Shown: positions 1 through 64,000 of the stretch, piece by piece
How positions within the stretch are numbered: position 1 is the first letter of the stretch
Layout of the letters: each line of letters begins with the position of its first letter
From: Granulicella paludicola
GTDB taxonomy: Bacteria; Acidobacteriota; Terriglobia; Terriglobales; Acidobacteriaceae
Reading direction: 5' to 3'
DNA length: 64,000 bases
Assembly (NCBI RefSeq): GCF_025685545.1
Contig: NZ_JAGSYC010000023.1
Location: forward strand, 372,001 to 436,000
Translations under genes and position numbers: made by a program
The notes under the pieces: model-generated
Databases searched by the model: none
Seen by the model: the letters and a program-made list of their open reading frames with translations, nothing else
What the model was told of the DNA's origin: nothing

Positions 1-68
1 CGGCGTTCAAAATGAAACGGTGTAAGTGGCGAGGTCTTGTCTTGTGCTGCGTATCCAAACGACTTCAT
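1..68 (-). CDS. Zn-dependent alcohol dehydrogenase, N-terminus only (cut by window edge)
   Basis: The first 22 codons of a minus-strand gene are visible, beginning with ATG at 68 and running off the window. The peptide begins MKSFGYAAQDKTSPLTPF, which matches the N-terminus of YahK/cinnamyl-type NAD(P)-dependent zinc alcohol dehydrogenases (pattern YAAxxxxSPLxPFxFER). A strong Shine-Dalgarno, AGGAGAACC, lies just upstream of the ATG. It is divergent from nothing and lies downstream of apt on the same strand, separated by a terminator. The catalytic and zinc domains are outside the window, so the call rests on the N-terminal pattern only. Confidence 0.6.
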   Translation of the reverse strand, partial: MKSFGYAAQDKTSPLTPFHFER

Positions 69-122
69 GGGAGGTTCTCCTGACGGTTGAGATGCTAGTT
101 AGTCGACACGCAGAAAGACTAA

Positions 123-146
123 CCCCGGCTGCTAGTTGCAACCGGG
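123..146 (-). terminator. Probable terminator downstream of apt
   Basis: An inverted repeat CCCCGGCTGC / GCAACCGGGG with a short loop and one mismatch lies seven bases past the apt stop codon. It probably ends the apt transcript before the alcohol dehydrogenase gene, although the T-tract is weak. Confidence 0.5.
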
Positions 147-153
147 GCCGTTC

Positions 154-696
154 TTATTCGTCGTAATGAATCAGGCTAAACACATCAATCTCCGGAAACT
201 TCTCGCGACCCTTCAAAAAGTCCAGCTCCACCGCCACAGTCACGCCGACAATCTCGCCGCCAAGTTCCTTCACCAGGTTGCTGGTAGCCAACATCGTGCC
301 ACCCGTCGCCAGCAGGTCATCGACGATGATCACGCGCTGTCCCGGCTTCACGGCGTCCTTGTGGATCTGCAGCGAGTCCGATCCGTACTCGAGGTCATAC
401 TTCACGGTCAGCGTCTCCGCGGGCAACTTTCCTGGCTTGCGCACTGGCACGAAGCCCGCGTTCAAGCGATATGACAATGCTGGCCCGAAGATGAAGCCGC
501 GCGCCTCGATACCCAGCACCAGGTCGACCTTCTTGTCGATGTAATACTGTGCGAACGCATCGATCAGCTCCGCAAAGCCGGTCTTGTCTTTCAACACGGT
601 CGTGATGTCGTAGAACAAAATCCCCGGCTTTGGAAAGTCGGGCACAGAGCGAATAAGGTCCTTAAGATGATCGCAGTTCGGAACAGATTGAGACAT
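154..696 (-). CDS. apt: Adenine phosphoribosyltransferase
   Basis: 180 residues, the usual length. The enzyme converts adenine and PRPP to AMP and pyrophosphate in cytoplasmic purine salvage. The PRPP-binding loop [13 protein letters not shown] is at residues 122-134, the EARGF segment at 64-68 and the RKPGKLP segment at 86-92, all diagnostic of APT. The N-terminal part ([21 protein letters not shown]) is also typical. It lies on the same strand as acyP, whose stop is 57 bases upstream, so the two may be co-transcribed. Nothing unusual is seen and the identification is firm. Confidence 0.96.
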
Positions 697-753
697 GGCT
701 TGCTTTCAAACTCCTTGAATATAGAGAAACGTTGAATAGTGTTTTGCGGAGTG

Positions 754-1035
754 CTACCAGGCACCCTCGATCTTGAACTCGCCAAGCGACGAGGCCTCTA
801 CCTCATCCAGCTCGTGCTCAATCACCTTATCGACGCGGCTGCCGCGCGAACCCTTATGTAACTCCGCACGCAGCTCCGTTAGCGACTCATGATTGCCAGC
901 CGCCACTACTTCGACTTCGCCGCCGTCGGTATTACGCACCCAGCCACGCAGGCCAAGCTCCGCCGCCTCGCGATGAACGAACCATCGAAAGCCTACGCCC
1001 TGCACACGACCGCGAATAAGAAAATGGAGAACCAT
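754..1035 (-). CDS. acyP: Acylphosphatase
   Basis: 93 residues from the ATG at 1035, matching the family length of about 90. The reading frame is open further upstream, but only this start gives the family N-terminus (MVLHFLIRGRVQGVGFRWFV). It hydrolyses acylphosphates such as acetyl or carbamoyl phosphate in the cytoplasm. The phosphate cradle GRVQGVGFR is at residues 9-17 with catalytic Arg17, and the catalytic Asn is at position 35 in VRNTDG. It lies just upstream of apt on the same strand. Confidence 0.92.
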   Translation of the reverse strand: MVLHFLIRGRVQGVGFRWFVHREAAELGLRGWVRNTDGGEVEVVAAGNHESLTELRAELHKGSRGSRVDKVIEHELDEVEASSLGEFKIEGAW

Positions 1036-1310
1036 CGCCGAATCTCTAGTCTCGCAGACCCCTCTACCTCTTGCAACACGCTTCCTCCCACTTGTCGGGG
1101 TCAAATCGAAATCGACCCCGAATACAACCTCATCTGGTTGCCCTGCGTCCATTATTAGATAGTAAAGCTGCCCAAAACAGGGCAAGCTGCTAACCGACTC
1201 CATCGACCAGAGCGAAGCCAGAAAGTGCGAACACAGCGAGTACACACGCTGACGCAGGCCTGCGCCTCTGTGTCCAAACTGATCCAACTTCCCGGAGACC
1301 TCAAGGAATT

Positions 1311-2000
1311 ATGATTCGCAGCGTTCGCACCACCCTTTTAACTGCATCGTTTGGCGCTCTCGTACTAGCTGGCACCGCTCTCTGCTCCGCCCAGGCAACA
1401 CCCACTATGTATGCCAACTCATCCAAGTACCACATTAACGATCTCGATGTGGGTGTAGCAGCGACCGGCCAATATACCAATTCCATCACCAGCCAAAACT
1501 ACGGCTCTGCCGGTCAGACGCTGCCTCACCAGGCCACTACTGATTCTCCTGGCGTACTCGTCACGGTCCGCGATCAGCCCTTCTCGTGGGCGGGTATCGA
1601 GTTGAACTACCAGTACACCAAGTTCTCAGAACGCTACTTTGTCCGTGCCGCCAATGCTCCTATCAACGCGGGCGCCAACACCCCAGTCTTTGTGCCCACC
1701 AGCGTTCATGAAGCGACTGCCGCTTATCTGTACCACGCAAAGATGAAGCGAGTGAAGCCGTATGCAGGCATCGGCGGCGGAGCTCTCTACTTCACTCCCA
1801 CTACCGCACGACCGAATCAGTGGCGCGCTACGGGCCTTGCTGAGGTCGGCTTGGATCTACAGACCAGTTCTAAACTCGGCTTTCGCTTTGGCGGACGCGG
1901 CCTCTTCTACCGCGCTCCCAACTTTACTGACACCTCTCTCGCCTCGTCCCGCTGGGTTTCAAGCACCGAGCCTTACGCTGGTGTGTACATCAAGTTCTAA
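1311..2000 (+). CDS. Outer-membrane beta-barrel protein, first of a tandem paralogous pair
   Basis: 229 residues. The N-terminal signal peptide has a hydrophobic stretch at about residues 8-25 and a cleavage site near AQA. The remainder alternates short polar and aromatic strands and ends YAGVYIKF, a terminal aromatic residue as expected for BAM-inserted barrels. Shared segments with the next gene include NDLDVGVAATGQYT, the block around SPGVLV, NYQYTKFSERY and the C-terminal 60 residues. No ligand or enzyme function is evident; small porin-like or opacity-type barrels are the nearest description. A perfect 17-bp terminator hairpin follows. Confidence 0.7.
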   Translation: MIRSVRTTLLTASFGALVLAGTALCSAQATPTMYANSSKYHINDLDVGVAATGQYTNSITSQNYGSAGQTLPHQATTDSPGVLVTVRDQPFSWAGIELNYQYTKFSERYFVRAANAPINAGANTPVFVPTSVHEATAAYLYHAKMKRVKPYAGIGGGALYFTPTTARPNQWRATGLAEVGLDLQTSSKLGFRFGGRGLFYRAPNFTDTSLASSRWVSSTEPYAGVYIKF

Positions 2001-2415
2001 AGTTCATTTCGCAACAGACACGAAGGGCGCAGCTACAAGCTGCGCCCTTCGTGTTTATGCTTCAAGCAAATTCTGAAATCGGAAACATCGCGCTGATGTT
2101 GGGACCCCCTGTGCCCCGTTGGGTGCATGCTGATTGGCAATCTATTACCTATGTCAGGCCTTAATGGGAAAGGTTGCATCGGACAAAAAGAAGACTTCAG
2201 AAAGTTAACAACCAACTCTTGTGAGATCACATCTTTGTTTGCTGCTGTTGGTTTAAAAGGAAATTTCCGACCCGGGCCCCCTGGCACTCGTGCGAGATCT
2301 GCGAGCTGCTGACGACATCAACCTTAGAAAAATATGCATTGTCGACTAACTTGGTGACCTCACCGAGAAAGCGAACTTGCGCGTTTCTAAAACCTAAACC
2401 AGGAGAACCATAGAG
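2001..2415. other. 415-bp intergenic region between the two barrel paralogues
   Basis: This holds the terminator of the first gene at 2018-2054 and, at the far end, the Shine-Dalgarno of the second (AGGAGAACC, about 2400-2408). The GC content drops visibly in 2180-2260 relative to the neighbouring genes. I see no convincing ORF or RNA gene in 2055-2399. It presumably contains the promoter of the second paralogue, but no clear -35/-10 pair stands out. Confidence 0.5.
2018..2054 (+). terminator. Strong rho-independent terminator after first barrel gene
   Basis: A 17-bp perfect inverted repeat (ACACGAAGGGCGCAGCT with its complement) around a 3-base loop begins 17 bases after the stop codon. A short T-rich tail follows. 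A related hairpin follows the second paralogue. Confidence 0.85.
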
Positions 2416-3153
2416 ATGAGCCGCCTTTCACAACGCATACTCCACGTTGCCTGCTTCACCTTACTTTCTGCTGCCTCAAGTGCTCAGTTTTACAAGTTGC
2501 ACGATGCTGACCTGGGAGTGGCTGCCACTGGCCAATACACCAGCATCATCTCCTCGGCAACTCCATCCATTACATCCTCCACCGCTGCACAAGGGCAAAG
2601 CTGCCTCTGGCAAAGCGGAGAGTCTGCAATCCACAGCGACCATGAAGTTTGGTCCTGCGCAGCGGTGCAGAGCGACCCTATCAATGCGATGCAGCCACTC
2701 ACCACCAACTCCCCAGGAGTGTTGGTCAGCTTTCGCGACCGGCCCCTGCCTTGGGCCAGCGTTGAGGTGAATTACCAGTACACGAAGTTCTCCGAGCGCT
2801 ATGTTGGGGCCGATGGAGATACCGCGATCAGCGATGCAGTCAACATCCCCACGAATATGCAGGAGGTTACAGCCGCCTACCTCTTGCGCTTCTATCACCA
2901 TAAGAGGGTGAATCCATTTCTTTCAGCCGGAGGCGGAGCGTTGTGTTTTACGCCAGTCACGGCTCGCACAACGCAGTGGCGCGGAACGGGCCTCGTAACC
3001 CTCGGTGTGGATTTGCAGACAGACTCGCGGCTTGGATTCAGAATCGGAGCGCGCGATCTGATCTACCGTGCGCCTACCTATGCCCTTAGCAGCGTCCCTT
3101 CTACCTGGGTGTCGACGGAGGAGCCGTACGCTGGCGTGTATGTAAAGTTCTGA
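2416..3153 (+). CDS. Outer-membrane beta-barrel protein, second of a tandem paralogous pair
   Basis: 245 residues with a signal peptide (about residues 1-22, ending SSAQ) and terminal YAGVYVKF. It is clearly paralogous to the preceding gene: LHDADLGVAATGQYTS, TNSPGVLVSFRDRPLPWA, NYQYTKFSERYVG and a near-identical C-terminal third. It differs by an insertion of about 25 residues after the first strand that contains two Cys (CLWQSGE and VWSCAA), possibly a disulphide-closed periplasmic or surface loop. A strong Shine-Dalgarno fixes the ATG. Function is unknown. Confidence 0.7.
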   Translation: MSRLSQRILHVACFTLLSAASSAQFYKLHDADLGVAATGQYTSIISSATPSITSSTAAQGQSCLWQSGESAIHSDHEVWSCAAVQSDPINAMQPLTTNSPGVLVSFRDRPLPWASVEVNYQYTKFSERYVGADGDTAISDAVNIPTNMQEVTAAYLLRFYHHKRVNPFLSAGGGALCFTPVTARTTQWRGTGLVTLGVDLQTDSRLGFRIGARDLIYRAPTYALSSVPSTWVSTEEPYAGVYVKF

Positions 3154-3173
3154 AGAGCGAGCAGTTCGCAAAC

Positions 3174-3204
3174 CAAAGGGCGCAGCCAATAGCTGCGCCC
3201 TTTG
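3174..3204. terminator. Bidirectional terminator between barrel paralogue 2 and efp
   Basis: A 13-bp perfect stem CAAAGGGCGCAGC with its complement and a 5-base loop lies between the convergent stop codons of the barrel gene (3153) and efp (3222). The stem core GGGCGCAGC is the same as in the terminator of the first paralogue. This suggests the gene was duplicated together with its terminator. Confidence 0.8.
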
Positions 3205-3221
3205 TGTCTTACCACGCAAAT

Positions 3222-3782
3222 TTATGCGCGCGACATGTATGTGCCTTCTGCTGTATCGATGCGGATCTTTTCACCCTCGTTGATGAACGGCGGTACCTGC
3301 ACAACCAGACCCGTCTCCATCTTGGCAGGCTTAGTTACCGAGCTCGCCGTCGCCGACTTGATGCCCGGCTCCGTCTCCGTGACAGTCATCTCCACCGAGG
3401 TTGGCAACTCAATACCAACAGCTTTGCCATCGTGGAAGCTGACTTCAATCAGGAGGTTCGGCGTCAGGTATTCAACCGCATCGCCGAGCGTCTCGTGCTT
3501 CAACACGGTCTGCTCGTAGGTATTCTGGTCCATAAAGTAGTACTCGTCGCCGTCGTTGTAGAGGAACTCCATCTTGATCGCCTCTACGTGGACGCGATCA
3601 ATGGGGTCTGGCGAGCGGAAGCGCTCGGTGTACATAGCGCCCGTGCGGATGTTCTTGAGCTTGGCCTGGATGAAGGCGCGCAGGTTGCCGGGCGTACGGT
3701 GTTCGATGGCAAAGACTAGGTGCAGATCGTCTTTGAACTTGATGACCATGCCGGGGCGCATCTGTGTGGCGGGAATAGACAA
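3222..3782 (-). CDS. efp: Translation elongation factor P
   Basis: 186 residues, standard three-domain EF-P: a KOW-like domain (about 1-65), then two OB-like domains ending in GEKIRIDTAEGTYMSRA. EF-P enters the ribosomal E site to relieve stalling at polyproline. The start is TTG at 3782, placed 7 bases after AGGAG; the next ATG is codon 8. The domain-I loop reads RTPGNLRAF. The residue aligned with Lys34 of E. coli or Arg32 of Pseudomonas is Asn33, so neither lysylation nor rhamnosylation is possible at that residue. The gene is monocistronic by context and converges on the barrel gene. Confidence 0.95.
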   Translation of the reverse strand: MSIPATQMRPGMVIKFKDDLHLVFAIEHRTPGNLRAFIQAKLKNIRTGAMYTERFRSPDPIDRVHVEAIKMEFLYNDGDEYYFMDQNTYEQTVLKHETLGDAVEYLTPNLLIEVSFHDGKAVGIELPTSVEMTVTETEPGIKSATASSVTKPAKMETGLVVQVPPFINEGEKIRIDTAEGTYMSRA

Positions 3783-3878
3783 GAGAAAACTCCTGAAAAA
3801 CTTGGGTGTGGATTGGCGGGCGCACGCTGCAGCCCAACCTTCCTATTGTAGCCGAGCGACCCTATTTCGCCGTAATCG

Positions 3879-4766
3879 CTACTGTTTCGCTGGCGATTCA
3901 TCCGGCGTATACCCGGCATGGAAAATCTTGCGGAAGAACCGCCCGATCGAGCGCACAAAGGCGCCTGGCCCCGAATGCGACGGCTTATTCGGTGTGGCGG
4001 TCGCCGCTGTGGAACTCACTGGCTTTCGCACGTCGGCCTCGTTCGGGTCGTCGTTCTTATAGCTCATCGTGACGTTCACCTGAGTGTGCACAACACCATC
4101 CGGAGTCGAGTTGTTCGGCGGCGTCACTGGCGCCAGTCCCGCACTCTCTGCGGCCGGGAACGGATGTTCCCTCTCCGCGGCCGTCATTTTGCCGGAAGGC
4201 TTATCGACCATGCAGCCACATTCGGACCGCTCGTTATCGACGACCTCCCGCAGGCTGCCGTGCTCGAAGAGCACATGTTGGCCCGGAATCACGCGGTAGG
4301 TTCGCGTCGAATACGGATCGCTCAGGATCAGCACTGGCGCTTTGGCACCGGCGTTCTGCACGCAGGTATCGCCGTTCGTCGTGACGCGCACCCGCAGGTC
4401 GTAGATTCCCGGAGCTTCCAGCACAAACCGTATGTCCGGCGTCAGCATCACGTCGTGCATGTCAGCCGCGCCATGCAGTTCCACCGCACCGCGATCCAGC
4501 CCAAACAGCAGCGCTGGACCTCCGCCAGAGTGGAGCAGGTGAAACTGGCTGGTCGAACAGAGCAGCAGTTCGCCGCCACGACTCAGCGCAATTGGAGCAG
4601 TGTGATCGAGCGCCGTGATGCCGGCGTTCGAGACCAGGCTTGCCTTCACACCAGAAACCTGCAAACCACCTGTTACCTGAGCGTCCTGCGTGGACAATGT
4701 GCCCATGACCTGCTGCGCGGCTGCAACGGGCGTCAACATCGCGAGTGTGAGGAGGAGTCGCTGCAT
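3879..4766 (-). CDS. Secreted FecR-like protein, function unknown
   Basis: 295 residues with an N-terminal signal peptide (MQRLLLTLAMLTPVAAAQ). The central part (about 50-175) has FecR-like beta-strand character (PIALSRGGELLLC, LLFGLDRGAVELHG, YRVIPGQHVLFEHG), followed by a CGC motif and a Pro/Ser/Thr-rich linker. It ends in a basic-aromatic tail with FVRSIGRFFRKIF. Similar proteins are recalled from acidobacteria without a known role. Its ATG lies three bases after the trpG stop, so it is very probably co-transcribed and translationally coupled with trpG, although no metabolic link is obvious. Confidence 0.6.
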   Translation of the reverse strand: MQRLLLTLAMLTPVAAAQQVMGTLSTQDAQVTGGLQVSGVKASLVSNAGITALDHTAPIALSRGGELLLCSTSQFHLLHSGGGPALLFGLDRGAVELHGAADMHDVMLTPDIRFVLEAPGIYDLRVRVTTNGDTCVQNAGAKAPVLILSDPYSTRTYRVIPGQHVLFEHGSLREVVDNERSECGCMVDKPSGKMTAAEREHPFPAAESAGLAPVTPPNNSTPDGVVHTQVNVTMSYKNDDPNEADVRKPVSSTAATATPNKPSHSGPGAFVRSIGRFFRKIFHAGYTPDESPAKQ

Positions 4767-4769
4767 GAT

Positions 4770-5363
4770 CTACTTTTTCACGAAGTTCGCAATCAACCGC
4801 ATTCCGTGGTCCGTCAGAACCGATTCAGGATGGAACTGTACGCCTTCGATCGGCAGCGTCTTGTGACGAAGCGCCATAATCATTCCGGCATCGCCTTCGC
4901 CTTCGCGGACGCGGGCTGAGACCTCGAGTTCTGCGGGAAGCGTCTTCTCATCCACTATCAGCGAGTGATACCGCGTGCAGGTCATCGACTTTGGGATGCC
5001 TTTGAAGATCGTCTTGCCATCGTGCGCGACTTCGCTGGTTTTGCCATGCATCAAGTGCGGCGCGCGGATCACGTCTCCGCCGAAGGCAGCTCCGATTGCC
5101 TGATGTCCTAAACAGACGCCGAGCGTTGGAATCTGCTGTTTCTTCGGCAGCGATGCCAAATGCTGGACGAGCGGAACAAGAACTCCTGCTTCCTGCGGAG
5201 TGCAAGGTCCGGGCGAGAGCAGAATGTGGTCTGGTTTCAGCGCTACGATCTCTTCCGGCGACAGCTCGTCGTTTCGGCGGACGACAACTTCCTCGCCCAA
5301 CTCGCCGAGATATTGGACCAGGTTGTAGGTGAAGCTGTCGTAGTTGTCGAGAACGAAGACCAT
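4770..5363 (-). CDS. trpG: Anthranilate synthase component II (glutamine amidotransferase)
   Basis: 197 residues, a complete class-I glutamine amidotransferase. The nucleophile is Cys84 in LGVCLGHQ, and His178 and Glu180 lie in GVQFHPES. It supplies ammonia to the TrpE chorismate-binding subunit for tryptophan synthesis; proteins of this type may also serve p-aminobenzoate synthesis as PabA. The trpE gene is upstream on the same strand, separated by about 650 bp that include a small plus-strand ORF. The two are therefore probably separate transcripts. The FecR-like gene follows immediately. Confidence 0.92.
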
Positions 5364-5620
5364 AGGGCCATTCTAACTGCCTACCCCCTCTCCCCCTATA
5401 CTTTTGGGGTCAAAGTCTTGAGGGCGTAACGGTTAGGGCTGGACTTGGGTCGCCGTTTCTGTAGTCTTCGTTTGTCAAAAGGGCCGGACGACGCTAAGTC
5501 GTTTGGAGGAGAGCCCGGGGAGGCCGCGCAATCTCTTCTTACTTTCTATTATAAGTGCCGTGTCAATAGCTTGAGGTGGGTGGGACAACGAAATTGCTCT
5601 GCGCGCGCTCCTACTTGAGT

Positions 5621-5857
5621 ATGTTCTTCCTAAGTCCAACTCGTGCGAAGCATTTTGCCGCCATGGTCATGATTGGCGACGGCGTTATGGCGATGATCAA
5701 CCCTGAACGCGACGCGAAGGCCTGGAAGAAAGGGCCGAAGCCGTGGCGCAATTTCATGCACCACCTCTCGAGGAAGCCTACCCTTACGCGGGTGATCGGT
5801 GCTGCGCAGATCGCTGGCGGGATTTATTGGGCACTAAAGCAAGACGAAATGGACTAG
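5621..5857 (+). CDS. Small conserved-type protein, function unknown
   Basis: About 78 residues from ATG 5621; a GTG at 5576 would add 15. The protein has a hydrophobic N-terminal part (HFAAMVMIGDGVMAMI), a basic middle (AWKKGPKPWRNFMHHL) and a second weakly hydrophobic stretch near GAAQIAGGIYWAL. It may be a small membrane-associated protein. No Shine-Dalgarno is convincing for either start. It is transcribed against trpE and trpG and lies between them. Codon use looks coding, but the support is moderate. Confidence 0.5.
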   Translation: MFFLSPTRAKHFAAMVMIGDGVMAMINPERDAKAWKKGPKPWRNFMHHLSRKPTLTRVIGAAQIAGGIYWALKQDEMD

Positions 5858-6019
5858 CAGCTCAAAAGCATCCCTGGCCGTCTTCATGCACGAAGTCTCT
5901 CCGCGGCTAAAGCCGGGAAAAGAGTGGCTTGCATTGGCATGGCTGAAGCTAAGCCCCACCGATCTTCGCCCTTCCAAACGCGAGAGTCTTACGAAGCTCG
6001 GCGAAATCTCTGCGCCGCG

Positions 6020-7564
6020 TTAGGATATGTTCCGCGCTCGTTCGATGGCGCGGACTACGGCCTTTGCCTTGTTGCCGCATTCTTCGTACTCGGTTTGCGG
6101 CACGGAGTCGGCGACGATGCCTGCGCCTGCCTGGATGTGGCCCTGTTCGCCGTCCATGAAGAGGGTGCGGATGGCGATGCAGCTATCCAAATTTCCGGAG
6201 AAGTCTGCATAGATAATCGCTCCGCCGTAGACGCCGCGGCGGGAGGGTTCGAGTTCCTCGATGATCTCCATGGCGCGGATCTTGGGAGCACCGGACAGGG
6301 TGCCTGCCGGGAAGCAGGCGCGCAGGGCGTCGAGTGGGGCGAGATCTTTGCGCAGGGTGCCCTGCAGCGCGCTTACCAGGTGCATGATGTGGGAGTAGCG
6401 CTCCACGAACATCAGTTCCTTCACCTTCACGCTGCCAAACTCGCTGACGCGGCCGAGGTCGTTGCGACCGAGGTCCACCAGCATCACGTGCTCGGCCACT
6501 TCTTTGGCGTCAGCGCGGAGGCTCGTCTCCATGGCGCGATCCATCTCTACGTCGGCACCGCGTGGGCGCGAGCCTGCGATGGGGCGGTACTCAATGGTGC
6601 CGTTCTTCACACGCACCAGCATCTCGGGGGAAGAGCCAACGATGTGGTGGAACTCCTGCTTCGCCTTCCCACCGCGCTTCTTCGATTTGAGTTTGGGAGA
6701 GCGGATGAAGTACATGTACGGCGATGGGTTGACGATGCGCAGCGAACGGTAGATATCGAAGGCGTCGACGCCGGGGGTGCAATCGAAGCGCTGCGACAGC
6801 ACGCATTGAAAGACGTCGCCTGCGGTGATGTAGTCCTTGACCTTGTCCACAGCGCGCAAAAACTGCTTCGCAGGGGTGCGGTGCGTGAGCTTCAATGGGC
6901 CGAGGGCCTTCGCGCTGCGGCGCGGCTTGGGCAGCGGGATAGCGGAGCTGAGGAGTTTTTCCAGCCGGTCGAGGCGACGGTTAGCCTGCGCATAGGCCGC
7001 CGTATCTACAGGGCCGCGCGTGCCTACCGTGACGATGAGATGGATGGCCTTCTTGACGTGATCGAAGGCCAGCACCTCGTCGAAGAACATCAGGTGCGCG
7101 TCGGGCACGTTGAGCTCTTCCGCAGCGAGGGTTGGGAGCTTTTCGATCGAACGCACGATGTCGTAGCTGAAGAAGCCGACGGCGCCTGCGGTGAAGGGTG
7201 GCATACCGGGCAGCTTCGCGGGGGTCTCGCCCTCAAGAGACTGCTTCAGTTCAGTGAAGATGTCGCCGGTGTAGGTGCGGGCCTTGCCTTTACCACTCTC
7301 TGTCGCCGAGATTTTGCCGTCGCGGGCGGTCATGCGCTTGTAGGGACGGATGCCCATGAAGGTGTAGCGACCCACGTGCTCGCCGCCTTCAACGGACTCT
7401 AGCAGAAACGCCTCCGGCTCAAGCGCGGCCACATGCAAAAACGCCGACACAGGAGTTTCCAGGTCAGCGGTCACCACACGGGTTACGGGCACCAAGGTAT
7501 GCGTGCGAGCGAGCTTTTGGTATTCGCGAAGAGACGGGGTGGTAAGAGCGCGTGAGACGGGCAT
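6020..7564 (-). CDS. trpE: Anthranilate synthase component I
   Basis: 514 residues, normal for TrpE. It converts chorismate and ammonia (from TrpG) to anthranilate, the first step of tryptophan synthesis. The N-terminal half contains the LLES segment (EAFLLESVEGGEHVGRYTF) associated with tryptophan feedback binding. The C-terminal half has the chorismate-binding signatures PIAGSRPRG, ETSLRADAKEVAEHVMLVD and GTLSGAPKIRAMEIIEELEP. It starts at ATG 7564. I see no Trp-codon leader peptide in the short upstream region. The next gene on this strand is trpG. Confidence 0.95.
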   Translation of the reverse strand: MPVSRALTTPSLREYQKLARTHTLVPVTRVVTADLETPVSAFLHVAALEPEAFLLESVEGGEHVGRYTFMGIRPYKRMTARDGKISATESGKGKARTYTGDIFTELKQSLEGETPAKLPGMPPFTAGAVGFFSYDIVRSIEKLPTLAAEELNVPDAHLMFFDEVLAFDHVKKAIHLIVTVGTRGPVDTAAYAQANRRLDRLEKLLSSAIPLPKPRRSAKALGPLKLTHRTPAKQFLRAVDKVKDYITAGDVFQCVLSQRFDCTPGVDAFDIYRSLRIVNPSPYMYFIRSPKLKSKKRGGKAKQEFHHIVGSSPEMLVRVKNGTIEYRPIAGSRPRGADVEMDRAMETSLRADAKEVAEHVMLVDLGRNDLGRVSEFGSVKVKELMFVERYSHIMHLVSALQGTLRKDLAPLDALRACFPAGTLSGAPKIRAMEIIEELEPSRRGVYGGAIIYADFSGNLDSCIAIRTLFMDGEQGHIQAGAGIVADSVPQTEYEECGNKAKAVVRAIERARNIS

Positions 7565-7611
7565 CTGTCTATGATACCGGCGACGATGCCCGTCTCACCA
7601 CTTACAGCTGA

Positions 7612-7776
7612 CTACGGATGATCGGGGTGTCCGCCATCATCGTGATGCTCGCCCGGAGGCGGGGGTGGGGGATAGTGATCGTCATGATGGTGGCGGTGAT
7701 AGCAGCCTGCAAGACCGAGCGTCATGATGCTGGTGAGCACCATGGTCGCGATCGAACTCTTTCGAATGGACGTCAT
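7612..7776 (-). CDS. Small His/Pro-rich lipoprotein
   Basis: 54 residues from ATG 7776, chosen because a Shine-Dalgarno (AGGAGA) precedes it at proper distance; the frame is open further upstream. Residues 1-24 are a lipoprotein signal peptide with lipobox LAGC, acylated at Cys25. The mature 30 residues contain nine His, several Asp and a run of six Pro (YHRHHHDDHYPPPPPP), a composition suggesting divalent metal binding at the membrane surface. No family is recognised. It lies upstream of trpE but is separate by context, and it is divergent from gdhA. Confidence 0.62.
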   Translation of the reverse strand: MTSIRKSSIATMVLTSIMTLGLAGCYHRHHHDDHYPPPPPPGEHHDDGGHPDHP

Positions 7777-7969
7777 GTAGGTTTCTCCTGAGAACGGGCT
7801 ATCAACAACGTCCGTGATCGCCCCCACTGTCTCTGATGCAAGGTATTGCGTTCGCGAAGATCGCAGCGCGCGAAGACCGCACAAAGCGGTGCGGCTTGCG
7901 CACATCGGCAGGTGCTTGCGCAAGTCAGATCGGAGTGATCTTTATGACTCAAAGAGGACACGGTGTAGC

Positions 7970-7999
7970 TTGCGGGTCGTCGATTTATCGGCCTATACT
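7970..7999 (+). promoter_or_regulatory. Putative sigma-70-type promoter of gdhA
   Basis: TTGCGG, an 18-base spacer, and TATACT. Transcription would start near 8006, leaving an untranslated leader of about 108 bases. It is based on sequence resemblance only. Confidence 0.5.
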
Positions 8000-8010
8000 C
8001 TGCAAGTTTG

Positions 8011-8028
8011 GTTACAGATGCCTGTAAC
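8011..8028. promoter_or_regulatory. Putative operator palindrome of gdhA
   Basis: A perfect 7-bp inverted repeat, GTTACAG-ATGC-CTGTAAC, lies immediately downstream of the predicted gdhA start point. This position suits a repressor that blocks transcription. The stem is too short and the spacing too operator-like for a terminator. The regulator is unknown. Confidence 0.5.
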
Positions 8029-8113
8029 GAAACGAAGAAGGTTGCCACGATAAAGTGACGCCATCGGACCTCTGCGGACGTCTAATCTCCGCAGTCGGAA
8101 TCGAGGAAGACAC

Positions 8114-9481
<1,368 letters not shown>

Positions 9482-9503
9482 AGGCAGGGACTAGAAGAGC
9501 GAA

Positions 9504-9526
9504 AGGCCGCCTCAAGTGGGCGGCCT
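9504..9526. terminator. Bidirectional terminator between gdhA and the Ig-repeat gene
   Basis: An 8-bp GC-rich stem (AGGCCGCC / GGCGGCCT) with a 7-base loop lies between two convergent stop codons. T-rich or A-rich flanks occur on either side. Confidence 0.7.
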
Positions 9527-9546
9527 CTGCTTTGGGTGGAATGCGG

Positions 9547-12500
9547 CTAGAGTGTGGCGGTGTACGTTACGGTTTGGGACTGCGTGCCTTCGTATTGTCC
9601 GCTGGGGCCGGCTGTGGGGGCTGCCGTTACGGTGAAGCTGTAGGTGCCGGGCTTGGTGCCGAGGTCGGTGCAGCCGACGGTGCCGCAGCCGTTGAGCATG
9701 GGCATCGCGCAGAGAGCGAGGACGAGCAGTGCGGCTTGCAGGAGCTTGCGACGGCGTCGGGTGGTGATGCCGAGCAGCAACAAGATGGCGGCGAAGCCGA
9801 GGCCGCCTTCGGCGATGCTGCGATCTCGGTTCGAAGCTACGAAGTCTCCGGTGTTGCTGTTGCAGTTGTGCGGGGCGGCGGGGGTAAGTGAGAGCGTGGT
9901 GGTGCCGCCGCCTGCGGGGATCGTTGTGAGGGCGAAGCTGCAGGTGGCTTCGTTGGTGAGGCCGGTGCAGGTGAGCGCGATGGGTTCGCTGTAGCCGTTG
10001 ACTTCCTGGATGGTGACGGTGATCGGGGTGGCGACGCCTAGCAGGGCCTTGTCGATGGTGGTGGGGGTGACGGTGAGGATGTAGCCGGGAGCTCCGCCGA
10101 GGGGTAGCGGAGGATTGACGACCTGCGCTACGGGGGTTGAGACGGAGGCGGTGAAGTCGGTGGTCGCGGCGTAGCTGGCGGTGATGTTGTGCGTACCGAC
10201 GGCGAGAGCGGTGGTGCTGTAGGTCGCTACACCTGAGGTGTTCAGGGTGCCGATGCCCAGCGAGGTTGTGCCGTCGAGGAAGGTGACGTTGCCGGTGGGC
10301 GTGGCATAGGGAGCCGCAACGACTGCCGTGAACGTGACCGAGTTGCCGAGGTAGGAGGGGTTGAGCGAACTCGTCAACGAGGTTGTGGTGGGGTCGGGGA
10401 CGATCTGGACGGTGTATGTGGGCGAGGTCGAGCCGGCGTATTCGGCGTCGCCGGAGAAGACGGCGTAGATGGTGTACGTGCCGACGCCAAGATTGGCTCC
10501 GGTGCTTGCGGGGCAGGAGGTGGTAAGGCCTGGGGCTACGGGCAGGGTGCAGACGAGCGCGCCATTGATGTAGACCTTGGTGTTGCCGCCGGAGCTGGAG
10601 CCTGTGACCACGATCTGCGCGGTGTCTCCGATGATCTGTCCGTAGTCGATTGGCGTCACGAGGCCATTGATGACGATGCTGGAGACGCCGTAGACGTTCT
10701 GCACGAGAGGCGCACTCACCGAGCCGAGGAAGTCGGTCGTCGTGGCGTAGCTCGCGGTGATGCTGCTCGCGCCGAGAGGTAGCGTCGAGGTACTGAAGGT
10801 GGCGACTGCGCTGTCGCCGGTGGAGGCTGTCAGCGTGCCTGTGCCGAGGAGCGTAGTGCCGCTGTAGAAGGAGACTGCTCCAGTGGGGGGCGCCGCAATG
10901 CCTGTGACGGTAGCCGTGAAGGTCACCGATGCGCCGAGGGCTGAGGAGTTCGGCGTCGAGGTCAGGGTGGTTGTGGTGGTGTCCTGCAGGACAGTGATCG
11001 TCGTGCTGCCGGTGGCTAAGGTGTAGCTGGTCGGATCCGTTGGGGTGAAGCTCACATTGAGCGTGGTTGTGCCGAGCGGGAGAACGGTTCCTGCTGCTGG
11101 CGTATAGGAAAAGGTGCCAGGCACCGTGTTGCCTGCGTAGGTCGCGGTCGCGTCCAGTTGGGTAGCGCCCAGGGGCGTGCCGTAGTAAATCGAGGTCGGC
11201 GTTGCCCAGGTGATCGTCGGGGTTGCGACGATATCGATTGTGTCGGCGGAGACGGGGGCCACAAAGTTCGAGAGGTTATAGAGCGAAAACTCGAGGAATT
11301 TCTCCTGCGGGCTCATCGCGGTGGCAGTGCATTCGCTGGGGAAGGCCTTGATGTTGGTGGAGGTGGTTTCGACGTGATACTCGTTGAAGAGTACGCGCCC
11401 GCACTGGTTCGTTCCTGAAAGGCCGCCCCCGGCCAAAGCGACCGATACCAGCTGCGCCCCGAGCGGAGCACTGGTCGAAACGTTGATCCCCAGCGTGACA
11501 CTGTCCGAGGTTCCTGCCGGGAGCGCGGTGAGACGGTTGCAGGTGAGGGTCGCCACAGAACATACCCAGCCGGTCGTTGCGCTGGTGCCTGCCAGCGAGG
11601 TTGCTGTGACGCCCGTGGGCAGCGTGATGGAGAGGTTCAGCGACGCGTCCGCATTTGTGGAGCTCGTATCCGTGACGTTGATCGCAATGCTGCCAGCGCT
11701 TGTTCCGGCGGTCGGTTCATACAAAGTCGGGCTGTTGGTAAAGCCCACTGTCAACGCGGTGGTTGTGGCGGCATTGATCGGAGTATCGAACGTAAACTGC
11801 ATAACCGGGTTGCCAAAGGCCGGATCATTCAGCGTCGCCCACGATTGCGTCGGTGAGTTCACGCCGCTCTGGTCCTTCTTCGTCACGTAGAGCGGCAGCT
11901 GGCCCTTCGTTGGTGTAGCTCCGATGTTGTAGAGCCAGTTGGCCAGAACGACGCCTTCGGGGTAGGTCTGGTCGATGGTGGCGTCGATCGGCACGGTGGT
12001 GGAACCGGAGATGGACTGGTCCGGCAGCGACCAGTTCGCCGTGCTTGCAAAGATGGTGCTGTTGTCCAGCCACACATAGCTGAAGTGGGTCGCGAAGACG
12101 CGCCCGCCAGCATCGGCGAAGTTGACCACATTCTGCTGGTTGGCGACCATGGCAGCTGCTGGATTGTTTTCCGTACCCTGGCAGGCAAATACGGCGAGGT
12201 CATAGGCGTTGAGCGCGGACTGGCTGCTGACGAGGGTCGTCTCCGACGGCAGCGTGGTGCCGGAGGCGTCTGTAGTGATGCCCGGCGACTGGGAGCCAGC
12301 GTAGAGGCTGATGCGGCCGGTCCCAGAGGGAGCTGTGAACTCGGAGTCGGAGATGCCGATCTTGCGGATGACACACTCCAGCGCGTCGGAAGAGCCGGTT
12401 GAGATCGCTATACGCGGGATGTCGCCCTGGCTCTGGTTCTGGGGCATCACCAGCTGAGGAGCGGGGGTTGTGGTGCAGCTGGTTACGGAGATGCCGGGAT

Positions 12501-12888
12501 ATTGGCGGCGCCACTTCCCTGCCTGGATGACGAGGGTCTGCGTGCCAGCAAGGCCGGGATTGGTGAGCGAAAAGGAGCCGTCTGCGGCGGTCGTCGTGCT
12601 TACAAGCGGATTACCCGACACGAGGTTCGAGGCTGCGGTGCAGTCTGAAACGCCGGTCGGCAGCGCCTGAACCGTGGTGGTGGGTACGTAGACCAGAATG
12701 TTCGGCAGCGGATCCACCCCGTTGGGCGAATACACCTTGCCGGTGATGGTGGTGGTGCAGGCCTGGCCGAGGCCGGAGGGCGGCAGCAACGGAAACAGCC
12801 CCAGCAAAACGACCACCGCCAAGACCGTCCGGCGGGATAGAGACGAGGGTGTCGATTCTCGCAGCTTTACTTGCAACAACTTGAACAT
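9547..12888 (-). CDS. Large secreted Ig-like repeat protein with C-terminal membrane anchor
   Basis: 1113 residues. A signal peptide (about 18-40) is followed by a carboxypeptidase-regulatory-like domain (TITGKVYSPNGVDPLPNILVYV). Residues about 140-330 contain a flavodoxin-like segment (AYDLAVFACQG, FADAGGRVFATHFSYVWL). DUF11-like strands and at least three bacterial Ig-like repeats follow, each with a TTTTLTS start and a GAVSFYSGTTLLGTGTL or GNVTFLDGTTSLGIGTL core. Near the C-terminus come a hydrophobic helix, RRRRK, a second helix with a lipobox-like LNGCG, and a 45-residue beta tail. It is probably a cell-surface adhesin or carbohydrate-binding protein; the function is unproven. Confidence 0.75.
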   Translation of the reverse strand: MFKLLQVKLRESTPSSLSRRTVLAVVVLLGLFPLLPPSGLGQACTTTITGKVYSPNGVDPLPNILVYVPTTTVQALPTGVSDCTAASNLVSGNPLVSTTTAADGSFSLTNPGLAGTQTLVIQAGKWRRQYPGISVTSCTTTPAPQLVMPQNQSQGDIPRIAISTGSSDALECVIRKIGISDSEFTAPSGTGRISLYAGSQSPGITTDASGTTLPSETTLVSSQSALNAYDLAVFACQGTENNPAAAMVANQQNVVNFADAGGRVFATHFSYVWLDNSTIFASTANWSLPDQSISGSTTVPIDATIDQTYPEGVVLANWLYNIGATPTKGQLPLYVTKKDQSGVNSPTQSWATLNDPAFGNPVMQFTFDTPINAATTTALTVGFTNSPTLYEPTAGTSAGSIAINVTDTSSTNADASLNLSITLPTGVTATSLAGTSATTGWVCSVATLTCNRLTALPAGTSDSVTLGINVSTSAPLGAQLVSVALAGGGLSGTNQCGRVLFNEYHVETTSTNIKAFPSECTATAMSPQEKFLEFSLYNLSNFVAPVSADTIDIVATPTITWATPTSIYYGTPLGATQLDATATYAGNTVPGTFSYTPAAGTVLPLGTTTLNVSFTPTDPTSYTLATGSTTITVLQDTTTTTLTSTPNSSALGASVTFTATVTGIAAPPTGAVSFYSGTTLLGTGTLTASTGDSAVATFSTSTLPLGASSITASYATTTDFLGSVSAPLVQNVYGVSSIVINGLVTPIDYGQIIGDTAQIVVTGSSSGGNTKVYINGALVCTLPVAPGLTTSCPASTGANLGVGTYTIYAVFSGDAEYAGSTSPTYTVQIVPDPTTTSLTSSLNPSYLGNSVTFTAVVAAPYATPTGNVTFLDGTTSLGIGTLNTSGVATYSTTALAVGTHNITASYAATTDFTASVSTPVAQVVNPPLPLGGAPGYILTVTPTTIDKALLGVATPITVTIQEVNGYSEPIALTCTGLTNEATCSFALTTIPAGGGTTTLSLTPAAPHNCNSNTGDFVASNRDRSIAEGGLGFAAILLLLGITTRRRRKLLQAALLVLALCAMPMLNGCGTVGCTDLGTKPGTYSFTVTAAPTAGPSGQYEGTQSQTVTYTATL

Positions 12889-13105
12889 TCAGCGACCTGT
12901 ATTTGTGGAGATATATGCAGTAAAAAGCTCGACAGCACGCCGTCGGCTGCAGTGAAAGCCGTTGCCAGAAATCTGTCCTTGGATGTCTGCCAGTGAGGCT
13001 ACACCTCTTTTTGCCCGATTCGCACCCTTTGGGACGCCTTTTTTTCAGGCACCGTTTCAAGGCTTTTGAGGGCTGAATATCGCTCTCTCCAGAGGGTGTG
13101 GCAGA

Positions 13106-13798
13106 ATGACTGTGACAGCCGTTGCGCGGGACGTAGGCGCCGGCAGGCCCGCTGCCGTGAACCTTCCAAACTCCATCACGCTAAGTCGCATCGCCAGCGT
13201 ACCGCTGCTGATCTGGGTGCTGTCGCCCAAGTTTCCGGACCAGGGCAACCAGGAGCTGTACGCATCGGCGCTATTCATCCTCGCTTCGATCACGGATGGT
13301 TTGGATGGCTACCTGGCGCGCCGACGCGGACAGATTACGACCACCGGGATGCTGCTCGATCCGCTGGCGGATAAGCTGCTGGTCGCAGCGGGCTACATTA
13401 TTCTGGTCGCCTACAATCCCCACGTGGTTCCGCCGTGGATCGCGATCCTTGTGATCGGGCGCGAGTTCCTCGTGACCGGGCTGCGCTCGATTGCCGCATC
13501 CGAGGGGTTCACGATTGACGCAAGCGAGATTGGCAAGCTGAAGACGGTCATCCAGATCGTGTCGGTTGTGGCCGCGATTCTGAACCACAAGTGGGATTAC
13601 TGGAACTGGTGGGGGTTCCCGATCGGCGTTCATCTGATCGCGGTGGTTTCGATTTACTGGATGACGATCGTTTCGATCATCTCGGCGGTGGACTACTTTG
13701 TGGCTTTTTGGAGGAAGATCGATCGGGTGTCCGATACGCGACGAGCGGCGACTGCGGTTTTGAGCCGGAAGAAGCCGGCGGTCGAACAGAAGGCCTGA
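13106..13798 (+). CDS. pgsA: CDP-diacylglycerol--glycerol-3-phosphate 3-phosphatidyltransferase
   Basis: 230 residues, an integral membrane CDP-alcohol phosphatidyltransferase. It makes phosphatidylglycerol phosphate, the committed step to phosphatidylglycerol and cardiolipin. The family signature DGxxARx8Gx3Dx3D is complete: Asp67, Gly68, Ala71, Arg72, Gly81, Asp85 and Asp89. The segment NLPNSITLSRI near residue 19 is typical of the PgsA N-terminus, preceded by an unusual extension of about 18 residues. Hydrophobic helices follow at about 90-110, 120-140 and 185-210. The gene ends at a strong terminator shared with the convergent GvpL/F gene. Confidence 0.92.
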   Translation: MTVTAVARDVGAGRPAAVNLPNSITLSRIASVPLLIWVLSPKFPDQGNQELYASALFILASITDGLDGYLARRRGQITTTGMLLDPLADKLLVAAGYIILVAYNPHVVPPWIAILVIGREFLVTGLRSIAASEGFTIDASEIGKLKTVIQIVSVVAAILNHKWDYWNWWGFPIGVHLIAVVSIYWMTIVSIISAVDYFVAFWRKIDRVSDTRRAATAVLSRKKPAVEQKA

Positions 13799-13866
13799 TA
13801 GCGGCGGCCTTTGTCTCCTCTCTCGCCGTGATGGCTGAGCGGAGCTCAAGAGGATGGCAAAACAGT

Positions 13867-13892
13867 GAAGGCCCCGATGTCTCGGGGCCTTC
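13867..13892. terminator. Bidirectional terminator between pgsA and gvpL/F
   Basis: An 11-bp perfect stem GAAGGCCCCGA with its complement and a TGTC loop is followed by CACTTTTA. It sits between two convergent genes. Confidence 0.85.
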
Positions 13893-13912
13893 CACTTTTA
13901 ACACTGTCTGCC

Positions 13913-14653
13913 CTAAGCCTGGTCGCGCTGGACGAAGTGGTAAGGAGGCCAGGGGCCTGAGAGCTGCATGGCGCAGTCTTTCAGCTCCATGGTGGCGGTG
14001 GAGTACTTGTTCTGGTAACGCTCGACGGTCTTTTTGTCGACGAGGTGGGCGATGTCCAGCAGCATCTTGCCGGAGTCCATCCGCTTGCATGTGATCTCTT
14101 CTGCCAGAGGGAGGAACATGCGGTGCATCTGGAGGGAGAGGGCGCGAGCTTTGGATTGGCGCTCGCGCTGGCGGGTGGCGGACTCGCGGAGGTGGGAGAG
14201 ATACTGCTGCCCGGCGGCCTGGTAGGTGTGTCCCTGGCCCTTGGTTTCGGGGCAGATGTCGTCGACGACGACTTTGAGGTGCATCTCGGCCTTGCCGCGC
14301 AGGCGCTCGACGTTAGCCATGAAGTGGCGCTGATTGGAGCGGACGGAGCGGCGGAGGGCGTCGTCGTCCTCAAAGGTGGTGCCGAAGCGGAAGGGCAGCA
14401 CTGTGGACTTGTTGAAGCAGGTGGAGATGACGCGGGCGTGGTCGCGGGCGGCGGCCTGGCCTTCTGCGGTCTGCAGACGGGCGGCGTCTTCGGGCATATG
14501 CTCAGAGACGATTACAGCCAGGTCGGCTGCGGGAAAGAAGAAGGTCTGGTTGCCGAAGAGTCCGTTGATTCCGGCTAACGGCATCGGTCGGCGGTGGCGG
14601 GATAACTCAGGAAAGGCGTTGCGTTCGGTAATACAGTATGCGTACCAGGACAT
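13913..14653 (-). CDS. GvpL/GvpF-family protein, solitary
   Basis: 246 residues from ATG 14653; an upstream in-frame extension lacks family character. The N-terminal MSWYAYCITERN and the blocks AVIVSEHMPEDAA, ARDHARVISTCFNKSTVLPFRFGT and LRGKAEMHLKVVVDD match the GvpL/GvpF family. Family members are minor gas-vesicle or assembly proteins with an N-terminal alpha/beta domain. The C-terminal GPWPPYHFV is also the family ending. No gvpA, gvpN or other gas-vesicle gene is in the window, so a role in buoyancy is doubtful. A two-helix coiled-coil-prone segment with many Arg/Glu lies near 155-185. Confidence 0.85.
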   Translation of the reverse strand: MSWYAYCITERNAFPELSRHRRPMPLAGINGLFGNQTFFFPAADLAVIVSEHMPEDAARLQTAEGQAAARDHARVISTCFNKSTVLPFRFGTTFEDDDALRRSVRSNQRHFMANVERLRGKAEMHLKVVVDDICPETKGQGHTYQAAGQQYLSHLRESATRQRERQSKARALSLQMHRMFLPLAEEITCKRMDSGKMLLDIAHLVDKKTVERYQNKYSTATMELKDCAMQLSGPWPPYHFVQRDQA

Positions 14654-15052
14654 ATAACTCACTCGCTCCAAAAAGCCCGTGGGATTGGTGCCCCAGCAGG
14701 CTGGCCTTGCACAGAACGCTGAACCGTCTCTCCAAAGGAGAAAACAGACGATCCTACGGCAACCTGGCGTGCGCCTGAAAGCGTGTATGCACTGTTCCGA
14801 TTGCGAGTCGAATAGTATGCCCATGGAAATACGGTTGGCAAGACTCTTCTTTTATGTCCGAAATCGACACAAGGGCCTGCAAAACAAGAGCTTATTGCTG
14901 TCATACCGGACATCCTGCTGATTTTCGGGGCGAAGGGGTCGCGGCGGCGGCGGCTCCCGACGGCCTGCCCGCCCTGATAGACTGATCTGACGTGTATGCG
15001 CCGGGCAATGCCCCGCCTGCAATCCCAAAGATTTGTTGAAGGACGGAGTTTC
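14654..15052. other. 399-bp divergent intergenic region
   Basis: This lies between the minus-strand GvpL/F gene and the plus-strand TPR gene and must contain both promoters. I see no coding frame with good codon use, no hairpin of note and no clear -35/-10 pair. The Shine-Dalgarno of the TPR gene (GAAGGACGGAG) is at its right end. Confidence 0.4.
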
Positions 15053-15802
15053 GTGGACAACGCAACCAAGCGCGATTTGAAGAAGCAAGACAAGTTTCAG
15101 GAACTAACCGGCGAGAGTATTCACTGGGCCGAGAAGCACCGTCAGCAGACGATCATCGGTGCCGTGGCGCTGGTCGTCGTCGTAGCTGCCCTGGTGGGCG
15201 GATACAGTCTTTATGAGCATCGCACCGCTGCGGCCGAGACGGCTTTTGGCGCCGCAATGCAGACCTACCAGACACCGCTGGTGAATAACAGCCAGCCGAC
15301 GCCTCCTGGAATGAAGACGTTCCCTGATGCGAATGCCCGCGCTGCCGCCTCGCAGGCACAGTTTGCGCAGGTAGCCGATCAGTACGGCATGACGAAGCCC
15401 GGCAAGCTGGCCGCGTACTTCTCTGGCCTGACACTCGCGGAAGAGGGCAAGAACGGCCCAGCGGAAGAAGAATTGAAGAAGGCAGCGTCCAGCTGGGAGA
15501 GCGGCGTTTCGGCGCTCGGCAAGATGGCGCTCGCGCAGCTGTATCAGCAGACGAACCGCGACTCCGATGCGATCGCCATCTACGACGAGCTCAGCAAGAG
15601 CACGGCTGTGACCGTACCTGCTGGCGAAGCTCAGCTGCAGCTTGCGGCTTTGTATGAGTCCGAGGGGAAGACTGAGCAGGCGCGCAAGATCTACGCAGAG
15701 CTGAAGGACAAGGATAAGGACTCCAAGGGCAAGCCCGGACCCGTATCCCAGATCGCCAGCGAAAAGCTGAACCCCCAGGCCGCACAGGCTCCGGGGCAGT
15801 AA
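15053..15802 (+). CDS. Membrane-anchored tetratricopeptide-like protein (YfgM-type)
   Basis: 249 residues from GTG 15053, chosen because GAAGGACGGAG precedes it; an upstream ATG frame lacks such a site. The order is a charged cytoplasmic N-terminus (about 1-32), one transmembrane helix (about 34-55, IIGAVALVVVVAALVGGYSL), and a periplasmic TPR-like region with repeats around FSGLTLAEEGKNGPAEEELKK, ALAQLYQQTNRDSDAIAIY and LAALYESEGKTEQARKIY. This architecture fits the TPR_21 / YfgM group, associated with periplasmic chaperone or Sec-linked functions. It is followed by a strong terminator. Confidence 0.75.
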   Translation: MDNATKRDLKKQDKFQELTGESIHWAEKHRQQTIIGAVALVVVVAALVGGYSLYEHRTAAAETAFGAAMQTYQTPLVNNSQPTPPGMKTFPDANARAAASQAQFAQVADQYGMTKPGKLAAYFSGLTLAEEGKNGPAEEELKKAASSWESGVSALGKMALAQLYQQTNRDSDAIAIYDELSKSTAVTVPAGEAQLQLAALYESEGKTEQARKIYAELKDKDKDSKGKPGPVSQIASEKLNPQAAQAPGQ

Positions 15803-15823
15803 GTATTTATCGACCTACAAACG

Positions 15824-15850
15824 AAAGGCCGCCTTCGGGCGGCCTTTCTA
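15824..15850 (+). terminator. Strong rho-independent terminator
   Basis: A perfect 10-bp stem AAAGGCCGCC with its complement and a TTCG tetraloop follows the TPR gene stop, then TCTACTT. It may also serve the convergent channel gene. Confidence 0.88.
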
Positions 15851-15875
15851 CTTGGAGCCAAACACCCGACACTGA

Positions 15876-17093
15876 TTAGAAGGGATGGCTATCGGCATCG
15901 CCGAGTCGGTTTGCTGTCGATTGCTCGCTAACATGCGAGCCGAGGCGATCTGCGAGCGCGGCTGAATAGCGCAGGCCAGCGACCGTTACCCAGCCATCCG
16001 GCTTCTTTGATGGGTCACGGGGCGGCGGAGCCCAGCGCGGCAGCGTGAGCCCAAGGTACGCGGCCATGGACTCCGCGTGGGGCTCGTAGAGCTTGCGAAT
16101 GGCCAGCAGGCGCTCCTGGACGTCATCGGCCCGGCAGAGGGAGAAGCCGGCCTCGCAGAGCAGGTCCGACAGTCGCGCATATTCCTCATCGCCCAGCCGC
16201 GTCGGCGGTTCGGTGCGCAGCCGGGCCTCGACCTTTTCGCGATGGAAGACATGACCGAGATCGACCAACGTATGGCGGGCAATGGCAAAGGTGAGCTGCG
16301 CCTGCCGGGTGCTCGGACCTTCGACGGTGGTGATCACGAGCGCGCAGGTGTCGAGGATGGCTGTGATCGCGGCGAGCCAGCTCTGGTTGTCGTGCTGCGA
16401 GCGGTAGTAGCAGAGAATCGGGTACGAGACATGCGTCTCGAGCATCTCTGCTGACCAGCGTTCCCACTCAGCCAGTAACGCCGTCAGCGCTTCGTGGCCA
16501 CCGGAGAAGTTATGACGGAGCAGCAGTTCGCCTGCCGTAGGAGGCGAGCCTGCGCGAGCATCGAGCATCGCCACGGGAACCTCGCGCGAGGAGAAGGCGT
16601 TATAAAGGACGGGAACGTAACCGATGACCAGAGCAACGAACCCGAGGCCTGTTCCTGCCTCCAGCACGGTGAGTTCGCGCGCAAGGGTCGTTGCGGGCTG
16701 CACATCGCCGAGGCCAAGGGTAAACAGCGTGGTCCCGCTCACGTAGAGGCAGCTTCGGACTCGCTCCAGTAGCAACGCCGGATGCCAGGGATCGGTAAAC
16801 GGCAGGCTCAGCCCGAAGTAGATGAGGGCGTATGCCACCACTAACAAGAGCGCCCATGTGACGAACAAGAGCAGCAGCGCCATCGGACCGTAGATGCTGT
16901 ACATCTGTTCGCGGCTCTTCTTCACCGGCCATGCGCGTGTCAACGCACACCACGGTCCCCAGGTGAGCAGGAAGAAAAACCGCGTAATGCGGAGCCGACC
17001 GACGGGTCGCCGAGGCAGGATGATGGTCTGGAACGCATCCAGAAGAACGCTCGCCAGAAAGGCGCACCCGAAGATAGCCGCAGTGATGTGCAT
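15876..17093 (-). CDS. Two-pore-helix-type ion channel with soluble C-terminal domain
   Basis: 405 residues. The N-terminus carries several hydrophobic helices (about 2-25, 36-52, 70-95) and then a pore loop with the filter-like motif TLGLGD at residues 125-130. A final helix (about 145-165) follows. The motif corresponds to TVGYGD of potassium channels, so this belongs to the ion-channel-2 superfamily; GLGD in place of GYGD leaves selectivity uncertain. The last 230 residues are soluble, rich in Leu and Arg, and of no recognised family, perhaps regulatory. It is divergent from xseA. Confidence 0.75.
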   Translation of the reverse strand: MHITAAIFGCAFLASVLLDAFQTIILPRRPVGRLRITRFFFLLTWGPWCALTRAWPVKKSREQMYSIYGPMALLLLFVTWALLLVVAYALIYFGLSLPFTDPWHPALLLERVRSCLYVSGTTLFTLGLGDVQPATTLARELTVLEAGTGLGFVALVIGYVPVLYNAFSSREVPVAMLDARAGSPPTAGELLLRHNFSGGHEALTALLAEWERWSAEMLETHVSYPILCYYRSQHDNQSWLAAITAILDTCALVITTVEGPSTRQAQLTFAIARHTLVDLGHVFHREKVEARLRTEPPTRLGDEEYARLSDLLCEAGFSLCRADDVQERLLAIRKLYEPHAESMAAYLGLTLPRWAPPPRDPSKKPDGWVTVAGLRYSAALADRLGSHVSEQSTANRLGDADSHPF

Positions 17094-17141
17094 AGCTCGA
17101 CTTTAGCTTGACGACGGCGCAGCGTAAACTCGGTGGGAGCG

Positions 17142-18656
17142 ATGAGTTCCCCCGACGAGATGCCGACCCTTGCCTCGCTGCGCCGCAAACCTGCGAAGCG
17201 CGCATTGAAGCCGCTCGCCTCGCCTGGACTCTTCGACCTCGTACCCGCGGAGCCTGTGGCTGAAACTCCCAAGCCTCGCAAGGCTCCCGCAACGGTCGCG
17301 CCCAGGCATGAACCTGAAGCCCCGAAGATATGGAGCGTGGCTGCGCTGGTGCAGAGCGTCCGCAGTCTTGTCGAGCGGACGTTCGCCCAGGTCTCGGTCG
17401 AAGGCGAGATTTCAAACTGGCGACCGGCGGCGAGTGGCCATTGCTATTTCACATTGAAGGACGGCGATGCGCAGCTCAGCATCGTAATGTTCCGCCGGCA
17501 GGCGCAGCTGCTTCGCTTCAAGCCGAAGGATGGCGATGCGGTCCGCCTGCGCGGGCAGCTCAGCATCTATGAAAGCCGCGGCCAGATGCAGCTGATTGCC
17601 GAGACCATGGAGCAGGTCGGCATGGGCGCGCTGCTCGCCGCCGTGCGCGAGTTGAAGGAGCGCCTGCGTCGCGAAGGGTTGTTTGAGCGCAAGCGACCGC
17701 TGCCCGAGTTTCCACGCTGCATCGGTGTTGTGACCAGTGCGCAGGGAGCGGCATTGCGCGATATTGTGAAGGTCTGTCGCAGACGCCACGCAGCCGTTCG
17801 GCTGTTGGTGTACCCAGCTGCGGTGCAAGGCCCTAACTGTCCTGAAGAGATTGCTGCGGGCGTGAACTGGTTCAGCCAGCATCCCGACCAGGCCGATGTT
17901 GTGCTCGTAGCGCGCGGTGGTGGCAGCTGGGAGGACCTGCACGGCTTTGACGCTGAGATCATTGCACGAGCCATCGCAGCGTGCAGTTTACCCGTCATCA
18001 CCGGCATCGGTCACGCGGTCGATACGACGATTGCGGATTCAGCGGCTGATGTATGCGCACCGACGCCTTCTGCCGCAGCGGAGCTGGTTACCGCTGCGCA
18101 CTTTGGCGTGGCCGAACGCGTGGAGCGTTTGTATTCGCGGCTTCGTCGTGCGGGACGTTATGAGTTGCTGGCAGCAAGGCAGAAGCTGCAACGCCTGAGC
18201 GCAGAGATGGTGCTGCGTCGCGTGCGCGATGGACTGAGCCGCCGCGAACAACGCCTGGATGAACTTGCCAATCGCGCAGAGACGGCTTTGCTGCGACGCA
18301 CGCGCCAGCGCAAGGAGCAGCTGATGCAGCTCGACGCGCGCCTGAGACAACAGCATGTTGGCCTGCGAGTGAGTGGAGACACGCGTCGTTTGCAGAGCCT
18401 GCAATCACGCCTGCTTGCTGCGCGCGCCATCACGATCACTAAGGGTGAACAGCGCCTGCAACGAGCCACCACCAAGCTGGAGACACTAAGCCCGCTGCGC
18501 GTGCTGGAACGCGGTTATGCGCTGGTGTACATCGAGCGTAACGGAGCGAGGGGTAAACTGCTGCGGTCTTCCGACCAAGCCCATGAGGGCGAAGCGATTG
18601 TCGCTCAACTAGCCAACGGTCGCCTACGCGCCACCATCACAGAAACAGACAAGTAA
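17142..18656 (+). CDS. xseA: Exodeoxyribonuclease VII large subunit
   Basis: 504 residues from ATG 17142; a GTG at 17133 is an alternative. A basic, Pro-rich extension of about 60 residues precedes the OB-fold domain (IWSVAALVQSVRSLVERTF through about 165). The catalytic domain shows CIGVVTSAQGAALRDI, VVLVARGGGSWEDL and ITGIGHAVDTTIAD, all XseA signatures, and then a long coiled-coil region rich in Arg, Gln and Leu. The enzyme degrades single-stranded DNA with XseB. No xseB follows; glmM starts 12 bases downstream. The N-terminal extension is the only unusual point. Confidence 0.93.
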   Translation: MSSPDEMPTLASLRRKPAKRALKPLASPGLFDLVPAEPVAETPKPRKAPATVAPRHEPEAPKIWSVAALVQSVRSLVERTFAQVSVEGEISNWRPAASGHCYFTLKDGDAQLSIVMFRRQAQLLRFKPKDGDAVRLRGQLSIYESRGQMQLIAETMEQVGMGALLAAVRELKERLRREGLFERKRPLPEFPRCIGVVTSAQGAALRDIVKVCRRRHAAVRLLVYPAAVQGPNCPEEIAAGVNWFSQHPDQADVVLVARGGGSWEDLHGFDAEIIARAIAACSLPVITGIGHAVDTTIADSAADVCAPTPSAAAELVTAAHFGVAERVERLYSRLRRAGRYELLAARQKLQRLSAEMVLRRVRDGLSRREQRLDELANRAETALLRRTRQRKEQLMQLDARLRQQHVGLRVSGDTRRLQSLQSRLLAARAITITKGEQRLQRATTKLETLSPLRVLERGYALVYIERNGARGKLLRSSDQAHEGEAIVAQLANGRLRATITETDK

Positions 18657-18668
18657 CGAGGACTACGC

Positions 18669-20006
18669 ATGAGGAAGTTGTTCGGTACGGACGGAATTCG
18701 CGCAGTCGCAGGAGAAGCGCCACTCGATGAGCGCACGATCTACGCGGTGGGCGTTGCACTGGCAACGAAGTTCGGTGAAGGCTCAACGATCATCATGGGC
18801 ATGGACACGAGAGAGAGCGGACCGTGGATCGCACGAACGCTCGCTGCGGGTCTGAGTGCGGGCGGCGCGACCGTCGCGAATGCTGGTGTGATCACAACGC
18901 CGGCGATCGCCTTCCTCGCACGCAAGCATGGATATAGCGCGGGCGTTGTGATTTCGGCCTCGCATAATCCGTGGCGCGACAACGGCATCAAGATTTTTGG
19001 TGGCGACGGCTATAAGCTGCCTGACGCGGTGGAGCTTGCCATCGAAGCTGAGATCGAAAGCGTACTCGCCGCTGGCACCGTGCATACGGAAGGAGCAGCG
19101 CTGCCCGAGGTCAACGAGAGCTATCGTGCCGAATACATCCAGTTTCTGCTGAATGCTGTCCCGGGGATCTCGCTCGACAATCGTAAGGTTGTGATCGACT
19201 GCGCGAACGGCGCTGCGAGCTCGGTGGCACCGCAGCTGTTTGCCTCGCTGCGCGGCACGGTGGAGGTGACGCACGCCTCGCCTGACGGCCGTAATATCAA
19301 CGAGCAGTGTGGCGCGCTGCATCCTGAGATCGTGGCAGCCGAGGTCAAGGTGCATGGCGCTTCGATGGGCTTCACCTTCGATGGCGATGCCGATCGCGCG
19401 CTCTTCGCCGATGAGCGTGGCAACGTTGTAAACGGCGATGCGGTGATGCTGGCATGTGCACGCGATATGCACGCTCGCGGTGAGTTGGCTGGCGATGTTG
19501 TGGTGGCAACGACGATGTCGAACATGGGGCTGGAGGCGGCATTCAAACGTTCTGGCATCTCGATGCTGCGCGCGCCGGTGGGCGATAAGTATGTGCTCGA
19601 ACAGATGCGCGAAAGTGGCGCCTCGCTTGGCGGTGAGCAGAGCGGCCACATCCTCTTCCCTGCGCGCGCAACGACAGGCGACGGCCTGCTGACAGCACTG
19701 ATGGTGCTCGACGTGGTACATCGCAGCGGGAAGACGCTCGGCGAATTGATCGCCGACCTGAAGAACTTCCCGCAGGTGATTCTGAATGTGAAGGTGCGCG
19801 AGAAGAGGCCGCTGGATACAATCCCTGCTGTCGTCGCAACGATACAGGCGGCGGAAGACGAGCTACGCGACACAGGCCGCGTGGTGATTCGCTATTCGGG
19901 GACAGAGGCACTGGCGCGCGTAATGATTGAAGCGGAGAGCGAAGAAGCCATGCGTCGCCATGCCGAGACAATTGCTGGAGCGATCCGCGCAGAGCTGGGC
20001 ATTTAG
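18669..20006 (+). CDS. glmM: Phosphoglucosamine mutase
   Basis: 445 residues, the family length. It converts glucosamine-6-phosphate to glucosamine-1-phosphate for peptidoglycan and lipopolysaccharide precursors. The phosphoserine site ISASHN has its Ser at residue 98, the metal loop is DGDADR (near 241), the sugar loop is GGEQSGH and the phosphate-binding loop is RYSGTEALARVM. It begins 12 bases after xseA stops and is likely in the same operon. It converges on polA with a 26-base gap. Confidence 0.96.
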   Translation: MRKLFGTDGIRAVAGEAPLDERTIYAVGVALATKFGEGSTIIMGMDTRESGPWIARTLAAGLSAGGATVANAGVITTPAIAFLARKHGYSAGVVISASHNPWRDNGIKIFGGDGYKLPDAVELAIEAEIESVLAAGTVHTEGAALPEVNESYRAEYIQFLLNAVPGISLDNRKVVIDCANGAASSVAPQLFASLRGTVEVTHASPDGRNINEQCGALHPEIVAAEVKVHGASMGFTFDGDADRALFADERGNVVNGDAVMLACARDMHARGELAGDVVVATTMSNMGLEAAFKRSGISMLRAPVGDKYVLEQMRESGASLGGEQSGHILFPARATTGDGLLTALMVLDVVHRSGKTLGELIADLKNFPQVILNVKVREKRPLDTIPAVVATIQAAEDELRDTGRVVIRYSGTEALARVMIEAESEEAMRRHAETIAGAIRAELGI

Positions 20007-20032
20007 GCCAGCTCTGAACGCGTCGTTGCGCT

Positions 20033-22999
20033 CTACTTGATGTCGCGCCAGTTCTTGCCAAGTCCGACTTCGGCGACGATTGGCACACTGAACGTTGCGG
20101 CTGATTCCATCTCCGTCTTCACCAGCTCCTGCATCGCGTCGGCTTCTTCCGGCACAACGTCGAAGAGAAGTTCGTCGTGGACCTGCAGTGTCATCTGCGA
20201 GCGCAGCTTGCGGTCGCGGATGGCGGCGTCGATGCGCAGCATGGCGATCTTGATGAGGTCCGCGGCGGTTCCCTGTAGCGGTGTATTGATGGCTGTGCGT
20301 TCTGCGAAGCCTCGCTGGTTGGGATTGCGCGACTGGATGTCCGGGATAGGACGGATGCGTCCGAACGCGGTGCGAACGAACTGATCGCGGCGCACCTCCT
20401 CCAGCGTGTGTTCGATGAAGGTCTTGATGCCGCTGTAGCGCTCGTAGTAACGCTCGATGTAGGCCTTCGCGATCTTCTGGTCGATGCCCAGCTGCGCGGC
20501 GAGGCCGAACGGCGAGATGCCGTAGACGATGCCGAAGTTGACAGCCTTCGCTCGTGCGCGGGTCTCCTTGTCCATCGTCGCGGCGTCGACCTCGAAGACC
20601 TCGGAGGCGGTGAGCGTGTGGATGTCCTTACCGGTGCGGTAGGCATCGAGCAGCAGCGGGTCCTGCGAGAAATGAGCCATCAGCCGCAGCTCAATCTGCG
20701 AGTAGTCCGCAGACATGAGCAAGTTACCTGGAGCCGCGATGAAGCCAGCGCGAATTTCGCGACCAACTGCGGTGCGGATGGGGATGTTCTGCAGGTTGGG
20801 GTTCGTCGAGCTGAGGCGACCCGTCGCTGTGCCCACCTGATTGAACGTCGAATGGATGCGGCCGTTCGCATCGGCGAGCAGTGGCAGCGCATCGAGATAC
20901 GTTCCCCTGAGCTTCTGCAGCTGGCGATGCTCCAGCACCCAGGCAGGAACCTCATGGTGCTGAGCGAGGTCTTCGAGCACGTCCTGCGCGGTGGAGACGA
21001 CCTTGCCCTTGCCATACTTCAGAGGCTTGGGCAGGTCCATCTTGTTGAAGAGCACGTCGCCGAGCTGCTTAGGCGAATTGATGTTGAAGCGATGCCCGGT
21101 CGAAGTGTAGATGCGTTCAGCGAGGTCGTCGATGGTGACAGCGAGGCGAGAGGACATCTCGCGTAGCAGGTCACTGTCGATGCGAACGCCGGTCTGCTCC
21201 ATGCGCAGTAGGACAGGCACAAGTGGGAGGTCGATGTCGTTGTAGACGTCGAGCAACGTAGCTGGAGCGTTCGCATCCGAGTCTGGTTTTGAAGGGAGCT
21301 TCTCCGGATCGCGATGTGTGTCGGCGAAGAGCATCTCCTTCGTGACGGCTCCGCCAAGCGCTGGATCATCGGCGAGCACGGCGCGCGGCGCTGCGGACTC
21401 TGTGAGTTGCTGATGAAGTGTAGTGGCGAGGCGAGCCACGGCAGCGGCGGCTTCAGGCAGCCGCTTCGGGTCGGAGGGATTGTCCTTGCTGGGCTGATGC
21501 TTCAACGCCACCGAAGTTGTGCGTGCAGCGAGGTCGATGAGCGAGTGCGAGGTGTGCGTCGGGTTAAGCAGATAGCTTTCGAGCATCACGTCGGTGATAT
21601 CTCCTGCGATAGAGATGTTGCTCGCCTCCATTGCACGAAGAATGGCTTTGAAATCGTGCAGCTGCTTCGGCAACGTCGCGTCGGCGAGGGCCTCGCGCAC
21701 GGCAGGATTTGCGAGCTCCACCTCTATCGCGTGTGTCGGCGTGACGGCGAGACCGATGCTCAAGACAGCAAGAGCTGCGGAGGCGTTGGTGTTTGAAGTG
21801 GTCGTCTCCTCCGACGCAGGAGCGCCAAAGAGCGACATCGTCTCTGCGGGTGGTGGCTCAGGTTCGACCTCTGCTTCGGCTGAGTCTTCTGCGATGGCGG
21901 ACTCTTCAAGAGGAGCAATCGCAGCGGCCAGCGCTATGGCCAGGTGACCTGCAGCGCGAGCTTCTGCAAGGAGAGTGGTGATCTCTTCAGCAGACGGCTT
22001 GAGGTTGTAGGTGGTGTTGACGGCTGTAATGTCAGGGGCAAGTTCTTTGAGCAGCGTGGTGAACTCGAGCTCGGTGAAGAGCGCACGGCAGGCGGCGTTG
22101 TCCGGGGTCAGCGTGTGCATTGACTCCAGTGTGAACTCGGTGGGCACGCTGCAGTGGATGGTGACGAGTTCCTTCGAGAGAAGGATGTTGTCGCGATTGT
22201 TCGCTAAGGACTCGCGATAGACCTTGCGCTTGAACAGCTCTGGAGTGGCGACGGCTGCATCCATCGCCGCTTCGACCGTGCCGAACTGCTGGATCAACTC
22301 GACAGAACCCTTATCACCGATGCCCGGCGCACCGGGCACGTTGTCGATGGAGTCACCGCGCAGCGCCATCACATCGACGACGCGCTCCGGCGGCACGCCG
22401 AGCACAGCCTCAACACCAGCCGGATCGAGGATGAGATTGTCCTTGGTCGGGTTCAGGATGGAGACGTTCTCGTTGACAAGCTGCATCATGTCCTTGTCGG
22501 ACGAGACGACGTATACATGGTGACCGAGCTTGGCGAAGTGCTGGCTGAGCGTGCCAATGACGTCATCGGCTTCGTAACCTTCAGAGAAGACGATGGGGAT
22601 GCGGAAGGCCTCAAGCGCGCGGCGGATGTAGGGCTGCTGCTGGATGAGGTCCGGCGGCGTCTCAGTGCGGTTGGCCTTGTAGCCGCCGTACTCTGTCGTC
22701 TCGAACTGCTGCGTCTTGATGTTAAACTTCTGCACGTCTTTCATCTGCGCGGCGGTCTCGTGGCGTAACAGCGGGGCGCCAACGTCGTATACGGCAGCGA
22801 GATATTCCGGCTTGAAGTCGGCACGCAGCTTGTTGATCATGTTGACGAAGACGTACGTAGCCGCCGTGGGGATGCCGGTGCGCGTAGTCATGGGGCGCGA
22901 GCGCTGCATCGCGTGATAGGCACGGAAGATGAAGGCCATCGAATCGAGCAGGTAAATCGGCGGTTTTTTGGAGGCGGCGTTCTGGGTATCGTGAGGCAT
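20033..22999 (-). CDS. polA: DNA polymerase I with degenerate proofreading domain
   Basis: 988 residues. The 5'-nuclease domain is about 1-320 (YLLDSMAFIFRAYHA, SSDKDMMQLV, GVPGIGDK-like). A 3'-5' exonuclease-like domain spans about 350-540. The polymerase domain has SADYSQIELRLMAHFS and the LQVHDELLFD motif. The exonuclease motif I Asp-x-Glu is absent (HLAIALAAAIAP, 352-363), and motif II has HDFKAIL in place of the Asp-bearing form. A low-complexity Glu/Pro/Thr insert at about 365-405 contains SLFG (389-392), reminiscent of a sliding-clamp-binding motif. Replication and repair gap filling is expected, probably without proofreading. Confidence 0.95.
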   Translation of the reverse strand: MPHDTQNAASKKPPIYLLDSMAFIFRAYHAMQRSRPMTTRTGIPTAATYVFVNMINKLRADFKPEYLAAVYDVGAPLLRHETAAQMKDVQKFNIKTQQFETTEYGGYKANRTETPPDLIQQQPYIRRALEAFRIPIVFSEGYEADDVIGTLSQHFAKLGHHVYVVSSDKDMMQLVNENVSILNPTKDNLILDPAGVEAVLGVPPERVVDVMALRGDSIDNVPGAPGIGDKGSVELIQQFGTVEAAMDAAVATPELFKRKVYRESLANNRDNILLSKELVTIHCSVPTEFTLESMHTLTPDNAACRALFTELEFTTLLKELAPDITAVNTTYNLKPSAEEITTLLAEARAAGHLAIALAAAIAPLEESAIAEDSAEAEVEPEPPPAETMSLFGAPASEETTTSNTNASAALAVLSIGLAVTPTHAIEVELANPAVREALADATLPKQLHDFKAILRAMEASNISIAGDITDVMLESYLLNPTHTSHSLIDLAARTTSVALKHQPSKDNPSDPKRLPEAAAAVARLATTLHQQLTESAAPRAVLADDPALGGAVTKEMLFADTHRDPEKLPSKPDSDANAPATLLDVYNDIDLPLVPVLLRMEQTGVRIDSDLLREMSSRLAVTIDDLAERIYTSTGHRFNINSPKQLGDVLFNKMDLPKPLKYGKGKVVSTAQDVLEDLAQHHEVPAWVLEHRQLQKLRGTYLDALPLLADANGRIHSTFNQVGTATGRLSSTNPNLQNIPIRTAVGREIRAGFIAAPGNLLMSADYSQIELRLMAHFSQDPLLLDAYRTGKDIHTLTASEVFEVDAATMDKETRARAKAVNFGIVYGISPFGLAAQLGIDQKIAKAYIERYYERYSGIKTFIEHTLEEVRRDQFVRTAFGRIRPIPDIQSRNPNQRGFAERTAINTPLQGTAADLIKIAMLRIDAAIRDRKLRSQMTLQVHDELLFDVVPEEADAMQELVKTEMESAATFSVPIVAEVGLGKNWRDIK

Positions 23000-23087
23000 C
23001 TCAATTCCGATGATACGCCGCGCGCAAGGGCTTTCCGAAGACAGGAAAGACTCGATCCGCGAGGCAGGAAGTAAGGAGATTGCGAAC

Positions 23088-23621
23088 GTGAATACGAGAC
23101 AGATTTCAGGAACGAAGACGAGGGCTGGCAGCGTTGCCTTGTGGCTTTGTGCTCTCGGCTTGGGAGCGTTGCTTGCCCCGCAAAGTCTGGTAGCCCATGC
23201 TCAACAGGGTACCGCCACCGATGCGGCCTGCGCGCTGGAAAAGGGCGTATACCAGTGCGACTGGCTGGCGTTCAAGAGCGCGTTCAACGCTGCGAAGACG
23301 GTGAGCGTGCAGAGCGAGGCGCAGGATGTTCATTCCGACGATTCGTTGCGGAAGCTGGCAAACCATCTGGGAAAGAACGTTGTGCCGCGCACGGACCAGC
23401 CTGCGGACCTGACCTTCCTGATGGTTCCACTGAACAAGAATGGCATCTACATCGGGCCGGGAGAGGAGAACCTTGGCACGCTGCGTATCTACTCCGGTCG
23501 CACGGTGAGCGAGCCGGGGACGCTGGTGTGGGCCGAGACGTATAGGGGAACGAAGGATGTCCCCTGGCCGTCGGTTGAGTTCTACTTGATGCAACAGTTC
23601 AAGGCGCGGCTGAAGAGCTAG
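23088..23621 (+). CDS. Secreted protein of unknown function
   Basis: 177 residues from GTG 23088, which follows AAGGAGAT at a good distance; an upstream ATG frame lacks one. The signal peptide has a hydrophobic stretch [14 protein letters not shown] and a cleavage site near AHAQ. The mature part has one Cys pair ([12 protein letters not shown]) and conserved-looking C-terminal strands ([44 protein letters not shown]). No family is recognised with certainty. Its TAG overlaps the queA TAG of the opposite strand in the four bases CTAG. Confidence 0.6.
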
Positions 23622-24712
23622 GTGATCAACATGCAGTCGCCGTAGGAGAAAAAGCGATAGCCTGCGGCGACGGCGTGATCATAGGCGGCGAGGATGTGCT
23701 GGCGACCTGCGAAGGCGGAGACGAGCATCAGCAGTGTCGATTGCGGCAGGTGAAAGTTCGTGAGTAGGCCGCCGACGAGTTTGAATTGGTCGTTGAGTCC
23801 GGGAGACAGGAAGAGACTTGTGCTACCGGAGTGAGCGACGATCGGTTGATCCCCAGCGGTGCGGGCGACGTGCTCAAGCGTACGTGTGCTTGTAGTACCC
23901 ACAGCGACGATGCGACGGCCTTCGGTCCGCGCGCGATTTATGGCGGCAGCTGCTTCGGCAGAAAGTGTGTAGTGCTCGGCGTGGAGGTGGATGTCTTCTG
24001 TGCGTTCGGCGCGCACTGGCTGGAAGGTGCCGAGGCCAACGTGCAATGTGAGGCGCGCTACTTCGATGCCGCGCGCTTCAAGCTGCGTGAAGATCTCCGG
24101 GGTGAAGTGCAGGCCTGCCGTCGGAGCAGCTGCACTGCCGCGCTGCTTCGCGAAGACAGTCTGATAGCGCTCGCGATCCTCGGTGGTGTTGGGTAGCGTT
24201 TTGTCGCGATGAATGTAGGGCGGCAGCGGTAGGTGACCGATGCGATCGAGGATCGCGTGAAAGTCATTGACAGGGGCGAAGCGCAGCGTGCGCTCGCCGA
24301 ACTCTCCTATGGTCAACACCGTTGCGAGGAGAGCAGGATCGGCGAAATGCAGGGTCTCGCCGGGTTGCACCTTCTTCGCAGGCTTTACGAGAGCGCGCCA
24401 GTCGTTGTGTCCTTCGGGAGAGATGATCTGCTCAGTCAGCAGGACCTCAACGTGCCCTGTAGGTGCGGGCGAGTTGTGCTGCGTCGAGAGGCCGCCGCGG
24501 GTCGCGAAGAGTCTTGCTGGGATCACGCGCGAGTCGTTGACGATGAGGAGATCGCCGGGCTTCAGCAGCGAGGGCAAGTCTGCGAAGCTACGGTCGGTGT
24601 AGGCTCCGCTGAAGCGATCAAGCGTCATCATGCGGCTGGTGCCGCGTACCGCTGGCGGCTGCTGCGCGATGAGTTCTTCGGGGAGGTGATAGTCGAAGTC
24701 AGATACGAGCAT
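23618..24712 (-). CDS. queA: S-adenosylmethionine:tRNA ribosyltransferase-isomerase
   Basis: 364 residues, full length. It transfers the ribosyl moiety of SAM to 7-aminomethyl-deazaguanine in tRNA to give epoxyqueuosine. Family signatures are the N-terminal [30 protein letters not shown], the central [22 protein letters not shown] and the C-terminal [19 protein letters not shown]. It starts directly after the acyltransferase stop with no spacing, so the two are co-transcribed. No other queuosine gene is in the window. Confidence 0.96.
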
Positions 24713-25357
24713 CTATTTCTTCTCCGCCATGGCGACCGCTTGATCCAATGCGGCCTGCACCTTAGTGATGTCATCAGAGGCAACATGCGCAGGCCAGGTG
24801 AAGGTGACGGTGGAGAAGGGTTTTGGGATCATGAATCGATCCCAGGACTTGAGTTCCCAGCGACGGCTGGGGAGCGCGTAATAGGTGCCGATCCAGGAGG
24901 CGCCGGTGAGCTCGGCAAGCTGTACTACGCCGGGCTTGGCGATCATGTTCGGGCCGCGGGGGCCGTCGGCGGTGATCGCTGTGCGATGGCCCGCGTTGTA
25001 GGCCTCAGCCATGTTGCGGAGACCGATGGCGCCGCTGCGTGAGCTGGAGCCGCGCGCTGGATAGAAGCCGAGGTACTCGACCGTGCGGGCAATGAGTTCG
25101 CCATCGAATGACGGCGAGATCAGGATCGCTATGCCTTTGTTGCGGAAGCGATGTGCGCAGACGAGCAACGTGCGATGCCAGAAGGCAAAGACGACGGGGC
25201 CGGGTATCTCGATGCCAACGGGGACGGTATGGCCCGCTTCGTCGACTGCGTTGAGGTCGCGATAACGCAGTGTCGCGCCGAGCACACGGATGAACAGCGC
25301 CGCGAGTGGTGGCACTACGGCGAGCAGGAGACGCTGTTTGCGGGTGAACGCTTGCAC
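24713..25357 (-). CDS. DUF374-type lysophospholipid acyltransferase family protein
   Basis: 214 residues. The N-terminal hydrophobic segment (about 9-28) is followed by the acyltransferase-like motif FAFWHR, SPSFDGELIARTVEYLGF, RGSSSRSG and TADGPRGP. This set of motifs is characteristic of DUF374, a branch of the glycerolipid/lipid A acyltransferase superfamily, so a role in envelope lipid acylation is likely. The acceptor is unknown. It lies in a four-gene minus-strand run with an ABC exporter upstream (19-base gap) and queA downstream. Confidence 0.88.
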   Translation of the reverse strand: MQAFTRKQRLLLAVVPPLAALFIRVLGATLRYRDLNAVDEAGHTVPVGIEIPGPVVFAFWHRTLLVCAHRFRNKGIAILISPSFDGELIARTVEYLGFYPARGSSSRSGAIGLRNMAEAYNAGHRTAITADGPRGPNMIAKPGVVQLAELTGASWIGTYYALPSRRWELKSWDRFMIPKPFSTVTFTWPAHVASDDITKVQAALDQAVAMAEKK

Positions 25358-25376
25358 GTAGATAGTCTAGCTGGCT

Positions 25377-26612
25377 CTAGCTGTACTTCAGCCAGCGGAG
25401 GATCTCAGGCAGGTTAGGCTTCTTGCCATACATCAGGATGCCGACGCGATAGATGCGCGAGCTGATCCAGAGCACGGCGAAGATCGATACGACGATAAGC
25501 CCGATAGACAGCGCGATCTCCCATGGCTGCGGCATCGCGATGGAGATGCGGAAGTTCATCAGCAGCGGCGCGCAGAATGGAATCTGCGAGACGATGCGCG
25601 CCAACAGCGAGTTTGGGCTGGTGATGAGGACCGGCAACATGCCCATGCAGAGAAACAGCGGCATCATCAGAAACATGTTGAGTTGCTGCAGCTCCTGCTC
25701 GGAGTTCGTCATGGCGCCAAGCGCTGCGGCCACGCTGGAGTACAGCGCATATCCCAGCGTGAAGTAGATGATGAAGAAGATGATCTGCGTAGCGTTGATG
25801 GTGATGCCGCTCATCGCTCCCGCCTGCGTTGCGAACAGCAGCGCTGCCGCCATCCAGATGCCTACCTGCGTGAGGCCGACGGAACCTACGCCGAGGATCT
25901 TGCCTGCGAGCAGCTCGTCGGGCTTGATGGTAGCAAGCAGAACCTCAAAGATGCGCGAGGTCTTCTCTTCAATGATGGAGCGTGCGACGTTCATGCCGTA
26001 GAGCAGCACAACCATGTACATGAGAAAGAACAGTGTGTACGCGACGTAGAACGACTGCTTGGAGTCGGCGTGGCGACCGTTCGACTCGATGACGTTGACC
26101 TTTGCCGGATCGAGAAGCGCCTTGGCCTCCTCTGCGGAGACATGATGCGCGGCGAGGTACTCCCTGGTCATGACCGTCTGCAGTGCGGACTTGATGGAAT
26201 CGCTTGTGGCGATGTCCGCCGAAGAGCGCGGAGTGAAGTTGAAGACAGGCCGATGCAGCGCGCCGTCGGAGTCGGGCGTTTGAATGATCTCGAGGTAGCC
26301 ATCAATCTGCTTGCCTGCGATCTCGCGGCTCAGGGTCTCACCGTTCCCAGGAGCGACGAGGTCGACGGCCATGCTGGTGTCTTCGCCGTGCTCGAGCTCC
26401 TGCTTCAGGTCCCGCGCAGGCTGCGGTTCGGACGCCATGATCGCGATATGCGAGGTCGTCTTGCTGTGCCTGGTAATAGCTGCAACACCGAAGACGCCGC
26501 CACCCATAAGCGCAGGGATCAGCACCGTGGAGATTATGAAGGCTTTGGTGCGGACGCGCTCGGTGTATTCGCGCTTCGCGATGAGCCAGATGTTCTGAAG
26601 GTTCTTAGGCAT
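25377..26612 (-). CDS. ABC-2 type transporter permease (NatB/YhaP-like)
   Basis: 411 residues from ATG 26612, which follows CTGAAGGAG and overlaps the end of the ATPase gene by eight bases. A membrane helix near the N-terminus (IISTVLIPALMGGGVFGV) is followed by an extracytoplasmic domain of about 150 residues. Five or six further helices then come (for example FLMYMVVLLYGMNVA and MFLMMPLFLCMGMLPVLI), the layout of NatB-like sodium or drug exporters. The cytoplasmic segment SIIEEKTSRIFEVLLAT is typical. The partner ATPase is the next gene upstream. The substrate is not predictable. Confidence 0.88.
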   Translation of the reverse strand: MPKNLQNIWLIAKREYTERVRTKAFIISTVLIPALMGGGVFGVAAITRHSKTTSHIAIMASEPQPARDLKQELEHGEDTSMAVDLVAPGNGETLSREIAGKQIDGYLEIIQTPDSDGALHRPVFNFTPRSSADIATSDSIKSALQTVMTREYLAAHHVSAEEAKALLDPAKVNVIESNGRHADSKQSFYVAYTLFFLMYMVVLLYGMNVARSIIEEKTSRIFEVLLATIKPDELLAGKILGVGSVGLTQVGIWMAAALLFATQAGAMSGITINATQIIFFIIYFTLGYALYSSVAAALGAMTNSEQELQQLNMFLMMPLFLCMGMLPVLITSPNSLLARIVSQIPFCAPLLMNFRISIAMPQPWEIALSIGLIVVSIFAVLWISSRIYRVGILMYGKKPNLPEILRWLKYS

Positions 26613-27540
26613 CGACGGTAACTCCTTCAGCCGCTGCGTCGCCGAAGCTGGCACGGACCTGTTCGATGAAAATGTCTTCGATAGTCGGCTCCACTACTTC
26701 GAAGCGTGTGATCTGCGTGCCCCGGGCTATAGCCTCGGCGAGCAGCGGCTGCGCGGCTGTCTCGTCTACAAGCTGCAGTTGCGCTGCGCCTACATCGCGT
26801 TTGCTCGCAACGATGGCAGGGTTGCGCAGGAAGCTGTCGTCGCCGGTGTAGGCGATGTTGACGCGATTGCGCGGATAGCGCGATTTCACCTCGCGCATGG
26901 AGCCGGACAGCATCAGCTTGCCGCGTGAGATGAGCGCGATGCCATCGCACATACGTTCGATCTGGTCCATTCGATGTGTGGAGAAGAGCACTGTTCTTCC
27001 TTCGCGACGGAGGTCGACGAGCGTCTCCATTAGCAGCGCACCGTTGACTGGATCGAGGCCGCTCATAGGCTCGTCCATGATGATCAGGTCGGGCTCATGC
27101 AGCAACGCCGCAATGAACTGGATCTTCTGCTGCATGCCCTTGGAAAGCTCTTCTGTCTTCTTGCCGATGGCCTCGGTGATCTCGAGCCGCTCGCACCAGT
27201 GAGTCGCACGCTGGCGGGCGACGGTCTCCGACAGACCATGCAGCTGGCCGAGGAATATGAGCTGGTCGAGGACCTTCATCTTTTTGTAGAGTCCGCGCTC
27301 TTCCGGCAGATAGCCGATGCGGCCGAGCAGCGACCGCGAGAAGGGCTGACCGAAGAGACTCACTGTGCCCGAGTCTGGCACCGTCATGCCGATCATCATG
27401 CGGATCGAGCTGGTCTTGCCGGAGCCGTTCGGGCCGAGCAGGCCGAACATAGTGCCGGGCTCGATGCTCAGGGTCAAGCCTTCGACAGCTACCTTCGTGT
27501 CATAGACCTTGCGGATGTTCTGGAGTTCAACGATAGCCAT
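26605..27540 (-). CDS. ABC transporter ATP-binding protein
   Basis: 311 residues with the complete nucleotide-binding motifs: Walker A GLLGPNGSGKTS near residue 34, signature LSKGMQQKIQFIAALL, Walker B DLIIMDEP and the switch His in FSTHRMDQ. After about residue 220 a C-terminal DUF4162-like domain follows, as in ATPases of NatA/YhaQ exporters. It energises the overlapping downstream permease. It is the first gene of its operon, and a terminator that ends the ribosomal operon separates it from rplQ. Confidence 0.92.
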   Translation of the reverse strand: MAIVELQNIRKVYDTKVAVEGLTLSIEPGTMFGLLGPNGSGKTSSIRMMIGMTVPDSGTVSLFGQPFSRSLLGRIGYLPEERGLYKKMKVLDQLIFLGQLHGLSETVARQRATHWCERLEITEAIGKKTEELSKGMQQKIQFIAALLHEPDLIIMDEPMSGLDPVNGALLMETLVDLRREGRTVLFSTHRMDQIERMCDGIALISRGKLMLSGSMREVKSRYPRNRVNIAYTGDDSFLRNPAIVASKRDVGAAQLQLVDETAAQPLLAEAIARGTQITRFEVVEPTIEDIFIEQVRASFGDAAAEGVTVDA

Positions 27541-27570
27541 ACGGATAGGCTTAGTTTAGCTCAGTAAAGT

Positions 27571-27598
27571 AAAGGCGCGCCCCGAGGGACGCGCCTTT
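27571..27598 (-). terminator. Terminator of the ribosomal alpha operon
   Basis: A 9-bp stem AAAGGCGCG with its complement encloses a loop that can pair further (CCCCGAGGGA). It lies 26 bases after the rplQ stop and upstream of the ABC ATPase gene, so it separates the two minus-strand operons. Confidence 0.82.
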
Positions 27599-27623
27599 GT
27601 GTTGAAGCTTGAATGAGACGAAA

Positions 27624-28091
27624 TTACTGGGCCGAATCGTTACCGGCGTTCGCTTCTTCCATCTGCTTCTGGAGCTCTTCGCGACGCTTCTGCTTGGCGG
27701 CCTCGCGCTTCTCTGCCTTGGCATTGAGTTCGTTCTCGGCATCGAGCAGCTCGATGAATGCCATCTCGGACGAGTCGCCCTTGCGGATACCGGTGCGGAC
27801 GATGCGGCTGTAGCCGCCGGGGCGCGTGGTGTAGCGCGGAGCCACGACAGCGAAGAGACGGTCGACCGACTCAGGCGTCATCAGGTAGGCGAGAGCCTGG
27901 CGGCGAGCGTGAACGCTGCCATTCTTGCCGAGGGTGATCATCTTCTCGACGATGGGACGCGTCGCCTTCGCCTTCGTAATGGTGGTGTGGCAACGGTCGT
28001 TGAGAATGATGGAGGTGACGAGGTTGCGCAGAAGAGCGCGACGGTGGGAGGTGTTACGGCCGAGTTTAAACCCGCCTTTACGATGACGCAT
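27624..28091 (-). CDS. rplQ: 50S ribosomal protein L17
   Basis: 155 residues. The conserved core is present: MRHRKGGFKLGRNTSHRRAL, LRNLVTSIILNDRCHTTITKAKA and GGYSRIVRTGIRKGDSSEMAFIEL. An extension of about 35 residues rich in Glu, Lys and Ala follows (about 118-155), longer than in E. coli L17. It is the last gene of the alpha operon, after rpoA. Confidence 0.97.
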   Translation of the reverse strand: MRHRKGGFKLGRNTSHRRALLRNLVTSIILNDRCHTTITKAKATRPIVEKMITLGKNGSVHARRQALAYLMTPESVDRLFAVVAPRYTTRPGGYSRIVRTGIRKGDSSEMAFIELLDAENELNAKAEKREAAKQKRREELQKQMEEANAGNDSAQ

Positions 28092-28158
28092 AGTATATCT
28101 CCTTCGGTCCAGCTTTAGCTGTCGACCGGCTTACTGGGTGGTACTGGTTACAGGGTTC

Positions 28159-28195
28159 GCCTCACGCAGATCGCCGGAGCGGTTCCGCGTGAGGC
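28159..28195 (-). other. Hairpin in the rpoA-rplQ gap
   Basis: A 9-bp perfect stem (GCCTCACGC / GCGTGAGGC) lies in the 112-bp gap between rpoA and rplQ. There is no T-tract, so it is more likely an RNA-stability or processing structure than a terminator. Unlike the other hairpins in this operon it is not built of short direct repeats. Confidence 0.5.
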
Positions 28196-28203
28196 ACCCA
28201 AAG

Positions 28204-29298
28204 TTAGAAGTTTTCGGGCTCGGTGCCGAGGTCGAGATCGTCGTCCTCGTCATCCTCATCTTCGTCATCGAATCCGGCGTAGCTGGCAGCAAGCGTCTGT
28301 GCCGGCAGAACCGAGGTCGGTCCCGGGACAGGGTTGCCCTGCTCGTCGATCTTCATGCCGAGCGAGAGACCCATCTGAGCAAGGATTTCCTTGATCTCAT
28401 TCAGGCTCTTACGACCGAAGTTCTTCGTCTTCAGCATCTCGGCTTCGGTCTTCTGAATCAGTTCACCGATGGTCGAGATGTTTGCATTCTTCAGGCAGTT
28501 GTAGCTGCGCACCGAGAGCTCAAGCTCTTCTACCGAGCGGTTGAGGTTCTCGTTGCGAATCTGTGGACCGTCGCCCAGGCCGTCAGCACCGGCTTCGAGC
28601 TCCTCTTCGAAGTTGATGAAGATGGTCATGTGGTCCTTGAGCAGCTTGGCCGAGAGACCGAGAGCATCGGCGGGAAGAACGGTGCCGTTGGTCCAGATTT
28701 CGAGGTTCAGCTTTTCGTAATCGGTGATCTGACCGAGACGTGCAGCCTCGACCAGGTAGTTTACCTTGCGGACGGGCGAATGCACGGAGTCAACGGGGAT
28801 GAAGCCGATGCCGAGATCGCTGTCGAAGTTCTTGTCCGCCGAGACGTAGCCACGGCCACGCTTCAAGCGCATCTCCATGTCGATACGGCCGCCTTCGGAG
28901 ATTGTGCAGATGTAGACGTTGGGATCGAGGATCTCAACATCGGAGTCAGCCTCGATCGAACCCGAGGTGATGACGCCAGCTGCGTCAGCGCGCAGGTAGA
29001 GAGCCTTGGGGCCCTCACCGTTGAGCTTGAAGGGAATCTGCTTCAGGTTCAGGATGATGTCAGTTGCGTCTTCGACCACGCCGGTGATCGACTGGAACTC
29101 GTGCAACACACCCTCGATGCGGACTGCGGTAACAGCCGCACCCTCGATGGACGAGAGCAGCGTGCGGCGCAGTGCGTTACCGATGGTCGTGCCGAAGCCG
29201 CGCTCAAAGGGCTGCGCGGAAAACTTACCGTGGGTTTGTGTCAGGGATTCCTGATCGACGGCGAGACGCTTGGGCTTTTGGAAACCTCTCCAGAGCAT
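28204..29298 (-). CDS. rpoA: DNA-directed RNA polymerase subunit alpha
   Basis: 364 residues. The N-terminal dimerisation and assembly domain (about 1-235) carries [31 protein letters not shown]. The C-terminal promoter-contact domain (about 265-325) carries [23 protein letters not shown] and [23 protein letters not shown]. After that comes an unusual tail of about 35 residues ending in an acidic run ([15 protein letters not shown]). Most alpha subunits are 310-340 residues long, so the tail is an extension. It lies between rpsD and rplQ as in many bacteria. Confidence 0.97.
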
Positions 29299-29369
29299 GG
29301 GTACATCCTTTCTTCATCGCACACGCGAAGCATTCTGCGTGGCTGATGGTAGTGCGGTTGGTGAAACAG

Positions 29370-29440
29370 GGGTTAGGGATTAGGGGTAGGGATTAGGACG
29401 GCGTGGAGCCTGATCCCTAATCCCTGTCCCCTAATCCCTG
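29370..29440 (-). repeat. Short-repeat hairpin, GGGATTAGGG type
   Basis: The left arm has three tandem copies of a GGGATTAGG-like unit; the right arm holds two inverted copies (CCCTAATCCC). The arms can form an imperfect stem of about 26 bp over a 20-base loop. It fills the gap between rpsD and rpoA, ending seven bases from the rpsD stop. Confidence 0.8.
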
Positions 29441-29446
29441 GATTCC

Positions 29447-30079
29447 TTACTTGCTGTACAGTTCGACGATCTGCTGCTCGTTGACCGGGATCTGGATGTC
29501 TTCGCGCTTCGGGGTGGCAATGATCTTGCCGGAGAGATTGTCCGCAGCGATATCGATCCAGGAGACGCGGCCCAGACCGGCGGCAAAGTTCTTCGAAGCC
29601 TCGAGCATCGACAGTTCCTTCGACTTCTCAGTGATCGAGATGACGTCGCCAACCTTGACCTGGTAAGAAGGAATGTTCACCTTCTTGCCGTTGACCAGAA
29701 CGTGTCCGTGACGGACAACCTGGCGGGACTGGCGGCGGCTCATCGCGAAACCGAGGCGGTAAGCCACGTTGTCGAGGCGGGTCTCAAGCTGCTGCAGGAG
29801 CAGTTCGCCGGTGACGCCGGTGCGGGCGGCAGCCTTCTCGTAGTACGCGCGGAACTGGGTCTCGAGCGTGAAGTAGATGCGCTTGGCCTTCTGCTTCTCG
29901 CGGAGTTGCAGACCGTAGCCCACAAGCTTCTTTACCTTCTTCGACTGGCCGTGCTGGCCTGGAGCGAAGTTGCGCTTTTCGACGGGGCACTTCTCGGTGA
30001 AGCACTTTGCGCCCTTGAGAAAGAGCTTTACGCCATCGCGACGGCAAAGGCGGCATACGGGTCCTGTGTAACGTGCCAT
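29447..30079 (-). CDS. rpsD: 30S ribosomal protein S4 (zinc-binding form)
   Basis: 210 residues. The N-terminal segment keeps four Cys (positions 9, 12, 26 and 31, in VCRLCRRDG and KCFTEKC), the C+ zinc-binding form. The S4 RNA-binding domain ([30 protein letters not shown], about 95-150) follows. S4 nucleates 30S assembly and in many bacteria is the alpha-operon autoregulator. It lies between rpsK and rpoA, with a different short-repeat hairpin on each side. Confidence 0.97.
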
Positions 30080-30163
30080 TTCAAATCTCCTGAAGTAATT
30101 CTGGTGGTTCTGGTGTCGATCGCTTTACGCGCTTGGCAGCGCTTCGTCACGATCCGTTGGAAC

Positions 30164-30222
30164 AGCTTCTAGCCACTAGCCGTTAGTGTCTAGCTAATTG
30201 CTAGTACTAACGGCTAGAAGCT
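30164..30222 (-). repeat. Short-repeat hairpin, CTAGCCGTTAGT type
   Basis: The arms AGCTTCTAGCC...GTTAGTGTCTAGC and GCTAGTACTAACGGCTAGAAGCT are inverted copies separated by about 6 bases. The left arm contains an additional partial direct copy (ACTAGCC). It lies in the gap between rpsK and rpsD. Confidence 0.78.
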
Positions 30223-30227
30223 CGTAG

Positions 30228-30650
30228 TTATACGCGGCGGCGCTTCGGCGGACGGCAGCCGTTGTGCGGCATCGGCGTAACGTCGCGGATCGAGCGAACC
30301 TCGATACCGGCAGCTGCGAGGGCGCGGATCGCGCTCTCACGGCCCGAACCGGGGCCGGCGACGCGGACATCGACCGAGCGCAGACCGTGGTCGCGAGCGG
30401 CAGTTGCGGCGTTGACCGCTGCCTGCTGCGCCGCAAACGGCGTGCCCTTACGCGAACCGCGGAAGCCGAGCGAACCCGAGCTCTTCCACGACAGCGTGTT
30501 GCCCTGCTGATCGGTGATCGTCACGATGGTGTTGTTGAACGAAGCCTGAATGAACACCAGACCAAATGGGACATTCTTGCGTTCGCGCTTCTTGAACTTC
30601 TTGTTCTTGCCGGCCTTTGCGGCTCCAGCCTTCTGTTGAGTCTTAGCCAT
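30228..30650 (-). CDS. rpsK: 30S ribosomal protein S11
   Basis: 140 residues with a basic N-terminal extension ([25 protein letters not shown]) and the conserved S11 core: [39 protein letters not shown] and the C-terminal [20 protein letters not shown]. The core with the [11 protein letters not shown] end is invariant across bacteria. It overlaps the rpsM stop codon by one base, so translation is coupled. Confidence 0.97.
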
Positions 30651-31030
30651 TACTTGGTCACCTTCTTCTTCCCGGCAACCGTGCCCTTACGGGGACCCTT
30701 GCGAGTGCGCGCGTTGGTGTGCGTACGCTGACCGCGGACGGGCAGCGAGCGGCGGTGGCGAAGACCACGGTAGGACTGGATCTCGATCAGGCGCTTGATG
30801 TTGAGCGAGATCTCCTTGCGGAGGTCACCCTCGATGCCGCCTTCCTGTTCGATGACGCCACGGATCTTGTTGAGCTGGTCCTCGTCAAGAGTAGCCATTT
30901 TGACGAGCGGATCGATGCCGGCCTTCTCAAGAATCTTGAGAGCGCGCGGGTCACCGATGCCATAGATGTAAGTGAGGGCGATACGAACCTGCTTGTTTCC
31001 GGGCAGGTCGACGCCAGCGATACGGGCCAT
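30650..31030 (-). CDS. rpsM: 30S ribosomal protein S13
   Basis: 126 residues, the usual length. [26 protein letters not shown] at the N-terminus and the C-terminal [30 protein letters not shown] are diagnostic. S13 sits at the 30S head and contacts the P-site tRNA. It follows rpmJ after a 231-base gap containing a short-repeat hairpin and overlaps rpsK by one base. Confidence 0.97.
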
Positions 31031-31190
31031 GGGTATGCCTTTCGGTTGGGCCTCCAGATCAAAGCTGGACGGCGGGGTTACGGGTGGAGCGGCTGACGGC
31101 TATCTCAATCGAGCTGAGCTACCGCCTCCTCCGGGTTCATCGCAAGCCTTGACTTCGGCTAACTCGCCCGGTGGGGCCACTAGATACAGG

Positions 31191-31261
31191 GAGTAGGAAA
31201 CAGTGAGTAGGGAGTAGCTGGGTTCAGGGCTTACTGCTCCCTATTCCCTACTGCCTGTTTC
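31191..31261 (-). repeat. Short-repeat hairpin, GAGTAGGGAATAGGGAG type
   Basis: The left arm has tandem GAGTAGG-like units and the right arm has the inverted units (CTCCCTATTCCCTACTGCC). They form an imperfect stem between rpmJ and rpsM, ending at the rpmJ stop codon. The same unit, AGGGAATAGGGAG, reappears at 61652 between tdk and sodC. Confidence 0.78.
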
Positions 31262-31375
31262 TTAGCCCTGGCGCTGCTTGTGCTTGGCGTTCTCGCAGAT
31301 GACGCGGACGACACCCTTGCGATGGATGACTTTGCACTTATCGCAGATCGGCTTTACAGATGCACGGACCTTCAT
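31262..31375 (-). CDS. rpmJ: 50S ribosomal protein L36
   Basis: 37 residues, the exact family length. The sequence begins [20 protein letters not shown] and ends KHKQRQG. The zinc ligands Cys11, Cys14, Cys27 and His32 are all present, so this is the C+ paralogue. It lies between infA and rpsM, the usual order. It has a hairpin repeat on either side. Confidence 0.96.
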
Positions 31376-31383
31376 TGGAACTC

Positions 31384-31461
31384 CAGTTCTGAGTTGTCGG
31401 TTCTCAGTTGCCAGTTATTCGTTGCCGTTCCTGAGAACTGACAACAGCAAACTGAAAACCC
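31384..31461 (-). repeat. Short-repeat hairpin, CTGAGAACTGACAACAG type
   Basis: The left arm carries GTTCTGAGTTGTCGGTTCTCAGTTG. The right arm, from 31431, carries the 17-mer CTGAGAACTGACAACAG and a degenerate further unit. The identical 17-mer occurs at 44251-44267 in the histidine operon. It fills the gap between infA and rpmJ. Confidence 0.82.
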
Positions 31462-31466
31462 GCTTG

Positions 31467-31685
31467 TTACTTGTAGCGGTAGACGATGCGACCGCGGTTC
31501 AGATCGTAGGGGCTCAGCTCGATGGCAACCCGATCGCCGGGGAGAATGCGGATGAAGTTCTTCCTCATGCGACCCGAGACGTGCGCGAGAACCTGATGCT
31601 TGTTCTCAAGCTCGACCTTAAAGAGCGCATTGGGCAGTGTTTCTACCACCACCGCCATTACTTCAATTGCATCTTCCTTCGACAA
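31467..31685 (-). CDS. infA: Translation initiation factor IF-1
   Basis: 72 residues plus stop from the TTG at 31685, exactly the family length. The mature sequence [20 protein letters not shown] through GRIVYRYK is a standard IF-1 OB-fold. TTG is chosen because the Shine-Dalgarno GAAGGAGA sits just upstream and the product then aligns end to end. The longer open frame upstream to 31805 is spurious. IF-1 occupies the 30S A site during initiation. It is the first gene of the alpha operon here; no map, adk or secY lies upstream. Confidence 0.95.
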
Positions 31686-31960
31686 ACAGTCTCCTTCGAT
31701 AGACGCTAAGCACTTTGAAACGTGCAGATACGTCCATCTGCTTTCAATCCCTACCAGCTGTTTCGTGGGCTTCTGATAGTCCAATTCCAACCCTGAGGGC
31801 TGCATTAGACGGCGGAAGAGTCACGCACCATCTCCAAGTGTAGCGAAAAAGGGGAGTTTTGCATAGCCCATGCCCAAAATTTCACAACATTCAGACAGAC
31901 TTCCTCCTCGCGGCACAAAAGGCGCGTTTGATCAGGCCAAACTCTGCTACGCTGGCGGCC

Positions 31961-32656
31961 ATGCAGACCCACCGCCTGGCTGTTGTGCCACTGCTGACCG
32001 CCCTCGTTTTTGCTGCGTACTGCGTCAATTCTAGGGCCGCCGTGCCGAAGGTCCACACTGTCGTGCTGGGACCCGCGCGCCGCGTGCCGTACACGCCCCC
32101 AGAGGCCACCCCCGATACCAAGAGCGAAGAGGCTACGACCCTTCGCATTCGTCCTTTGCTGGTCGACGACCGCCAGAAAGAGTGGACCGTCGGTGAGTTG
32201 CACGATGTAACCGACCGCTCCTTCGTTATCCGGCGTGCGCTGCATATCAACGATGCCCTGCCCGGCGAGGCTCAGCGATGGACCTGGCAGCCCGGTCCGT
32301 GGCTGATGGTAGACCGCACCACAGGCCATATCTCGGCGCTGCATCTGCCTGATTACGATCCCGATGTATCCAGCGCAGCCTGGTTTCGTGACTACGCGGC
32401 CTATTGCGGAATTGCGACTACAACCAAGGGAGGGCTCGTCGCCGTTGTTGCCGAGTTAGGTTCACGCAAAGCCGTTGTGCAGAAGGTTATCGGACCATGG
32501 CCGATGGCCAATCCTCCGCATCCGGTATGTGCTGCGGCACGCTGGCAGCGCACGCCGATTCGCGTCACTTTCGATCTGACCGTAGGAGAATCAATGACCT
32601 TCGATGTTCTGGGCACGAGTTCATTGGTGGAGGAGGGTGAGAGCTCCGAGCCATAA
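31961..32656 (+). CDS. Secreted protein of unknown function
   Basis: 231 residues from ATG 31961, where a signal peptide begins (hydrophobic VVPLLTALVFAAYCV, cleavage near SRAA). The mature protein is beta-rich: VHTVVLGPARRVPY, TLRIRPLLVDDRQKEWTVGELHDVTDRSFVIRR, WQPGPWLMVDRTTGHISALHLP and a segment around AAYCGI. The last two are typical of acidobacterial conserved hypotheticals as I recall them. It is divergent from infA and has no recognised motif for enzymatic activity. Confidence 0.6.
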   Translation: MQTHRLAVVPLLTALVFAAYCVNSRAAVPKVHTVVLGPARRVPYTPPEATPDTKSEEATTLRIRPLLVDDRQKEWTVGELHDVTDRSFVIRRALHINDALPGEAQRWTWQPGPWLMVDRTTGHISALHLPDYDPDVSSAAWFRDYAAYCGIATTTKGGLVAVVAELGSRKAVVQKVIGPWPMANPPHPVCAAARWQRTPIRVTFDLTVGESMTFDVLGTSSLVEEGESSEP

Positions 32657-32880
32657 TCACTGGCCGTGACAAAAGTGTGACTCGCGGAGCAACCTTTCGG
32701 CACAGCAAATTTCCTTCGCATGGCCATGATTTTCATAGGCCTGCACAGCCCTGTGCGCCTGCGAAGGTAGTATGGTGAGAACAGTTCGGGACAGCAGCGC
32801 TGTGTGACGCGCGGCTAGCGTAAGCGGCTGGTACCGGCAACGTTCTCCCCCTCAAATGACGAAAGGAATTTAGAGAGACT

Positions 32881-33384
32881 ATGTGGAAACCGAATCAGCC
32901 TGCGACACCGCCGACTCCTCCCTCCGACGCAGGACGCTCTACGACCCCGGGTACGACCACTCCAGGATTTGACGCACGCAACCCCGCCGGTGCTCCCGGC
33001 GAACAGGCGACGATTGGCAAGAGCCTCGTCGTGAAGGGCGAGATCTCCGGTGCCGAGTCGTTGTATATCGACGGTAAGGTCGAAGGCTCCATCAACCTGC
33101 CCGGCAACCGCGTGACTGTGGGCCGCAACGGACAGGTCGCAGCAACCATCCTCGCTCGCGAGATCGTGGTGCTCGGCAAAATCCGTGGCAACTGCCAGGC
33201 GACCGACCGCGTGGACATTCGCGCTGAAGGCTCGCTCACCGGCGATGTGATCGCAGCACGGATCTCCATCGAAGACGGCGCGTTCTTCAAGGGTGGCATC
33301 GACATCCGCAAGCCCGGCGCAGAAGCCAAGAATGGTCAGCCTGCAACACCGGCTCCGACCGAGACGCCTGCAACGGAAGCATAA
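32881..33384 (+). CDS. Bactofilin (polymer-forming cytoskeletal protein)
   Basis: 167 residues. A Pro/Thr-rich disordered N-terminus (about 1-42) precedes the bactofilin beta-helix (about 43-140: GKSLVVKGEISGAESLYIDGKVEGSI is the entry, then VGRNGQV, LAREIVVLGKIRG, VDIRAEGSLTGDVIAARISIEDGA). A Pro/Ala-rich tail follows. Bactofilins polymerise without nucleotide into membrane-associated filaments involved in shape, stalk growth or polarity. No M23 peptidase partner is adjacent. It is followed by a strong terminator. Confidence 0.93.
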   Translation: MWKPNQPATPPTPPSDAGRSTTPGTTTPGFDARNPAGAPGEQATIGKSLVVKGEISGAESLYIDGKVEGSINLPGNRVTVGRNGQVAATILAREIVVLGKIRGNCQATDRVDIRAEGSLTGDVIAARISIEDGAFFKGGIDIRKPGAEAKNGQPATPAPTETPATEA

Positions 33385-33404
33385 GCATTCAACGGTAGCA
33401 ACAG

Positions 33405-33440
33405 CAAAGCCCCGGCAACTGCCGGGGCTTTGTAGTTTTT
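33405..33440 (+). terminator. Strong rho-independent terminator after bactofilin gene
   Basis: A 12-bp perfect stem CAAAGCCCCGGC with its complement and an AACT loop is followed by TAGTTTTT. Confidence 0.92.
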
Positions 33441-33459
33441 AGTGCAATCTGCCAGGAGC

Positions 33460-33642
33460 CTAGTGGCTGACCCACACCAGTCCAACACCTACCAACGCCA
33501 CCAGGAAAACGAAGGCGAAATAAAACACGCCACCGCGTCTCCGATCTTCCTGATCTCTTCGCCGCAGCAAGGCTGCATATTGACCAGAGTCTTCCAGAAT
33601 CGTTTCGACCAGTTGATCTTTGGAGAACTTGCCGTCTGCCAT
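33460..33642 (-). CDS. Small tail-anchored membrane protein, unknown function
   Basis: 60 residues from ATG 33642, preceded by AGAGAGAG. A charged soluble N-terminus (FSKDQLVETILEDSGQYAALLRRRDQEDRRRG) is followed by one C-terminal helix (GVFYFAFVFLVALVGVGLVWV). This is a tail-anchored topology with a cytoplasmic N-terminus. It probably shares a transcript with the next small membrane ORF upstream. No family is recognised. Confidence 0.5.
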   Translation of the reverse strand: MADGKFSKDQLVETILEDSGQYAALLRRRDQEDRRRGGVFYFAFVFLVALVGVGLVWVSH

Positions 33643-33711
33643 GAACTCTCTCTTACCTGACACGGGATTTCCTTTGTTCTGGATAACAAGTGTGCCCAGA
33701 TCGCACGGATA

Positions 33712-33957
33712 TCAGAATGCGCCAGTGCGCAGATAGACCAGCACCGCAATGAAGATGAGTGCGATGCAAACAAGAATCGGCAACCAGAAATCCAGAGTGC
33801 GATGCTCTCTTATCGGTATGTCATCCGTTGTCGCGGAATGCTGCCGACGCCGAAGGAAGAACAGGTAACGATGCTGTTCCAGTCTCGTCACATCCTCAGT
33901 GGTTATCGAACCTGAGGTGTGTTCTGAACTGCCGTCCTGATGTAAGTCTGTACGCAT
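33712..33957 (-). CDS. Small single-pass membrane protein, unknown function
   Basis: 81 residues from ATG 33957; a TTG at 33975 would add six residues. The N-terminus is polar, the middle basic (HRYLFFLRRRQHS), and a single C-terminal helix (FWLPILVCIALIFIAVLVYL) ends the protein. No good Shine-Dalgarno is visible for either start. The tail-anchored layout is like the small gene downstream, and the two may function together. Confidence 0.42.
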   Translation of the reverse strand: MRTDLHQDGSSEHTSGSITTEDVTRLEQHRYLFFLRRRQHSATTDDIPIREHRTLDFWLPILVCIALIFIAVLVYLRTGAF

Positions 33958-34047
33958 GATTGCATCGACCGCCAAACGCTAAGGCCGCAACTTCAAAGTT
34001 ACTCATCAGGTCGTAAAGAGGGCGTACGGAGACCGTTAAAATGCCAT

Positions 34048-34078
34048 AAGGCGAGGAAGGGATTTCATTCCTCGCCTT
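34048..34078 (-). terminator. Terminator of the GH28 gene
   Basis: An 11-bp perfect stem AAGGCGAGGAA with its complement and a 9-base loop lies 38 bases past the GH28 stop. On the minus strand it is followed by a TTTT run. Confidence 0.86.
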
Positions 34079-34116
34079 GCTCCTACCTTTCACGGGAAGA
34101 GCGTTGTTATTTTGGT

Positions 34117-35763
34117 TTAGATCACTTCGCTGTCGGCATTTGGCAGCGTTGTATCCTTCGCAGCGCGGCTCCATAAAATGCGCAAGTCGGTCACGCTATG
34201 CAGTGAGAAGTTCGGCTGCACGGGCGCAGTGATCGCGAAGAAATCGGCACGATGAACATCCTCCAACCAGAATGCAGGCCGAGGATCAGGATGCGACGGC
34301 GCGAACTCCACATGCGACATCTCGAGATTCTTCAGATGGCGAATAAAGAAGCCGTTGCTTGGCGTCGGGCCCATGCGCAGCAATTCGGGATAAGCCTCTT
34401 CGTTCTCGGGCACCTTGATGCCGTGCCAGTCGGGCATTGGCGCGGAGTGATCGGCCCAGCCGATCTTCATCTCCTTCGGCAGACCGACGTGACCGAAATA
34501 GCAGTTCGCAATCTTCACGTCTTCGATCAGATTTTCTGGAATACCCGCCAGCATTGAAGCCGTCGACGAAGCTGAGTTGTAGCTGACCAGATCGGAGATG
34601 AGGATGCGGCGCAGCGTACCCAGTCGCAGCGTCTCCTTCGGGTTGCGATTGCGACGGTTCAACCGCAGGAACAGAGGTGCGTCCACACAGTCGCGGAAGG
34701 TGTTGCCGGTGATGGCGATGTCTTCGAGAAACGCTCCGTCCGAGCTCTCGAGCGACAACCCTTTACAGCCTTCCATCACATTGCCGGTGATGGTGATGTT
34801 GCGGAAGCCGCCGTTGGACTCCGTGCCGCACTTGATGCGGCCCTGCCGGGACACCTCTGCATCGTCAGCAAACTTCTTCCACGTACCGGCATAAACCGAG
34901 CCGAGCTCATACGTTCCGGTCACATAGTTGTTTGCAATGGTGACATTCTCAGTCGGTCGCGCATAGCCTAGCGCGTAGCTCGACTTCGGGCAGATGCCAT
35001 CGTCCCACGGCGAGTTCACTGTGCAGTTTGACACTCGCACGTTACGGCAGCAATCGATATCAAAGCCATCGCGGTCTGTATCCACCAGCAGGTTGTCGAA
35101 GGTGAGGTTATCAACGCCCGTTGCCAGCACCGCAAAGTGACCACCCTTCAAAATCGAGAAGTCGCGCAGCAGAACGTTGCGGCAGTTCTTGAGCGCGATC
35201 GCTTTGTTGCCCACGCCAGGCTGCTCTGCAATAAAACCACCGGTGCCACCGCGCTGGCCTTTTGCACCGTTGCTCAGGCCCTTGCCATGAATCAATCCCG
35301 GCCCAGTGATCGAGAAGTCGTGCAAACCTTCTCCATAGAGCAGGGAGTTCTTCCAGTGGTTATGCCCGTAGTCCTGGTACGGAATCCACGGATCGTTGTT
35401 CTCCGCCGCGTCATACGTTCCGCCGCGATAGCCGGTGGTCTCTCCGGGCATGGGCGAGTCCGCCGCCAGAATGGTGCAGCCTTGCGAAAGATGCAGCGAA
35501 ACGAAGCTCTTCAACCGGAGTGTAAAACAGACATACGTCCCTGACGGGAACACCAGCGTTCCTCCACCAGCAGCCGCTACCGCTTCGATTGCTCGGTTAA
35601 TTGCAGGTGAGTCTACCGTCTTGCCGTCGCCGGTTGCGCCGTAGGTCCGCACGTTGAAGGAGGCTTCAGCCGCAGCAGAAGAAGGTGACTGCCCGAGTGC
35701 TACGTAGCCAACCGTGGAGGCGAGGGCGAGGGGAGAAAGTTTGATCAGGTCGCGTCGTTGCAT
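34117..35763 (-). CDS. Glycoside hydrolase family 28-type right-handed beta-helix protein
   Basis: 548 residues with a twin-arginine-like signal (RRDLIKLSPLALASTVG). The first helix turns carry the pectate-lyase-3 start FNVRTYGATGDGKTVDSPAINRAI. The GH28-type catalytic region is DTDRDGFDIDCCRNVRVSNC followed by DDGICPKSS, giving several Asp at the expected places. Polygalacturonase or exo-acting rhamnogalacturonan activity on plant pectin is likely; the exact substrate is not predictable. It is monocistronic, with its own terminator, and divergent from the FmdE-like gene. Confidence 0.85.
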   Translation of the reverse strand: MQRRDLIKLSPLALASTVGYVALGQSPSSAAAEASFNVRTYGATGDGKTVDSPAINRAIEAVAAAGGGTLVFPSGTYVCFTLRLKSFVSLHLSQGCTILAADSPMPGETTGYRGGTYDAAENNDPWIPYQDYGHNHWKNSLLYGEGLHDFSITGPGLIHGKGLSNGAKGQRGGTGGFIAEQPGVGNKAIALKNCRNVLLRDFSILKGGHFAVLATGVDNLTFDNLLVDTDRDGFDIDCCRNVRVSNCTVNSPWDDGICPKSSYALGYARPTENVTIANNYVTGTYELGSVYAGTWKKFADDAEVSRQGRIKCGTESNGGFRNITITGNVMEGCKGLSLESSDGAFLEDIAITGNTFRDCVDAPLFLRLNRRNRNPKETLRLGTLRRILISDLVSYNSASSTASMLAGIPENLIEDVKIANCYFGHVGLPKEMKIGWADHSAPMPDWHGIKVPENEEAYPELLRMGPTPSNGFFIRHLKNLEMSHVEFAPSHPDPRPAFWLEDVHRADFFAITAPVQPNFSLHSVTDLRILWSRAAKDTTLPNADSEVI

Positions 35764-35844
35764 GGTGCGGCGATGCTAACAGGTAGGACTGACAGGTGGG
35801 AATAGCTGTCAGACCAAGCTGCCGGCTCGGCGTACGATAGAGCC

Positions 35845-36474
35845 ATGGCTGCTGGACTCGAAGAACTCTTGCACGACGCCGAAATCGCCCATGGACACCT
35901 CTGTGCGGGACAGATTCTCGGGGTGCGCATGGCGATGCTCGCACTGGCGAAACTGGGTATCGATGACCCGCGCAAACGCACACTCACGAACGGTGAACTG
36001 AATCCCGACCGCAAGCGGCTGGTGACGTTTGTTGAGATCGACCGGTGCGCGACCGATGCGATCGGGGTCGTGACAGCCTGCCGCGTCGGCAAGCGCGCGC
36101 TGAAGCTGCGTGACTGGGGCAAGATGGCCGCAACCTTCGTCGACCTGAACCAGCCGCTCGGAGATGACGCGTACAAAGGCGTGCGGGTGGTGGCGCTTGA
36201 AAGCTCCAAGGCGCGCGCCAAGGAACTGTATCCGGAGCTTGAGAAAAACGCGCAGCAGATGCACGCCTACCGCGAGATGCCGGACGAAGAGCTCTTTGCC
36301 GAACAGTGGGTACGCGTGCCGCTGCCACCAAGCGAGTTTCCCGGCTTCAAGGGGCAGCGTGTGGTGTGCTCCCGCTGCGGCGAGGGCGTGAACTTCGACC
36401 GCTTTGTGGAGCGCGAAGGAAAGCGACTTTGCTTTGGCTGCGCTTCCGAAAAACTGTATTACCAGCCGCTGTAA
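35845..36474 (+). CDS. FmdE-like protein with C-terminal zinc finger
   Basis: 209 residues. The N-terminal FmdE domain has the HGHxCxGQ motif (residues 16-23) and continues FVEIDRCATDAIGVVTACRVGKRAL. The C-terminus has a TraR/DksA-like zinc ribbon CSRCGEGVNFDRF ... CFGCA. FmdE domains occur in formylmethanofuran dehydrogenase but also in bacteria without methanofuran, often near molybdenum enzymes. No molybdenum gene or C1 pathway gene is adjacent, so the role remains open. It ends at a terminator. Confidence 0.8.
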   Translation: MAAGLEELLHDAEIAHGHLCAGQILGVRMAMLALAKLGIDDPRKRTLTNGELNPDRKRLVTFVEIDRCATDAIGVVTACRVGKRALKLRDWGKMAATFVDLNQPLGDDAYKGVRVVALESSKARAKELYPELEKNAQQMHAYREMPDEELFAEQWVRVPLPPSEFPGFKGQRVVCSRCGEGVNFDRFVEREGKRLCFGCASEKLYYQPL

Positions 36475-36490
36475 ATGACGCAGAAACGGC

Positions 36491-36519
36491 GAGGCCGCTC
36501 CAGGAATCGGAGCGGCCTC
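36491..36519. terminator. Bidirectional terminator
   Basis: An 11-bp perfect stem GAGGCCGCTCC with its complement and a 7-base loop lies between the convergent FmdE-like gene and the small secreted protein gene. Confidence 0.82.
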
Positions 36520-36543
36520 TGCGAACGTCGTGTGGGTTAGCGA

Positions 36544-36843
36544 TTAGCGCCAGCCGCGGTGATCGAAGCGGTGGTCATAGCTCCAGTCGCGGTGATAGCC
36601 GTAGTAGCCGGGGTAGCCGTATCCGTATACAACCGGAGGAGCTACGTAACGCGGGCCGTAAGAGCGAGGGCCGTAGTAGGCGTGGCCATAGTAAGCAGGC
36701 CCACCGATACGAACGCCGACGGCGAAGCGCTGCGCCTGAGCTGTGGGAGCCGCTGCGGTGAAGAGTGCGCCGGCGAGAGCGGTGGCTGCCAGCACCTTGA
36801 CTGCGTTTGCCTTGAGCATCGTGGTTACGTTGGTGAGCTTCAT
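36544..36843 (-). CDS. Small secreted Gly/Tyr/His-rich protein
   Basis: 99 residues from ATG 36843, fixed by AGGAGGCAAG before it. The signal peptide is MKLTNVTTMLKANAVKVLAA... cleaved near AQAQ. The mature 60 residues are dominated by Tyr, Gly, Arg, Pro and His (AYYGHAYYGPRSYGPRY, YPGYYGYHRDW). Such proteins are common in Gram-negative soil bacteria and have no assigned role. It is convergent with the FmdE-like gene and downstream of the TonB receptor gene on the other side. Confidence 0.58.
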   Translation of the reverse strand: MKLTNVTTMLKANAVKVLAATALAGALFTAAAPTAQAQRFAVGVRIGGPAYYGHAYYGPRSYGPRYVAPPVVYGYGYPGYYGYHRDWSYDHRFDHRGWR

Positions 36844-36959
36844 GACTTGCCTCCTGCAGGCTGTTCTTGCTTTCGCCTTGCATTCAAGTAAACGCAAGCT
36901 CACAAAAAGGGTTGCGCGCAACTATTTCGCACGACCGTGGTTAAGGCGTCTGCTGCGAC

Positions 36960-39020
36960 TCAATGCGTGAAGCTGTAGCGCAGACCCGCCTGCACAATGC
37001 GCGGCGGAGCCAGCGTGAGGATCGGCGTACGGCCCGCTTCGATGCTGCGATTCAACAGGTTCTGCGCCGTAGCGAAGATCGACAGGCCGTGCGTCAGAGA
37101 GCGATCCACAGATACATCGAACCGCGCATACGGATGCAGCAGGAATTGGTTTGCGGAGTCGTCAAACTCATGTCCCTGATAGCTGGTGAGCAGGTGAAGA
37201 TTGACCACGCGCGGCGCCGCGTAGTTGACCGTGGCGGTGGCTGATTCGCGGGGAACCTCCGGCGTCCACTTCCCCGCCAGCAGTTGCGTCGCGAGCGGAA
37301 TCGTCGGTTGAATCACCGGGTTGTAACGGGTAACCGTAGCAATGGCAAGCTGATAGCCAGCGGTCGCATCGAGGTTGTGCCAGCGGTTGGACTGCGCCTC
37401 CACCATCACGCCGTCGCTGCGAATCTGACCGAGGTTCTGACGTTGCAGCGTCTGCGAGGTTGCAGTCTGAGCGAGGAGCACCGCGGAGATGGGGCGGTTG
37501 ACCTCCGTCCAGAAGTACGTGGCGCGAACGTGCCCAAACTTGCCGTCCAGATCGCCGCCGAACTCGAAGCCGGTTGCGCGTTCGGCGAGCAGAGCGTTGT
37601 TGGCGCGCGTCAACTGCTGGCCGACCTGGCTGGTGCGATACAGCTCGTTCAGACTCGGGCCGCGAAAGGCGCGGAAGCCGGTGCCGGTGAGCGAGAAGCC
37701 GTGACCGAGCTGACGCACGACGCCGAGATGAGGACTCGCGACGAGTTCGTCGATCTCGGGCTGCGGAGTGATCGCCTTCGTACTCGAGGCGGTTTGCAGA
37801 CCATCGAAGGTGCGGAAAGAATCAACCCGAATCGAGCCAGACAACGACCATTTGCGCGGCAGCCAGACGGCATCGAGATAGCCACCGGTCTCGCGCTGAC
37901 GAGCGTTGGTGCTGGTGGTAATACCGAGAACATTGCTGGAGACAGCGGTCTCGTCGTCGGTGCCACGAATGTCGCGGAGGTCGATGCCCGCTGCGGCGGT
38001 CAGGTTCGGCTGCAGAGACTTATTGGCCTGCAAGACAAAGCCAAACTCATCCGTGGGGACGCGCTGCAGCTTGGTGAGCGACTCTGAGTTGCGATCGGCA
38101 GCGACCGACGAGAACGCCTGGCGGTAGCCTTCGCGCGAGCCGTAAAGACGGAGGCTTGCGTTGCCGAACGCACCGGAGCGATCGGCTCCGGCGACGTAGC
38201 GCCAGAGTCGCGCGGCGTTGGTCTGAAGGAACGTTCCGTTGCCTCGCGACTCGTTCATCACATTGCCGCGCAGGAACGCTGCGTTGCCATTCGCTGTTCC
38301 CGTGCCAGCCACGATCGGCATGCGCAACTCCACACGCGCGCTTTCGCTGGTGACGTTCGATTCGGTATCAACCGAGCCGCGCAGCGACGGAGCCGTCGGA
38401 ACGTAACCTCCGGTCGAGAGCACACTGACTGCGGACAGTGTGCTGAGGTAATGGGCTGTTGTGGTGAGGAGAGCATCGCCGTTGGCGGTGTTCTCGGTTG
38501 CTCCAAAGGCGTCGGCTGCGAAGTTGAACTTGTGCTTGGGCTCGACAGGGATCTCATCGATCACGCCGCCAATCGCGGAGGAACCGTAGAGGTCGGAGGC
38601 TCCACCGCGCAGCAGTTCTACCTGATCGAGGGCCAGCGCCGGAATCTCGTTCCAATGAATCCACGTTCCAAAGGGATCGTTGAGCGGGACTTCGTCGCTG
38701 ACGACCAGGGTGCGACTCGCGGCTGTGCTGCCAAGACCGCGAAGGCTGATGCCCTGCGAGGTCGGGTTTGCAGACCACGAACTGGTGCGACGGAAGAGCT
38801 GGAAGCCTGCGACGGAATGCAGACGGTCATCCAGGGAAAAGCCCGGAGTCTGCTGCATCTGCGGCTGCGAGAGCGTGGCGACGCTGGTGGCCGAGTCGTT
38901 GATGCTCGCGAGGCCACGGTCGGCGCTAACGGTGATCGTGTCAGTGGCCTTCGGCGCAGGTTGTTGCGCGCGCAGATGTACGGCAAGGAGCGCGACGAGA
39001 ATCGTGGTGACAGCTCTCAT
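36960..39020 (-). CDS. TonB-dependent outer-membrane receptor
   Basis: 686 residues from ATG 39020, fixed by GGAG upstream; a longer open frame is not needed. The signal peptide is MRAVTTILVALLAVHLRAQ. The plug domain (about 25-150) contains TDTITVSADRG, the TonB-box-like start, and QGISLRGLGSTAASRTLVVSDEVPLNDPFGTW. The barrel follows and ends GLRYSFTH. The plug pattern resembles vitamin B12/siderophore-type receptors (BtuB class), but the ligand cannot be assigned. It begins 20 bases after the gatA stop on the same strand and may be co-transcribed with it. Confidence 0.9.
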   Translation of the reverse strand: MRAVTTILVALLAVHLRAQQPAPKATDTITVSADRGLASINDSATSVATLSQPQMQQTPGFSLDDRLHSVAGFQLFRRTSSWSANPTSQGISLRGLGSTAASRTLVVSDEVPLNDPFGTWIHWNEIPALALDQVELLRGGASDLYGSSAIGGVIDEIPVEPKHKFNFAADAFGATENTANGDALLTTTAHYLSTLSAVSVLSTGGYVPTAPSLRGSVDTESNVTSESARVELRMPIVAGTGTANGNAAFLRGNVMNESRGNGTFLQTNAARLWRYVAGADRSGAFGNASLRLYGSREGYRQAFSSVAADRNSESLTKLQRVPTDEFGFVLQANKSLQPNLTAAAGIDLRDIRGTDDETAVSSNVLGITTSTNARQRETGGYLDAVWLPRKWSLSGSIRVDSFRTFDGLQTASSTKAITPQPEIDELVASPHLGVVRQLGHGFSLTGTGFRAFRGPSLNELYRTSQVGQQLTRANNALLAERATGFEFGGDLDGKFGHVRATYFWTEVNRPISAVLLAQTATSQTLQRQNLGQIRSDGVMVEAQSNRWHNLDATAGYQLAIATVTRYNPVIQPTIPLATQLLAGKWTPEVPRESATATVNYAAPRVVNLHLLTSYQGHEFDDSANQFLLHPYARFDVSVDRSLTHGLSIFATAQNLLNRSIEAGRTPILTLAPPRIVQAGLRYSFTH

Positions 39021-39039
39021 CGCAACTCCAGGGCCATAC

Positions 39040-40518
39040 TTACTTGACCTGTGCGGCTTCGATCGCTGCGCCGACGCGGAGCATCGTGGACTCATCGAAG
39101 TGTTTGCCGAGGACCTGAACACCGATGGGCAGACCGTCCTTCGTGGTGCCGCACGGGACGCTCATACCGCAGATGCCAGCAAGCGAGGCGGCAACTGAGT
39201 AGATGTCTTCGAGGTACATCTGGATCGGGTCCTCGGTCTTTTCGCCGAGCTTCCAGGCGGGGGTTGGTGTAACCGGGCAGACGATCGCATCGACGTCGTT
39301 GAAGACCGTGAGGAAGTCGCGGGTGAGCAGCGTGCGGACCTGCTGCGCCTTGCGGTAGTAGGCGTCGTAGTACCCCGCCGAGAGCACGTAGGTGCCGAGC
39401 AGGATGCGGCGCTTGACCTCAGGACCGAAGGCCTCGTCGCGGGACTTGCGGTACATGTTCGCCAGGGTGTTGGCCTCGGCGCTGCGGTGACCGAAACGAA
39501 CGCCGTCCATGCGCGAAAGGTTTGAGCTGGCTTCCGCTGTTGCCAGAACGTAGTACGTGGGCACAGCGTAGCTGGTGTGCGGCAGCGAGACCTTTTGGAT
39601 GCTACAACCGGCGGCCCGCAGATCGTCGAGAGACTTCTCGATAGCAGCACGAATCTCGGGATCGAGACCTTCGCCGAAGTACTCCTCGGGAACGCCGATG
39701 CGGAGACCGGCAACCGGCTTAGCGAGGTCTGCGGAATAGCTGCCAACCGGCTGCGCGGAGCTTGTTGAGTCCATTGTGTCCGTGCCTGCGAGGACTTCGA
39801 GCAACGTTGCGGCGTCAGCGACTGAGTGTGCGAACGGTCCGATGCGGTCGAGCGACGACGCGAAGGCGATCAGCCCATAACGCGATACTCGACCATACGT
39901 CGGCAATACGCCAACGACGCCGCAGAAGGCTGCGGGCTGGCGGATGGAGCCGCCTGTGTCTGTACCGAGCGAGGCGGCGCAAAGGCCAGCGGCGACTGCG
40001 GCCGCCGAGCCGCCGGATGAGCCGCCGGGAACGCGGTCGAGCGAGCGCGGGTTGTGGACCGGGCCATAGGCTGAGTTCTCGTTCGAGCCGCCCATTGCGA
40101 ACTCGTCGCAGTTCAGCTTGCCGAGCAGGACAGCGCCTGCGGCCTCGAGCTTAGCTACAGCGGTTGCGTCATAGGGCGGGTGATAGCCATTGAGGATCTT
40201 CGATGCGGCGGTTGCGGGTGCTCCTTTGAGCGTGAGGACATCCTTGATGCCGATGGGAACGCCTGCGAGCGGGCCGAGCGGAGCGCCGGACTTTACGGCG
40301 GCATCGACGCTGGCTGCCTGGGCGAGAGCGCGATCTTTGGTGAGCGCGAGGTAGCTGTTGATCTCAGGATCAACGGCGGCGATGCGCTCGTAGTAGCGCT
40401 CGGCGAGGGCGGTCGCGGAGGTCGTTCCGCTGACCACGGCAGCGCGGGCTTCGGCCAGCGTGAGGGTGGAGAGATCGTTGTTCACGGTCGACTTGAGAGC
40501 GTTCGGTGATTCGGGCAT
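39040..40518 (-). CDS. gatA: Asp-tRNA(Asn)/Glu-tRNA(Gln) amidotransferase subunit A
   Basis: 492 residues. The amidase signature is complete: Lys92 in GIKDV, the cis-Ser at 167 in PGGSSGGS, and the nucleophile Ser191 in GTDTGGSIRQP. The enzyme liberates ammonia from glutamine and passes it to GatB, which amidates mischarged tRNA. Its spacing matches the Staphylococcus enzyme triad by simple offset. gatC is upstream on the same strand; gatB is not in the window and must be encoded elsewhere. Confidence 0.96.
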   Translation of the reverse strand: MPESPNALKSTVNNDLSTLTLAEARAAVVSGTTSATALAERYYERIAAVDPEINSYLALTKDRALAQAASVDAAVKSGAPLGPLAGVPIGIKDVLTLKGAPATAASKILNGYHPPYDATAVAKLEAAGAVLLGKLNCDEFAMGGSNENSAYGPVHNPRSLDRVPGGSSGGSAAAVAAGLCAASLGTDTGGSIRQPAAFCGVVGVLPTYGRVSRYGLIAFASSLDRIGPFAHSVADAATLLEVLAGTDTMDSTSSAQPVGSYSADLAKPVAGLRIGVPEEYFGEGLDPEIRAAIEKSLDDLRAAGCSIQKVSLPHTSYAVPTYYVLATAEASSNLSRMDGVRFGHRSAEANTLANMYRKSRDEAFGPEVKRRILLGTYVLSAGYYDAYYRKAQQVRTLLTRDFLTVFNDVDAIVCPVTPTPAWKLGEKTEDPIQMYLEDIYSVAASLAGICGMSVPCGTTKDGLPIGVQVLGKHFDESTMLRVGAAIEAAQVK

Positions 40519-40634
40519 CGTTCAGTAGTTCCTTGAGAGTGGTGCCTGTCGGCTTGCAGCGTCGCGAGTTTGAGATGCAGATTCCTACGCTGCGCTACGG
40601 AATGACAAAAGTAGAGGACTGCGGTCTAGCAAGG

Positions 40635-40964
40635 TTAGCGCTCGATGACCTTGGGGACCTTGAAGAAGCGGCCGTCGCTTTCGGGGGCCTGCGACATCAC
40701 GGCGGCACGATCGACCGAGGGTTTTACAACGTCGGGGCGAAGCGTTTCACCAGCTGTCGCGGGGGCGATGCCGAGGGCTTCGGCGACTTGTGCCATTGGC
40801 TCGACCTGCGAGGTGTCGAGCTCGCTGAGCTGCGCGATGTGGCCGAGGATCGCGTTGAGATCGTGCGCCATGCGCGGCAACTCTTCGGCGGTGAGCTCGA
40901 GGTTGGCGAGGTCGGCGACGTGGCGAACGTCTTCAAGCGATACGGCAGAGTTCTGGTTCGACAT
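40635..40964 (-). CDS. gatC: Asp-tRNA(Asn)/Glu-tRNA(Gln) amidotransferase subunit C
   Basis: 109 residues, slightly longer than the usual 95-100. The GatC N-terminal helix motif is SLEDVRHVADLANLELTAEE, followed by MAHDLNAILGHIAQLSELDTSQVEPMA and the C-terminal DGRFFKVPKVIE, all typical. It acts as a belt that stabilises the GatA-GatB complex. It lies 116 bases upstream of gatA and downstream of the DUF721 gene. Confidence 0.95.
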   Translation of the reverse strand: MSNQNSAVSLEDVRHVADLANLELTAEELPRMAHDLNAILGHIAQLSELDTSQVEPMAQVAEALGIAPATAGETLRPDVVKPSVDRAAVMSQAPESDGRFFKVPKVIER

Positions 40965-41029
40965 GCTGACTCCTAATAACTATGGGCAAGAGGGTTCTTG
41001 CGGCATTCCTATTGTAGCTGGCGGCAAAC

Positions 41030-41341
41030 TCAGCGAGCAGGCTTAGGAAACGGGCGGCGGGTGCCGGCCTCATGGAACTGAATGGCCTGCAGGCGGACGT
41101 TGGCAATGCGGCCGAGATCGTTCGAGAGGGCCGAGCGCATGTGCAGAAACTGCTGCATCCAGGCGGAGCCATCGACGCGAACGTGCAGGATGCGATCCCC
41201 ATCTAGCTGGAGGAGTTCCCCATGTTCAGCGAGGGCGTGGCCGCAGGCGACGGGCCAGGCGGCGGCGAGACGATCTTCGTCGGTGAGCTCGCGGAGGCTG
41301 CGGCCCAGGGAATCTCGAAGGATGTCGCGCATTCGTTGCAT
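41030..41341 (-). CDS. DUF721 (DciA-like) protein
   Basis: 103 residues. The DUF721 core is visible: MQRMRDILRDSLGRSLREL, AAAWPVACGHALAEHGELLQLDGDRILHVRV and SAWMQQFLHMRSALSNDLG, with WxxxxG placed as in the family. DUF721 includes DciA, the ancestral loader of the replicative helicase, so a link to DnaB loading is possible but unproven for this short version. It starts nine bases after gmhB and precedes gatC. Confidence 0.72.
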   Translation of the reverse strand: MQRMRDILRDSLGRSLRELTDEDRLAAAWPVACGHALAEHGELLQLDGDRILHVRVDGSAWMQQFLHMRSALSNDLGRIANVRLQAIQFHEAGTRRPFPKPAR

Positions 41342-41350
41342 AGGCCTACT

Positions 41351-41899
41351 TTATGCGTTCCGGGCGATGAGGTGAGGAAGGACTTCGCTCAGGGAGTGGA
41401 TGAGCTGGAAGTTGCCGGGGCAGGGGGTGGGCTCGGTGCCACTGAGCAGGAATGCCTGTCGCAGACCTGCGGCGTTGGCGGCAGCTATGTCGGTGCAGCG
41501 GTCGCCGATGAGAAGTGATTGGGACAAGTCCAGATCAAGATCGCGGGCGGCGCGCAGGATCATGCCGGGGGAAGGTTTGCGATCTTCGTGTTCGCGCTGG
41601 TATTCGCCGAGACCCTGGGGGTGGTAGGGGCAGTGGTAGGTGGCGGCCAGGGGAGTTTTGCGGGAGGCGAACTCGGCATGAATCCAGGCGGTGAGGGTGT
41701 CGAAGTCGGCCTGGGTGTAGATGCCGCGGCCAATGCCAGCCTGGTTGGTGACGACGACGAGCTTATAGCCGAGTTCAGTGGCGTGGCGGCAGAGTGAGAA
41801 GATGCCGGGCACCCATTGCACGTCTTCGATGCGGTAGAGGTAGTGGGTCTCCTCGTTGATGACGCCGTCACGGTCGAGGAAGAGGGCTGGGGTGGGCAC
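41351..41899 (-). CDS. gmhB: D-glycero-D-manno-heptose 1,7-bisphosphate 7-phosphatase
   Basis: 182 residues from GTG 41899. HAD-IIIA signatures are present: FLDRDGVIN with the nucleophile Asp, VVTNQAGIGRG (motif II), the Cys-rich zinc region YHCPYHPQGLGEYQ, RKPSPGM and the terminal SLLIGDRCTDIAAANAAG. It dephosphorylates heptose bisphosphate for the ADP-heptose of lipopolysaccharide core. Other heptose genes are not nearby. It lies upstream of the DUF721 gene with a nine-base gap. Confidence 0.88.
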   Translation of the reverse strand: MPTPALFLDRDGVINEETHYLYRIEDVQWVPGIFSLCRHATELGYKLVVVTNQAGIGRGIYTQADFDTLTAWIHAEFASRKTPLAATYHCPYHPQGLGEYQREHEDRKPSPGMILRAARDLDLDLSQSLLIGDRCTDIAAANAAGLRQAFLLSGTEPTPCPGNFQLIHSLSEVLPHLIARNA

Positions 41900-41990
41900 G
41901 GTCTTATTTTAGGGGGTTAGAGGAGAGTGGAGGGAGGAGAGTGTTTGTTGATAGAGGATGGTTATGATGGAGGGTGAGTGGAGGTACGCG

Positions 41991-42563
41991 ATGTCCAGGA
42001 CAGAGTCGAAGATGGTGGAGCTGGGGACGGTGGCGCCTGCGTTTGAGCTGACCGATGTGGTGAGTGGCAGGGCCGTCGGTCGGGATGATGTGGCGGCCGA
42101 CACCAAGGGTCTGCTGGTGATGTTTGTGTGTCCGCACTGCCCGTACGTGAAGCATGTGGAGGCGGAGCTGGGACGCATTGGGAGGGACTACGCGGGCAGG
42201 ATTGGCGTGGTGGCAATCAATTCGAACGACCTGGTGGAGTATCCGCAGGATGGGCCGGAGCAAATGACGGAACAGGTCGAAAAGAACGGCTGGAACTTCC
42301 CTTACCTGCTGGACGAGACGCAGGAGGTGGCCCGTGAGTATGAGGCTGCCTGCACGCCGGACTTCTTCCTGTTCGATCAGGAAATGAAGCTGGTGTATCG
42401 CGGGCAGCTGGACGAGAGCCGACCTCGGCGAGGTGATTTTGGCAACGATGTGCCGCTGACGGGCAACGATCTTCGTGCCGCGATGGATGCGGTGGTTGCC
42501 GGTGAGAAGCCCACAGCAGAGCAGAAGAACAGCATCGGCTGCAATATCAAGTGGAAGCAGTAG
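41991..42563 (+). CDS. Thioredoxin-fold protein (AhpC/TSA-like, CPHC motif)
   Basis: 190 residues from ATG 41991, fixed by GTGGAGG upstream. VELGTVAPAFELTDVVSG opens a peroxiredoxin/TlpA-type fold. The active site is CPHCPYVKHVEAEL, a CxxC redox centre with Pro-His between the cysteines, followed by VVAINSNDLVEYPQDGPEQM, AREYEAACTPDFFLFD and the C-terminal block PTAEQKNSIGCNIKWK. Such proteins (CPxC, SIGCNIKWK ending) are conserved in many Gram-negatives with no fixed role. A carbonic anhydrase gene follows 33 bases later. Confidence 0.85.
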   Translation: MSRTESKMVELGTVAPAFELTDVVSGRAVGRDDVAADTKGLLVMFVCPHCPYVKHVEAELGRIGRDYAGRIGVVAINSNDLVEYPQDGPEQMTEQVEKNGWNFPYLLDETQEVAREYEAACTPDFFLFDQEMKLVYRGQLDESRPRRGDFGNDVPLTGNDLRAAMDAVVAGEKPTAEQKNSIGCNIKWKQ

Positions 42564-42596
42564 CAACCGGACGATAGGAAAGACGAAGAGACGACT

Positions 42597-43229
42597 GTGA
42601 CTGACGTTCTTGAGAGTTTGAAGGATGGTGTGCGGCGGTTTCAAACGGAGATCTATCCGGCCCGCGCGGAGATGTATACGCAGGCCGAGAGCGAGCCGCA
42701 GCGGCCGGATACGCTGTTCATTACGTGTGCCGATTCTCGCATCGACCCGAACGAGATTACGCAGACCGGCCCTGGCGAGGTGTTTGTGACCCGCAATATC
42801 GGCAACATGGTGCCGGCGTATGGCGAGATGCTGGGCGGTGTGAGCGCGGTGATTGAGTTTGCGGTAAGCGGTCTGGGCGTGAAGCACATTGTGGTGTGCG
42901 GACATTCCGACTGCGGCGCGATGAAGGCGCTGCTGACGCCGGACTCCGTGGCCAAGATGCCGACGGTCAAGAGCTGGCTGAAGAATGCTCATGCCGCTCT
43001 GAGTGTGGCGGAGACGCTGCACGAGAGGCTAAGCGGGACGTCGTTGATCGAAGAGCTGACGGAGCAGAATGTGCTGCTGCAGCTACAACACCTGAAAACC
43101 CACCCATCCGTGGCTGCGGCGATGGCGACGGGGGATCTGACGCTTTCGGGCTGGGTGTATGAGATTGGAACAGGGGTAGTGCGTGTGGCCGCCGACGGCA
43201 GCCACACGTTTACGCGTATCGCTAAGTAA
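42597..43229 (+). CDS. Beta-class carbonic anhydrase
   Basis: 210 residues from GTG 42597. Zinc ligands and catalytic dyad are Cys44, Asp46 and Arg48 in FITCADSRIDPNE, then His103 and Cys106 in CGHSDCGA. This is a complete beta-CA that hydrates CO2 to bicarbonate in the cytoplasm. The next segment (GGVSAVIEFAVSGLGVKHIVV) is typical. It is coupled to the thioredoxin-fold gene by a 33-base gap and convergent with a small membrane gene. Confidence 0.95.
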   Translation: MTDVLESLKDGVRRFQTEIYPARAEMYTQAESEPQRPDTLFITCADSRIDPNEITQTGPGEVFVTRNIGNMVPAYGEMLGGVSAVIEFAVSGLGVKHIVVCGHSDCGAMKALLTPDSVAKMPTVKSWLKNAHAALSVAETLHERLSGTSLIEELTEQNVLLQLQHLKTHPSVAAAMATGDLTLSGWVYEIGTGVVRVAADGSHTFTRIAK

Positions 43230-43233
43230 CAAG

Positions 43234-43497
43234 TTACTTGCTGGAAGCGTCCGAGCCGTGCTGCTTGACCATCTTGTTGTAGATACCGAGGAGCAGGAAC
43301 GGTGCGACCCACTGGCCGATGAACAGGGCCGGATTCGCCTTTTCTTTCTGAATGGCATTGACCGTGATGGAAGCTGCGATCGAAGCGATGGCTAGCCCCA
43401 GGAAAGCGCTCGACGGCACGGTGGCTGTGTACTGCTCAATGGCTGCGGTGACCTGGTCTTCTTTAGCCTGGCCGGGCTGAACGCGATAGTCAGTCAT
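43234..43497 (-). CDS. Small membrane protein, unknown function
   Basis: 87 residues from ATG 43497, preceded by GGAGACATT at good distance. The N-terminus is soluble (DYRVQPGQAKEDQVTAAIEQYTATVPSS). One hydrophobic stretch (AFLGLAIASIAASITVNAI) and a second (ALFIGQWVAPFLLLGIYNKM) form two helices. I recall similar unassigned proteins in acidobacteria. It is convergent with the carbonic anhydrase gene (four-base gap) and divergent from the histidine leader. Confidence 0.6.
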   Translation of the reverse strand: MTDYRVQPGQAKEDQVTAAIEQYTATVPSSAFLGLAIASIAASITVNAIQKEKANPALFIGQWVAPFLLLGIYNKMVKQHGSDASSK

Positions 43498-43625
43498 GAT
43501 AATGTCTCCACGGCTGGTTGCCGTCTCTTGAGAAGATGCCGGAAGCGTGTAGCGCGGCAAGCGGCGGAAGTGTGCGATTTGCGTGGGGCGAAAGGATTGG
43601 CTCGGTTTTGTAACCTGACTCTCGT

Positions 43626-43653
43626 TTGACTTTCAGGGGCTGGCCGCATAGTT
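43626..43653 (+). promoter_or_regulatory. Putative promoter of the histidine operon leader
   Basis: TTGACT, a 16-base spacer and CATAGT; TAGTTT one base on is an alternative -10. Transcription would start near 43660, only about three bases before the leader-peptide ATG. The leader would then be leaderless or use a slightly upstream start. Resemblance only. Confidence 0.38.
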
Positions 43654-43662
43654 TTAAAAGCA

Positions 43663-43746
43663 ATGAGCACTCTGCGTCATCATCATGGGCACCACCATCA
43701 CCACGCAAACAATGCGTCGGCGGCTGTGTCCGGTGTGGCGAAGTAA
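43663..43746 (+). CDS. hisL: Histidine operon leader peptide
   Basis: 27 residues, too short for usual gene calling. It starts at ATG 43663 and ends with TAA at 43744. It reads MSTLRHHHGHHHHHANNAS..., with eight His among residues 6-14 and codons CAT and CAC mixed. A run of His codons 170 bases before hisI and just before a hairpin-terminator is the hallmark of transcriptional attenuation. When charged tRNA-His is scarce the ribosome would stall here and change the fold of the RNA downstream. No Shine-Dalgarno is visible; translation may be leaderless or start weakly. Confidence 0.85.
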   Translation: MSTLRHHHGHHHHHANNASAAVSGVAK

Positions 43747-43820
43747 GCAAGAGAGAACGCCCAACAGGATTCAAGAAGAACCAAAGCCCGCTGACGCGCA
43801 TACCGCGAGCGGGCTTTTCT
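43714..43820 (+). promoter_or_regulatory. His-attenuator: antiterminator and terminator structures
   Basis: Terminator: AAAGCCCGCT (43783-43792) pairs perfectly with AGCGGGCTTT (43808-43817), with CGCG pairing inside and TTTTCT after it. Antiterminator: GCGTCGGCGGCT (43714-43725), ten bases past the last His codon, pairs with AGCCCGCTGACGC (43785-43797) over 12 positions with one G-U and one bulged C. The two structures share the same terminator 5' arm and exclude each other. A stalled ribosome at the His codons leaves 43714-43725 free, so the terminator cannot form; a ribosome at the leader stop covers it, so the terminator forms. Confidence 0.82.
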
Positions 43821-43875
43821 GTGTGCGGGTACTGCGCGTATGGCGACAACTGAGAGAGACCGAAGGGGAGTGACG

Positions 43876-44205
43876 ATGGCAGACGCGGTAGAGATCAACT
43901 TTGCGAAGGACGGCGGCATGGTCGCCGGGATTGTGCAGGATGCAGGTACGGGGCAGGTGTTGATGCTTGGGTTCCTGAACGAGCAGAGCTATGCCAAGAC
44001 ACTGGAGACCGGGTTTGTCACGTTCTGGTCGCGCACGCGGAGCAAGCTGTGGATGAAGGGTGAGACGAGCGGCAATCGACTGAAGGTGGTCGAGATGGCG
44101 ACGGATTGCGATAACGACGCGCTGCTGTTCAAGGTGGTGGTCGAAGGCGATGGGCTGGTGTGCCACGAGGGCACGGTGAGCTGCTTTACGAAGCCGATTG
44201 TTTAG
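43876..44205 (+). CDS. hisI: Phosphoribosyl-AMP cyclohydrolase
   Basis: 109 residues from ATG 43876, preceded by GGGGAG; an upstream ATG at 43840 is less likely. It opens the purine ring of phosphoribosyl-AMP, the third step of histidine synthesis. The zinc-site segments TDCDNDALLF and LVCHEGTVSCF and the substrate loop FWSRTRSKLWMKGETSGN are all present. The HisE pyrophosphohydrolase domain is not fused and hisE is not in the window. It is the first structural gene after the attenuator. Confidence 0.94.
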   Translation: MADAVEINFAKDGGMVAGIVQDAGTGQVLMLGFLNEQSYAKTLETGFVTFWSRTRSKLWMKGETSGNRLKVVEMATDCDNDALLFKVVVEGDGLVCHEGTVSCFTKPIV

Positions 44206-44207
44206 GA

Positions 44208-44280
44208 GTTGTCAGTTGTCCGTTCTCAGTTGTCAGAACGGAGCGACCTACTGAGAACTGACAACAGAAAACGGAGAACG
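44208..44280 (+). repeat. Short-repeat hairpin, CTGAGAACTGACAACAG type
   Basis: The left arm GTTGTCAGTTGTCCGTTCTCAGTTGTCAG is complementary to the right arm around CTGAGAACTGACAACAG (44251-44267). The right-arm 17-mer is identical to the one at 31431-31447 in the ribosomal operon. It sits between hisI and hisG and ends seven bases before the hisG start, overlapping where its Shine-Dalgarno would be. Confidence 0.85.
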
Positions 44281-44286
44281 AAAAGT

Positions 44287-45162
44287 ATGGCAAAGAAGCT
44301 GAAACTGGGAATTCCGAAGGGCAGTTTGCAGGACGCGACGATTGCGTTATTTGAGCGTGCGGGCTGGCGGATCTATGCGAGTGGACGGAGCTACTTTCCG
44401 ACGATCGACGATGTGGAGATCGAGTGCATGCTGGTGCGTGCGCAGGAGATGGCGCGGTATGTGGAGCATGGCGCGCTCGATGCCGGGCTGACCGGGAATG
44501 ACTGGATTCTCGAGAACCAGAGCGACGTGGAGCGCGTGACGGCGCTGACGTATTCGAAGGCGAGCCGGACGAAGGTGAAGTGGGTGCTGGCGGTTCCGGA
44601 GGATTCTCCTTACCAGAAGCCCGAAGACCTGGCCGGCAAGACGATCGCGACGGAGCTGGTGGAGTATTCGAAGCGCTACTTTGCGGAGAAGAATATCCCG
44701 GTGAAGGTGGAGTTCAGCTGGGGTGCGACGGAAGTGAAGCCGCCGACGCTGGCCGATGCGATCGTCGAGGTAACGGAGACGGGATCGAGCCTGCGGGCGA
44801 ATCGGCTGCGGATCATCGAGACGCTGATGGAGAGCGAGACGCAGTTCATCGCGAACAGGAAGGCCTGGGCGGACGATTGGAAGCGCAGCAAGATTGAGAC
44901 GCTGAGCCTGATGCTGAACGGCGCGATGGATGCTCAGAACCAGGTGGGCCTGATGCTGAATGTGAAGCGCGCGGACCTGGACCAGGTGCTGAGCGTGCTG
45001 CCTGCGCTGAATTCGCCGACGATCAGCGAGCTTCGCGATAAGGAGTGGGTCGCGCTGAATACGATTCTCGAGAGCCATACGGTGCGCGACGTGATTCCGA
45101 AGCTGAAGGCTGCGGGCGGCGCGGGCATTGTGGAGTATCCGCTGAGCAAGGTTGTTCTGTAA
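44287..45162 (+). CDS. hisG: ATP phosphoribosyltransferase, long form
   Basis: 291 residues from ATG 44287. It makes phosphoribosyl-ATP, the first and feedback-controlled step. [23 protein letters not shown] opens the catalytic region; [22 protein letters not shown] and the C-terminal HisG_C domain ([20 protein letters not shown] to SKVVL) identify the long, HisZ-independent form. The C-terminal domain is the allosteric His-binding site. It has no Shine-Dalgarno other than the hairpin edge GGAGAACG. Confidence 0.95.
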
Positions 45163-45186
45163 GTTTCGAACGAAGAGGTTAAGGCG

Positions 45187-45582
45187 ATGAAGATTGCGTT
45201 TCTAGTCATTCTGATTTTGGCTGCGATGGTGCCGCTGGTGCGGTTTCTGCTACAGCGTTCGCGTGAGCAGAAGGCACAGAAGGACGGCCTGGTGCTGTAT
45301 GCCACGGTGATCTCGCTGGAGCCGGTGAAGGTGTTTGGCAAGCCATCGCCGGTGATGAAGATCAAGATGTGGGTGCAGCAGCCGGGCGGTGAGCGACGCG
45401 AGGTTTCGCTGAGCAGCCGGATTGCAGCTGGGCAGAATGTGGCTCCGGGCGTGATGCTGCCGGTGGTCGTTGACACGAAGGACCCGAAGAAAATCTATCC
45501 GGCCGGGCCTGATGCGATGAAGCGCGTGGTGCTGACGGGTTCGCGGGAGCAGCGTCGCATGATGAAGAAGCAGGGGATGTGA
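45187..45582 (+). CDS. Membrane-anchored protein of unknown function in the his operon
   Basis: 131 residues. One N-terminal helix (AFLVILILAAMVPLVRFLL) is followed by a basic hinge (QRSREQKAQKDG) and a beta domain (LVLYATVISLEPVKVFGKPSPVMKIKMWVQQP) that ends with a basic tail (REQRRMMKKQG). This looks like a DUF3592-type periplasmic or cytoplasmic beta domain. Its TGA overlaps the hisD start (TGATG), so it is translationally coupled. No link to histidine synthesis is known. Confidence 0.72.
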   Translation: MKIAFLVILILAAMVPLVRFLLQRSREQKAQKDGLVLYATVISLEPVKVFGKPSPVMKIKMWVQQPGGERREVSLSSRIAAGQNVAPGVMLPVVVDTKDPKKIYPAGPDAMKRVVLTGSREQRRMMKKQGM

Positions 45583-46856
45583 TGAAGATTGTGCAGACGT
45601 TCGGCGAAACAGCGGCGGCAGCCGAGGCTGCGATTGTGCAGCTGGAGCAGCGCGGCGCCACGAACACGGCGAAGGTCGATGGCGTGGTGCAGGAGATTCT
45701 GGCAGATGTGCGCGCGCGTGGCGACCAGGCTGTTCGTTCGTACTCGGCGAAGTTCGATGGACTGGGCGATGAGACGCCTCTGCTGGTAAGCCGCGAAGAG
45801 ATGCAGGCGGCGTGGGACGAGACCAGCGAAGAGTTGAAGGCGGCGATGCGGCTGGCGCAGGCGAACATCCGCGCGTTTGCAGAGAAGCAGCTGCCGCGTG
45901 CGTGGAGCTTTCGGCCGAGCGAAGGGATGGAGGTTGGGCAGATCATTCGACCGCTGGGCAGCGTAGGCTGCTATGTGCCGGGCGGAAGGTATCCGCTGCC
46001 AAGCACGCTGCTGATGACAGTGACTCCGGCGCAGGTGGCGGGTGTGGAGCGCATCGTGGTGTGCTCGCCGAAGCCAGCGCGCGAGACGCTGGCGGCTGCG
46101 TGGATTGCAACGCATGAGGCTGCGGGCGTGGTCGAGGTGTATCGCGTGGGCGGGGCGCAGGCTGTCGCCGCGATGGCTTACGGCACCGAGACGATTGGCG
46201 CAGTCGACAAGATCGTCGGGCCGGGAAATCTTTATGTAACGGCGGCGAAGGTGGCGGTGTCGCAGGAGACGGGCATCGATATGCCGGCGGGGCCGACGGA
46301 GATTGTGGTGACGAGCGAGGTCGGGGATGCTGCAGGCATTGCGGCGGATATGGTAGCGCAGGCTGAGCATGATCCGGAGGCGCTGGCTGTATTGATTACA
46401 TCGCAGACGGCGTTGGCGGAGGCTGTGGCTGCGGAGGTCGAGAAGCAGGCTGCAGGCAACGAGATTGCGAAGCAGTCGCTGGCGGCGCAGGGCCACATCT
46501 TTGTGACGGAGAGCGCGGCAGAGGCCCAGGCGTTGACGAACCGACTGGCTCCAGAACATCTCACCGTGGATTCCGGCGCAGACGTGCGCTGGGTGAAGAA
46601 TGCGGGCAGCGTCTTCATTGGCCACTATGCGCCGCAGTCAATGGGCGACTACATCAGCGGGCCGAACCATGTGCTGCCGACGGGACGCAACGGTCGTGTG
46701 CGCGGTGGGCTCAGCGTCCTCGACTTTGTAAAGGTGATTACGGTGCAGCAGTACACGCAGGCTGCCCTGCGCGAGGTTGGTCCGCATACAATTGCGCTGG
46801 CTGAGGCAGAAGGTCTGGTCGGCCACGCGGAGAGCGTGAGAGTGAGGATGCGATGA
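45582..46856 (+). CDS. hisD: Histidinol dehydrogenase
   Basis: 424 residues from ATG 45582; it oxidises histidinol to histidine in two NAD-dependent steps. Family signatures are GCYVPGGRYPLPSTLLMT, GIDMPAGPTEIVV, APEHLTV and the zinc/catalytic ISGPNHVLPTGRNGRVRGGL. It overlaps the preceding membrane-protein stop and the following hisC start (ATGA), so the whole stretch is one coupled transcript. Confidence 0.96.
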   Translation: MKIVQTFGETAAAAEAAIVQLEQRGATNTAKVDGVVQEILADVRARGDQAVRSYSAKFDGLGDETPLLVSREEMQAAWDETSEELKAAMRLAQANIRAFAEKQLPRAWSFRPSEGMEVGQIIRPLGSVGCYVPGGRYPLPSTLLMTVTPAQVAGVERIVVCSPKPARETLAAAWIATHEAAGVVEVYRVGGAQAVAAMAYGTETIGAVDKIVGPGNLYVTAAKVAVSQETGIDMPAGPTEIVVTSEVGDAAGIAADMVAQAEHDPEALAVLITSQTALAEAVAAEVEKQAAGNEIAKQSLAAQGHIFVTESAAEAQALTNRLAPEHLTVDSGADVRWVKNAGSVFIGHYAPQSMGDYISGPNHVLPTGRNGRVRGGLSVLDFVKVITVQQYTQAALREVGPHTIALAEAEGLVGHAESVRVRMR

Positions 46857-48058
46857 GCGTTGCTTCGAAACTTGCTGCGGGCATTCCGCAGTCGTTGCTG
46901 GAGGAGTTGCGAGCGGTGGGTGGTCCGGATGAGGCAGAGATTCTGCACAGCCTGAGCCATCTGCCTGCGGCGATGCGCGCAGAGCCGCGTCGCGCGGTGC
47001 TGGCAATGCCGGAGTATCATCCGCCGCTGGCAGGCCGCGATGCACTACGACTGGACTTCAACGAGAACACGTTTGCACCAAGCCCTGCGGTGATTGAGGC
47101 GGTGCATGCGCTGACGGCTGAGTCGATGACGATCTATCCCGAGCGGCATGGCGTGGAGCAGATCGTCGCGAAAAAGTTTGGGCTGACGCCCGAGCAGGTG
47201 CTGCTGACGAATGGCGTGGACGAAGCGATCCATTTGATGGCCTGCACGTTTCTCGACGAGGGCGATGAGGCACTGATCTGTACGCCGACGTTCTTTATGT
47301 ACGACGTTTCGATTGGCCTGATGACGAGCCAGTTGAAGCGTGTCCAGACGGACGATTCGATGGAGTTTCCGTTCGAGCGATTCATGGCGGCGATCACGCC
47401 GAAGACCAAGCTGATCATCGTAGCAAGCCCGAATAATCCGACGGGTTCAACGGTGAGCCGCGAGCAGCTGCTTGCGATTGCGAAGGCTGCTCCGCAGGCC
47501 GTGATGATGGTGGATGAAGCGTACTTCCACTTCTTTGGTGAATCGACGCTGGGCGACGTGGACGAGGTGCCTAATTTGATTGTCGCGCGGACGTTTTCGA
47601 AGGCGTATGGGCTGGCAAACCTGCGCATCGGCATGCTGGCTGGCGATGCTCGGCTGATTGGATATGTGCGCAAGGTGGCCTCGCCATACAACGTGAATGG
47701 TGTGGCGCTGGCGGTGCTGCCGGGTGCGCTGGCGGACGATGAATATCTGAACTGGTATGTGGAGCAGGTGCATGCAGGCCGTGAGCGCGTGCAGGCGGCT
47801 CTGCAGGCGCTGAACGTGCGGACGTGGCCGAGTGCGGCGAACTTCGTACTGCTGGATATCGGCGCGCGCCACAAGGAACTTTGCACGCGGATGCATGCCC
47901 ATGGCGTGCTGCTGCGCGACCGCTCGGGCGATCCGGGATGCGAAGGGTATGTGCGGATCACGATCGGCGTGGAAGAGCAGGTAACGCGCGGGATTGCGGC
48001 GCTGGAGACGGTGCTGGAAGAGATGCAGTGGACGCCGGAAGAAGGTCGAGCCAGATGA
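46853..48058 (+). CDS. hisC: Histidinol-phosphate aminotransferase
   Basis: 401 residues, about 45 longer than many HisC because of an N-terminal segment (SKLAAGIPQSLLEELRAVGGPDEAEILHSLSHLP) before the conserved YHPPLAGRDALRLDFNEN. The PLP lysine lies in ARTFSKAYGLANLRIGML, and the aldimine pocket NNPTGSTVS is intact. It transaminates imidazole-acetol phosphate using glutamate. It overlaps both hisD and the next small membrane gene by four bases (ATGA). Confidence 0.94.
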   Translation: MSVASKLAAGIPQSLLEELRAVGGPDEAEILHSLSHLPAAMRAEPRRAVLAMPEYHPPLAGRDALRLDFNENTFAPSPAVIEAVHALTAESMTIYPERHGVEQIVAKKFGLTPEQVLLTNGVDEAIHLMACTFLDEGDEALICTPTFFMYDVSIGLMTSQLKRVQTDDSMEFPFERFMAAITPKTKLIIVASPNNPTGSTVSREQLLAIAKAAPQAVMMVDEAYFHFFGESTLGDVDEVPNLIVARTFSKAYGLANLRIGMLAGDARLIGYVRKVASPYNVNGVALAVLPGALADDEYLNWYVEQVHAGRERVQAALQALNVRTWPSAANFVLLDIGARHKELCTRMHAHGVLLRDRSGDPGCEGYVRITIGVEEQVTRGIAALETVLEEMQWTPEEGRAR

Positions 48059-48249
48059 TGTCGGAGCGCAGGAAGATCATGTTGCTGACGCTGACGGTGC
48101 CGTGGGTGGCGCTGGCAGCGGTGATGATCTCTCTGCATCTGCATGGTGCGTTTTTGAAGGGACTGGTTGTGGGTTTTGCGCTGGCGATGGCAGTCCTGCT
48201 GGTGTACGTGGTGACGAAGATGGTGCAGTTGAAGCGGGGGCGGCGATGA
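48055..48249 (+). CDS. Small two-helix membrane protein in the his operon
   Basis: 64 residues from ATG 48055, overlapping the hisC stop as ATGA. It has two hydrophobic helices (LLTLTVPWVALAAVMISLHL and FLKGLVVGFALAMAVLLVYVV) and ends in a basic KRGRR. Its own stop overlaps the next small gene (ATGA). The frame is fixed by the coupling. It is too short for the family to be recognised; translational coupling suggests that it is expressed with the biosynthetic genes. Confidence 0.7.
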   Translation: MMSERRKIMLLTLTVPWVALAAVMISLHLHGAFLKGLVVGFALAMAVLLVYVVTKMVQLKRGRR

Positions 48250-48452
48250 ACGAGATCGATCCGCAACGGAAGAAGATCGCAGTGCTGGCGGTGTGCATCT
48301 GCACGCTGAACATGCCGTTTATGCTGCTGATGAAGCATAGCCAGGGGACGAGTTACTTTCCTGAGATGGTGGCTTTCTATGTGGCGGCAATGGCATTGCT
48401 GACTACCTACACGGTCAAAGAATTTTTGAAGTACAGGCGGAGTGGACGATGA
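48246..48452 (+). CDS. Second small membrane protein in the his operon
   Basis: 68 residues from ATG 48246, coupled by ATGA to the genes on both sides. Helices are at about 10-28 ([19 protein letters not shown]) and 42-57 ([17 protein letters not shown]), ending [10 protein letters not shown]. It resembles the previous small protein in size and topology but not clearly in sequence. The two may form a small complex. Confidence 0.7.
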
Positions 48453-49075
48453 GCAATGGATTGAATGAGGCAGTGGCGACCGAGACCGGACGCGTTGGGA
48501 CGATTGAGCGGAACACGCTGGAGACGAAGATCTCGCTGCGGTTGAATGTGGATGGCATGGGCACGTACACCGTGTCGACGGGCATCCGTTTCTTCGATCA
48601 CATGCTGGAGAGCTTTGCCAAGCATGGCGGTTTCGACCTGACGCTGAAGTGCGTGGGCGATCTCGACGTAGACCAGCACCACACAGTGGAAGATGTGGGC
48701 ATCGCGCTGGGAGAGGCCTTTGCCGAGGCGCTTGGCGACAAGCGCGGGATTCTGCGCGCGGGCTACTTTGTGATGACGATGGATGAGACGCTCGCTGTGT
48801 GTGCTGTCGATCTATCGGGGCGCGTGGCCTGCGTGGTCGACGATCAGTTGACAGCCCCGCTGGTGGGCGACCTGGTAACGGAACTGGTGCCGGACTTCTT
48901 CGATGGCTTTGCGCGGGGAGCAAAGTGCAACATCCATGTGAAGACGATGTACGGGCGGAACAACCATCACAAGATCGAGGCGATCTTCAAGGCGTTCGCT
49001 CGGGCGATGCGTGGTGCGTGCTCGAAGGACGAACGGATGAAAGAGCTGTTGCCGAGTACGAAGGGCTTGCTGTAG
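48449..49075 (+). CDS. hisB: Imidazoleglycerol-phosphate dehydratase
   Basis: 208 residues, the single-domain form without the fused histidinol phosphatase of enterobacteria. It carries two manganese-binding halves: [21 protein letters not shown] and [21 protein letters not shown], each with the HHxxE pattern, and the family [20 protein letters not shown]. It dehydrates imidazoleglycerol phosphate, step six of the pathway. No histidinol-phosphatase gene is seen in the window. It overlaps the preceding small gene by four bases. Confidence 0.96.
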
Positions 49076-49110
49076 TTCCAAACCTAAAGAAAGAGCATAG
49101 AGGTCACGTG

Positions 49111-49383
49111 ATGGAAGAAGCCCCTCAATGGCGAAAGAGTGTTGCCCTAACAGGCATGGTGCTTGTCGGCTTGAACCCTATTTATTGGATTCTAGCCCTC
49201 AACATTGAGGGACGATTTAATCTCTCCGATCGCGTCTTCGGCGATCTCATACTGACGGGTGTGCTGATAGGGATAATTTCCCTCTCTTTCAGTTTCTTCG
49301 CAACAGGCATGAGGCGCGCCTTGCTGATTGTGCTTGCACTTCTTGAAATGTTTTTATGGTCGTTTATGGCGGTGGGAATGTGA
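49111..49383 (+). CDS. Small membrane protein between hisB and hisH
   Basis: 90 residues from ATG 49111, preceded by AGAGGT. It has at least three hydrophobic segments (ALTGMVLVGLNPIYWILAL, FGDLILTGVLIGIISLSFSFF and ALLIVLALLEMFLWSFMAVG). Base composition is AT-richer than the his genes on both sides, which suggests later insertion. Its TGA overlaps the GTG start of hisH, so it is coupled. No family is recognised. Confidence 0.68.
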   Translation: MEEAPQWRKSVALTGMVLVGLNPIYWILALNIEGRFNLSDRVFGDLILTGVLIGIISLSFSFFATGMRRALLIVLALLEMFLWSFMAVGM

Positions 49384-49991
49384 TCGCTGTCATCGACTAT
49401 AAAGCGGGCAATCTTACAAGCGTCGTCAAGGCACTGCGCTTTCTCGGTGCGGACGATGTTGTCGTCACGCAGTCGCATGAGGATGTGCTGAAGGCAGACA
49501 AGATTGTGCTGCCGGGTGTGGGGCACTTTCAGGCTACGCAGCTGCTGGAGGACCTGCGGCTGACGCAGGCGACGCGCGAAGCCGTAGCGAAGGGTACACC
49601 ATTCCTCGGCATCTGTGTTGGCTTGCAGTGGCTATATGAGGGGTCGACGGAGGCTCCGGGGACAGCTGGGCTGGGGCACTTTGCTGGGCAGTGTGAGCGG
49701 TTCCCTGCTGTGTATGAAGGCGAGGAGTTGAAGTCCCCGCATGTGGGGTGGAACTCTCTCGAAGAGGTGCGGGCGGATTCGCGGCTGCTGCGCGGCGTGA
49801 AGCCGGGGAGCTTTGTGTACTACACGCATAGCTGGCGTGCTCCGGTGAGTGCGGACACGGCGGCGAGCACGCTGTATGGCGGCGCGTTTACCGGAGCCGT
49901 GGAGCGCGGCAATGTGATGGGCGTGCAGTTTCATCCGGAGAAAAGTGCGGAGACCGGGCTGAAGGTGTTGAATAATTTTCTGGAGTTATAG
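49380..49991 (+). CDS. hisH: Imidazole glycerol phosphate synthase, glutaminase subunit
   Basis: 203 residues from GTG 49380, which gives the family N-terminus (IAVIDYKAGNLTSVVKAL); an ATG at 49356 would add eight residues without family support. The nucleophile is Cys79 in LGICVGLQWL, with His185 and Glu187 in GVQFHPEKS. It releases ammonia from glutamine and delivers it to HisF. The HisF gene is not immediately downstream; a 408-base unknown gene intervenes and hisA is missing. Confidence 0.95.
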   Translation: MIAVIDYKAGNLTSVVKALRFLGADDVVVTQSHEDVLKADKIVLPGVGHFQATQLLEDLRLTQATREAVAKGTPFLGICVGLQWLYEGSTEAPGTAGLGHFAGQCERFPAVYEGEELKSPHVGWNSLEEVRADSRLLRGVKPGSFVYYTHSWRAPVSADTAASTLYGGAFTGAVERGNVMGVQFHPEKSAETGLKVLNNFLEL

Positions 49992-50006
49992 AGTCAAGCG
50001 AGAAGA

Positions 50007-50414
50007 ATGCAGACGGTGATCAGATATGAAAATGTCGTGAAGGAGATGCTGATCCAACTCCCCGCGCTCATCATCTTCGATGAGGAGCAGCACCTCGGGA
50101 TGATTGAGGATAATCTCGATCTTGCTTACGTCATATTTGGATCGCTTCTGGTTCCTTTTCTTGAATCCGCAATTGCTCGTGGCGATAAAGAAACGCTGCG
50201 ACAGGGTTGCAACTTCCTTGAGCAGATATCTGCGGATTCACGACAAGACTTGGCACTTGAGAATCTGATTGGCGTTGAGATAGGCGAGTGGTTGGAATTT
50301 GTTTGCGGAGAAAGTGTTATCGCATCTCTTCTCGGAGAAGAGACGAAACGAGTTTGTAATTATGTACCCGGACTGGCAACACAAAGACGAATGCTAAAGG
50401 GGTTGCCATGCTGA
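50007..50414 (+). CDS. DUF7674-like protein between hisH and hisF
   Basis: 135 residues. The composition is AT-richer and more acidic than its neighbours. The sequence is alpha-helical and shows blocks such as [68 protein letters not shown]. This resembles the DUF7674 type, whose relatives often occur beside polymorphic-toxin immunity genes as I recall. It begins 15 bases after hisH and its stop overlaps the hisF ATG by seven bases. It therefore sits inside the coupled operon at the place where hisA is normally found. Confidence 0.6.
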
Positions 50415-51178
50415 CGAAACGAGTGATTGCCTGCCTGGATGTTCGCGGCGGCCGAGTGGTGAAGGGGATTCAGTTCGTCGATATCGTCGATGCGGGCGAT
50501 CCGGCGGAGCTGGCGCATCGCCATGCGGCGGCGGGTGCGGATGAGATCGTGCTGCTCGACATTACCGCGACGCATGAGGGTCGCGGCACGCTGATCGATA
50601 CGGTGAGGCGCACGGCGGAGAAGTTGTTTGTACCGTTCACGGTCGGCGGTGGCATTCGCTCAGCCGAAGATGCGGAGGCTGTGTTCACTGCGGGCGCGGA
50701 CAAGGTCTCTATCAACAGCTCGGCGATTGCGCGGCCGGAGTTGATTGGGGAGATTGGTTCGAGCTTCGGGGCGCAGGCGGTGATCGTGGCGATCGATGCT
50801 CGGCGCGGCCCGAACGGTGTGAGCGATGCCGAGGTGTATGTCAGTGGCGGGCGCAAGCCGACCGGGCGGAATGTAGTGGAGTGGGCGCGCGAGGCGGAGC
50901 AGCGCGGGGCGGGCGAGATTCTGTTGACCTCGATGGATACGGATGGGATGCGCAATGGATTCGATTGCGAGCTGACGCGCGCGGTGAGCGAGGCTGTGCA
51001 GATTCCGGTGATCGCGAGTGGTGGCGCTGGCAGCGCTGCGCACTTTGCGGAAGTCTTCAAGCTGGGTAAGGCGGATGCGGCGCTGGCGGCGAGCATCTTC
51101 CACTTTGGCGTGACGGATTCGCGTGCGCTGAAGGCGGAGGTCGCGGCGGCGGGCGTGGCGATGCGGCTGCCTTGCTAG
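50408..51178 (+). CDS. hisF: Imidazole glycerol phosphate synthase, cyclase subunit
   Basis: 256 residues, a complete (beta/alpha)8 barrel. [20 protein letters not shown] holds the catalytic Asp11, and the second catalytic Asp lies in [34 protein letters not shown] and [16 protein letters not shown] are phosphate-binding loops. It is HisF rather than HisA by the CLDV and IDAR blocks. With HisH it forms imidazole glycerol phosphate and AICAR. It is the last his gene in the window. Confidence 0.96.
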
Positions 51179-51269
51179 AGTGGTAGCGCAAGCCTCCTCC
51201 ATCCCACCTTAGCGATGATGAGGTCGTCGCGAAGATGGGGCACCCAGAGGTTAGGGTTACACTGTGGCG

Positions 51270-52583
51270 ATGCCGTCATCTTCCGCAGAAAAGCGATGGG
51301 CACCCGTCTGGCTGATGGGGCTTTCGAACGCTACGTTCGGATTTATGGGCGGCTTTATGGTGCTGCCGCTGCCGCAGATGCTGGCGGCGCAGGGTGTGCC
51401 TGAGTGGAAGATCGCGGCGATCAGCGGGGCTTGTTTGCTGCCTGGATTCTGGGTGTTTGCTCTGGGGCCGCTGCTGGATTTCCGGTTCAGCCGTCGATGG
51501 TGGGCGACTCTGTTTGCGGTGCTGGCAGGTGTCGGGATGACGGTCGCCGTGCTGTTTCGCTCGCATCTGGCGGTGCTGGAGACAGCTCTTATTGTGGGTT
51601 ACGCTGCGGCGGCGCTCAGCTCGAATGCCCTGGGCGGCTGGCTTGCCGGCGTGGTGCCAGTGCTGGCGGAGCGCGCTGGCGATGATGCGAACCATGAGGG
51701 TGCCTGGCTCAGCTCATGGACGCAGGTGGGCGTCTTTCTTGGCAATGGGTTGATGGCGATTGTTGCGGGCGAGGGAATGCGAAAACTGCCTGCTGCTGTG
51801 ATTGCACCGCTCTTGGGAGCCATGGTGATGCTGCCTGCGGCGGTGTTTCCGTGGATACCGCTGGTCGGTCAGCGCGAGCTAGGAGAAGACGGCCGTTCGC
51901 TGGGTGATGGCTTCCGCCAGTTCTTTGGCGAAGTGAAAGCTACGCTGCGCGGTCGGGAGGTCTGGCTGACTCTAATGCTGTTCGTAGTGCCGACGGGAAG
52001 TTGCGCGCTGAGCAATGCACTGGGCGGCGTGGCTGCCGAGTTCCATGCGAGCGATGCTTTCGTGTCGCGTATCGGTGGCATCGGGCTATCGGTAGCAGGT
52101 GCAGCAAGCTGCCTGCTGCTACCGGTACTGGCGCGGCGGGTGAAAGCGTTACCTCTATATCTGCTGCTCGGCACGGTAGGTGCGGTGTTTACGCTGGTGC
52201 TGCTGGTGCTGCCGCGCACACCGCTGACGTTTGCGATCGCCTTCGTTGGCGAGAACATGGTGCAGGCGATCTGCTTTACCGCAGCGGTGGCAATCTGCTT
52301 CAACGTGATCGGTGAGGAGAATCCGCTGGCGGGTACGCAGTTCGGTCTGCTGACGGCGGCGACGGTGCTGCCGATTGTGTACATGGGTGTGCTGGATGGC
52401 CGCGCCTACAGCGGACATCCTCTGCTGCCCTGGCTGCCGCATGGTGTGTCGGGGATGTACCTATTCGATGGCGGGCTGAGCCTGCTGGCTTGCGTGGTGA
52501 TGGCTGCGCTGATGATGTGGTGGCGGCCCGCTGCTCGCAAGGGTGCCCTGCCGGATCGCGGCGTGCATCTTACCGGAGAGTGA
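51270..52583 (+). CDS. Major facilitator superfamily transporter (AmpG-like)
   Basis: 437 residues from ATG 51270; a GTG at 51264 is close by. About 12 hydrophobic helices are seen, starting WAPVWLMGLSNATFGFMGGFM. The loop between helices 2 and 3 has the MFS-A-like GPLLDFRFSRRWW. The N-terminal pattern resembles PAT/AmpG-type muropeptide or acetyl-CoA transporters, but the substrate is not assignable. It stands upstream of the heme oxygenase gene with a 51-base gap and could be in the same transcript. Confidence 0.82.
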   Translation: MPSSSAEKRWAPVWLMGLSNATFGFMGGFMVLPLPQMLAAQGVPEWKIAAISGACLLPGFWVFALGPLLDFRFSRRWWATLFAVLAGVGMTVAVLFRSHLAVLETALIVGYAAAALSSNALGGWLAGVVPVLAERAGDDANHEGAWLSSWTQVGVFLGNGLMAIVAGEGMRKLPAAVIAPLLGAMVMLPAAVFPWIPLVGQRELGEDGRSLGDGFRQFFGEVKATLRGREVWLTLMLFVVPTGSCALSNALGGVAAEFHASDAFVSRIGGIGLSVAGAASCLLLPVLARRVKALPLYLLLGTVGAVFTLVLLVLPRTPLTFAIAFVGENMVQAICFTAAVAICFNVIGEENPLAGTQFGLLTAATVLPIVYMGVLDGRAYSGHPLLPWLPHGVSGMYLFDGGLSLLACVVMAALMMWWRPAARKGALPDRGVHLTGE

Positions 52584-52634
52584 GTTACCGTCCGTGAGTT
52601 CCAGAGCTGACCGAGATATTGGATACTGAAAGCT

Positions 52635-53210
52635 ATGAACCTTGAAAGATTGAGAGCTGAGACACGCGCGGAGCACGAATCAACCGAGAGCGTGATGCCG
52701 CTGATGCAGGCGGAGTTGAGCCAGGAGCAGTATGTGGACGTGCTGCGGAAGCTGTATCCCGTGGTGCGGAGCTGGGAGCAGTTTGCGCTGGCGAACGCTC
52801 CGGCAGATTTAACCGAGACCATACAGGGACGGCAACGTGCCGGGCTGATAGCACAGGATCTCAAGGTGCTGAATGCGACGGCTGGCGATGATGCCAGGGT
52901 CTTCCCTGCCGAGTCCGTGCCGGGACTTGAAAGCGGCGCACCGACGTATCGCGCGAGCTTTCTGGGAGCGATGTATGTGATGGAAGGGTCGACGCTGGGC
53001 GGCCAGTATATTGCGCGGCATCTCGAAGAGGTGCTGGGGCTGGCACAAGGCAAGGGGGATGCGTACTTTCGCGGCTACGGGGAGCACACCGGCGAGATGT
53101 GGCGCGCGTTCAAGGGGGTGCTCGGCGAGGTGCCGGAGGAACAGGCTGACAGCGTAATCGCGGCAGCGAAGGCGATGTTCGAGGTATTTCGTGAGGGCAT
53201 GACTGCCTAA
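52635..53210 (+). CDS. Heme oxygenase (biliverdin-forming)
   Basis: 191 residues. The N-terminal helix LERLRAETRAEHESTESV carries the proximal heme His14. The distal region has FLGAMYVMEGSTLGGQYIARHL, the HO-type GxxxG helix. It opens heme to biliverdin, iron and CO, and so supplies the chromophore of the bacteriophytochrome encoded next. The gap to bphP is 119 bases and contains a promoter candidate. It is often named BphO in such clusters. Confidence 0.92.
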   Translation: MNLERLRAETRAEHESTESVMPLMQAELSQEQYVDVLRKLYPVVRSWEQFALANAPADLTETIQGRQRAGLIAQDLKVLNATAGDDARVFPAESVPGLESGAPTYRASFLGAMYVMEGSTLGGQYIARHLEEVLGLAQGKGDAYFRGYGEHTGEMWRAFKGVLGEVPEEQADSVIAAAKAMFEVFREGMTA

Positions 53211-53251
53211 TGGTGGGAAATTCCTGAGTTTCCGAACGCTGTCTGTATTCC

Positions 53252-53281
53252 TTGCATCCTACTTGCAGGTAGAAATATAAG
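53252..53281 (+). promoter_or_regulatory. Putative promoter of the bacteriophytochrome gene
   Basis: TTGCAT, an 18-base spacer and TATAAG in the heme oxygenase-bphP gap. A small hairpin (GCAGCTC / GAGCTGC, 53282-53301) lies over the predicted start. It suggests bphP can be transcribed apart from the heme oxygenase. Confidence 0.42.
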
Positions 53282-53329
53282 GCAGCTCCGCAACGAGCTG
53301 CGAAGAGTGTTTAAGAGGGTGGATTTCGT

Positions 53330-55885
53330 TTGGCAGTTTCTCTAGGCGAAGCGTTATTGCGTTGTGAAGATGAGCCGATCCGGATTCCGGGGAGCATTCA
53401 GCAGCATGGGTTTTTCCTGCTGGTCGACGGCGGGTTTGAGAAAGTTCTCGTTGCGAGCGAAAATGCAGAGCGGTTTCTGCAGCAGCCGCTAAAGCTGATT
53501 CTCGGGGCGCAGCTGGATGCCATTTTGGGCCGCGAAGTGCTACTGGCGCTGGAGACGGTGAGAAACCCAAAGCAGAAGGAGCGCCATGCGCTCGTGACCT
53601 ATCTGGGTTCGTTTCGCATCGGCGACGACCAGTTCAGCGTGATGGCGCACAGCATCGGGTCGACCTTTGCGCTCGAGTTCGAACAGCAGGACCGACTGGT
53701 AGGCGCGGAGACGATGAATGCCGTCATCACCAATTTTGTGGCCGCGCTGGGACGGCTGCAGAATAGCCAGGACCTTTGCGACGCCTTGGCCGAGCAGATC
53801 GCAGAGCTCACCGGCTTTGATCGCGTGATGCTGTACAGCTTCGACGACGAGGGGCACGGCACGGTGCTGTCCGAGGTGAACAATGGACGGTTGCCGAGCT
53901 ACCTGGGGCTGCGTTTTCCGGGGTCCGACATCCCGAAGCAAGCTCGCGAACTATACATTCTGAACACGACACGCATCATCCCTAACGCGAACTATGAACC
54001 TTCGGCTTTGCGTGGCTCGACAACGCGACCAGCCGCGCAGCTTGACCTATCGCTGAGCGTGCTGCGCAGCGTATCGCCGATCCATCTGCAATACATGCGG
54101 AACATGGGCACAGCTTCTTCAATGTCGGTATCGATCGTGCTGGACGGCAAACTGTGGGGACTGGTGAGCTGCCACCACAGCTCTCCAAAGACCGTGCCTT
54201 ATTTGATTCGTAGTGCCTGCGACATGCTGACGAAGATGGCGGCGACGCAGCTGACGAAGTTTCAGGCGACGTCGCGACTGAACGAAATGGTTCACTTTCA
54301 TAGCGCGCAGCGTGACCTGCTGACGGTGCTCGCCGGTGAGCAGAATTATGTGGCGGCGATGCTGAAGCAGTCGCGTGCGCTGCTGAAGATCACGAACGCA
54401 GCGGGTGTCGCTGTGTTGGTGGATGGCAAGTTTTCGTCCGAGGGTGCCGTACCGGATGAGGCTTCGCTAGAGAGGTTGAGCCAGTGGCTCGATGCTGAGG
54501 AAAGCCAAGAGGTCTTTGCGAGCAGCCATCTTTCGTTGGAGCTGCCTTGGACCGAGTCCATTCGGGATGTTGCGAGCGGCTTGCTGGCGGTGCGCATCTC
54601 CTCAGTGCAACGTCGGTATGTGCTGTGGTTCCGGCCGGAGGTCGTATCGACCGTAACGTGGGCTGGCGAGCCAGCGAATCCTGAGATGGAGAAGCGACTA
54701 ACTCCGCGCACCTCTTTTGGAAAGTGGAAAGAGATCGTCCATGGAAGAAGCGAGCCGTGGACGGCGATGGAGATCGAATCTGCTGCGGAGTTCCGCGCAG
54801 CGCTGACGACCATCGGATTGCGGCGTGCCGAAGAGGAGTTGGAGCTGGGAGAGGCACGCTTCCAACAGCTCACGCAGGCGCTGCCGATCAAGATTTTCGC
54901 AGCCGATGATGAGGGCAGTCTGACCTATGTGAGCGGTCGTTGGCTCCAGAGTGGCCTACAGTCGACGGGCTTGTGGTTCGAACAGCTTCCGCTATACCCG
55001 GATGATGCGAAGGTCGCGGCTGCGTTGTGGCAAGAGTGCGTGGCGACAGGCAAGAGCTTCGAGACAGAGCTGCGACTCTGCATACAAGAAGGCGGAGCGT
55101 TGAGCTGGAACTTTGCGCGCGTGGTTCCCTTCCAACGCAGCGGCGCGACACGTGCAGGATGGATTGGCACACTCGTCGACCTGACGGAGAGCAAGGAACG
55201 TGAGATGGCGATGCGCATGAGTGAGAAGCTAGCGCTCACGGGGCGTATGACGAGCGTGATTGCGCATGAGATTAACAATCCGCTCGAAGCGATGACGAAC
55301 CTGATGTATCTGCTTCGCAGCGAAGTGCCAGCAAGTGGTACCGCCGCAGACTATATCGAGCAGGTGGAAGGCGAGTTGGAACGCATATCCGGCGTCACAA
55401 AGCAGACGCTGCGCTGGAACCGCGAGAACAAGGACCAGCCAGAGGTGTTTGAAGTTTCGCTTATGGTGGAAGATGTGCTGCGACTGTTCGCAGGGAAGAT
55501 TCGCAACCGTCACTTGGCGGTCGAGCGTGCAGGACAGGATAGCCTGCACGGCTGGGGTGTAATGGGACAGGTGCGTCAGGTGCTGGCCAATCTGGTCTCG
55601 AACGCAATCGACGCAGCGCCCATCGGCGGCAAGGTGATCGTTCGCATACTGCAACAAGGAAATGAATTTGGCTTCGCCGTCCACGACAATGGAGGCGGCA
55701 TGAGCGCCATCATGCAGTCGCGCCTATTCGAGCCGTTCTTTAGCACCAAGGGCGACCTGGGCAATGGGCTGGGCCTCTACATCTCGCGCGAGATCGTGGA
55801 GCGGCATAAGGGTCAGATCCGAGTCTCGTCCAATCAAAGTGACGGCACGACGATGACGGTATTGCTGCCAGCTAGCAACGTCTAG
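53330..55885 (+). CDS. Bacteriophytochrome sensor histidine kinase
   Basis: 851 residues from TTG 53330, preceded by GAGGG. The PAS domain (about 1-120) has Cys12, the biliverdin attachment site, in LLRCEDEPIRIPGSIQ. The GAF domain (about 135-310) has FPGSDIPKQARELY. The PHY domain (about 315-500) has the tongue motif PRTSFGKW. An extra PAS domain (about 515-620) precedes HisKA with phospho-acceptor His646 in AHEINNPLEAM. The ATPase domain has GNGLGLYI. It senses red/far-red light and phosphorylates an unknown regulator; none is adjacent. Confidence 0.94.
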   Translation: MAVSLGEALLRCEDEPIRIPGSIQQHGFFLLVDGGFEKVLVASENAERFLQQPLKLILGAQLDAILGREVLLALETVRNPKQKERHALVTYLGSFRIGDDQFSVMAHSIGSTFALEFEQQDRLVGAETMNAVITNFVAALGRLQNSQDLCDALAEQIAELTGFDRVMLYSFDDEGHGTVLSEVNNGRLPSYLGLRFPGSDIPKQARELYILNTTRIIPNANYEPSALRGSTTRPAAQLDLSLSVLRSVSPIHLQYMRNMGTASSMSVSIVLDGKLWGLVSCHHSSPKTVPYLIRSACDMLTKMAATQLTKFQATSRLNEMVHFHSAQRDLLTVLAGEQNYVAAMLKQSRALLKITNAAGVAVLVDGKFSSEGAVPDEASLERLSQWLDAEESQEVFASSHLSLELPWTESIRDVASGLLAVRISSVQRRYVLWFRPEVVSTVTWAGEPANPEMEKRLTPRTSFGKWKEIVHGRSEPWTAMEIESAAEFRAALTTIGLRRAEEELELGEARFQQLTQALPIKIFAADDEGSLTYVSGRWLQSGLQSTGLWFEQLPLYPDDAKVAAALWQECVATGKSFETELRLCIQEGGALSWNFARVVPFQRSGATRAGWIGTLVDLTESKEREMAMRMSEKLALTGRMTSVIAHEINNPLEAMTNLMYLLRSEVPASGTAADYIEQVEGELERISGVTKQTLRWNRENKDQPEVFEVSLMVEDVLRLFAGKIRNRHLAVERAGQDSLHGWGVMGQVRQVLANLVSNAIDAAPIGGKVIVRILQQGNEFGFAVHDNGGGMSAIMQSRLFEPFFSTKGDLGNGLGLYISREIVERHKGQIRVSSNQSDGTTMTVLLPASNV

Positions 55886-55934
55886 CCGCGACGATTGATG
55901 CCGGTGAGAGAGTGAGTCGTGCTATATCTTCTTC

Positions 55935-57164
55935 ATGCTCTCAAGACGCTCGCTTTTGCTCTCCACCGGGCTCGCTCCGCTGGCGGTGCAGGTTGCCGCT
56001 GCTGCAAAGGGTACGCATACGAGGTCTGTCGCGGTGGTGGGTGCCGGCGCCTTTGGTGGATGGACGGCGCTGCATCTGTTGCGACGCGGCTATCGCGTCA
56101 CGCTGCTCGATGCGTATGGGCCGGGGAATGCGCGGTCGAGTTCGGCTGGCGGTGAGAGCCGCGTGATCCGCGGATCGTATGGCGCCAAAGAGGTGTACAC
56201 CCAGCTTGTGGCACGCGCGCTGGTGTTGTGGCGTGAGAACCAGGCACGATGGAATACAACGCTGCTTCATGAGACGGGTGCGCTCTTTATGGCTCCGCAT
56301 GAGGATGAGTCGCAGCGTGCCTCGATGCGGGCTCTGCGCAATGCGGGGTTGCCGTTCGATCACTTCGATCGGGCGGAGGCTTCGAAGCGCTTCCCGCAGT
56401 TCAACTTTGAAGATCGCGACTCGATGATCTTCGAGCATCACGCGGGCTATCTAACCTCGCGGCGAGCCTGTGAAACAGTCATGGAGGGTTTTGTTCGCGA
56501 GGGTGGCACCTATCGAGGCGTGGCTGTGAAGCCGGGCTCGATGGAGGGCGGCGAGATGCAGGGACTGTCGCTTTCGGATGGGTCCACACTGCGAGCCGAC
56601 AGGTATGTCTTTGCGTGCGGTCCGTGGCTGGGCAAGCTCTTTCCTGAAGCCATCGGCAAAAAGGTTTTGCCGACGCGGCAACTGGGGATGTTCCTCGGCA
56701 TTCCCTCGGGGGCAGAGGAGCTTCAGGAGGGTCGATGTCCAGTATGGCTGGACTCGGGCGCGTACTACGGCATACCAGGCAATAACTATCGGGGGATCAA
56801 GGTCGTGGGTCACACCCTGAGCGATGATTATGACCCGGTCCATCCATGGGATCCCGATTCAGGGGACCGCCTGATGCCGTTGGATCGCTTTCGGGAGCCG
56901 CGAGAGTACATGGCTTTTCGCTTTCCGAAGATGAAGAATGCTCCGGTGGTGGAGTCGTTCGTATGTCAGTACGAGATGTCTCCTGACGAGGACTACATCC
57001 TGAGCCGCCATCCTGATTGCGAAAACGTCTGGTTCGCGGGTGGCGGTTCAGGGCATGGTTTCAAAAACTCCCCAGCGGTTGGCGAACTGATGGCTGACCT
57101 GGTTGACGGTAAAAAGACTGAGGTGAGTGGCTTTTCACTCGCCCGCTTTCCGAAGAAAAGTTAA
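55935..57164 (+). CDS. FAD-dependent oxidoreductase of the DAO / sarcosine oxidase family
   Basis: 409 residues. The first 25 are a twin-arginine-like signal (SRRSLLLSTGLAPLAVQVAAAA). The Rossmann motif is VAVVGAGAFGGWTALHLLRRG, followed by SAGGESRVIRGSYG and the C-terminal VWFAGGGSGHGFKNSPAVGELMAD, all typical of monomeric sarcosine or N-methyl amino-acid oxidases. Export of a flavoprotein would need Tat. The substrate is unknown. It follows bphP by 50 bases. Confidence 0.87.
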   Translation: MLSRRSLLLSTGLAPLAVQVAAAAKGTHTRSVAVVGAGAFGGWTALHLLRRGYRVTLLDAYGPGNARSSSAGGESRVIRGSYGAKEVYTQLVARALVLWRENQARWNTTLLHETGALFMAPHEDESQRASMRALRNAGLPFDHFDRAEASKRFPQFNFEDRDSMIFEHHAGYLTSRRACETVMEGFVREGGTYRGVAVKPGSMEGGEMQGLSLSDGSTLRADRYVFACGPWLGKLFPEAIGKKVLPTRQLGMFLGIPSGAEELQEGRCPVWLDSGAYYGIPGNNYRGIKVVGHTLSDDYDPVHPWDPDSGDRLMPLDRFREPREYMAFRFPKMKNAPVVESFVCQYEMSPDEDYILSRHPDCENVWFAGGGSGHGFKNSPAVGELMADLVDGKKTEVSGFSLARFPKKS

Positions 57165-57212
57165 TGTCTTCCTGGAGGCTCTACCCTTGTGGAGATATGC
57201 CTGATCGAATCC

Positions 57213-58772
57213 CTAGGGCTTGCTCTCCGTCCGAAGGAAGATAAATTCGGGGCGCGTGGTGTCCTGCGAGGCCGTGATGGGAGTGTCGAAATGAATTAGC
57301 TCCTTGGCCGTGTCGTAACGCGGCCACACCGGTAATCGCTTTCCATTCGGGTTGCCGTTACGGGCAAAGTTCGTCCAGTAGGAAACCATCTGATCGCTCA
57401 GCACGCGGTCTTCGGGCTTCCAGGTCGCACCGTGACGCGCATCGAGCGTACCGAAGACGTACTCCAGCTCATCGGAGTGAAACGCATACTTGCCTTGCGG
57501 ATGGTTTTCTTCAGGCGGGGCGGGGCGATCAAAGCGATAACGATAGACCGGAGCGTGTCCGGTCTTGGCCTGCGCCTCCACCCAGCGCCACGCACCACCT
57601 GCTATGAAGGCCGCCGTGGTGAAGTCGTCCGCGGAGCGCACGGCTTCCGCATCTGTGGCGCCCGGAAACGCAGCGAGGAACTCATCCGCGCGGTCCCCGT
57701 AGTGCTCCAGAGCGTAGGCTTTCCACTTCGCGACGGTCATATCCTTGGAAAGAGTGCCGGCACGCTCGTCGCGATTCCAACCGATGATCTCAGGGATACG
57801 CGACTGACGACCTGCGGCATAGGCCTCCGCGACCGACTCGGGTAAAAACTGTCCGTCGACGACCGGCGAAAAACCAACGCCCGGTTGCTTCTGCGCGGCT
57901 TCGAGCAATGTGGAAGCCGGCAGACTGCGGAGTTCAGTCAAGGTCTTTACGCCGAGAGCATCCACCCAGGTCTGGTCGTGACGGGCGCGCTCGGCGCCCG
58001 CGGCCATGGGAATTGCTCCGTTGAAAAATGCTCCGCTCTCGCCGATGGCTTTCTGAAAAAGACCCTGTGCTTGCGGCACCGTCGTCAGAGCATTGACTGC
58101 GAAGGAACCGGCACTCTCTCCAAAGATCGTCACATTTCCCGGATCACCACCGAAGGCGCCGATGTTCGCCTTCACCCATCGAAGAGCAGCCACCATATCC
58201 ATCAGGCCGTAGTTTCCGGCGTGGCCGTTCTGCTCTTTCACAAGGTCCTCGCTCGCGAGGAAACCGAAGAGGCCGAGGCGATAGTTGATCGTAACGAGGA
58301 TGACACCCTTTGGCACAAGAGCCGAGTTCGTATAGCGCGGCTCCGAGCCCGCTCCTGCGATAAAGCCGCCGCCATGAATCCAGAGCATGACCGGCAGCTT
58401 CGTCATGCGCTTCGTGGATGTCGGCGTGTAGACGTTGAGGTACAGGCAATCTTCTGAGGGCCCTTTGTCGAGAAAGATGTAGTCGTTCCAGACATGCCAT
58501 TGCTCGCAGCGACTGCCAAAGCTGGTGGCGTCGCGAACACCCTGCCAAGCTGCCGGAGGCTGAGGCGCCTTCCAGCGAAGTTCTCCCACCGGAGGAGCAG
58601 CATACGGCAGGCCAAGATAGGCTTTTTGTGTGCCGCTCTGAATAAGCTTCCCCTGGACTTTGCCGAGCGCGGTTGTCACGGTGGCTTGCTGGGCTGCGGC
58701 AGCACCGAGGCAGAGCAGGGCCAGCGGAAGTACGGAAACGAGTAAGCGCAGCGACGGTGCTTGGGATTTCAT
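57213..58772 (-). CDS. Type B carboxylesterase (secreted)
   Basis: 519 residues from ATG 58772, which has GAGG upstream; codon 1 of a longer frame (58787) has no such support. A signal peptide (about 1-28) is followed by the alpha/beta-hydrolase fold. Signatures are EDCLYLNVYTP, the nucleophile elbow GESAGS, the oxyanion WIHGGGF and HSDELEYVFG, with the catalytic His near HSDELEY. It hydrolyses carboxylic esters; plausible substrates are plant or fungal esters. It converges on the FAD oxidoreductase. Confidence 0.9.
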   Translation of the reverse strand: MKSQAPSLRLLVSVLPLALLCLGAAAAQQATVTTALGKVQGKLIQSGTQKAYLGLPYAAPPVGELRWKAPQPPAAWQGVRDATSFGSRCEQWHVWNDYIFLDKGPSEDCLYLNVYTPTSTKRMTKLPVMLWIHGGGFIAGAGSEPRYTNSALVPKGVILVTINYRLGLFGFLASEDLVKEQNGHAGNYGLMDMVAALRWVKANIGAFGGDPGNVTIFGESAGSFAVNALTTVPQAQGLFQKAIGESGAFFNGAIPMAAGAERARHDQTWVDALGVKTLTELRSLPASTLLEAAQKQPGVGFSPVVDGQFLPESVAEAYAAGRQSRIPEIIGWNRDERAGTLSKDMTVAKWKAYALEHYGDRADEFLAAFPGATDAEAVRSADDFTTAAFIAGGAWRWVEAQAKTGHAPVYRYRFDRPAPPEENHPQGKYAFHSDELEYVFGTLDARHGATWKPEDRVLSDQMVSYWTNFARNGNPNGKRLPVWPRYDTAKELIHFDTPITASQDTTRPEFIFLRTESKP

Positions 58773-58925
58773 TCGAACCTCATACAAATTGCCGCACCAT
58801 CATACATAACCTTGACCGAGGCGCAATACTCAGCTCTCTCGATTTGGTCAAGTTCGGCATCTCGATGTCCAAACGAGATGTCGAGGGTTAAATGTATGGT
58901 GCTGCTTCGGTCGAGCGAAGACTTG

Positions 58926-60821
58926 CTAATGGCTTAGTTCCACCGAAACGATCTGGCCCGCGACGCGCGGATCGGAAACCTCGCCATATTCCACCCGGGC
59001 CTTCATGCCTTCCAGTTGCTTACAAACATCGAGATCCCCTTCCGGTTTGAAGTTGAGCGTGCTGAAGGGAATCTTGAAGTAGTTATTGCTGTAAAGCTTG
59101 AGGCTCTGCTTCGGCCCGGCAAGATCGAGCGTGAGTACCGTTGGATAACGGCACTGCACGTTATGAATCACACCATTGACGATACGATGCGGCTCTGTCG
59201 CGGTGAGAACAGGCAACGGGTTAGCTTCAGGTTCTTCATTGGCTTCCGTCACTAGCGTCACCGTTTTCCCTGATCCCTCAGGAATTACCTTTACATGCGT
59301 ACCTGGATCCTCGGGAGACATCGTGTTCATTGAAACAACTGCCCGTTCTCTCGGGGCCGACTGAAAACTCTTAATCTCCCGGATGCGTTGATCGAGGATG
59401 CCCTGCTCGGTGACAGAGTGAAAGGTCCGCTTTGCCGTCTCAAGGACGGCGAGCGCGTTATCGAACTGATTCAGCGCGACCCAATCCGTCGAGGCATTCA
59501 TGCGATAGAGTAGCTGCTCAGGCTCGATCGAAATAGCATGCAACGTCGCCAGCCGTGTCTCGGCTTCATTCTTGCTGCGCGTAGCGTAAAACCGCGCCAG
59601 AACATCATAGGCAGGAGCAAACTGGCTATCGAGTTGGATGCTCTTCTTCAGATTCGCTTCGATCTCGCTGTTGCGGTCTTCGTCACCGCTTTCAAGAAGC
59701 ACTTCGGCGTAGTTGAAAAGTACGAAAGGATTTTGTGAGTTCAACTTCACAGCCTCTCCATACCAACGAAGAGCGCAGGAAAGGTTCTGCTGCACGTAGC
59801 AGATGTCACCCATAGCTTCTTTCGCCAGAAGATTCTGCGGGTCGCTCCTGAGGATGCTCTCTGCAAGCGCCTTGGCTTCGTCCGCTCGTTGTTCATACGC
59901 GAGCACATCGGCGCGCGTGGCGTCAGCGGCTGCCGCGGACAATGGAGTTGCGGAGAGCCCAGCTTCAGTGATGCTGACAGCGCTGGTAACTCTGAAATAG
60001 CTGAAAGACATTTGACTGACGTAGCTGTCCAGTTCCTTCTGCAACTGATTCAAATCGCCAAACGCATGTTGGGCTGCCGTAACTGGATCTTCATGCTGCG
60101 AGAGATACACGGCATAATCATGCACGTGGTTCGTCTTCTGTTTTGCATCCGAGATCTGCAGGTAGTGGACGAGCGCCCACGACTCGGCATAGAACACCGA
60201 GCCCTTCTGTTCATCATGGTAGTAAGGTGAGCTGTGGTCCACGGCGAAGAGAGTCGTGAGCGGAATCAGGCGATTACTGCGGAGATAGTAGATGTCGTCG
60301 GCACTGGGCTGCCCGAGACGAACATCTTTTCCTGTGATGTCAGTGTTCTGGTAAAACTCGGCGAGACCTTCGTTCAGCCAGAGCGGCATCCATTCTGCGT
60401 GACGAGTCAGGTAGTGCGTGTATTCGTGATAAACGGTTGAGAACGGATGCTCCCCTTCCGCATCAAGACGCAGCAGGATATAGTTGCGGCCCGGCGTGCG
60501 CAGGAAGAGACCAGCCAGTTGCAGTGAGTTCTTAGCAAGGTACTCAGAAGGCTCAACGGAGTCGAACTCCTTCTTGTTCTTCAGAGCCAGCACTACGATA
60601 GGAGCGGTGTCCTGACCAACGCTACGCGGAAGAATTGTGTTGAAGAGTCCGCGCATGCGTTCAAACTGAACGGCAATATGGCGCGCATCGGAGTCGCTCG
60701 CATCGGTGATGACGACGAAGTGGTCAGTATTGACCTGCAGCCAGTGCGCGTTGGATTCGGCCGAAGCAGAGAAAAAAGGGGCTGCCAGAAAAAGACACAA
60801 CAAGGCGAAACGTAGCCGCAT
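58926..60821 (-). CDS. Secreted HEXXH metallopeptidase-like protein with TPR repeats
   Basis: 631 residues with a signal peptide (about 1-21, FFSASAES). The zinc-binding motif HEYTH has His132, Glu133 and His136, with Glu151 in NEGLAEFY as the third ligand candidate (gluzincin/peptidase MA type). A central TPR region (about 320-470: LAKEAMGDICYVQQNLSCALRWYG, LFNYAEVLLESGDEDRN, PAYDVLARFYATRSKNEAETRLATL) follows. The C-terminal beta domain (about 500-631) is unassigned. A protein-degrading or peptidase-like role is plausible; catalytic activity is unproven. Confidence 0.78.
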   Translation of the reverse strand: MRLRFALLCLFLAAPFFSASAESNAHWLQVNTDHFVVITDASDSDARHIAVQFERMRGLFNTILPRSVGQDTAPIVVLALKNKKEFDSVEPSEYLAKNSLQLAGLFLRTPGRNYILLRLDAEGEHPFSTVYHEYTHYLTRHAEWMPLWLNEGLAEFYQNTDITGKDVRLGQPSADDIYYLRSNRLIPLTTLFAVDHSSPYYHDEQKGSVFYAESWALVHYLQISDAKQKTNHVHDYAVYLSQHEDPVTAAQHAFGDLNQLQKELDSYVSQMSFSYFRVTSAVSITEAGLSATPLSAAAADATRADVLAYEQRADEAKALAESILRSDPQNLLAKEAMGDICYVQQNLSCALRWYGEAVKLNSQNPFVLFNYAEVLLESGDEDRNSEIEANLKKSIQLDSQFAPAYDVLARFYATRSKNEAETRLATLHAISIEPEQLLYRMNASTDWVALNQFDNALAVLETAKRTFHSVTEQGILDQRIREIKSFQSAPRERAVVSMNTMSPEDPGTHVKVIPEGSGKTVTLVTEANEEPEANPLPVLTATEPHRIVNGVIHNVQCRYPTVLTLDLAGPKQSLKLYSNNYFKIPFSTLNFKPEGDLDVCKQLEGMKARVEYGEVSDPRVAGQIVSVELSH

Positions 60822-60982
60822 GACACATCCAGGAGAGAGGTTTAGACGGATGTTAGCTTTTTAGCGGTCTCTTGTCGATGAGCCAAGCCGGACATCGTAA
60901 CGTCAGCTTCTAAAAAACCCGGAACAGGAAAAACATGGCCCGGCTAGCGCGGATACCCAGCCTTTAGCTGCTGAGAGCAACA

Positions 60983-61609
60983 CTATGCAGGCAGTTCCAA
61001 CTGTTCGGCGGCATCGTCTCCATCGGGGCGGAAGTGGGTGCGGCAGCGGGCTTCGTACATGCCTGCTGCGCCGACCACGACGAGTTCCTGGGAGGATCCG
61101 AGCCGCTGGGTGTGAATCGCCGAGGCTCCGCAAACCATGCAGACGGCCGAAAGCTTGGTCACCTTATCGGCAAGGGCCATCAGGTTGGGAACCGGGCCGA
61201 AGGGCTCGTTGTTGAAGGTGGTGTCCAGGCCTGCCATGAGGACTCGCTTGCCGAGAGCGACAAGTTCGAGCGCGAGCGGGATCACGTGCTCATCGAAGAA
61301 CTGCACCTCGTCGATACCGATGACCTCGATCTGGTCGAGCTGCGGGTAGAGGTGCGCGCGGAGGTGCTCGGTCGTGGCGACGGTGACGGCGTCGTGGGTC
61401 TGCTGGCTATGGCTGGCGATGGCCGTGCGATGGTAGCGAAGATCGATGTCGGGCTTATAGCAGGCCACGCGCTGACGGGCGATCCGGGCACGCTTGAGGC
61501 GGCGGATCAGCTCCTCCGACTTGCCGGAGAACATGGGGCCAGTGACCACTTCGAGGACTCCGGGAGCGGGGCACGGCGAGACGACTTTTTCTGGAGCAAC
61601 AAGCGACAT
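60983..61609 (-). CDS. tdk: Thymidine kinase
   Basis: 208 residues from ATG 61609; the upstream open frame is spurious and includes a short-repeat element. The Walker A motif GPMFSGKS is at residues 24-31 and the Walker B-like VIGIDEVQFFDE follows. The C-terminal zinc site is CMVCGASA with the partner CRTH, the last ligand being His rather than Cys. It phosphorylates thymidine in pyrimidine salvage. It is divergent from sodC with a 128-base gap. Confidence 0.94.
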   Translation of the reverse strand: MSLVAPEKVVSPCPAPGVLEVVTGPMFSGKSEELIRRLKRARIARQRVACYKPDIDLRYHRTAIASHSQQTHDAVTVATTEHLRAHLYPQLDQIEVIGIDEVQFFDEHVIPLALELVALGKRVLMAGLDTTFNNEPFGPVPNLMALADKVTKLSAVCMVCGASAIHTQRLGSSQELVVVGAAGMYEARCRTHFRPDGDDAAEQLELPA

Positions 61610-61647
61610 GGTTGTGTCATCGTAACGAAGCGTAGGCGGTGGATATC

Positions 61648-61684
61648 GAGTACAGGGAATAGGGAGTCGTGAGTAGGGAATAGT
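61648..61684. repeat. Short-repeat element, AGGGAATAGGGAG type
   Basis: Two direct copies of an AGGGAATAGG-type unit separated by GTCGTGAGT lie between divergent tdk and sodC. The unit is the same as in the right arm of the hairpin at 31191-31261. No inverted partner is seen, so it is a half-element. Confidence 0.65.
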
Positions 61685-61737
61685 TATTGGATGGGAGTAT
61701 TCTGGCGTTGTATATCTCGCAATATCGAGGAGGCAGA

Positions 61738-62283
61738 ATGCGTTGTAACTGGTTGGCAGTGTGTGGCGTGGCGGCGGGTGTCGCTGTGATAGGCGCGGGA
61801 CAGATGCAGGCACAGGCGAAGCCGGCACCCAAAGAGGTCAAGGTCGCGCTGAAAGGCTCTAAGGGAGAAGACGCCGGGACTTTGACGTTCAAGACTGTGA
61901 AGAAGGGTGTAAAGGTAATGATTCACCTGCAGAATGTTGGGTTTGGCGATCACGGAGTTCACATCCATCAGAATGCGGTCTGCGATGCGCCTGACTTCAA
62001 GGGCGCGGGTGGGCACTTCAATCCGGACAACAAGCACCATGGCTACATGAACATGGACGGCCATCACAACGGCGATATGCCTGAGAACGTAAAGGTCGGG
62101 GAAGATCACAAGGGCGAGGCAAGCTTCGTGCTGACGTCGATCTCGCTCGATCCGGCGGCGCCGAACTCGCTGATGCTCAATGGCGGCACCTCGGTGGTGG
62201 TGCACGAGAAGGCAGACGACGAGAAGACCGATCCTTCGGGCAATTCGGGCAACCGGGTCGCTTGCGGCGTAATCCAGTACTAA
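61738..62283 (+). CDS. sodC: Superoxide dismutase, Cu-Zn type
   Basis: 181 residues from ATG 61738, fixed by GAGGAGG. The signal peptide (about 1-25, AGQMQAQAK) directs export. Copper and zinc ligands lie in FGDHGVHIHQNAVC and GGHFNPDNKHHG, with the second Cys, the arginine and the active-site loop in GNSGNRVACGVI. It dismutates periplasmic superoxide. A His-rich stretch (MNMDGHHNGDMPEN) near 105-120 is part of the zinc loop. It is divergent from tdk and followed by a hairpin repeat. Confidence 0.93.
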   Translation: MRCNWLAVCGVAAGVAVIGAGQMQAQAKPAPKEVKVALKGSKGEDAGTLTFKTVKKGVKVMIHLQNVGFGDHGVHIHQNAVCDAPDFKGAGGHFNPDNKHHGYMNMDGHHNGDMPENVKVGEDHKGEASFVLTSISLDPAAPNSLMLNGGTSVVVHEKADDEKTDPSGNSGNRVACGVIQY

Positions 62284-62289
62284 AAGTGA

Positions 62290-62338
62290 GAAGACAGGAG
62301 TGAGGAGACAGGAGTGGGAGATAGTCACTCCTGTCTTC
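62290..62338 (+). repeat. Short-repeat hairpin / terminator after sodC, GACAGGAGTG type
   Basis: A 14-bp perfect stem GAAGACAGGAGTGA (62290-62303) with its complement at 62325-62338 follows the sodC stop. The loop contains a further direct copy, GAGACAGGAGTG. It has the same architecture of direct plus inverted copies as the elements in the ribosomal and his operons, in yet another sequence. It probably also terminates sodC. Confidence 0.78.
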
Positions 62339-62437
62339 TAGCTCTGGCCTGCTCTATCGCGAGCGTAGAGGATGGAAGCGTGGGCCTGTATAGTTAGGTC
62401 AAGCTTGCATTGTCTGCGCTCTATCCCTTTCTTTTAG

Positions 62438-62465
62438 GGAACTGTTACAGGGGGCGTTGCGTATG
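62438..62465 (+). promoter_or_regulatory. Putative ECF-type promoter of the sigma gene
   Basis: GGAACT, a 16-base spacer and CGTATG, resembling the -35 GGAAC / -10 CGT layout of extracytoplasmic-function sigma promoters. This would allow autoregulation of the sigma gene if it is still functional. The leader would be about 155 bases. Resemblance only. Confidence 0.38.
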
Positions 62466-62628
62466 GAAGACTATGGCGACGGTAGCAGTTTCGGCGATGT
62501 TGCAACGGGAGACACGGACGGGCTGGCGCATGGCGTCGCGACCGGCGGTCCCGACGGGCAACCGTATGAAACCTCAGGAGATAGCAGCATCTGCTCCGGA
62601 GCGTTCGCCCTTTCAGGAGGTTCGACCC

Positions 62629-63324
62629 GTGAGTTCGAGGTCGTCCCAACAGTTGGAACCCGAGCCGCAGGGGTCTGGGCTGCCATCCAGTGCCGTGGGC
62701 GTAAGTCCCGAGCGCGCGGCAGCGCTGGCCGAGCAACGGGTGCTGGCCGACCTGGCTGCGCAGTGCCTGGCAGGCGACGGCGCGGCATGGGAGAAGCTGG
62801 CGCGCGCACAGCATCGCCGGGTGTATGGCATTTGCTATCGGTTCACGGGGTCGCAGGCCGACGCCGAGGACATGACGCAGGAAGTATTTTAAAAGATGTA
62901 TCGCAACCTGAGCAGCTTCGATCCGACCAAGGGTGGCTTTACTACCTGGCTGACGACGCTGACGCGCAACCTGCTGGTGGACAACTACCGGCGGTCGCGA
63001 ATGGACCGGGCGAGCGATTCTCTGGACGAGACCTACGACGGCGAAGACGATGGTGCGACCCGCGCCGACAAGCTGGCCGACGGCGGCAAGAGCCAGGAGC
63101 AGATTGTAAGCGGGCAGCAGCTTCGGACGCAGATTCAGGCGGCGCTGAAGCAGGTGTCTCCGGAGCTGCGCGAGGCGGTCATCTTGCGTGATCTGGAAGA
63201 TATGGATTACAAGGACATTGCCGAGGTTCTCGGCGTTCCGCAGGGCACGGTGAAGAGTCGCATCAGCCGTGGTCGAGCGGAACTTGCAAGGCTTTTGAAA
63301 CGTATAGAAGGGCAGGTGATGTAG
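62629..63324 (+). pseudogene. ECF sigma factor gene with internal in-frame TAA
   Basis: The frame starts at GTG 62629, preceded by a perfect AGGAGG eight bases upstream. Codons 1-87 end in AEDMTQEVF at TAA 62890, and after AAG the same frame resumes with ATG 62896 and MYRNLSSFDPTKGGF. Together they form a normal ECF sigma: region 2 (CYRFTGSQADAEDMTQEVF / KMYRNLSSFD, TWLTTLTRNLLVDNYRRS) and region 4 (LREAVILRDLEDMDYKDIAEVLGVPQGTVKSRISRGRAEL). One base change, TTA to TAA at the expected Leu of VFLKMYR, would explain it. The anti-sigma gene follows without a gap. Confidence 0.85.
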
Positions 63325-63996
63325 GTGGCAGACATGACCCAATTCGATGGATTTGATGGTGAGTTCGAGGCGAACAGCGAAGGCTGCGCGGTGTGCGAGG
63401 CGATGCTTCCCGATGCCGTGGACGGCATTCTCACACCTGCAGAGCAGCGTGCGTTCGACGTGCATGTAGCGAGCTGCGTGCATTGCTCCGAGGAACTGGC
63501 AGAGGCTCAGCGTGGCGCGGCCTGGCTTTCGATGTTGAAGACCAAGACGCCGGAGCCGCCACTCGGTTTGCTGGAGAAGATTCTGGCGGAGACTTCGGGC
63601 GCGGCGGCTGCACAGGCTGCTGCTGCACCGGTCGCCTACGAAGAGCCGTCCTATGTGTGGACACCCGCCAGGCAGGAAGTGGGCGGCGGTTGGAGCAGGC
63701 GGTGGTCAGAGACGCGGATGAAGCTGGGCGAGATGTTCTCGCTGGGCAATGCAGGCATGCTGCTGCAACCCCGACTCGCGATGACCGCGGCGATGGCGTT
63801 CTTCTCGCTGGCACTGACGCTGAACATGATGGGCTTTCGTTTGAGCGAGGTACACACGGCTGACTTTACCCCTAGCGGTGTTCGCCGCACGGTTGCCGAT
63901 GCGGGCGCTTCTGCGACGCGGCGGTTCCAGAACCTGCGCGTGGTCTACCAGATGGAGTCACGCGTGAGCGAATTGCGCAGCGACGAGCCGCGCTAA
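63325..63996 (+). CDS. Zinc-binding anti-sigma factor
   Basis: 223 residues from GTG 63325, directly after the sigma TAG with no gap. The cytoplasmic zf-HC2 domain has Cys21, Cys24, His47, Cys51 and Cys54 (CAVCEAM ... DVHVASCVHC), the HxxxCxxC zinc site of group-IV anti-sigma factors. One hydrophobic stretch lies near 150-170 (AMTAAMAFFSLALTLNM). The C-terminal part is periplasmic and short. It would bind the sigma factor above; if the sigma is dead the gene is orphaned. It ends four bases before the window edge. Confidence 0.85.
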   Translation: MADMTQFDGFDGEFEANSEGCAVCEAMLPDAVDGILTPAEQRAFDVHVASCVHCSEELAEAQRGAAWLSMLKTKTPEPPLGLLEKILAETSGAAAAQAAAAPVAYEEPSYVWTPARQEVGGGWSRRWSETRMKLGEMFSLGNAGMLLQPRLAMTAAMAFFSLALTLNMMGFRLSEVHTADFTPSGVRRTVADAGASATRRFQNLRVVYQMESRVSELRSDEPR

Positions 63997-64000
63997 CAAG

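Follow-up and report, generated by a model that had tools for sequence, protein, structure and literature searches.

The window analyzed here, a 64,000-nucleotide stretch of the Granulicella paludicola genome, carries a histidine biosynthesis operon on its forward strand, and the operon and leader features described below all lie on that strand. The first gene of the operon is hisI (43876..44205, AAGGGGAG), which matches NF000768 with 129.3 bits (cut-off 126) and has a Shine-Dalgarno sequence at 43863-43870. It is followed by hisG (44287..45162; TIGR00070 and TIGR03455), hisD (45579..46856; TIGR00069), hisC (46853..48058; TIGR01141), hisB (48449..49075; NF002111), hisH (49356..49991; TIGR01855), and hisF (50408..51178; TIGR00735), each above the cut-off of its models. 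At least two ORFs of the operon have no NCBIfam match, namely a small ORF at 45187..45582 and an ORF of 135 amino acids between hisH and hisF at 50007..50414. A hisA-like gene, scoring under the family cut-off, was located outside the operon (G000:C21:86068-86733); none was seen within the operon, and no His leader was found upstream of the hisA-like gene.

Upstream of hisI lies a leader ORF of 27 codons (43663..43746, MSTLRHHHGHHHHHANNASAAVSGVAK) that is conserved in relatives. The preliminary description of this DNA had counted eight His codons at 43678-43704, and translation confirms the count: the interval contains eight His codons and one Gly codon, which places tandem codons for the end product of the operon in a short leader ORF. 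In an alignment of 77 rows (the window and 76 named loci), codons 11 to 14 are CAY in 68, 74, 71, and 75 rows, with CAC and CAT mixed, and at the preceding positions His codons are retained less consistently (39 to 71 of 77 rows). The commonest base at His codons 8 and 11 to 14 accounts for 97%, 90%, and 70% at the first, second, and third position, and in the last four His codons most of the variation falls on the third base, which is the pattern of translated His codons. Within segment 2 of the RNA (codons 18 to 21), the third base in this alignment is as conserved as the first (84%), which is the pattern of a paired RNA strand.

The leader RNA can form three helices. The intrinsic terminator (43783..43817), a hairpin of segments 3 and 4 followed by a U-rich tail to 43821, pairs 43783-43792 with 43808-43817 through 10 perfect pairs, as had been proposed, and has an additional inner 4-bp stem (43795-43798/43804-43807). 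The antiterminator, in which segment 2 (43714..43725) pairs with segment 3 (43785..43797), also stands as first drawn, with 12 pairs, one G-U, and one bulge, and appears in the minimum-energy fold of 43711-43803. Since both helices use 43785-43792, they are mutually exclusive, and the overlap upholds the earlier claim that they share one strand. The third helix, which the preliminary description did not contain, is a protector (anti-antiterminator) spanning 43698..43723, in which the region of the last His codons pairs with segment 2 (43698-43707 with 43713-43723). In the window's row of the alignment, the core of this helix is slipped by one base.

Taken by itself, the window is not unusual. 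Its whole-leader fold has a z of -1.13, and 23 of 200 shuffles fold equally well. A simple pattern scan of the window returned no promoter-like site and one terminator-like site, which lies elsewhere; the leader terminator was missed because its loop exceeds the limit of the scan, and the leader promoter because its -35 and -10 boxes match at 8 of 12 bases where the threshold is 9. The significance of the element therefore comes from comparison with relatives. Two further features were noted in passing. A box between the leader stop and the terminator (43756-43771, roughly ACGCnC..CAGGAT) recurs in the window's genus; in the window fold it takes part in a hairpin inside the antiterminator, 43728-43740 with 43758-43770, whose loop contains the leader stop codon. 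In 29 of the 80 named loci GCTG, often GCTGCG, occurs at most 14 nt downstream of the terminator stem.

A His-rich leader, defined by at least five His per 10 residues and a start within 450 nt, was found before hisI in 141 of the 170 acidobacterial regions, a total that includes duplicates; subtracting named/unnamed duplicates from the leader-positive regions and adding L046 leaves 125 distinct loci. The leader ORF was present in 30 of 30 loci from the window's genus or family and in 80 of 80 records of the named set, in agreement with the expectation of the preliminary description that close relatives would retain it. Of 20 additional regions sampled from the family, the order, or the class, 16 reach the threshold; those that miss it are L037, whose contig begins 266 nt upstream, L049, L050, and L046, the last with a weaker leader (only HHRIH) and a strong match between segments 2 and 3. 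A hairpin with a T-rich tail was seen in all 80 named loci, a count that has no shuffled control. Named HisI matches with 78-89% identity include Granulicella, Bryocella, Edaphobacter, and Terriglobus, and the lineage of Bryocella is Acidobacteriaceae, class Terriglobia. Across the phylum, 40 regions were hand-picked from a sample of 247 genomes, 162 of which have HisI, with a single region for most families; the leader precedes hisI in 15 of these regions and is lacking in 25. In at least L154, L160, and L164, translations read by eye reveal a HisF-like frame directly 5' of hisI, so another gene comes before hisI in these regions. Families f53, f65, f23, f32, f36, f51, f81, f69, and f41, all with the leader, are marked as belonging to the same phylum and not to the same class, and f36 contributes one leader-positive and one leader-negative region.

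Controls rarely reached the leader threshold. In 1600 mononucleotide shuffles of the named regions, five His per 10 residues occurred twice and was never exceeded, and the opposite strand of the 80 named regions gave at most four. Regions upstream of other genes (trpE, ilvB, hisS, and leuA) gave five or six in 2 of 40, and one of these two (L179) is a His-rich lipoprotein-like ORF. Directly upstream of trpE in the window (7776-7612, - strand) lies a small ORF rich in His and Pro that has a lipoprotein-like signal (..LTSIMTLGLAGCYHRHHHDDHYPPPPPP..), with a similar stretch before trpE in the relative L177; the ORF possibly encodes a metal-binding lipoprotein, and a naive search takes it for a His leader. 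Within 600 nt upstream of trpE, ilvB, hisS, and leuA, in 10 genomes each, no leader recurred across genomes, in a search that is weak in that the leuA matches are under the family cut-off in 10 of 10 genomes and the ilvB match in 1 of 10, and in that the hisS match of the window's genome begins at residue 68. Single genomes gave three Trp in eight residues before trpE (L174) and five Ile/Leu/Val in eight before ilvB (L181, L183, and L185).

A covariance model of the element matched the window's genome once at E 0.01. HisI was found in 51 of 61 genomes (the window's own and relatives), and in 40 of these 51 a model match lies just 5' of hisI; in seven of the other 11 (G038, G039, G041, G043, G044, G051, and G054) the ORF search found a leader. 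The relatives set contains 53 model matches, 13 of which do not adjoin hisI. Thirteen stretches were read after the model searches, and four of them have a His leader: L231 is the weak leader of L046, and three, reached through weaker hits in the phylum sample, are his operons of other families, with genes named from their translations. L220 has a His leader followed by a hisZ-like gene and hisG, and in L221 and L222 the leader is followed by hisG; all three leaders have terminators. The remaining stretches (L219 and L223-L230) look unrelated or unclear. The pairing of segments 2 and 3 beats 95% of shuffles in L221 (0.014) and L231 (0.0) and falls below that level in L220 (0.104) and L222 (0.276). 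As judged from these sequences, the device can precede other first genes (hisG and hisZ).

Two peculiarities of the sampled records deserve mention. L070 and L073 are titled Verrucomicrobia bacterium and Rhodanobacteraceae bacterium, and both carry an acidobacterial HisI and the attenuator; the title of L070 is probably wrong, as the locus coincides with that of a same-genus genome (G017). In six genomes of the window's genus or family (G003, G004, G020, G028, G031, and G034) no HisI was found, including two (G004 and G031) rated 99-100% complete, and these genomes are possible histidine auxotrophs or contain assembly gaps.

All three helices covary in the 77-row alignment. In the antiterminator 89.4% of the cells are paired, and 33 cells are changed on both sides as compared to a shuffled mean of 14.4; the corresponding values are 85.9%, 40, and 10.8 for the terminator and 95.1%, 33, and 8.5 for the 5-bp core of the protector, in which four of the five pairs have changes on both sides. 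For each helix, none of 500 shuffles of the 77 sequences reached the count of both-side changes, the paired percentage, or the covariation score, with the reservation that the counts are inflated by related rows in the alignment. Registers slid along the alignment pair 29-50% (antiterminator), 31-55% (terminator), and 6-68% (protector) of the cells, and the closest is the protector shifted by two (68%). The number of pairs with double changes is not above that of shuffles for the antiterminator (four of 12, reached by 215 of 500) or the terminator (four of 14, reached by 83 of 500), and shuffles show more pair types than the terminator does (498 of 500 reach its number). Covariation in relatives, which had been suggested as a check on the two stems then recognized, was thus found for both of them and for the protector as well.

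The pairing between segments 2 and 3 was also evaluated by duplex energy, with eleven terminators set by hand, as the automatic finder returned none for L133 and wrong or overextended hairpins elsewhere. In 42 of 62 loci, and in 12 of 17 family representatives, no more than 5% of shuffles match the energy; the other 20 of the 62 loci miss this level. Against partners swapped in from other families, only 18 of 62 reach the 5% level in either direction, because a CCCGC core is common to most terminators. RNAalifold on alignment A1 returned eight antiterminator pairs, three protector pairs, and two others. It returned no terminator; a single nested fold cannot show both.

The promoter, which is not mentioned in the preliminary description, occupies 43626-43654 and consists of a -35 box, TTGACT (43626..43631), that is conserved in the named relatives, and, after a 17-nt spacer, a -10 box, TAGTTT (43649..43654), which ends 8 nt before the leader start codon. 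The leader thus lies between promoter-like boxes and the first of the his genes. All 80 named relatives have a -35 box matching at five or more of six positions and a TAnnnT at 16-18 nt within 60 nt 5' of the leader. Among the 125 distinct loci, the -35 box reaches five of six in 113, and the best one is lower in 12. The gap between the -10 box and the start codon is 8 or 9 nt in 72 of 113 loci, and it is 5-11 nt in 97 of 125 distinct loci as compared to 50 of 2480 control windows; at least three of the 28 loci outside this range (L052, L106, and L108) are there because the script chose a later in-frame ATG. Shine-Dalgarno-like 4-mers precede 8 of 63 distinct named leaders, 46 of 63 hisI starts, and 198 of 1260 random positions, and are thus no commoner at the leader than at random positions. 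In the 80 named loci, the spacer between terminator and hisI, which is as short as 26 nt and was scanned apart from the terminator itself, contains no second promoter with a -35 of four or more of six.

A -10 box directly 5' of a start codon that has no Shine-Dalgarno signal is the arrangement of a leaderless mRNA. In Streptomyces lividans the mean distance from the -10 box to the start site is 6.3 nt (PMC8079986), and when this distance is applied here the transcript would begin within about 2-3 bases of the AUG; for the window, the predicted transcription start is at about 43660-43663. Leaderless genes were predicted by Zheng et al. in three of three Acidobacteria genomes, with an average of 13.3% (PMC3160421). 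The sensor ORF is therefore probably translated from a leaderless mRNA, with the start site as a prediction from sequence.

Taken together, the conserved His codons, the promoter, and the three covarying helices make us highly confident that the locus is a ribosome-mediated transcription attenuator of the hisIG...F operon. The his-attenuator logic read earlier from this single leader is supported by conservation and by the covariation of both stems on which it was based and of the protector. We infer that the leader senses tRNA-His charging, and likewise the start site, leader translation, termination, and order of folding. RNA polymerase would start on the leader AUG or no more than about two bases from it, and a ribosome would load on the leaderless 5' end. 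When charged tRNA-His is plentiful, the ribosome would clear the His codons, the stretch that holds the last of them would pair with segment 2 as the protector, and segment 3 would be left free to pair with segment 4, such that transcription terminates ahead of hisI. Under a shortage of charged tRNA-His, the ribosome would sit on the His run and cover segment 1, segment 2 would pair with the emerging segment 3, and the polymerase would read through.

Energy calculations agree with the two end states and show that equilibrium folding alone does not yield the switch. The most stable state of 43696-43820 is terminator plus protector (-42.3 kcal/mol). If segment 1 is covered, RNA that ends at 43803 folds into the antiterminator (-30.7 kcal/mol). 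Before segment 4 emerges, however, the equilibrium fold is the antiterminator whether or not a ribosome has stalled, and with segment 4 present equilibrium favors the terminator even when segment 1 is covered (-35.7 kcal/mol for 43711-43820). The choice would thus have to be kinetic, set by the order of folding. The choice between folds is also regarded as kinetic in known attenuators.

Other readings of the locus were weighed. The hairpin could terminate transcription constitutively or act as a processing signal, and the His-rich ORF could encode a functional small peptide that binds metal and not a sensor. For this, the lipoprotein-like ORF upstream of trpE offers a precedent in the same genome; but the leader has no signal sequence, it is tied to his operons, the third bases of codons 18-21 are conserved as in a paired RNA strand, and the protector and antiterminator covary, which makes this reading very improbable. 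We give equally little credence to translational attenuation, in which the hairpin would hide or expose the ribosome-binding site of hisI. Such variants of amino-acid attenuators are known (PMC9413887), but here a T-rich stretch follows the hairpin, the hairpin lies a median of 61 nt 5' of the start of the HisI match in the 80 named loci, and the hisI Shine-Dalgarno sequence of the window is outside it.

A milder departure from the preferred reading, a transcription attenuator with a leaderless sensor, would keep the attenuator as proposed and give the leader an ordinary 5' UTR, transcribed from an unseen upstream start. The start sites are predicted rather than mapped, and the loci with a low -35 match (12 of 125) or a gap outside 5-11 nt (28 of 125) would fit such a start, but the 8-9 nt gap in 72 of 113 loci and the lack of Shine-Dalgarno signals make it unlikely, though less so than the two readings above. 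For the attenuator with a leaderless sensor, we consider it reasonably probable that much of Acidobacteriota (Terriglobia and at least one further class, with hisI, hisG, or hisZ as first gene) carries a form of it that RF00514 does not see.

The nearest known relative by design is the enterobacterial leader, Rfam RF00514 (His_leader), which, like the window, has an ORF with a run of His codons and exclusive hairpins before a his operon. The window scores 19 bits (E 0.79) against this model, which falls short of the gathering cut-off of 49, and none of 20 related loci matches it at gathering score; the earlier statement that the element is built from sequences different from the enterobacterial ones is thus borne out. 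The gene order differs as well, with hisI first in the window and hisG or hisZ elsewhere, and, unlike the enterobacterial leader, the acidobacterial one has no Shine-Dalgarno signal and a start codon that adjoins the promoter. The protector of the window is as in classical attenuators. The design of the Salmonella his attenuator was described by Elf and Ehrenberg, including an extra hairpin that was suggested to lower basal readthrough (PMC1183508). A T-box(His) also tunes his genes to tRNA-His charging (PMC9413887), and does so without a leader peptide, but neither the window nor the 20 related loci gave an Rfam match of any kind at gathering score. At a permissive Rfam threshold, Bp2_287 (opposite strand, 24.1 bits, cut-off 70), Trp_leader (18.4 bits, cut-off 41), and CRISPR-DR28 (15.7 bits, cut-off 35) appeared and were rejected.

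The preliminary description had stressed a setting outside Proteobacteria. The acidobacterial setting stands, but the departure itself is not new, since His-leader attenuators were already reported in Firmicutes (PMC9413887, PMC2965389). Those of the Bacillus cereus group, Eubacteriales, and Erysipelotrichales are likewise unrecognized by RF00514; they have three to five His codons in a row and belong to another phylum, and the likeness is drawn from their published description (PMC9413887). Among the matches listed in the open-access literature, no his attenuator in Acidobacteriota was found, and in the available excerpts of Korolev et al. 2016 acidobacterial leader genes appear only in distance statistics (PMC4833913). 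The mechanism is known; the sequence family, the phylum, and the leaderless His sensor are apparently new within the open-access literature searched. The element is a textbook switch made from sequence that the known model does not see, and dozens of lineages provide natural variants of it.

The leaderless His sensor is the most distinctive trait. Sensor ORFs that likewise begin at the transcription start site are found in trpL of Sinorhizobium meliloti (PMC7298713) and in trpL1, leuL, ilvL, and thrL of Streptomyces lividans (PMC8079986); these serve other amino acids in other phyla, and their start sites come from data, whereas the one here is predicted. If the prediction is correct, ribosome-polymerase coupling would have to begin on a nascent 5' AUG that lacks a Shine-Dalgarno signal, and the element would be a natural system for studying how RNA polymerase and a ribosome that loads directly at the 5' AUG stay coupled. 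The leader RNA or peptide, once released, could then also have a role in trans, as in Sinorhizobium.
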